A DNA stretch of 20,668 bases from a virus, in the IMG/VR virus record IMGVR_UViG_3300030099_004838, positions 1 to 20,668 of that record. One strand, written 5' to 3'. The notes under the pieces were generated by a model, which saw nothing but the letters and a program-made list of their open reading frames with translations, did no database searches and was not told where the DNA came from. Both the position numbers and the translations under genes were made by a program. Below are positions 1 through 20,668 of the stretch, in pieces. Numbering within the stretch: position 1 is the stretch's first letter; every line of letters begins with the position of its first letter.

Positions 1-1
1 C

Positions 2-58
2 GAAAAAGAGGCAATTAAGGCAGAAATAAGACCGGAGGATTTTACAAATGGACGATAG
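2..58 (+). CDS. C-terminal end of an upstream gene, partial
   Basis: The last 18 codons of a + strand frame enter from the left edge and stop at TAG. The peptide is charged (it begins EKEAIKAEIRPEDF) and looks coding. It overlaps the next start by 11 bases, the packing seen throughout the window. Nothing can be said about function, and a short frame like this could be open by chance. Confidence 0.45.
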   Translation, partial: EKEAIKAEIRPEDFTNGR

Positions 59-272
59 ATTATTTAGAACCATTCTAAAGAGATACGAGGCCAACATAGA
101 GGATGCACTATACAAAATACATTGCATCAACGATCAGCAACTGGTTATACCAGAACACATAGATATTACTGGAGAAATTGACAAACAACTGGATATTATC
201 GCTACAAACGAGGATAAACTAGCAGTTTTAAGGAAATACTATGTACCACAGGACACAAAGACAGTCTTATAG
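48..272 (+). CDS. Small acidic protein of unknown function
   Basis: A 74-residue protein preceded by a clear GGAGG ribosome site about 10 bases before the ATG, which fixes the start. It is mostly charged and polar, with predicted helices (DDRLFRTILKRYEANIEDAL) and no membrane segment or metal motif. I do not recognise the family. It overlaps the end of the preceding partial gene, so the two are probably cotranscribed. A non-coding stretch rich in repeats follows. Confidence 0.7.
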   Translation: MDDRLFRTILKRYEANIEDALYKIHCINDQQLVIPEHIDITGEIDKQLDIIATNEDKLAVLRKYYVPQDTKTVL

Positions 273-327
273 AGTTCTCACAGATAAATTAGACTTACCT
301 AAAAAAAACACGAAAAAAAAGTGGAAT

Positions 328-431
328 AATGTCCATTTACAAAATTATGTAGCAATACCAACAATTCTAGATCAATTTAGTGGACATTTTAGTGGACATT
401 TTTTGGTTTAGTGGACATTTTATAATGTCCA
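328..431 (+). repeat. Cluster of TGGACATT / AATGTCCA sites
   Basis: Three direct copies of AGTGGACATTTT begin near 379, 391 and 410, and inverted copies AATGTCCA lie at 328-335 and 424-431. The last direct and inverted copies form a hairpin or dyad: TGGACATT (412-419), loop TTAT, AATGTCCA (424-431). The cluster fills most of the gap between the first gene and the following small genes. The layout fits a multi-site operator or an iteron-like origin; which one is inference. A GC-only run (GCCGCCGCGCGCGCG) begins 11 bases downstream in otherwise AT-rich DNA. Confidence 0.75.
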
Positions 432-499
432 AAGTAGTAGTGCCGCCGCGCGCGCGTAAGGCTGGCAATGATGAGGTGATTTATCTGAGAGAACACTAA
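425..499 (+). CDS. Possible 24-residue leader peptide
   Basis: An ATG frame begins inside the dyad at 412-431 and encodes a 24-residue peptide (MSKVVVPPRARKAGND...). Its TAA overlaps the next ATG as TAATG, the same coupling used between large genes here. The frame stays open upstream to 371 through the direct repeats, so a GTG start is also possible. There is no good ribosome site. It could be a real leader peptide or a chance frame through the GC run. Confidence 0.3.
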   Translation: MSKVVVPPRARKAGNDEVIYLREH

Positions 500-720
500 T
501 GACTGAAGAAAATTTTTTTGATATATTCAATCGCATACACAACCCAGAGTATTACTATGCCTCGAAAAAAGACAAAAAGAAAACTAAATATAAATCCGCC
601 AAGCGTAGACGACCTGCCTTATCCAAAGGTAAGAGTCGAGTGGATCGATTGCGTAAGCGACAGCGGGTGGGCAAACGAAAAAGAATTCGACAAGATGAAA
701 CTAGCAACGCCGGTGAATGA
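499..720 (+). CDS. Possible small basic protein overlapping the next gene
   Basis: A 73-residue frame. Its first 21 residues (MTEENFFDIFNRIHNPEYYY) look coding, but the rest is a Lys/Arg-rich run lying out of phase over the better frame that starts at 557, and that basic half has the look of a shadow. Either the two genes truly overlap by 164 bases, or the first part is the original start of the downstream gene and a single-base change separates them. GAGAG 8 bases upstream is a weak ribosome site. Confidence 0.3.
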   Translation: MTEENFFDIFNRIHNPEYYYASKKDKKKTKYKSAKRRRPALSKGKSRVDRLRKRQRVGKRKRIRQDETSNAGE

Positions 721-853
721 GGGTTGGTTGTATTCGAAAGACAAGGAGTCAGTAAAGTTATTTGCAAGTTATGATAAAGATGAAGATGGTATTACTTTTG
801 GGGATCGGACGATGATTCCTCGCCAGTGGGTAAAGAAGATTCAGAAGTTGTAG
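557..853 (+). CDS. Conserved-looking phage protein of unknown function
   Basis: A 98-residue protein with a basic N-terminus (MPRKKTKRK) followed by a well-formed globular sequence (VRVEWIDCVSDSGWAN, then a SYDKDEDGITFGDR strand-rich part). The ATG at 557 is preferred over an earlier in-frame ATG at 518 because AGAG lies about 6 bases ahead and the extra residues look non-native. I recall similar small proteins in marine phages but know no function. Its last 62 bases overlap, in antisense, the 3' end of the small terminase gene. Confidence 0.7.
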   Translation: MPRKKTKRKLNINPPSVDDLPYPKVRVEWIDCVSDSGWANEKEFDKMKLATPVNEGWLYSKDKESVKLFASYDKDEDGITFGDRTMIPRQWVKKIQKL

Positions 854-1313
854 ATGGAGTCACATCAATTATTTGTGCGTAGTCGTCTAAAATTTGTTTC
901 ATTTTTGCTTCTAACTCTTGTTCTGACAGGTCCTCTAGTTTACCTGTTTTTATTATTTTCCTGTCTATGTATAATCCTGCTGCTTTTCCACGATTTGTTT
1001 CAGCGTTTACAGCTGCGCTCCAAGCGCCTTTTCTCAAAGCACCCTCTCTGATTTTACCTAGTTGTGCTACATGGTTTTCATAAGTAACTTCATGTTTACG
1101 TAAAAGTTCTTCTCGTAATTCACCTATGTATTTTACAACAAGAGGATGTTTCTTTGGACTGGTAAGACTAGATCCTTCAAACCTTGCGTTCTTCTCACTG
1201 TAACCAGCACGCTTAGCAGCTTCTGTTTTAGTAAGAGGTCCGTGTTCATCACCAAATACTAATAACTCGGCGAATCTCATTTGCATTTCTGTAAGTCTTT
1301 TTGGTAAACCCAT
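792..1313 (-). CDS. terS: Terminase small subunit
   Basis: A 173-residue protein of the phage small terminase type. The N-terminal LTEMQMRFAELLVFGD helix is followed by TKTEAAKRAGYSEKNARFEG (about residues 28-47), a helix-turn-helix that in this family binds the packaging site. A helical oligomerisation region follows (about 60-145, with GALRKGAWSAAVNAETNRGK). The tail is rich in Ser, Thr and Glu. TerS recognises phage DNA and regulates the ATPase and nuclease of TerL. ATG at 1313 is preferred; an in-frame TTG at 1349 would add 12 residues. The gene runs opposite to terL, about 4.2 kb away, and its 3' end overlaps a + strand gene by 62 bases. Confidence 0.85.
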   Translation of the reverse strand: MGLPKRLTEMQMRFAELLVFGDEHGPLTKTEAAKRAGYSEKNARFEGSSLTSPKKHPLVVKYIGELREELLRKHEVTYENHVAQLGKIREGALRKGAWSAAVNAETNRGKAAGLYIDRKIIKTGKLEDLSEQELEAKMKQILDDYAQIIDVTPSTTSESSLPTGEESSSDPQK

Positions 1314-1315
1314 AG

Positions 1316-1344
1316 TTGACAGTATAGGATATTTTGTGTAATAA
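1316..1344 (+). promoter_or_regulatory. Promoter-like site with TATAGGAT motif
   Basis: TTGACA (1316-1321), a 17-base spacer and TAATAA (1339-1344) lie just ahead of the ATG at 1356, which has no ribosome site. The spacer contains TATAGGATAT, a motif repeated at four other early gene starts. The predicted transcript would begin only a few bases before the ATG. The site lies between the divergent terS and coiled-coil genes. Confidence 0.45.
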
Positions 1345-1355
1345 TTCAAGCCAAC

Positions 1356-1607
1356 ATGACAGATGAAAGAATAGATGATGATAGAGGTGATTTAGATTTG
1401 ACAAAACAAATTGAAATGTTAAAGGCTCGTATAGCTGATTTAGAATCAATTGAAGAAACACACAGAAAGCTTAATCAAGAATTGCGTAAAGAGATATGGC
1501 AGTGGAAAGAAAAAGCTGGTCAAGTGGAAGCTCTTAAATCGAGAGTAGAACAGCAACAAGAACTAATAACAGAACTGTCAAATACAAATAGCAGATTAAG
1601 AAAATGA
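1356..1607 (+). CDS. Small coiled-coil protein
   Basis: An 83-residue protein that is nearly all predicted coiled coil from about residue 15 to the end (QIEMLKARIADLESIEE, then QVEALKSRVEQQQELITELS), with hydrophobic residues at heptad spacing. There is no catalytic motif. The start lacks a Shine-Dalgarno site and lies about 12 bases after a promoter-like -10 box, so a leaderless or near-leaderless transcript is possible. The stop overlaps the next start as ATGA. A role as an oligomerisation or adaptor protein is inference. Confidence 0.7.
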   Translation: MTDERIDDDRGDLDLTKQIEMLKARIADLESIEETHRKLNQELRKEIWQWKEKAGQVEALKSRVEQQQELITELSNTNSRLRK

Positions 1608-1843
1608 GAGTACAAGACTTACAACAATTTCTATCTAGTTTCACAGAAGGATCAGACGCAGTTAAAAATGCAATGATCTTTGTGGAGAAAGATGGTAAAT
1701 TACACGAAGTTAAAAGAATGGAAGTGCATGAGAATACACAACCAATTCTTGGACACAAGGGGCATACAGCTCATAGACTTGTAATCAAAACAGAAAAACC
1801 TTCTAGTATTATTTTGCCAGACAAACTACAGAAGGACTATTAA
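1604..1843 (+). CDS. Small conserved-type protein of unknown function
   Basis: A 79-residue protein joined to the preceding coiled-coil gene by an ATGA overlap, which suggests translational coupling. The sequence has a helical start (VQDLQQFLSSFTEG), a beta-rich middle (NAMIFVEKDGKLHEVKRMEV) and a GHKGHTAHRLVIKTEKPS ending. The GHTAHR(L/I)V(I/L)KT ending reminds me of a small family seen beside nucleases in marine phages, but this is from memory and no activity is known. Confidence 0.7.
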   Translation: MRVQDLQQFLSSFTEGSDAVKNAMIFVEKDGKLHEVKRMEVHENTQPILGHKGHTAHRLVIKTEKPSSIILPDKLQKDY

Positions 1844-1872
1844 ATGGATGACGACGTTGGCTCGAAAAACAC

Positions 1873-2244
1873 ATGGGTCCAGAGGCTAAACTTTATCAAA
1901 ATCTTCGTAAATCTATACCGGAAATATCTTGGATTAGACTTGAAAATATTAGCTTACATGGCACTCCCGATCTATTGGGCTATAATAATTCTGGCCACTT
2001 TTTCACACTAGAACTAAAGACAACAAAGGGCAACAAGATACGATTCAGCCCACATCAAATTGCGTTCCATGAAAGGCACCCACAGAATACTTTTATCATG
2101 GTCCAGGCCCTTGGTCCTGGTACCATAAAACTTTTTGAGGGAAGGTATATCAATGACCTATTGAGGGAAGGTTTCAAGTTCCATGGAGCTTGTAGCTTGG
2201 AGCTTGACGCTTGTCGCTTGTATCTATCGAGGCTTGGAGCTTGA
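1873..2244 (+). CDS. VRR-NUC-type PD-(D/E)xK nuclease
   Basis: A 123-residue nuclease-like protein. The core is visible: an early Glu (E4), then LHGTPDLLGY with D33, a strand with LELKT (E47, K49), and HQIAF with Q62. This GxPDL...ELK...Q pattern is the VRR-NUC arrangement, whose members act on branched or structured DNA or in recombination and modification systems. The fold assignment is well supported; the substrate is unknown. The start has a weak ribosome site, and no in-frame ATG lies upstream before a stop. The last 20 residues (after about 104) are encoded by the GCTTGNN array, so the native C-terminus may have been replaced or extended by repeat growth. Confidence 0.8.
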   Translation: MGPEAKLYQNLRKSIPEISWIRLENISLHGTPDLLGYNNSGHFFTLELKTTKGNKIRFSPHQIAFHERHPQNTFIMVQALGPGTIKLFEGRYINDLLREGFKFHGACSLELDACRLYLSRLGA

Positions 2245-2299
2245 AGCTTGGCGCTTGTCGCTTGCAGCTTGTTGCTTGTCGCTTGCAGCTTGGGGCTTG
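2188..2299 (+). repeat. GCTTGNN heptad array, 15 units
   Basis: Fifteen exact GCTTG pentamers lie at strict 7-base spacing: five from 2188 to 2216 and ten from 2232 to 2295, with one 16-base break between the blocks. The two other bases of each heptad vary freely (TA, GA, AC, TC, GC, CA, TT, GG and others). An array with a fixed core and variable pair is unlike ordinary slippage repeats. It is read as the C-terminus of the + strand nuclease, and on the - strand as a repetitive tail (QAASDKQQAASDK). Related short arrays lie at 2964-2975 and 3118-3178. Confidence 0.9.
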
Positions 2300-2454
2300 A
2301 GGCCCGGACCAGGTCGCACGCCCTGAGACTCCGTCGAGTCGTCGTAGCTAATGGCCTGATCCGATTGTTGCTGGCCGCCCACTACTGGTTGGCGGGATTC
2401 TGCCAGCTTATTACGCTTGCGTAATTCTTTATAATATTTTGGGTGTCTCCACAT
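2224..2454 (-). CDS. Small protein with repeat-derived tail
   Basis: A 76-residue protein whose start lies one base after the stop of the Gp88-like gene, so it is probably coupled to it. The N-terminus (MWRHPKYYKELRKRNKLAE) looks like a real folded or basic helical segment. From about residue 52 it becomes low-complexity, with two seven-residue repeats (QAASDKQ, QAASDKR) that are the antisense reading of the GCTTGNN array. It ends 21 bases inside the opposing nuclease gene. The function is unknown. Confidence 0.55.
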   Translation of the reverse strand: MWRHPKYYKELRKRNKLAESRQPVVGGQQQSDQAISYDDSTESQGVRPGPGLKPQAASDKQQAASDKRQASSSKPR

Positions 2455-2455
2455 G

Positions 2456-3082
2456 TCAATGAGCCCAGTATGATATATTTTTTATTTCAGAATTCCAGCA
2501 CATTCTGCAGTCTCTGCATTCATTGTTTTGCTTAGGGGCTGGACAGCTGCGGGAGGTAGCGCCAAACCAGGGCTTGTCACCTGTGATCACGCTTGAGCTG
2601 TTGGGCCACGAATCAGGCGCCAGCTGGTCAACCATTGGCGCGCTAAATCGTATGACTAAATTTGTAGGCTTGTCCTTCAGGTGAGCTTTGATCCAGGCTT
2701 CTCTGGTCGGTAACCAGTGACGCTTGCCAGGTGTCAACCTGCATACAGCGTAGATCTTCTTTAAGTGATCTAAGTCCTGGACGTCTCCGCTGTCATGCCA
2801 TCGGAATACATCCGGCTTTTTACTGTTGATTAAGTGAGCCATAGCCTGAACCCATTGCGGGTCCTTGATGGCTGCCAGCCGCCTGTACTGTGCATCCTGG
2901 ACAACCTTAAAAACATAACAACCTTTGAGCGCATAACAATCATAACAGACTGAGCCCTTGACAGCTTGGAGCTTGCCGCCTGTCTTGCATTCCTTGGCAG
3001 GTAAACCAATTGACCAGCCAGGCATCTTTGAAGGCTTGGACAGCGAACCACCTATAATTTTTAATGCTGTTTCTGTTTTCAT
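2456..3082 (-). CDS. Gp88-like cysteine-rich phage protein
   Basis: A 208-residue protein resembling the Gp88 family of phage proteins, recognised from memory by the MPGWSIGLPAKEC start, CYDCYA, FRWHDSGD (93-100) and HWLPTRE (122-128). It has two Cys clusters: C32, C46, C49, C55, and a C-terminal C180-x8-C189-x2-C192-x2-C195. These suggest a bound metal or iron-sulfur centre; that is inference and the family's reaction is unknown to me. The start is fixed by ATG at 3082 and a promoter-like sequence immediately upstream. The local DNA is richer in GC and in Trp, Arg and Cys codons than the neighbouring + strand genes, which hints at separate acquisition. Confidence 0.75.
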   Translation of the reverse strand: MKTETALKIIGGSLSKPSKMPGWSIGLPAKECKTGGKLQAVKGSVCYDCYALKGCYVFKVVQDAQYRRLAAIKDPQWVQAMAHLINSKKPDVFRWHDSGDVQDLDHLKKIYAVCRLTPGKRHWLPTREAWIKAHLKDKPTNLVIRFSAPMVDQLAPDSWPNSSSVITGDKPWFGATSRSCPAPKQNNECRDCRMCWNSEIKNISYWAH

Positions 3083-3088
3083 ATGTCC

Positions 3089-3117
3089 TTTATAATCCTA
3101 TAATTCTTTCTTGTCAA
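3089..3117 (-). promoter_or_regulatory. Strong promoter-like sequence for the Gp88-like gene
   Basis: On the - strand TTGACA (3117-3112) is followed by exactly 17 bases and TATAAA (3094-3089). The spacer contains TATAGGAT (3102-3095). Only six bases separate the -10 box from the ATG at 3082, so the transcript should begin at or next to the start codon. The AAAGG just before the ATG would then not be fully transcribed. Confidence 0.6.
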
Positions 3118-3178
3118 GCTTGAAGCTTGAAGCTCCGGGCTTATCTAGAATCCACTGGAGCTTGAAGCTTGTGGCTTG
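3118..3178 (+). repeat. Short GCTTGNN runs
   Basis: GCTTG occurs at 3118, 3125, 3160, 3167 and 3174, again in steps of seven within each run, with degenerate members (GCTCC at 3132, GCCGA at 3181). The core and period match the long array at 2188-2299, 0.9 kb away on the other side of the Gp88-like gene. Another pair at 2964 and 2971 lies inside that gene and encodes part of GGKLQAVKG. Confidence 0.8.
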
Positions 3179-3384
3179 TAGCCGACCAGTGAGGCCAGCC
3201 GCGTTATTTAACGAAGCGTCGCTCCAGCCTACTGATCCCAGGTCCATTAGATTCGCTGGCATTGCTAAGAGGCCGTCTGCTAATAGACCAGGGATCAATT
3301 CTAGCTGTGCGTGTGTTTGGATCTCTTTCAATCTACTTTACACCACAACCAGAAGTTGTCCCAGTCAATTTGAGACCGAATAAA

Positions 3385-3444
3385 TTCATTCAAATTAACT
3401 AATCCTATATAATACTTGACAATCCTTTTGTCAAGTGCTAAAAA
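3385..3444 (+). promoter_or_regulatory. Promoter region with TTGACAA dyad
   Basis: Two overlapping promoter readings are possible. The first is TTCATT (3385-3390), 17 bases, TATAAT (3408-3413). The second is TTGACA (3416-3421), 17 bases, TAAAAA (3439-3444) preceded by TGC. ATCCTATATAAT (3402-3413) carries the early-region motif. A perfect dyad CTTGACAA (3415-3422), loop TCCTT, TTGTCAAG (3428-3435) lies at the start point of the first and over the -35 of the second, a natural operator position. Confidence 0.5.
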
Positions 3445-3478
3445 CAAATCAATGCAAACAAATACAGAAAGAGGTAAA

Positions 3479-4456
3479 ATGACTAGAATAAGACTAAATC
3501 AAGAGTATCGGAACAAGATTGCAAATAGAATAAAAGTACACTTGCAACAAGAAGATACTCACGAAAAACAAACTTACGACCAATTAAAAGGCGATCAAAT
3601 TAAGTTGAATGACGACGCTTGGAAAATGGCAGAAAAAATTGTTCGTAGGCATTACACAGACGAAGATGTTGAGAAAGCTTGGTATCTTCAAAATAAATTT
3701 GAAAATGTTTCGACTATTGCAAAAGATAGTTGTTTTCATTTTCATTATATTGGTACAAAAGAAGACAGAGATTATGACAATAATCCTATTACTAAAGAGG
3801 CAACAATAGAAAAACACTTTGATTTTAGATTAAATGGTAGTTTTGACCTTGATAGTAATTACTCTAGTAATAGAGATAATGCTTATGGTTATGCTTTGTA
3901 TCGAGATGAAATCAATGCACAAGAAAATTGCAACGCAGATATTTTGATTGAACAAGAGGGAAAAGATCAAAACCCACACTTGACAAAATATACTGAAAAC
4001 AACAATAGATATCTTGGCAATGATGATAGTGGTTATGGCAAACAATGGAACGAAAAATATCAATTAGATATAATTGGTAGAGATTATTGTAGAGACAGAT
4101 CAATAGCTTGTTCCGAAGATGAGTTTATGTTTTTAATGGATTGGAAAAAACAGAAAACAAAATTTGTTATAGCCCACGAAAAATGGATTAAATCTATTTT
4201 AAACCAAATGAAAGAAATTAAACTTGGTTTAAAAGGATATAAATATCTTGATGAGGCGATTGAGTTATGTACTGAATTAGGTCTTGCAATTACTGACGCA
4301 GAAATAATTAGAACAAACTCTACTGGCTTAACTATCTACAATCCAAAAAATCTTGCAGATAGAGTTAAGAGTATGAAGAACAAAAGAGAGAAAACTAGAG
4401 CAGAAAAAATAGCAGAAAGATTGCTCTATGAAAAACAACAACAAGCATTAAACTAA
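3479..4456 (+). CDS. 325-residue protein of unknown function
   Basis: The ATG at 3479 is chosen because AGAGGT lies a few bases upstream and the residues after it (MTRIRLNQEYRNKIANRI) start a coherent basic helix; an earlier in-frame TTG would begin inside the operator dyad. The protein is hydrophilic, with a helical N-terminal part, an Asn/Asp/Tyr-rich middle (about 105-215) and a helical, Lys-rich C-terminus that looks like a coiled coil (KNKREKTRAEKIAERLLYEK). It has no membrane segment or catalytic motif that I can see. It resembles unnamed proteins of marine phages from memory. It opens a short + strand operon-like run. Confidence 0.8.
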   Translation: MTRIRLNQEYRNKIANRIKVHLQQEDTHEKQTYDQLKGDQIKLNDDAWKMAEKIVRRHYTDEDVEKAWYLQNKFENVSTIAKDSCFHFHYIGTKEDRDYDNNPITKEATIEKHFDFRLNGSFDLDSNYSSNRDNAYGYALYRDEINAQENCNADILIEQEGKDQNPHLTKYTENNNRYLGNDDSGYGKQWNEKYQLDIIGRDYCRDRSIACSEDEFMFLMDWKKQKTKFVIAHEKWIKSILNQMKEIKLGLKGYKYLDEAIELCTELGLAITDAEIIRTNSTGLTIYNPKNLADRVKSMKNKREKTRAEKIAERLLYEKQQQALN

Positions 4457-4459
4457 TGC

Positions 4460-4492
4460 TTGACACCCTATCCTATTTAATATAGGATAGGG
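4460..4492 (+). promoter_or_regulatory. TTGACA followed by 11-base inverted repeat
   Basis: TTGACA (4460-4465) is followed directly by a perfect inverted repeat: CCCTATCCTAT (4466-4476), loop TTAAT, ATAGGATAGGG (4482-4492). TAGGAT (4483-4488) lies 17 bases from TTGACA and could serve as the -10. The repeat may be an operator over the promoter core or a hairpin in the RNA. It has no T tract, so a terminator is less likely. Confidence 0.55.
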
Positions 4493-4512
4493 ACAGAAAG
4501 AGAGAAATAAAT

Positions 4513-4698
4513 ATGACTAAAACATTTTACATAACTTATTGGGCGAGTAAGCACAAAAAACATATTACTCGTAAAGGCAAACACGACGACAAAAGCAGAT
4601 ATGGTGTTGCAAAAAATGGAACACCTTATTATGTTTACTATGATTTAGACGCACACGGATATAGAACTGCGACTACGTCTTGGAAAGTGAGACACTAA
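4513..4698 (+). CDS. Small basic protein, unknown
   Basis: A 61-residue protein rich in Lys, His and Tyr (YITYWASKHKKHITRKGKHDD, then GTPYYVYYDLDAHGYR). It probably folds as a small beta-rich domain. AGAGAG about 10 bases before the ATG serves as ribosome site. It follows a promoter-like site with a strong inverted repeat and is directly abutted by a 24-residue membrane peptide gene, starting a chain of touching genes. The family is not recognised. Confidence 0.7.
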   Translation: MTKTFYITYWASKHKKHITRKGKHDDKSRYGVAKNGTPYYVYYDLDAHGYRTATTSWKVRH

Positions 4699-4773
4699 AT
4701 GGATATGCATTTATTTTGGATATTGATGATAGTGGTATTTCATCTATTTATTTTAATGGGGTTACCACGATGA
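4699..4773 (+). CDS. 24-residue membrane micropeptide
   Basis: The ATG directly follows the TAA of the preceding gene, and the TGA overlaps the next ATG as ATGA. The peptide is one hydrophobic helix: FWILMIVVFHLFILMGL flanked by a short MDMH start and a PR end. Exact fitting between two genes on both sides argues for a real gene. It could be a small membrane-active protein (holin- or inhibitor-like) or act in translational coupling. Shine-Dalgarno support is weak (GGAAAG about 12 bases upstream). Confidence 0.5.
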   Translation: MDMHLFWILMIVVFHLFILMGLPR

Positions 4774-5084
4774 CTTTTAAATGGTGTCACGGACCACACT
4801 GCCATACTCATCAAACACTTGATAGGATAAGAGGCAGTAAGGGAAACAAAGTTCTAAGAACTAGAAAGATAAAAGAAACCCAATGGAATAGAAATTCTGT
4901 TTGGTCCGTGTTCTGTAGTCAAACTTGTTATACTGAGTTCTTTTATCAACATTGGGGCGAGGTAATTAAGATTGCACCGAGGAACGGACCCCTTGAAACA
5001 CCAATCAATGACCCTAAGAAAAAAGAAAATCGATATGGTTGGGCTCATTGGGATATTGAAAAGAAAGTAGTTGACAATGCTTGA
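4770..5084 (+). CDS. Small Cys/His protein, probable zinc finger
   Basis: A 104-residue protein starting at the ATG of the ATGA overlap; an in-frame TTG 90 bases earlier is less likely because it lies inside the previous gene. Residues 6-13 (CHGPHCHTH) and VFCSQTCYTEFF near residue 50 give a C-x4-C ... C-x3-C set with extra His, a zinc ribbon or treble-clef-like arrangement. A basic stretch (RGSKGNKVLRTRKIKE) between them could contact nucleic acid. The function is inferred only as metal and perhaps DNA or RNA binding. Confidence 0.65.
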   Translation: MTFKWCHGPHCHTHQTLDRIRGSKGNKVLRTRKIKETQWNRNSVWSVFCSQTCYTEFFYQHWGEVIKIAPRNGPLETPINDPKKKENRYGWAHWDIEKKVVDNA

Positions 5085-5099
5085 TCTATCCTATATGTT
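5071..5099 (+). promoter_or_regulatory. Promoter-like site with CTATCCTATAT
   Basis: TTGACA (5071-5076), 17 bases and TATGTT (5094-5099). CTATCCTATAT (5086-5096) repeats the early-region motif, and AGGATAT (5102-5108) gives a partial inverted partner. It lies inside the overlap between two genes. If used, it would favour a downstream in-frame ATG (5107) for the next gene. Confidence 0.35.
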
Positions 5100-5334
5100 C
5101 CAGGATATGACAGAAAGAACAGAAGAAAGAAAGAACAGATTCAACGGCGAATCTGTTATGCTAACACCAGAAGAGGCTATGAAGCACGATCAAATCTTTA
5201 TGGCAGAAGCAATAGCAACAATAGAGGACAAGACACTTGGAACAGGTGGCAGTAAGCATTGGGAAACAATGCGTAAATTATTAGATTGGTTTAGAAAAAA
5301 TAATGCCAAAGCATATATGGTCTTGTTAGATTAA
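5077..5334 (+). CDS. Small helical protein, unknown
   Basis: An 85-residue protein overlapping the preceding gene by 8 bases. In-frame ATGs at 5077, 5095 and 5107 are all possible; the first is taken because the overlap pattern matches the neighbours. The sequence is mostly helical and charged (MTERTEERKNRFNGE, LTPEEAMKHDQIFMAEAIATI) and ends KHWETMRKLLDWFRKNNAKAY. No motif is recognised. It is the last gene before the strong hairpin at 5342, so it probably ends the early transcription unit. Confidence 0.65.
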   Translation: MLDLSYMFQDMTERTEERKNRFNGESVMLTPEEAMKHDQIFMAEAIATIEDKTLGTGGSKHWETMRKLLDWFRKNNAKAYMVLLD

Positions 5335-5341
5335 CTCTCTT

Positions 5342-5365
5342 GCCCAGGCCCTAACGGGCCTGGGC
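5342..5365 (+). terminator. GC-rich hairpin after the early genes
   Basis: A perfect stem of ten pairs: GCCCAGGCCC (5342-5351), loop TAAC, GGGCCTGGGC (5356-5365), seven bases after the preceding stop codon. It is followed by TCCCCCTT rather than a T run. Position and stability suggest transcription termination or mRNA 3' protection, but it lacks the canonical T tract. Confidence 0.6.
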
Positions 5366-5422
5366 TCCCCCTTCATAGAGGTACCACCCCGAAACACAAA
5401 ATCCAAACTTCTTAAAAAGCGA

Positions 5423-5453
5423 TCCCCCATTTTGTAAAAAGGGGTCCCACTAC
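5423..5453 (+). repeat. AGGGGTCCCAC element with near copy in terL
   Basis: AGGGGTCCCAC at 5440-5450 recurs at 5700-5710 inside terL, with TTTGTA shortly before both copies and AC shortly after. The upstream copy sits in an imperfect hairpin (CCCCATTTT against AAAAAGGGG). It may be a packaging or binding site, or a fragment left by recombination at the terL start. Confidence 0.45.
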
Positions 5454-5521
5454 TCTAGGTTGTATTGCTTGATTTGCAGAGTTTTAGCTGGTAAAAACGT
5501 TTTGAAGAATTAAAGTGGTGC

Positions 5522-5545
5522 AAAAAATTTTTTAAAAAATTTTTT
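5522..5545 (+). other. A6T6A6T6 tract abutting the terL start
   Basis: Twenty-four bases consist of six A, six T, six A and six T, ending exactly at the ATG of terL. No Shine-Dalgarno site lies in the normal window; the nearest purine run is AAAGTGG about 28 bases upstream. A-tracts of this length bend DNA, and A/U-rich leaders can be bound by ribosomal protein S1; both are general knowledge applied here. Confidence 0.85.
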
Positions 5546-7027
5546 ATGAATGTAAATAAAGTAGACATAAACAAACTTCCATCAGACGTAAGAAAAACAT
5601 TTAAACAAATGCAAGTCCTGCTTGCAGAAAAAAAGGTACAGTCAAAAGCAAAAAGTGACTTTCTATCTTTTGTAAAATGTGTGTGGCCAGAATTTGTAGA
5701 GGGGTCCCACCACAGGCACATAGCAGAAAAATTTAATAAACTAGCATCAGGTGAAATAAATCGTTTGATAATAAATATGCCACCAAGGCATACTAAATCA
5801 GAGTTTGCGTCGTACCTTTTGCCAGCATGGATGGTGGGCCGTAATCCAAAGTTAAAAATTATACAAGCAACTCACACTGGTGAACTAGCCATTCGTTTTG
5901 GTCGTAAGGCTAAGAATTTAATTGACTCTGAAGATTATCACAAGATATTTCAAACAAGACTGCAAGAAGATAGTAAAGCCGCTGGTAGGTGGGAAACAGC
6001 ACAAGGTGGCGAATACTTCGCAGCAGGTGTCGGCGGTGCCATCACCGGACGGGGTGCTGACTTACTAATCATTGACGATCCACACAGTGAGCAAGACGCT
6101 ATGTCACCAAATGCTATGGAGTCTGCTTACGAGTGGTACACGTCAGGTCCACGTCAACGTTTACAACCAGGAGCAAAAATCGTTTTGGTTATGACACGTT
6201 GGTCTACAAAAGATTTGACAGGTATGCTTCTTGCAAATCAAAAAGAAGCAAAAGCTGATCAATGGCACGTGGTCGAGTTTCCAGCAATCATGGACCAAGG
6301 ATCAAAGCCCAAGCCTGTATGGCCTGAGTATTGGAAACTAGAAGAACTTGAGAAAGTAAAAGCAACATTACCAACTTCAAAATGGAATGCACAGTGGATG
6401 CAAGAACCAACAAGTGAAGAAGGTGCAATACTTAAACGAGAATGGTGGATGAAGTATGATTCAGATGATATACCACCGCTTTATCACGTCATACAAAGCT
6501 ACGACACAGCATTTTTAAAAAAGGAGACAGCCGATTACAGTGCAATAACGACATGGGGTTTGTGGTATCCAGAAGAAGATGGACCACCACAACTCCTGTT
6601 ATTGGACGCTATTAAAGGCAGATATGAGTTTCCAGAGTTAAGAAGAATGGCTTTAGAGCAATATTCTTATTGGAAACCGGAGACAGTTATAGTAGAATCA
6701 AAGGCATCAGGTTTACCTTTGACGTACGAGTTAAGGCAAATGGATATACCAGTTGTTAACTTTACACCGAGCAAAGGAAATGATAAACATGCAAGAGTGA
6801 ATGCATGCGCACCACTTTTTGAGTCTGGAATGATATGGGCGCCAGATCAAAAGTTTGCCGAGGAAGTAATCGAGGAGTGTGCTGCATTTCCATTTGGAGA
6901 TCATGACGACTATGTCGATTCAACGACACAAGCGATCATGCGATTTAGGCAGGGCGGGTTATTACAACACCCGGAAGATTACGTAACAGAAAACAAAGCA
7001 AACGCTCGTAAAAGGAATTATTATTAA
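5546..7027 (+). CDS. terL: Terminase large subunit
   Basis: A 493-residue packaging motor. The ATPase half has a variant Walker A (PPRHTKSE, 79-86), Walker B (LLIIDDP, 173-179) and the TRWS coupling motif (217-220). The C-terminal nuclease half is RNase H-like with acidic residues D320 (QSYDTAF), E384 (VESKASG) and D455 (HDDYVDS). It cuts concatemeric DNA and drives it through the portal into the prohead, guided by TerS. Length and motif order are normal for the family. The start is unusual: an A6T6A6T6 tract with no ribosome site lies immediately before the ATG. The stop overlaps the next start as TAATG. Confidence 0.97.
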   Translation: MNVNKVDINKLPSDVRKTFKQMQVLLAEKKVQSKAKSDFLSFVKCVWPEFVEGSHHRHIAEKFNKLASGEINRLIINMPPRHTKSEFASYLLPAWMVGRNPKLKIIQATHTGELAIRFGRKAKNLIDSEDYHKIFQTRLQEDSKAAGRWETAQGGEYFAAGVGGAITGRGADLLIIDDPHSEQDAMSPNAMESAYEWYTSGPRQRLQPGAKIVLVMTRWSTKDLTGMLLANQKEAKADQWHVVEFPAIMDQGSKPKPVWPEYWKLEELEKVKATLPTSKWNAQWMQEPTSEEGAILKREWWMKYDSDDIPPLYHVIQSYDTAFLKKETADYSAITTWGLWYPEEDGPPQLLLLDAIKGRYEFPELRRMALEQYSYWKPETVIVESKASGLPLTYELRQMDIPVVNFTPSKGNDKHARVNACAPLFESGMIWAPDQKFAEEVIEECAAFPFGDHDDYVDSTTQAIMRFRQGGLLQHPEDYVTENKANARKRNYY

Positions 7028-8235
7028 TGACACCGATCATTAGAAAATTTGTAATCAAACTCTTGTCCAAGGACCAAGGTTCAGGGATCACGAAACTACC
7101 AGGACAGATGCAAGCAGGCTTTCAAGAGTCTATGGTCATAGATAAATTAGTTCGTAGTGGTTACGATCCAAGAATTATAAAATCAGAATCAGAATTAAAA
7201 ATGATTCTAAATAGAATCGATGCTAGCAAAAAACAAACCAAAGAACAAAAAGATAAAGCTATGAAACAGCTAGCAACTATTATGGACATGAAGGGTAGAA
7301 AAATAAAACCGGGAGCAAAAATCATGGGTGGTGAGGAAGTGGTAGAAACAGAAGCAGAGATTTTAGAAAGATTAAAACGAGGCAACAAAGAAACGGTTGA
7401 AAGAATCAAAGAGAAAAAGCTTACAGAAAGTTTTGATCCCGATATGGACGATGCAATCGATAATGTATCACCTGGATTCTCTGGTGATATGAAAGTAGAC
7501 GCAGAACTTGTTGCAGAAGAGTTAGCTGGTAGAGCCGGTAAAGTTTATGATGACTTAGATATCAGAGAGCGAATGACGTTTTATGATAAAGCATACAAAG
7601 GATTATCTGAAAAGAGATTTGACAAACCAGATCCCGATGACTTTGCAGATGGTGGTCGTGCAGGTTTTATGGCTGGTGGTATGGGACGTAGAGCATTTTT
7701 AAAATTAATGGGTGGAGCTGGCGCAGGTATTGCAGCCCTTAAAACAGGATTGATCAATGTATTCAAACCAAGATCACAAACTGCTGAAGCAGTTGTAGAA
7801 ACAGTAACTAAAACAGATGCAATGGGAGTGCCAGAACACTTTGCACCATTAGTAAATAAAATTATGAAAGAAGGTAAGTTAACAAAAGAATCAGATAGAA
7901 TTCAAACATACAATCACCCAACAAGAAAAGATTTAGAATTAGATTATGAAATGGATACTGGTAGTGTGGGTGTAAGATTTGAAACAGACAAAGGTATGCC
8001 CGGAGATTATTATTTAAGAAAAAATCCACCAGATGAGGGAGCACCACGTGGTGGACCAGATGAATTTATTGAAGGTGAGATGGTATACAAAGCTTATCCT
8101 GATGGGTCTTATACAAAAGGTTTTGAAGAAGGTATTGAAACTGGCACATCAAACCTTGACGAATTTGTTGGCATTAAGAAAAATGTAAAACAAGATTTTG
8201 CTAGCGGTGGTATTGCTAGAATGTTAGGGGAATAA
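7027..8235 (+). CDS. Unknown protein with DGGRAGF, RRxFLK and GGIARMLGE motifs
   Basis: A 402-residue protein coupled to terL and to the next gene by TAATG overlaps. The N-terminal half is charged and helical. At 207-214 comes ADGGRAGF, then GRRAFLKLMGGAGAG (220-234) and a hydrophobic helix to about 243. That sequence is close to a twin-arginine (RRxFLK) signal but lies internally. The C-terminal half is probably globular (residues 265-385), and the last residues are ASGGIARMLGE. I have seen these motifs, from memory, in uncharacterised proteins of uncultured marine phages. Lying between terL and portal suggests a virion or head-interior role, but no function is established. Confidence 0.85.
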   Translation: MTPIIRKFVIKLLSKDQGSGITKLPGQMQAGFQESMVIDKLVRSGYDPRIIKSESELKMILNRIDASKKQTKEQKDKAMKQLATIMDMKGRKIKPGAKIMGGEEVVETEAEILERLKRGNKETVERIKEKKLTESFDPDMDDAIDNVSPGFSGDMKVDAELVAEELAGRAGKVYDDLDIRERMTFYDKAYKGLSEKRFDKPDPDDFADGGRAGFMAGGMGRRAFLKLMGGAGAGIAALKTGLINVFKPRSQTAEAVVETVTKTDAMGVPEHFAPLVNKIMKEGKLTKESDRIQTYNHPTRKDLELDYEMDTGSVGVRFETDKGMPGDYYLRKNPPDEGAPRGGPDEFIEGEMVYKAYPDGSYTKGFEEGIETGTSNLDEFVGIKKNVKQDFASGGIARMLGE

Positions 8236-10634
8236 TGGACAGAATAGATGAAATATTATTTCTCTACGAAGATGATGTAGTAGAGATGGCAGATGGTGGA
8301 CGAATACTATTAGGTGATGGTGGCTTTGTACAAAAACAAATTGATGAAATTAACAGATTAATTAGAGACACAGATTTAAATCAATCTGACATTGCTGAAG
8401 CTGTTAACAAAAAATTTCCTAAAGAAAAACCTTTAAAGAATTATAACGTCACTCATTACGCAAAAAAATATTTTGGCGTTAAAACACCAAAATATAAACC
8501 TGGTGTTAGTGTAGCTGGTGTTTTGACACCCGCTTATAAAAAAAGATTTACGTTTAAAGAAAGAAAAGGAAAACTTTTAACAGACATTTTAGAAAAAGAA
8601 GATTTAGTAGAATCAATTAAAACAGACGTCGCAAATAAATTAACAAAAGAACAGATAGTAGATAAATATAGAATTGGTGGAAAAGGAGAAAAACTTTTAC
8701 CATCTGGTGTAAAACAAATTGGAAAAGGCACACTAGAAGAAATTTATGAGAAACTAGACATAGTTAGAGGTAGAGCAGATTTAAGAAAAGTAGATATCAA
8801 CACACCAGAAAATAAAAAAAATTTAAAAAATATAAAAAAATTTTTTAGCGATGCCAAACTTTCAAGAGCTGAAGCTTATGATAAAACTGGTTTATCTCGA
8901 GGTCAGGTAGATAAATTACTTGCAAGATATAAACAACAAAAAGGAGAACCTTTAATTGTAAATAGAAAAACACTAGGAGTGCAGTTTGAAGGTGCTGGAC
9001 AAGAAAGAAATGTTTTTAAACAAAAGACAAAAGAACTACAAAGATTTCAAACGTTTTTAAAAAAATATAAAAACAAACCACTACGAAGTGGAACTGTTGA
9101 ATTAGCAAAAGCAATTAAAAAATTTGGTACAAACCCCGTTGGTTTTCAACAAAACCTCTCAATGTTGAGAAGAATATACAAAGGTCAAGAACGTCCTGGT
9201 TTTAAAATTGATAATGAGTTAAAATCAATAATAGGTAAGTTTCCAATCTCAACAGCATTAACTGGAGATGTGTTAATAGAAGCAGGATACACTCCAAAAC
9301 AAATCGATAAATTAAATAAAGCTCAAGCGATAATTAGAAAACTAGATGCAAATCAAGGTTCTTTTTTAAATCAACTAGAACACAAAGTTCCAAAAGCTGT
9401 TGCTTCTGAATTATTAAACAAAGGTCAAATTAGTAAATCACAGTACAGAGATATTATAGGAAAAATAACTCCAGTGACTACTGATCTTAATCAATGGAAA
9501 AAACAATACGACCTACAAAGATTAATGAATGTAAAAAATTATTTAGCCTCAAATATGGAAGCAGATGATTTAAAAAAATTTAATAAAATAGAAAACGATA
9601 TAATTAAAACAGCTAAAAAAATTTCTGGAGGATATGATATTGGAAAAATAAATATTGATGCTAACAACAAAATAACTTTACAATCCCCCGATGAAGTGTT
9701 TACCGCAAAGAGTAAAGGTATAGGAACAGGATCACGTTCGTTAATAGATTACTATAAAAATATAAAATACCACAACATACTTGCTAAAAAATATAACGCA
9801 AATAAAGGTGACGCTGCGTTTGGAACTTTGAGATCATATAGAGCTGGAGCCGACGTACCTATTTTTGATGAAAAAATTACTAATGAAATTTCTAAATTAT
9901 CTTCGTCCGAAGATTTTACAAAATACTTAACTAAAAATACTGATGGTCCTTTGTTCAAAGGACTTACAAAATTAGTTAGTCCTCAAATGAGACGTAAACT
10001 TTTAAGCGCAGGAAAAATTGGAGGAGCAGCAACTTTAGCAACTTTGATTCCTAGCATGTTGTTAGCAAGAACACCGGACGGCACAGAGGCTAGAAGTATT
10101 TTACCTGAAGTGGCAGGAGGAGCTGCAGCAGGATCACTTGCATTTAAACCTGTACGACAAGCTGTAGGTAAAGGATTAAAAGCTACAGGAAGATTATTAA
10201 GTAAATTTGCAGTTCCAATTGGTATTGGTGCTGAAGCATACTTTGCAAAACAAGCATACGATGAAGGTAAATCAATTCCTGAAATTATGGCTGCACCATT
10301 TTTATTAGAAGGTAAAGTTAGAAAAGCACAAGATCTATTGTCTATGAGCCCTGAAGAAAGACAAGCGGTCAACAGAGCTTCAAGAGAAGATGACATATCA
10401 GGATTAAGTTCTGACTTTGATACACCAAGATTAGAAGGTGTTGATGAAGTTGACATAGAAGAAGTTTTAAAAAGAGTTCAAAAAAAAAGAATGGCTGATG
10501 AGGCTAGACGAAGAGAAGAGCGAAAAGCAGGTGGTGGTATAGCTGGAATACGTAAGCCAGATGCAATTCCACCAGAATCAGGACCTAACCCACAAGGGTT
10601 GGAAAACTTGAAATATTATGTTACAAATACATAG
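8235..10634 (+). CDS. Large Lys-rich protein, possible internal virion protein
   Basis: A 799-residue protein, strongly Lys/Asn-rich and AT-rich. ADGGRILLGDGG lies at 19-30. The first half has several helix-turn-helix-like segments (LNQSDIAEAVNKKF about 48-61; LTKEQIVDKYRIG about 136-148; LSRAEAYDKTGLSRGQVDKLL about 209-229; AGYTPKQIDKLN about 350-361) and LEHKVPK at 381-387, which recalls HNH-type nucleases but is not enough to call one. Hydrophobic glycine-rich segments follow (IGGAATLATLIPSMLLA, then FAVPIGIGAEAYFA). The end carries AGGGIAGIRKPDAIPPESGP. Domains of this kind could suit an ejected DNA- and membrane-contacting protein; this is inference. The start is coupled to the previous gene, with AGGGG upstream. 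Confidence 0.85.
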   Translation: MDRIDEILFLYEDDVVEMADGGRILLGDGGFVQKQIDEINRLIRDTDLNQSDIAEAVNKKFPKEKPLKNYNVTHYAKKYFGVKTPKYKPGVSVAGVLTPAYKKRFTFKERKGKLLTDILEKEDLVESIKTDVANKLTKEQIVDKYRIGGKGEKLLPSGVKQIGKGTLEEIYEKLDIVRGRADLRKVDINTPENKKNLKNIKKFFSDAKLSRAEAYDKTGLSRGQVDKLLARYKQQKGEPLIVNRKTLGVQFEGAGQERNVFKQKTKELQRFQTFLKKYKNKPLRSGTVELAKAIKKFGTNPVGFQQNLSMLRRIYKGQERPGFKIDNELKSIIGKFPISTALTGDVLIEAGYTPKQIDKLNKAQAIIRKLDANQGSFLNQLEHKVPKAVASELLNKGQISKSQYRDIIGKITPVTTDLNQWKKQYDLQRLMNVKNYLASNMEADDLKKFNKIENDIIKTAKKISGGYDIGKINIDANNKITLQSPDEVFTAKSKGIGTGSRSLIDYYKNIKYHNILAKKYNANKGDAAFGTLRSYRAGADVPIFDEKITNEISKLSSSEDFTKYLTKNTDGPLFKGLTKLVSPQMRRKLLSAGKIGGAATLATLIPSMLLARTPDGTEARSILPEVAGGAAAGSLAFKPVRQAVGKGLKATGRLLSKFAVPIGIGAEAYFAKQAYDEGKSIPEIMAAPFLLEGKVRKAQDLLSMSPEERQAVNRASREDDISGLSSDFDTPRLEGVDEVDIEEVLKRVQKKRMADEARRREERKAGGGIAGIRKPDAIPPESGPNPQGLENLKYYVTNT

Positions 10635-10642
10635 GAGTATAA

Positions 10643-13141
10643 ATGGCAGATATAGATAAAGGACTCCCTAGTAACACAAGAACAAAACTCGATATTCCAA
10701 CAGATGAGGAGATCGAAGAAGTTAGTGTTAAAGAGGAGGAAGTAGAAAAAGGACCTGTAGAGGTCACAGCAGAAGAAGACGGCGGCGCAACGATTGACTT
10801 TGAACCGGGAGCTATAAATATACCTGGAACAGAAAACCATTTTGATAACCTAGCAGATATTTTACCTGATGATATTTTACAACCTATCGGTAATGACATG
10901 GTTGGTGATTACAATGATTACAAAGCATCTAGAAAAGAATGGGAGCAAAGTTATCGTGATGGTTTAGATCTATTAGGATTTAAATATCAAGATAGATCAG
11001 AACCCTTTCAAGGTGCATCTGGTGCAACACACCCCGTACTAGCAGAAGCTGTTACACAATTTCAAGCGCAAGCTTACAAAGAATTACTACCAGGTGATGG
11101 TCCTGTAAGAACACAAGTTGTTGGAGTGCAAACACCAGCACATGATTTACAGGCACAAAGAGTAAAAGATTATATGAACTATCTTGTCATGGACGAGATG
11201 GAAGAATACGAACCAGAGTTCGATTCTATGTTATTTCATTTACCATTAGCTGGATCAACATTTAAAAAAATTTATTATGACCAAACAATGGGACGAGCTG
11301 TATCTAAGTTTGTTCCAGCAGATGAATTAGTTGTACCGTACACAGCTACCTCATTAGATGATGCACAGTCAATAATTCATGTCATAAAAATGCCAGAGAA
11401 CGAATTGCGTAAACAACAAGTTTCTGGCTTTTACCGTGATGTAGATTTAGGACCTCCGGGCCGGGTTGAAACAAACCCCGTTGTTAAAAAAGAACGTGAG
11501 CTGGAAGGGACTAAAGCTACAGGTAAACCACAAGCGATTTATACTTTACTTGAATGTCATGTTAATCTTGACCTTGAAGGTTTTGAGGAAGTAGGAGCAG
11601 ACGGTCAACCGACTGGTATTAAACTTCCCTACATCGTAACTATCGATGAAAGTACCCGAACAGTTCTTTCTATCAGAAGGAACTATGCGCCCGATGATCC
11701 GAAGAAAGATAAAATCCAATACTTTGTCCACTTCAAATTTCTGCCAGGACTAGGATTTTATGGTTTCGGACTCATTCACATGATTGGCGGATTGAGCAGA
11801 ACGGCAACGTCTGCTCTCCGTCAATTATTAGATGCAGGAACATTATCAAACTTGCCAGCAGGTTTTAAACAGAGAGGTGTTAGAGTACAAGACGAAGCAG
11901 CTCCAATACAACCAGGTGAGTTTAAAGATGTTGATGCACCGGGTGGATCATTGCGAGATGCATTCTTTCCATTACCATACAAAGAACCATCTCCAACATT
12001 ATTACAATTATTAGGTATTGTTGTACAAGCTGGTCAAAGATTCGCGAGCATTGCAGAAATGCAAGTTGGTGATGGTAATCAAAGTGCAGCAGTTGGAACT
12101 ACGATTGCATTATTAGAACGTGGTTCACGTGTAATGTCAGCGATACATAAAAGATTGTACGCTGCAATGAAAAAAGAATTTAGATTACTTGCAAATATTG
12201 TATCAAAATATCTACCACCAGAATATCCATACGACGTTGTTGGTGGTGCAAGAACAATCAAACAATTAGATTTTGATGACAGAGTAGATATTATTCCTGT
12301 TGCAGATCCAAATATATTTTCTATGTCGCAAAGAATCACTCTTGCGCAAACAGAATTACAACTTGCAACAGCAAATCCTGGAATGCACAACATGTATAAT
12401 ATTTATAGAAACATGTATGAAGCAATTGGTGTAAAAAATATTGATTCAATATTACCACCACCTGCTCCTAACGCACCAAAAGACCCTGCGTTAGAAAATA
12501 TTGATGCATTAGGTGGTAAACCTTTTCAAGCTTTCCCTGGTCAAGACCACAGAGCACACATAACTTCTCATCTAAACTTTATGGCAACGAACATGGTTAG
12601 AAATAATCCACCAGTTATGGCTGCGTTACAAAAAAATATACTAGAACACATTAGTTTGATGGCTCAAGAACAGATTCAACTAGAATTTAGAGAGCAATTA
12701 CAAACAATGCAGATGCTACAACAGCAAGCACCAATGAATCCACAAGCTGCAAACGAGTTACAAGTCATGTCACAAGCAGTTGAAGCACGAAAAGCTGTGT
12801 TGATTGCTGAAATGACAGAAGATTTTATGAAAGAAGAGAAGAAAATTACCTCTACTTTTGACAATGACCCGTTATTAAAACTAAAATCACGTGAAGTTGA
12901 CCTAAGAGCGATGGAAAATGAGCGTAAAAAACAATATGATGACGAAAGAATCAATATTGATAAAGCAAAACTGGTTCAAGATAGAGATTTAACAGAAGAT
13001 AAGCTAGAACAGAACGAAGAATTAGCAGAATTAAGAGCAAATACTTCGTTAACAAAGCAAGCTATGTCTCAAGCCGGCAAAATGGAGAACGATTTGATGA
13101 AAATGGCTGATGTTAAGATCTTGAAAGGACCAAAAAGATAA
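10643..13141 (+). CDS. Portal protein, P22-like
   Basis: An 832-residue portal-type protein. After an acidic N-terminal region (about 1-55) comes the segment RSEPFQGASGATHPVLAEAV (119-138), typical of large portals of P22-like podoviruses and related marine phages. The GSTFKKIYYD region and a helical middle follow, and the C-terminal 150 residues are Gln-rich and coiled-coil-like (FREQLQTMQMLQQQAPM). The portal forms the ring through which TerL packs DNA and nucleates head assembly. AGGAG lies 7 bases before the ATG. Its place after terL and before the head genes fits. The size suggests a podovirus-like virion, but tail genes lie outside the window. Confidence 0.9.
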   Translation: MADIDKGLPSNTRTKLDIPTDEEIEEVSVKEEEVEKGPVEVTAEEDGGATIDFEPGAINIPGTENHFDNLADILPDDILQPIGNDMVGDYNDYKASRKEWEQSYRDGLDLLGFKYQDRSEPFQGASGATHPVLAEAVTQFQAQAYKELLPGDGPVRTQVVGVQTPAHDLQAQRVKDYMNYLVMDEMEEYEPEFDSMLFHLPLAGSTFKKIYYDQTMGRAVSKFVPADELVVPYTATSLDDAQSIIHVIKMPENELRKQQVSGFYRDVDLGPPGRVETNPVVKKERELEGTKATGKPQAIYTLLECHVNLDLEGFEEVGADGQPTGIKLPYIVTIDESTRTVLSIRRNYAPDDPKKDKIQYFVHFKFLPGLGFYGFGLIHMIGGLSRTATSALRQLLDAGTLSNLPAGFKQRGVRVQDEAAPIQPGEFKDVDAPGGSLRDAFFPLPYKEPSPTLLQLLGIVVQAGQRFASIAEMQVGDGNQSAAVGTTIALLERGSRVMSAIHKRLYAAMKKEFRLLANIVSKYLPPEYPYDVVGGARTIKQLDFDDRVDIIPVADPNIFSMSQRITLAQTELQLATANPGMHNMYNIYRNMYEAIGVKNIDSILPPPAPNAPKDPALENIDALGGKPFQAFPGQDHRAHITSHLNFMATNMVRNNPPVMAALQKNILEHISLMAQEQIQLEFREQLQTMQMLQQQAPMNPQAANELQVMSQAVEARKAVLIAEMTEDFMKEEKKITSTFDNDPLLKLKSREVDLRAMENERKKQYDDERINIDKAKLVQDRDLTEDKLEQNEELAELRANTSLTKQAMSQAGKMENDLMKMADVKILKGPKR

Positions 13142-13158
13142 TATAAGGTAAAAACATT

Positions 13159-13338
13159 ATGATGAACTATAAAAAAGCTAAGCAAATGTCTATTCCTAGC
13201 CAAAATCTTGAGTATGATCCAAGAAGTAAGGCTGACGTTAAGAGAGCAAGAAACGTTATCCCTACAGGAGACAAAGAAAAGGTTAGAGGTACGAAAAGAA
13301 TGCTAGCTAACAAAGATAAAACAGCAACTTGGTACTAA
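13159..13338 (+). CDS. 59-residue basic protein
   Basis: A short frame with AAGG before the ATG (a second ATG follows immediately). It begins MMNYKKAKQMSIPSQNLEYD and ends with NKDKTATWY. Lys and Arg dominate, and it probably lacks a stable fold by itself. It fills the gap between portal and the holin-like gene with only a few bases to either side. The layout and the regular codon texture support it. I recall similar short proteins after portals in marine phages, with no known function. Confidence 0.65.
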   Translation: MMNYKKAKQMSIPSQNLEYDPRSKADVKRARNVIPTGDKEKVRGTKRMLANKDKTATWY

Positions 13339-13341
13339 ATC

Positions 13342-13737
13342 ATGTGGTTATCGGCAATTAAACTAGCCGTTTCTGCAGGAAGTAAGATTTATGCCAACAA
13401 GCAGAGAACGAAAATGGCAATGTCTGATGCACAATTAATGCATGCAGAACGTATGGCCAAAGGTGAGGAACAATACCAGGGCAAATTGTTAGAGGCCCGT
13501 CAATCAGACTGGAAAGACGAAGCCGTCCTCATAATACTAAGTTTGCCCGTGGTGGTGCTCGCTTGGGCAGTCATATCGGATGACCCATCTGCGATGGACA
13601 AAGTAAAATTGTTCTTCGAGATGTTCTCCCAGCTCCCGTCATGGTTCACAAACTTGTGGATCCTTGTAGTTGCGAGTATTTATGGTATAAAGGGAACGCA
13701 AATTTTTAGAAACGGAGGAAATAAAAATGGCAAATAG
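13342..13737 (+). CDS. Holin-like membrane protein
   Basis: A 131-residue protein with an amphipathic N-terminal segment, a charged middle (ARQSDWKDE) and two strong membrane helices, about 61-79 (LIILSLPVVVLAWAVI) and 102-118 (FTNLWILVVASIYGIKG), with a short acidic loop between. The arrangement resembles the small holin family found in gene transfer agents and marine phages. A holin would permeabilise the inner membrane at lysis, but no endolysin lies nearby, so a structural membrane role remains possible. The ATG follows the previous stop by three bases. Its end overlaps the next gene by 11 bases. Confidence 0.65.
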   Translation: MWLSAIKLAVSAGSKIYANKQRTKMAMSDAQLMHAERMAKGEEQYQGKLLEARQSDWKDEAVLIILSLPVVVLAWAVISDDPSAMDKVKLFFEMFSQLPSWFTNLWILVVASIYGIKGTQIFRNGGNKNGK

Positions 13738-14158
13738 AAGGTTTAACACACAAGTTGCACAGCCAAGAAAGGCTCTTGCAAAAGGTGGTAAAGCATTAAA
13801 AGCTGTAGATAAAGAAAAAAATCCAGGTCTTGCTAAACTACCAACTAAAGTCAGAAACAAAATGGGCTTTATGAAAAAAGGTGGCAGAGTCAAAAAAATG
13901 GGCGGTGGAATGTCTACTGCTAGAAAAGATATGATGTCTGGTTACTACAAAAATGACATGGGTATGAAAGGTGGCAAGATGTTTAAAGACGGTGGCAAAG
14001 TTGGAAAAAAACAACAAGGCTACAAAGATAGAAAAGATGAATCAATCGCTATGAGAGTTAAAAAGAAAAGAACTGCTAAACAATTAAAAGCTAGCAGAGA
14101 TGAGTCTTATGGTAAGTTTGGTTCTAAAGCTAAGAAGTCTGGAAAAATAAATAGGTAA
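13727..14158 (+). CDS. Very basic Gly/Lys-rich protein
   Basis: A 143-residue protein with a good GGAGG site about 7 bases before the ATG. About a third of residues are Lys or Arg. Two motif blocks stand out: KKGGRVKKMGGG (50-61) and FKDGGKVGKK (86-95), which share the glycine-pair theme of the long proteins at 7027 and 8235. There is no hydrophobic core, so it is probably disordered unless bound to DNA or RNA. It may coat or neutralise packaged DNA; that is inference. It is the first of a run of basic genes. Confidence 0.75.
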   Translation: MANRRFNTQVAQPRKALAKGGKALKAVDKEKNPGLAKLPTKVRNKMGFMKKGGRVKKMGGGMSTARKDMMSGYYKNDMGMKGGKMFKDGGKVGKKQQGYKDRKDESIAMRVKKKRTAKQLKASRDESYGKFGSKAKKSGKINR

Positions 14159-14162
14159 TAAC

Positions 14163-14615
14163 ATGGCCGTATTAAAAGGTATTGGCGTAGCTGTAAAAGG
14201 TTTTGGTAAAGCTTTAAAACGTGCTGCTAGCAAAAAAGCTGGAACTATAAAAAGTGTAAAACCAGCTACAAGATTGTCAGAGCGAAGAAAGACTTTTGAG
14301 TCAGCCATTAAAACTTTAGATAAAGCTAAAAAAGGTGCTTCTCCTGAAACTCAAATGAGAATGAAATCAAGGACGCAACCTCACGTAAAAGATTTAAGTA
14401 AAATTCAAGACACCTATGACAAGAAAATAAAAAAAATAGGTTCTAGAGACAGAAAACTTAAACGTAAAGCTATTGGCGCTGGAGCAGCAGCCGCTACTGG
14501 ATCTTTAGTTGCACACGGAGCTGCTAAAAAGAAATTTCCAAAATACAAAAAAGTTATGGAATCTGATGTTGTTATTAAAGATGGTAAACTAGGATTAAAG
14601 GAAAGAAAAAAATAG
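14163..14615 (+). CDS. Basic protein with Ala/Gly-rich helix
   Basis: A 150-residue, strongly basic protein. It begins with a Lys-rich amphipathic helix (VLKGIGVAVKGFGKALKRAA), has a charged middle, and from about 103 to 121 carries a short Ala/Gly hydrophobic segment (AIGAGAAAATGSLVAHGAA), perhaps membrane-contacting. The end is DVVIKDGKLGLKERKK. AGGTAA precedes the ATG. The final TAG overlaps a GTG start as TAGTG. The family is not known to me; a virion-interior or membrane role is inference. Confidence 0.7.
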   Translation: MAVLKGIGVAVKGFGKALKRAASKKAGTIKSVKPATRLSERRKTFESAIKTLDKAKKGASPETQMRMKSRTQPHVKDLSKIQDTYDKKIKKIGSRDRKLKRKAIGAGAAAATGSLVAHGAAKKKFPKYKKVMESDVVIKDGKLGLKERKK

Positions 14616-14752
14616 TGCCATTAACATCTAAAGGTAAAAAAATAATGAAGTCAATGAAGAAACAGTATGGAGCTAAAAAAGGTGAAACTGTTTTCTATGC
14701 ATCGAAGAATAAAGGTGCTATAAAAGGTGTAGACAAGAAAAGGAAAAAATAA
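14615..14752 (+). CDS. 45-residue basic protein with GTG start
   Basis: A short gene starting at GTG in a TAGTG overlap. The peptide begins MPLTSKGKKIMKSMKKQYG and includes KKGETVFYASKNKGAIKGVD. I recognise this as a small conserved protein in many marine phages (pattern KKIM..MKK.YG..KGE.VFYAS.NKG.IKGV). Function is unknown. It is coupled at both ends: the stop TAA overlaps the next ATG. Confidence 0.7.
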   Translation: MPLTSKGKKIMKSMKKQYGAKKGETVFYASKNKGAIKGVDKKRKK

Positions 14753-14892
14753 TGTGGAACTGGATAAAAAATTTATTTACTCCGAAAAAACAAGTTGTAG
14801 TTTTACAAGAAGAAGTAAAACAAGAACACTGTCCGTCACATTTAAGATTTAGAAAAAGTTGTCCTGCATGCAAGGAGATTGTATATGGCTAG
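14752..14892 (+). CDS. 46-residue protein with a Cys cluster
   Basis: A short gene coupled to its neighbour by TAATG. It starts with an aromatic helix (MWNWIKNLFTPKK) and ends with HCPSHLRFRKSCPACKEIVYG, giving Cys27, Cys37, Cys40 and His26/His30, a likely metal site. The (C/D)xxHxRFRKSCPAC ending is familiar from small marine-phage proteins. The amphipathic Trp-rich start could touch membrane. The role is unknown. Confidence 0.7.
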   Translation: MWNWIKNLFTPKKQVVVLQEEVKQEHCPSHLRFRKSCPACKEIVYG

Positions 14893-15019
14893 ACCAGGTT
14901 TATACGCAAACATACACGCTAAAAGAAGACGAGGCGGAAAGATGCGAAAGAAGGGTGCAAAGGGTGCACCAACCGCAGCTAACTTTGCAAGGGCAAAACA
15001 AACAGCGAGGAAAAAATAA
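14885..15019 (+). CDS. 44-residue LYANIHAKR basic protein
   Basis: A short gene with GGAG 7 bases before the ATG, overlapping the previous stop by 8 bases. The peptide MARPGLYANIHAKRRR followed by KMRKKGAKGAPTAANF matches a tiny conserved marine-phage protein (LYANIH.KR...G.KMRK.G.KGAPT). It is almost entirely basic and small residues. Similar peptides are common near head genes, so it may be packed with DNA, but this has not been shown to my knowledge. Confidence 0.75.
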   Translation: MARPGLYANIHAKRRRGGKMRKKGAKGAPTAANFARAKQTARKK

Positions 15020-15231
15020 TGGCAAAACTATGTCCTAAAGGTAAAGCCGCAGCAAAAAGAAAATTCAAGGTATATCCATCAGCATACGCTAATATGTACG
15101 CTTCTGCAGTTTGTTCTGGTAAAGTAACACCAGGTGGTAAAAAAAGACAAAAGAAAGCTGACGGAGGTTTTGTTGCTAAAGGATGTGGTGCTGTCATGTC
15201 TGATAGAAAGAAAAGAACAAGGATGGTCTAA
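15019..15231 (+). CDS. Small conserved basic Cys protein
   Basis: A 70-residue protein starting in a TAATG overlap. It carries the block AKLCPKGKAAAKRKFKVYPS, then AYANMYASAVCSGK, and the motif KKADGGFVAKGCGAVM (45-60). I recognise AKxKFKVYPSAYAN as widespread in marine phages and some larger viruses, function unknown. Four Cys residues suggest metal binding or disulfides. The DGGF motif links it to the glycine-pair proteins. Confidence 0.8.
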   Translation: MAKLCPKGKAAAKRKFKVYPSAYANMYASAVCSGKVTPGGKKRQKKADGGFVAKGCGAVMSDRKKRTRMV

Positions 15232-15635
15232 TGGCCGAAAAAGGTTTACGTTCATGGGTAAAGGAAAATTGGGTCGATATTGCGAACAAAAAATCGGATG
15301 GCTCATACCCGAAGTGTGGAAGAAGTGGTGGAGAAAAAAGAAAAAATTATCCAAAATGCGTGCCCATTGCAAAAGCAAGAGCGATGTCCAAAGGGCAGCG
15401 TGCGGGTGCCGTAAGAAGAAAACAAGCGAAATCAAATACTGGCCCGACACCGAGTAGAGCCGCAACATTTGCACCAAAAAGAAAAAGAGCTGCAAGTGGT
15501 GGATCAATTGGTGATAAAATGATTAGAGAGGCACAAAGAAATTATAAAGGAAGTTATATATCTGGTGACTTGGGTGGAGTAAAAGTATCTAACCCTAGTT
15601 TAGTTAAATATTATGGGAATAAGATAAAACCATGA
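15231..15635 (+). CDS. DUF5872-like basic protein
   Basis: A 134-residue protein whose first 70 residues match what I recall as DUF5872: KGLRSWVKENWVDIANK, then SYPKCGRSGGEKRKNYPKC and PIAKARAMSKGQRAGAVRRK. The family occurs in phages and large DNA viruses and its role is not known to me. The C-terminal 60 residues differ and include RAASGGSIGDKM (86-97), another double-glycine site, and a Tyr-rich end. Two Cys at CG and KC, spaced 14 apart, could bind metal. The gene overlaps both neighbours by a few bases (TAATG before, ATGA after). Confidence 0.8.
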   Translation: MAEKGLRSWVKENWVDIANKKSDGSYPKCGRSGGEKRKNYPKCVPIAKARAMSKGQRAGAVRRKQAKSNTGPTPSRAATFAPKRKRAASGGSIGDKMIREAQRNYKGSYISGDLGGVKVSNPSLVKYYGNKIKP

Positions 15636-15919
15636 GAAGAGAACGAAAACCAATGCCAGCTAGAAATAAAAAAAATTTCAGACCTACAAAGTCTGGAGCA
15701 GGTATGACACGAGCCGGTGTCGCTGCCTACAGAAGAATGAATCCCGGCTCTAAATTAAAAACAGCCGTGACTGGTAAAGTGAAGCCAGGATCAAAAGCTG
15801 CTAAACGTAGAAAATCATACTGCGCAAGGTCACTCGGACAATTAAAACGAGCGTCAGCTAAAACAAGAAACGATCCTAACTCACGTATCCGTCAGGCAAG
15901 AAGGAGATGGAAATGTTAA
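15632..15919 (+). CDS. DUF6321-like basic protein
   Basis: A 95-residue protein with the pattern TKSGAGMTRAGVAAYRRMNP, GSKLKTAVTGKVKPGSKAAK and a RRKSYCARSLGQLK...RIRQARRRWKC end. I recall this as DUF6321, frequent in T4-like cyanophages and other marine phages, and unknown in function. The pI must be extreme. The ATG at 15632 overlaps the previous stop; ATG at 15653 would give the more usual MPARNKKNF start, so the first seven residues are uncertain. It is a candidate nucleic acid binding protein. Confidence 0.8.
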   Translation: MRRERKPMPARNKKNFRPTKSGAGMTRAGVAAYRRMNPGSKLKTAVTGKVKPGSKAAKRRKSYCARSLGQLKRASAKTRNDPNSRIRQARRRWKC

Positions 15920-16050
15920 AGAAAAAAAACGCAATTAAAAAAGTGATTAAGGGATTGGGCAAAGCAGTTAAAGCTCACTCTAAACAAGCTAAAATGTTAA
16001 AAGGAGCTATAAATGGCGGATCCAAAAAAAGGAACGGGAAAAAAGCCTAA
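15913..16050 (+). CDS. 45-residue Lys-rich protein
   Basis: A short gene with AAGGAG 6 bases before the ATG, overlapping the previous gene by 7 bases and the next by 38. The peptide is an amphipathic Lys-rich helix (AIKKVIKGLGKAVKAHSKQA) followed by a GGSKKRNGKKA tail. I recall related peptides (KKAxxAHAxQAKxL) in marine phages. The overlap with the next gene is in another frame, and both starts have good ribosome sites, so both are credible. Confidence 0.65.
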   Translation: MLKKKNAIKKVIKGLGKAVKAHSKQAKMLKGAINGGSKKRNGKKA

Positions 16051-16288
16051 AGGTTCTGGTAGAAGACTCTACACAGACGAAAACCCAAAAGACACTGTAG
16101 GTATAAAGTTTGCTACACCAGCAGATGCAAGAGCAACTGTTGCAAAAGTAAAACGTATTAACAAACCTTTCGCTAGAAAAATACAGATACTTACAGTTGG
16201 AGAACAGCGTGCCAAAGTTATGGGTAAATCACAAGTCGCTGCAATTTTTAAGAAAGGCAAAAATGCAATTAGAAACAGTAATAAATAA
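16013..16288 (+). CDS. Conserved marine-phage basic protein
   Basis: A 91-residue protein with the conserved block KFATPADARATVAKVKRINK followed by PFARKIQILTVGEQRAKVMG. I recognise this as a repeated family in uncultured marine phages with no known function. The N-terminal 20 residues (ADPKKGTGKKPKGSGRRLYT) are basic and flexible, while the centre looks like a small alpha/beta fold. GGAG lies 7 bases before the ATG. It overlaps its neighbours at both ends (38 and 26 bases). Confidence 0.8.
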   Translation: MADPKKGTGKKPKGSGRRLYTDENPKDTVGIKFATPADARATVAKVKRINKPFARKIQILTVGEQRAKVMGKSQVAAIFKKGKNAIRNSNK

Positions 16289-16496
16289 ATTAATTAGATT
16301 TATTAGAGAAAGAACTGATCAATTATCTATAACAGTCACATCAGGTGGTATTGACAGTATGAGTAAATATCAGTATATAATAGGACAAATAAATGCACTA
16401 GAATCAGTGCGTCAGGAACTCTCTAACCTGCTAAACGATAAGGAGCAACATGGAACAGTCATCGACATCAAGTCAAAAAATAATAACGCCGAATAA
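16263..16496 (+). CDS. Small helical protein of unknown function
   Basis: A 77-residue protein; ATG at 16263 is chosen over an upstream in-frame TTG because GAAAGG lies just ahead and the new start (MQLETVINKLIRFIRER) forms a clean helix. The pattern with GGIDSMSKYQYIIGQINALE and QELSNLLND is familiar as a small phage protein beside co-chaperonin or head genes. It is mostly two helices and may act as an adaptor. It overlaps the GroES-like gene by 47 bases. Confidence 0.75.
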   Translation: MQLETVINKLIRFIRERTDQLSITVTSGGIDSMSKYQYIIGQINALESVRQELSNLLNDKEQHGTVIDIKSKNNNAE

Positions 16497-16854
16497 AGAA
16501 TTAGTTGGCGTAGAGAAACAACCAAAATTACCGAAACCAACAGGATGGAGAATGTTAGTTCTGCCATTTAAGATGAAAGAAAAAACTAAAGGTGGTTTGC
16601 ATTTAGCGGAGTCAACTTTAGAACGACAACAAGTTGCATCGCAAGTTGGATTAGTTATGGCTATGGGTTCACAATGTTATCAGGATAAAGAGAGGTATCC
16701 AGAGGGTCCATGGTGCAAAGAAAAAGATTGGGTGATGTTTGCAAGATATGCAGGATCACGTATTAAGATTGAGGGTGGGGAGATGCGTCTGCTAAACGAC
16801 GATGAAGTGTTAGCAACAATTGAAAGTCCAGAGGACATATTGCATGAGTTTTAA
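16450..16854 (+). CDS. GroES-like co-chaperonin
   Basis: A 134-residue protein of the GroES/Cpn10 type. PTGWRMLVLPFKMKEKTKGG then LHLAEST (30-56) corresponds to the first strands and the mobile-loop region, SQVGLVMAMGSQ to the G-x-V-x-x-x-G strand, and KDWVMFARYAGSRIKIEGGE to the closing barrel. Phage co-chaperonins such as T4 gp31 cap host GroEL so that the capsid protein folds; the neighbouring scaffold and capsid genes fit this role. It is longer than host GroES (about 97), with an extra N-terminal arm and a IESPEDILHEF tail. AAGGAG precedes the ATG. Confidence 0.85.
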   Translation: MEQSSTSSQKIITPNKELVGVEKQPKLPKPTGWRMLVLPFKMKEKTKGGLHLAESTLERQQVASQVGLVMAMGSQCYQDKERYPEGPWCKEKDWVMFARYAGSRIKIEGGEMRLLNDDEVLATIESPEDILHEF

Positions 16855-16868
16855 CATAGGAGGAAACT

Positions 16869-17828
16869 ATGCCGGAAAATAATCCGATAAAAAAAGAAGA
16901 TCCGAATGTGGAAATCGATACTTCAGGACCTGAAGTCGATGTAGCATTACCGGAAGAAAAAGTCGAAGAAGTTATTGAACAAGTAACTGAAGCGCCGAAA
17001 CAAGAAGAAGTAGAAACGAAAAAAGAAGAAACGAAAGAAGAACCAAAAAAATCTGACCAAGAATTAGAAGACTACAGTAAAGGCGTTCAAGCGAGAATAG
17101 CAAAACTAACTCGTAAGATGAGAGAAGCAGAAAGAAGGGAACAAGCTGCTACTGAATACGCAAAAGCTGTAGAAGCAAAAAGAGTTGCATTAGAAAAAAG
17201 ATTTGAAAAAACTGATGCAGACTATTTAAAAAAATTTGAATCTAGTATAGCGACAGGAATGGAAGCTGCACAAAAAGAACTTGCAGCAGCTATTGAATCT
17301 GGCGATGCACAGGCTCAAGTTGAAGCTAACAAAAGAATTGCAACACTCGCTTTTGAGAATGCAAAACTTGCGACAGCTAAAGAAGGAAGAGAAGCTAAAC
17401 AAACAACACAGGCCGAGAAACCTGTACAACTCTCCGATGGGCCAACTCAAATGCCATCAGAACCAGCACCAGATCCAAGAGCCGAAGAATGGGCTTCAAG
17501 GAATACATGGTTTGGTCAAGACAGAGCTATGACTTACACAGCCTTTGAAATACACAAAGACTTAGTAAACGAAGGCTTTGATCCTAAATCTGATGAGTAT
17601 TACGCAGAAGTCGATAAAAGAATTAAGGTTGACTTTCCGCACAAGTTCGGTAATACTAGTGAAAAGCAATCGACCGCCCCCGTTCAGACGGTGGCTTCAG
17701 CTAATAGAAGCGTAAAACCCGGTCGCAAAACTGTGAGACTCACATCATCACAGGTAGCAATAGCTAAAAAATTAGGTGTGCCACTCGAAGAATACGCAAA
17801 ACAATTGAAAAACACGGAAGGAGCGTAA
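16869..17828 (+). CDS. Scaffolding-like protein
   Basis: A 319-residue protein with an acidic disordered N-terminus rich in Glu, Lys and Val (1-70), a long coiled-coil-like centre (about 70-185), a Pro-rich link and a C-terminal basic domain (SVKPGRKTVRLTSSQVAIAK). This layout and its place just before the decoration and capsid genes are typical of phage head scaffolds, which guide capsid assembly and then leave or are cut. AGGAGG lies 6 bases before the ATG. WASRNTWFGQDRAMTYTAFE (about 206-225) is a conserved feature in related marine-phage scaffolds, from memory. Confidence 0.75.
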   Translation: MPENNPIKKEDPNVEIDTSGPEVDVALPEEKVEEVIEQVTEAPKQEEVETKKEETKEEPKKSDQELEDYSKGVQARIAKLTRKMREAERREQAATEYAKAVEAKRVALEKRFEKTDADYLKKFESSIATGMEAAQKELAAAIESGDAQAQVEANKRIATLAFENAKLATAKEGREAKQTTQAEKPVQLSDGPTQMPSEPAPDPRAEEWASRNTWFGQDRAMTYTAFEIHKDLVNEGFDPKSDEYYAEVDKRIKVDFPHKFGNTSEKQSTAPVQTVASANRSVKPGRKTVRLTSSQVAIAKKLGVPLEEYAKQLKNTEGA

Positions 17829-17829
17829 A

Positions 17830-18288
17830 ATGGAAAAAGATAAAAACACTTCTCGTGCGAGCCAAACACGGTCAAAGTCTGAAAGACCAAAAGTGTGGGT
17901 TCCACCATCTTCTCTAGATGCACCCCCTGCACCTGATGGATTCAGGTATAGATGGATAAGAGCTGAGGTACAAGGCTTCCAAGATACAACCAACATAACA
18001 TCACGACAACGTGAAGGTTATGAACTGGTTCGTGCCGAAGAGGTTGAAAATGCATCAGATTATCCAGTCATCGACGAAGGTCGATACAAGGGAGTCGTTG
18101 GGGTCGGTGGCCTTCTACTTGCGAAGGTACCGATCGAGATCGCGAAGCAGAGACAAGAGTATATGACTAGACGTCATAGTGATCGAAGCGAAGCCGTAAA
18201 CAACGATCTTATGAAGGAGCAGGATAAGAGAATGCCTATCAACGTTGATAGACAGACTCGTGTAACCTTCGGTGGTACGAAAAAGTAA
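17830..18288 (+). CDS. Conserved head-module protein of unknown function
   Basis: A 152-residue protein between scaffold and decoration genes. The N-terminal 25 residues are disordered and basic, followed by KVWVPPSSLDAPPAPDGFRY, RWIRAEV, then REGYELVRAEEVENASDYPV and GVVGVGGLLLAKVPIEIAKQ. The C-terminus is helical (RQEYMTRRHSDRSEAV). I recall this as a family common in marine phage head modules. It could be an assembly or head-completion factor. AAGGAG lies 7 bases before the ATG. It begins two bases after the previous stop. Confidence 0.75.
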   Translation: MEKDKNTSRASQTRSKSERPKVWVPPSSLDAPPAPDGFRYRWIRAEVQGFQDTTNITSRQREGYELVRAEEVENASDYPVIDEGRYKGVVGVGGLLLAKVPIEIAKQRQEYMTRRHSDRSEAVNNDLMKEQDKRMPINVDRQTRVTFGGTKK

Positions 18289-18316
18289 TTTTAAATATCA
18301 CTGATTTTTATTAACC

Positions 18317-18343
18317 GTACTGGAGGCCCTTCGGGGCAGGTAC
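18317..18343 (+). promoter_or_regulatory. TTCG-loop hairpin before the decoration gene
   Basis: GTAC...GTAC at the outside (18317-18320, 18340-18343) and a GCCC-TTCG-GGGC stem inside (18326-18337) give a stable hairpin with a TTCG tetraloop. It sits in the 71-base gap between two head genes, with AAGGAG and the next ATG right after it. No T run follows, so it may protect or process the mRNA of the two highly expressed genes downstream rather than terminate transcription. Confidence 0.6.
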
Positions 18344-18359
18344 ATAAAGGAGTAAACTT

Positions 18360-18986
18360 ATGGCGAATACAAACGCAAAAGGTTTTGGTTTGATAGCTGC
18401 TGGTACATTAGGTTCAACACCTGCTACTGGTGGACAAGGCAAATACAAAATCGATGCCGGTTATGCTCACTCGATATTCCAAGGTAACTATGTGCAGATA
18501 GACTCTGCAGCTGGTGCTAACACAAACCCTGGATATATCATCAGAGGGCAACAGGCAGTCACTAATCCTACGATTGGTGTTTTGAACGGAATATTCTTTA
18601 ACGCTGCTACTACAGAGAAGCCAACGTTTCAGAACTTCTATTCACAAGTTACTCCAGCAAACAGTGAAGACATCACAGCGTTTGTTATCGACAATCCATG
18701 GCAGCAATATATAGCGGGAACGTCTGCAGCATTAGGTGCAAACAACCCAGCTATTGAAGCACAAATGGGTAGAACTTTGGGATCTGCAGCCAATTCTGGA
18801 AGCACGATTTCTGGTCAGTCTGATAACACGTTAACGGTGGCGTCAATCCACGATATTAACAACACATGGAGACTGTTAAGAATTGCAGAAGATCCTTCTA
18901 ACGAAGATGGAACTGCTGCTAACTGTACAGTAGTCGTTGTTGCTAACAAATCACAATGGTTTGGCACTGGAACTGTAAGCGCATAA
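18360..18986 (+). CDS. Capsid decoration-like protein
   Basis: A 208-residue, Ala/Gly/Thr/Asn-rich beta-type protein (GLIAAGTLGSTPATGGQGKY, AHSIFQGNYVQIDSA). It has low Lys content, unlike its neighbours, and the even composition of a secreted or virion surface protein. It lies immediately before the major capsid gene and after a strong hairpin, with AAGGAG before the ATG. Small proteins at this position with GYxxSIFxGxxV motifs are usually head decoration or stabilisation proteins in marine phages, from memory. The role is inferred. Confidence 0.7.
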   Translation: MANTNAKGFGLIAAGTLGSTPATGGQGKYKIDAGYAHSIFQGNYVQIDSAAGANTNPGYIIRGQQAVTNPTIGVLNGIFFNAATTEKPTFQNFYSQVTPANSEDITAFVIDNPWQQYIAGTSAALGANNPAIEAQMGRTLGSAANSGSTISGQSDNTLTVASIHDINNTWRLLRIAEDPSNEDGTAANCTVVVVANKSQWFGTGTVSA

Positions 18987-18998
18987 TAGGAGCATAAT

Positions 18999-19910
18999 AT
19001 GGCAATATCACGATCGCAACTCGTAAAAGAGTTAGAACCTGGCTTGAATGCACTATTCGGGCTGGAGTATAAAAGGTATGAAAATCAGCATGCTGAGATT
19101 TATGCCGAGGAATCATCTGACAGGGCTTTCGAAGAGGAAGTAATGTTAAGTGGTTTCGCAAACGCACAAGTGAAAGCGGAAGGTGCAGGAGTGTCTTTTG
19201 ACGATGCACAAGAAACTTACACTGCTAGATACACTATGGAGACCGTAGCTTTAGCATTTGCAATCACAGAAGAAGCTATCGAAGATAACCTCTACGATAG
19301 ATTAGCTTCTAGATACACAAAAGCTTTAGCAAGATCTATGAGTAATGCTAAACAAGTAAAAGCTGTTGAGCCTTTAATCAACGGATTACCATCAACTGCG
19401 ACTTTCAACACAGGTGATGGAGTATCTTTGTTTAATGCATCTCACCCTACGATAGCAGGTACATTTAAAAATACTTTGTCTACGCAGGCGGATCTTAACG
19501 AAACATCATTAGAGCAATCATTAATTGATATCTCTAAAATGACTGATGAAAGAGGTCTTAAAGTTGCAGCTAGAGGAGTAAAAATGATTGTTCCTTCGGA
19601 AAATCAGTACACTGCTGAAAGATTGTTAAAATCTCAAGGTAGAACTGGTACAGCTGATAATGACATAAACGCAATCGCGTCTATGGGAATGATTCCACAA
19701 GGTTATAGAGTTAATAACTTTTTAACTGATTCTGATTCATTCTACATCATTACAGATGTTCCAAATGGAATGAAATATTTCAACAGAGCTCCATTGACTA
19801 CTGCAATGGAAGGTGATTTCGATACTGGCAACGTGAGATACAAAGCTAGAGAAAGATACGTCTTCGGATGTTCTGACCCTAGAGGTATCTTCGGTGTTGA
19901 AGGTGCGTAA
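18999..19910 (+). CDS. Major capsid protein
   Basis: A 303-residue capsid-type protein. The start ISRSQLVKELEPGLNALFGL, the helical stretch EDNLYDRLASRYTKALARSM, the DGVSLFNASHPTIAGTFKN loop and the C-terminal RYKARERYVFGCSDPRGIFG agree with HK97-fold major capsid proteins of uncultured marine phages. Length is normal for a form without a separate protease domain. The preceding scaffold, GroES-like and decoration genes support this. AGGAG precedes the ATG, and a strong hairpin follows the gene, as expected for a highly expressed product. Confidence 0.87.
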   Translation: MAISRSQLVKELEPGLNALFGLEYKRYENQHAEIYAEESSDRAFEEEVMLSGFANAQVKAEGAGVSFDDAQETYTARYTMETVALAFAITEEAIEDNLYDRLASRYTKALARSMSNAKQVKAVEPLINGLPSTATFNTGDGVSLFNASHPTIAGTFKNTLSTQADLNETSLEQSLIDISKMTDERGLKVAARGVKMIVPSENQYTAERLLKSQGRTGTADNDINAIASMGMIPQGYRVNNFLTDSDSFYIITDVPNGMKYFNRAPLTTAMEGDFDTGNVRYKARERYVFGCSDPRGIFGVEGA

Positions 19911-19922
19911 TCAATAAATTTT

Positions 19923-19944
19923 GGGGCCGCCTTAAAACGGCCCC
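19923..19944 (+). terminator. Terminator hairpin after the capsid gene
   Basis: GGGGCCG (19923-19929), loop of eight bases, CGGCCCC (19938-19944), followed by ATTTTAC and preceded by AAATTTT. The stem of seven GC pairs with T-rich flanks on both sides can act in either direction. It follows the capsid stop codon by 12 bases. Confidence 0.8.
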
Positions 19945-19969
19945 ATTTTACAATAAAGTGGTGAGAAAC

Positions 19970-20245
19970 ATGAAAAAATTTAGAATCCAAATATTCGCTT
20001 ACAAAATGTACGGAGATTTTATCATAGAATCTTTGGATGGCCCCATAGACATAGAAAATGCTATCATTGACAAACTAGGAAAAAATGATATAAAGTGGGA
20101 GTCTCTTGGAGAAATGCATGACCCAAGAGTTAACAGAATAACCTATGAGGAGGTTATAGAAGATGGAACAACATCTGCAGGACCTTTACACAAAGAAGAA
20201 AGGTCTGGACCTAGAATGGGAGCAGGATCATCTCAAGGAGGGTAG
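19970..20245 (+). CDS. Small protein of unknown function
   Basis: A 91-residue protein; ATG at 19970 is preferred to the in-frame GTGs at 19958 and 19961 because GGTGAG would then be the ribosome site. The first 65 residues look folded (FRIQIFAYKMYGDFIIESLD, ENAIIDKLGKNDIKWESLGE). The last 27 are Gly/Ser-rich and coincide with the out-of-frame start of the next gene. No family is recognised. It follows the capsid terminator. Confidence 0.7.
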   Translation: MKKFRIQIFAYKMYGDFIIESLDGPIDIENAIIDKLGKNDIKWESLGEMHDPRVNRITYEEVIEDGTTSAGPLHKEERSGPRMGAGSSQGG

Positions 20246-20381
20246 ATATACTCTCAATATGGTTAAGATTGACAGAAAAGTCAGAGAAGTAATCAGCCAT
20301 ATCAAACTTGTAGAAGCTAAAAAAGCACATCTGCAAAATAAGATTGAGGGTTCCGAACCACAAGTTTCAGTAGCTACTTAA
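20163..20381 (+). CDS. Small coiled-coil protein overlapping its neighbour
   Basis: A 72-residue, mostly helical protein (LQDLYTKKKGLDLEWEQDHL, DRKVREVISHIKLVEAKKAH). A strong GAGGAGG lies about 11 bases before the ATG, so initiation here is credible although the first 83 bases are also read by the previous gene. Heptad-like spacing of hydrophobic residues suggests a coiled coil. No function is known. Confidence 0.65.
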   Translation: MEQHLQDLYTKKKGLDLEWEQDHLKEGRYTLNMVKIDRKVREVISHIKLVEAKKAHLQNKIEGSEPQVSVAT

Positions 20382-20428
20382 TAAAAAGCTACATCGTTGA
20401 ATAAATTCAATTCACATTACAGGCTCTC

Positions 20429-20457
20429 TTGCGCTCTAGTTAAATCTAGTATATAGT
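20429..20457 (+). promoter_or_regulatory. Possible promoter of the last gene
   Basis: TTGCGC (20429-20434), 17 bases, TATAGT (20452-20457). The -10 matches the consensus at five of six positions and the -35 at three. The predicted start would leave a leader of about 80 bases before the ATG at 20544. The surrounding 160-base gap contains no gene. Confidence 0.4.
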
Positions 20458-20479
20458 TTTTTTACTATACAATTAATTA

Positions 20480-20520
20480 GAATACTGACGCGTATAGTCG
20501 ACGGCCTAGAGACAGTATTC
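20480..20520 (+). repeat. 8-base inverted repeat in the leader
   Basis: GAATACTG (20480-20487) and CAGTATTC (20513-20520) are perfect inverted copies 25 bases apart. The interior contains ACGCGTATAGTCGACGGCC, locally GC-rich. The structure lies between the possible promoter and the AGGAGG ribosome site and could form a leader stem or an operator. Confidence 0.5.
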
Positions 20521-20543
20521 ACAAAAACTAGGAGGATTTAATT

Positions 20544-20668
20544 ATGGCAAGTACTACGTTTAATGGACCGGTCCGATCGGAGAAAGGTTTTGAAGTTGCA
20601 ACTAAAAATGCAACTACAGGAGCAGTAACTACAAGATATAGTTCAGCTTTACCTGATATGACTGGCTT
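20544..20668 (+). CDS. Structural protein, N-terminal part only
   Basis: The first 41 codons of a gene cut by the window edge. AGGAGG lies about 8 bases before the ATG. The peptide begins MASTTFNGPVRSEKGFEVAT, a start that I recognise from structural proteins after the capsid gene in marine phages (MASTTF.GPV.S..GF). Low Lys content and many Thr, Ala and Gly residues fit a virion surface or head fibre protein, but the rest is missing. Confidence 0.7.
   Translation, partial: MASTTFNGPVRSEKGFEVATKNATTGAVTTRYSSALPDMTG

Follow-up and report, generated by a model that had tools for sequence, protein, structure and literature searches.

The window, meaning the whole stretch of DNA that was analysed, is a virus fragment of 20.7 kb assigned to the HTVC023P-type pelagiphage group. 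Among cultured phages, Pelagibacter phage HTVC027P is the closest to it (portal 64.7% identity), followed by 023Pt_psg01 and HTVC023P. The host of these cultured relatives is SAR11, which is among the most abundant bacteria in the ocean. In the window, terS lies on the minus strand. The terL gene (5546-7027) is directly followed by gene A (7027..8235, plus strand; 402 amino acids). Gene B (8235..10634, plus strand; 799 amino acids) comes next and lies directly 5' of an SU10-type portal gene (10643-13141). Downstream of the portal are several small basic genes as well as GroES, a scaffold-like gene, and the gene for the major capsid protein. A separate feature of the fragment is the stretch 2001-3000, which has a GC content of 0.50 compared with about 0.37 in its flanks and holds an ORF with repeated QAASDK-like sequence; it is possibly an acquired stretch.

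The counterparts of gene A, gene B, and the portal gene in HTVC027P are gp41, gp42, and gp43. Gene A is modular and of unknown family, and gene B has conserved ends around an exchangeable body. Profile searches gave neither gene a Pfam, PHROG, or NCBIfam assignment. The publications on HTVC027P transcription and on HTVC023P-type genomes do not discuss gp41 or gp42 in the text examined; RNA-seq data for HTVC027P exist (PMC12753301). A string search of the literature found no mention of the glycine-pair motif strings described below, and no virion proteome of HTVC023P-type phages was found there.

A first-pass annotation of the window had noticed that several otherwise unrelated proteins from terL to the capsid gene carry short blocks built around a glycine pair, and had suggested a common signal. 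All of the glycine-pair peptides that it quoted are found in the genes that it named. Their enrichment was measured in the window and three related complete genomes, using the motif [AKE][DNSTG]GG[RIFLVM] and within-protein shuffles. Between terL and GroES, 11 motifs occur compared with 1.8 in the shuffles, a six-fold excess that none of 1000 shuffles reaches. Before terL the count is near chance (2 compared with 1.0), and after GroES it is below chance (5 compared with 7.2). In the same four genomes, plain GG is enriched just 1.4-fold between terL and GroES, and to the same degree after GroES, so it is the block-like motif that is specifically enriched.

A larger set of loci was chosen by portal similarity alone, without reference to the motif, and scanned with the broader pattern [AKED][DNSTGA]GG[RILVMF]. 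The genes between terL and portal contain 146 motifs in 44,874 residues, and 73 of the 92 proteins are positive. Composition-matched shuffles of these genes give a mean of 14.3 and a maximum of 25 (50 shuffles), so that the enrichment is approximately ten-fold and the recurrence is real. It is not matched in the other genes of these loci: the motif is absent from terL (0/30 proteins) and from genes upstream of terL (0/64), and is found in 18/235 proteins downstream of the portal. Portal proteins themselves carry it in 24 of 52 cases, one copy each. The outcomes that the first-pass annotation had named as speaking against its idea, namely a motif just as frequent in non-virion proteins or no excess over shuffled sequence, were therefore not seen.

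Gene A ends in the tag ASGGIARMLGE (8200..8232, plus strand). Across 17 gene A homologs (alignment A4), residues A392, G394, G395, and A397 are invariant. A Gly pair falls within the last 16 residues of 71 of the 87 non-redundant genes directly 3' of terL, compared with 1/150 terL and 4/171 portal control ORFs; the recurrence at protein ends proposed earlier therefore holds. Among these 71 genes, 45 end in GG...[MIL]LG[EVRQ], and the consensus of the gene A tag is GG-[LIV]-x-x-[MIL]-L-[GE]-[EV]. Other genes after terL end in GGLAKILEV or GGxATMFxxKR. The A-type end is retained in HTVC027P gp41 as GGLPHILGV. A protease site at the MLGE tag is rejected, since the tag runs up to the stop codon and leaves nothing for cleavage to release. 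Gene A has a second, internal block, ADGGRAGF (7645..7668, plus strand), which belongs to the ADGGR[IVM]GF-like blocks and falls in a segment of pLDDT below 50.

Gene B homologs keep their N- and C-terminal stretches while their middles are unrelated. Near the N-terminus is the glycine-pair block ADGGRILLGDGG (8289..8324, plus strand), within residues 1-30 of pLDDT below 50; a double-glycine leader at this terminus was considered by eye only and not adopted. The C-terminal tail, AGGGIAGIRKPDAIPPESGPNPQGLENLKYYVTNT (10527..10631, plus strand), contains the core motif PPESGPNPQGL (10569..10601, plus strand). In 47 tail-bearing proteins the mean column identity is 13%, and only the Gly pair and PP..GP..QGL are invariant columns; as these sequences were selected via their PPxxGPxxQG residues, only the tail Gly pair and the N-terminal Gly pair are independent observations. 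The latter, G21 and G22, is nearly invariant across the 47.

Together with the earlier loci, the pattern PPxxGP[ND][SP]QGL identifies at least 34 distinct large ORFs in which the motif lies 8-12 residues from the C-terminus, and among the matches listed the distance is exactly 10 residues in 29 of 34. Elsewhere the motif sits in small ORFs. The tail is either fused to a large gene or encoded as a separate small ORF beside the portal. HTVC027P (approximately 9889-10060 of its genome) has an unannotated small ORF, MTKYPKTWLLPPESGPTPQGLNINYNTVRTV..., between gp42 and gp43, which overlaps the former at its end and the latter at its start. Where a portal is on the contig, the motif lies 74-88 nt upstream of the portal start in 106 of 115 of the matches listed and downstream of the portal in 9. 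At the portal-selected loci the tail is present in 66/76, with degenerate forms in several more; it is missing from three of these loci and from psg01. When the proteins are compared in pairs (n=561, among the matches listed), 244 pairs have just the tail in common and 156 have nothing.

In cellular genomes a convincing tail occurs on three contigs only, each carrying this portal type. They come from Pelagibacteraceae AG-422-I02, an actinobacterial MAG, and a Maricaulis MAG, which may point to a host range wider than SAR11 or to errors in binning. The tail is not a general cellular motif, as 30 of the 33 genome matches look like chance. A short-peptide tblastn search against cultured phages gave no match although HTVC027P has the motif, and that search is hence insensitive. 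Two types of C-terminal tag are tied to position in the genome, one after terL and one before the portal.

The tail codons overlap a promoter-like element, GGGTTG-N20-TACAAA (10596..10627, plus strand), which was found by profile and lies just 5' of the portal. At 72 non-redundant loci with the peptide upstream of the portal, GG[GC] is present in 71/72, TTG in 72/72, and TA in 72/72. Where the peptide lies elsewhere, the counts are 0/8, 1/8, and 1/8. The TA, 20 nt after TTG, is fixed whatever amino acid is encoded (ten residues, all with NNT codons). Similar sites occur 5' of two other HTVC027P genes and at the terS end of the window. A sigma-70-type promoter has TTGACA at -35 and TATAAT at -10, with a spacing of 16-18 nt. 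The GG[GC]TTG-N20-TA element resembles such a promoter in its spacing of 17 nt and its fixed TTG and TA, but position 6 of the -10 box is not T-rich, and a consensus promoter scan did not call the element. Base conservation at these loci indicates that the tail carries a second, DNA-level constraint on its Gly-Leu codons and the downstream bases.

It could be argued that the tail is conserved only through promoter DNA serving the portal and late genes, with the peptide as a by-product, and the near-fixation of the element upstream of the portal and its near absence elsewhere fit this idea. As the sole cause it is nevertheless very improbable, because such a promoter accounts just for the Gly-Leu codons and the bases downstream. 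In the small-ORF class the codons of PP..GP.P vary synonymously at background level, and downstream of the portal the peptide persists without the DNA element. The tail codons of the 16 large ORFs vary less, as would be expected among closer relatives. In the large-ORF class the tail has been passed on along with a related portal region, and part of its conservation is therefore common descent.

A search for the internal block ADGGR[IVM]GF as a context-free pattern gave at least 116 ORFs. Among the matches listed, 83 fall in the interval from terL to portal, 12 are gp82-like, and 17 are on contigs without an assignable place. The block recurs in genes A and B, in a small basic protein like that of gene 15019, and in the gp82-like protein. 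The gp82-like proteins (HTVC027P gp82 region and four further loci, L298, L361, L289, and L335) combine the block with a C-terminus of DDVPARLS... type, which matches tape-measure profiles weakly. In 7 of the 9 cases examined, the gene 3' of the gp82-like ORF has a match to the DNA ejection protein family phrog_4287, a weak one in one case.

In at least 111 non-redundant instances of ADGGR[IVM]GF, the diversity of synonymous codons at most positions is similar to that elsewhere in the ORF. The Arg codons are more diverse (1.99 bits against a background of 1.08), and those of the first Gly are less so (1.07 against 1.56). Codon diversity in this block and in the tail points to selection on the amino acids. 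This bears on a model in which the blocks have no binding function and serve as flexible linkers or as recombination boundaries for module exchange. Shared segments of unrelated gene B proteins do often start or stop near GG blocks, and modules move between genes A and B. A conserved DNA boundary should not have codons as diverse as background, and the codon test speaks against such a boundary as the sole cause of ADGGRxGF. A plain linker, in turn, would leave the Arg, Phe, and MLGE or PPxxGP residues unfixed. Linkers or boundaries are thus an improbable explanation.

The small basic genes downstream of the portal give a more mixed result. Gene 13727 contains KKGGRVKKMGGG (13874..13909, plus strand) in Lys/Gly-rich sequence, and this block is retained in relatives, as KVGGRVSKMGGG in HTVC027P gp47 and also in psg01. 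Its second block, FKDGGKVGKK (13982..14011, plus strand), has a similar GG in relatives and is a weak case. Gene 15019 contains KADGGFVAKG (15154..15183, plus strand). Its homologs at loci L285 and L306 have the full ADGGRVGF at the same place and read KKKADGGRVGFKNGG (also given as KKKNKKADGGRVGFKNGG), which supports this block. The block RAASGGSIGDKM of gene 15231 (15486..15521, plus strand) is unconserved, as HTVC027P gp48 has SKGSGESSMVKEAQ there; on this comparison it probably lies outside the signal. The idea of a common signal stands in part. The motif is shared at the protein level, as C-terminal anchoring, synonymous-codon diversity, absence from terL and the genes upstream of it, and the copy beside a DNA-ejection-family gene all support. 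Several tag types exist, though, and not all of the eight blocks first listed belong to one signal.

AlphaFold gives low-confidence models for both proteins, with a mean pLDDT of 51 (A) and 60 (B). The blocks and tags fall in segments of pLDDT below 50, mostly around 30, which are predicted to be disordered and in which the blocks look like short linear motifs. A Foldseek search with the low-confidence gene B model gave no match at E <= 0.001. The variable bodies show scattered weak HTH matches. Overall, the proteins are modular and evolve fast, and the blocks that they carry are short linear motifs at the protein level, in segments predicted to be disordered.

An example of this modularity is the internal Tat-like segment of gene A, M-G-R-R-A-F-L-K followed by a hydrophobic stretch (7681..7761, plus strand). 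M219, R221, R222, and K226 are invariant in the 17 homologs of alignment A4. This MxRRxFLK module lies in the middle of gene A in the window and begins a free-standing protein at loci L022-L024. In HTVC027P the same module is found near the C-terminus of gp42. Since gp42 holds the module and gp41 keeps the A-type end, modules move while the end tags stay with their position. Tat-like segments are preceded by GG within 30 residues in 42 of 49 cases. Tat signal models remain below threshold (12.2 compared with 16.7 bits; at best 17.2 compared with 22.7 bits).

These segments suggest two further models. In the first, the blocks serve for processing or as cleavable linkers, so that modules are freed from a polyprotein-like precursor, for example a Tat-like N-terminus after GGR. 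The position of the blocks in predicted-disordered segments between modules, the GG before most Tat-like segments, and the free-standing protein that starts with the module are as this model expects. On the other hand, the gene A tag terminates at a stop codon, and most residues of the tail and tags beyond GG are also conserved. The scan of window proteins found no gene for a prohead protease or other protease; the fragment is incomplete, and its scaffold-like genes are uncharacterised. Processing is therefore quite unlikely, and the protease site listed among the early suggestions is without positive support.

The second model assigns the proteins a role on the host side. Genes A and B would be late genes whose fast-evolving products stay out of the virion and act as effectors or in counter-defence, and the tags and Tat-like segments would route these products to the membrane or to another host machine. 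The variable bodies with their HTH matches and the Tat-like segments after GG can be read in this way, and A and B are known from genes alone. We regard this role as unlikely, given that the Tat models fall below their cut-offs, the same internal block occurs beside ejection-family genes, and the tags are tightly linked to portal position.

The support for a common signal at the protein level makes a cargo or docking tag plausible. Our preferred reading, tentative and at a little under even confidence, is that the tags act as peptides for docking or loading, on modular proteins that are candidates for a place inside the virion or for ejection from it. The tags would be bound by a conserved head component, such as the portal, the inner capsid, or an ejection core. 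Unrelated bodies could then be exchanged while each tagged protein still enters the virion, and the loaded proteins might be delivered with the DNA. This docking reading draws on the enrichment, the invariant tail, the stop-anchored tag, the codon test, the low-pLDDT segments, the gp82-like copies, and the link to one portal type. Against it weigh the low-confidence models, the shared descent of the large-ORF tails, the promoter-like constraint, and the loci with no tail.

A stronger and rather doubtful form of the docking reading is that the interval between terL and portal in HTVC023P-type pelagiphages may be a cassette for interchangeable virion cargo, with one fixed C-terminal tag per gene position. 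If true, bodies would move from phage to phage and from one of the two genes to the other, with the tags loading each product into the head for delivery, a phage counterpart of encapsulin loading. A position-specific tag offers a sequence handle by which candidates for virion-internal or delivered proteins can be spotted in the genomes of marine phages. The tagged genes, which are assigned to no family, belong to phages whose cultured relatives infect SAR11.

Several known systems can be compared with these tags. Genes for MuF polymorphic toxins adjoin the portal and have an exchangeable body, and gene B likewise adjoins the portal with an exchangeable body. A scan of 47 tail-bearing members found no MuF domain and no Pfam match, so gene B is not assigned to this group. 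The GlyGly-CTERM sorting signal shares a Gly-Gly near the C-terminus. It too was rejected: there is no NCBIfam match, and the gene A tag, with 5-7 residues after GG, has no transmembrane helix and basic cluster. Phage DNA ejection proteins (phrog_4287; P22-type) are linked to the system by the ADGGR[IVM]GF block in the adjoining gene. Unlike them, A and B have no match to that family and are known here as genes.

The capsid-targeting sequence of T4 is an N-terminal signal of about 10 amino acids that is processed by the prohead protease and directs internal proteins into the head (PMC9958956). The tags are like it in their proposed role as a short signal for head entry. They differ in that the position-anchored tags are C-terminal and the other GG blocks internal, and in that the scan of window proteins found no prohead protease. 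Family 1 encapsulin cargo carries C-terminal targeting peptides, and the shell of encapsulins is built on the HK97 fold (PMC8346489). The present tags have a different consensus and belong to proteins that a phage encodes next to its portal, internal GG copies exist, and loading is what we infer from the genes. As the position differs from that in T4 and loading is deduced in this way, membership in either system is not claimed. The likeness to encapsulin cargo lies in a short C-terminal peptide borne by otherwise unrelated proteins, together with the HK97-fold capsid expected in this phage.
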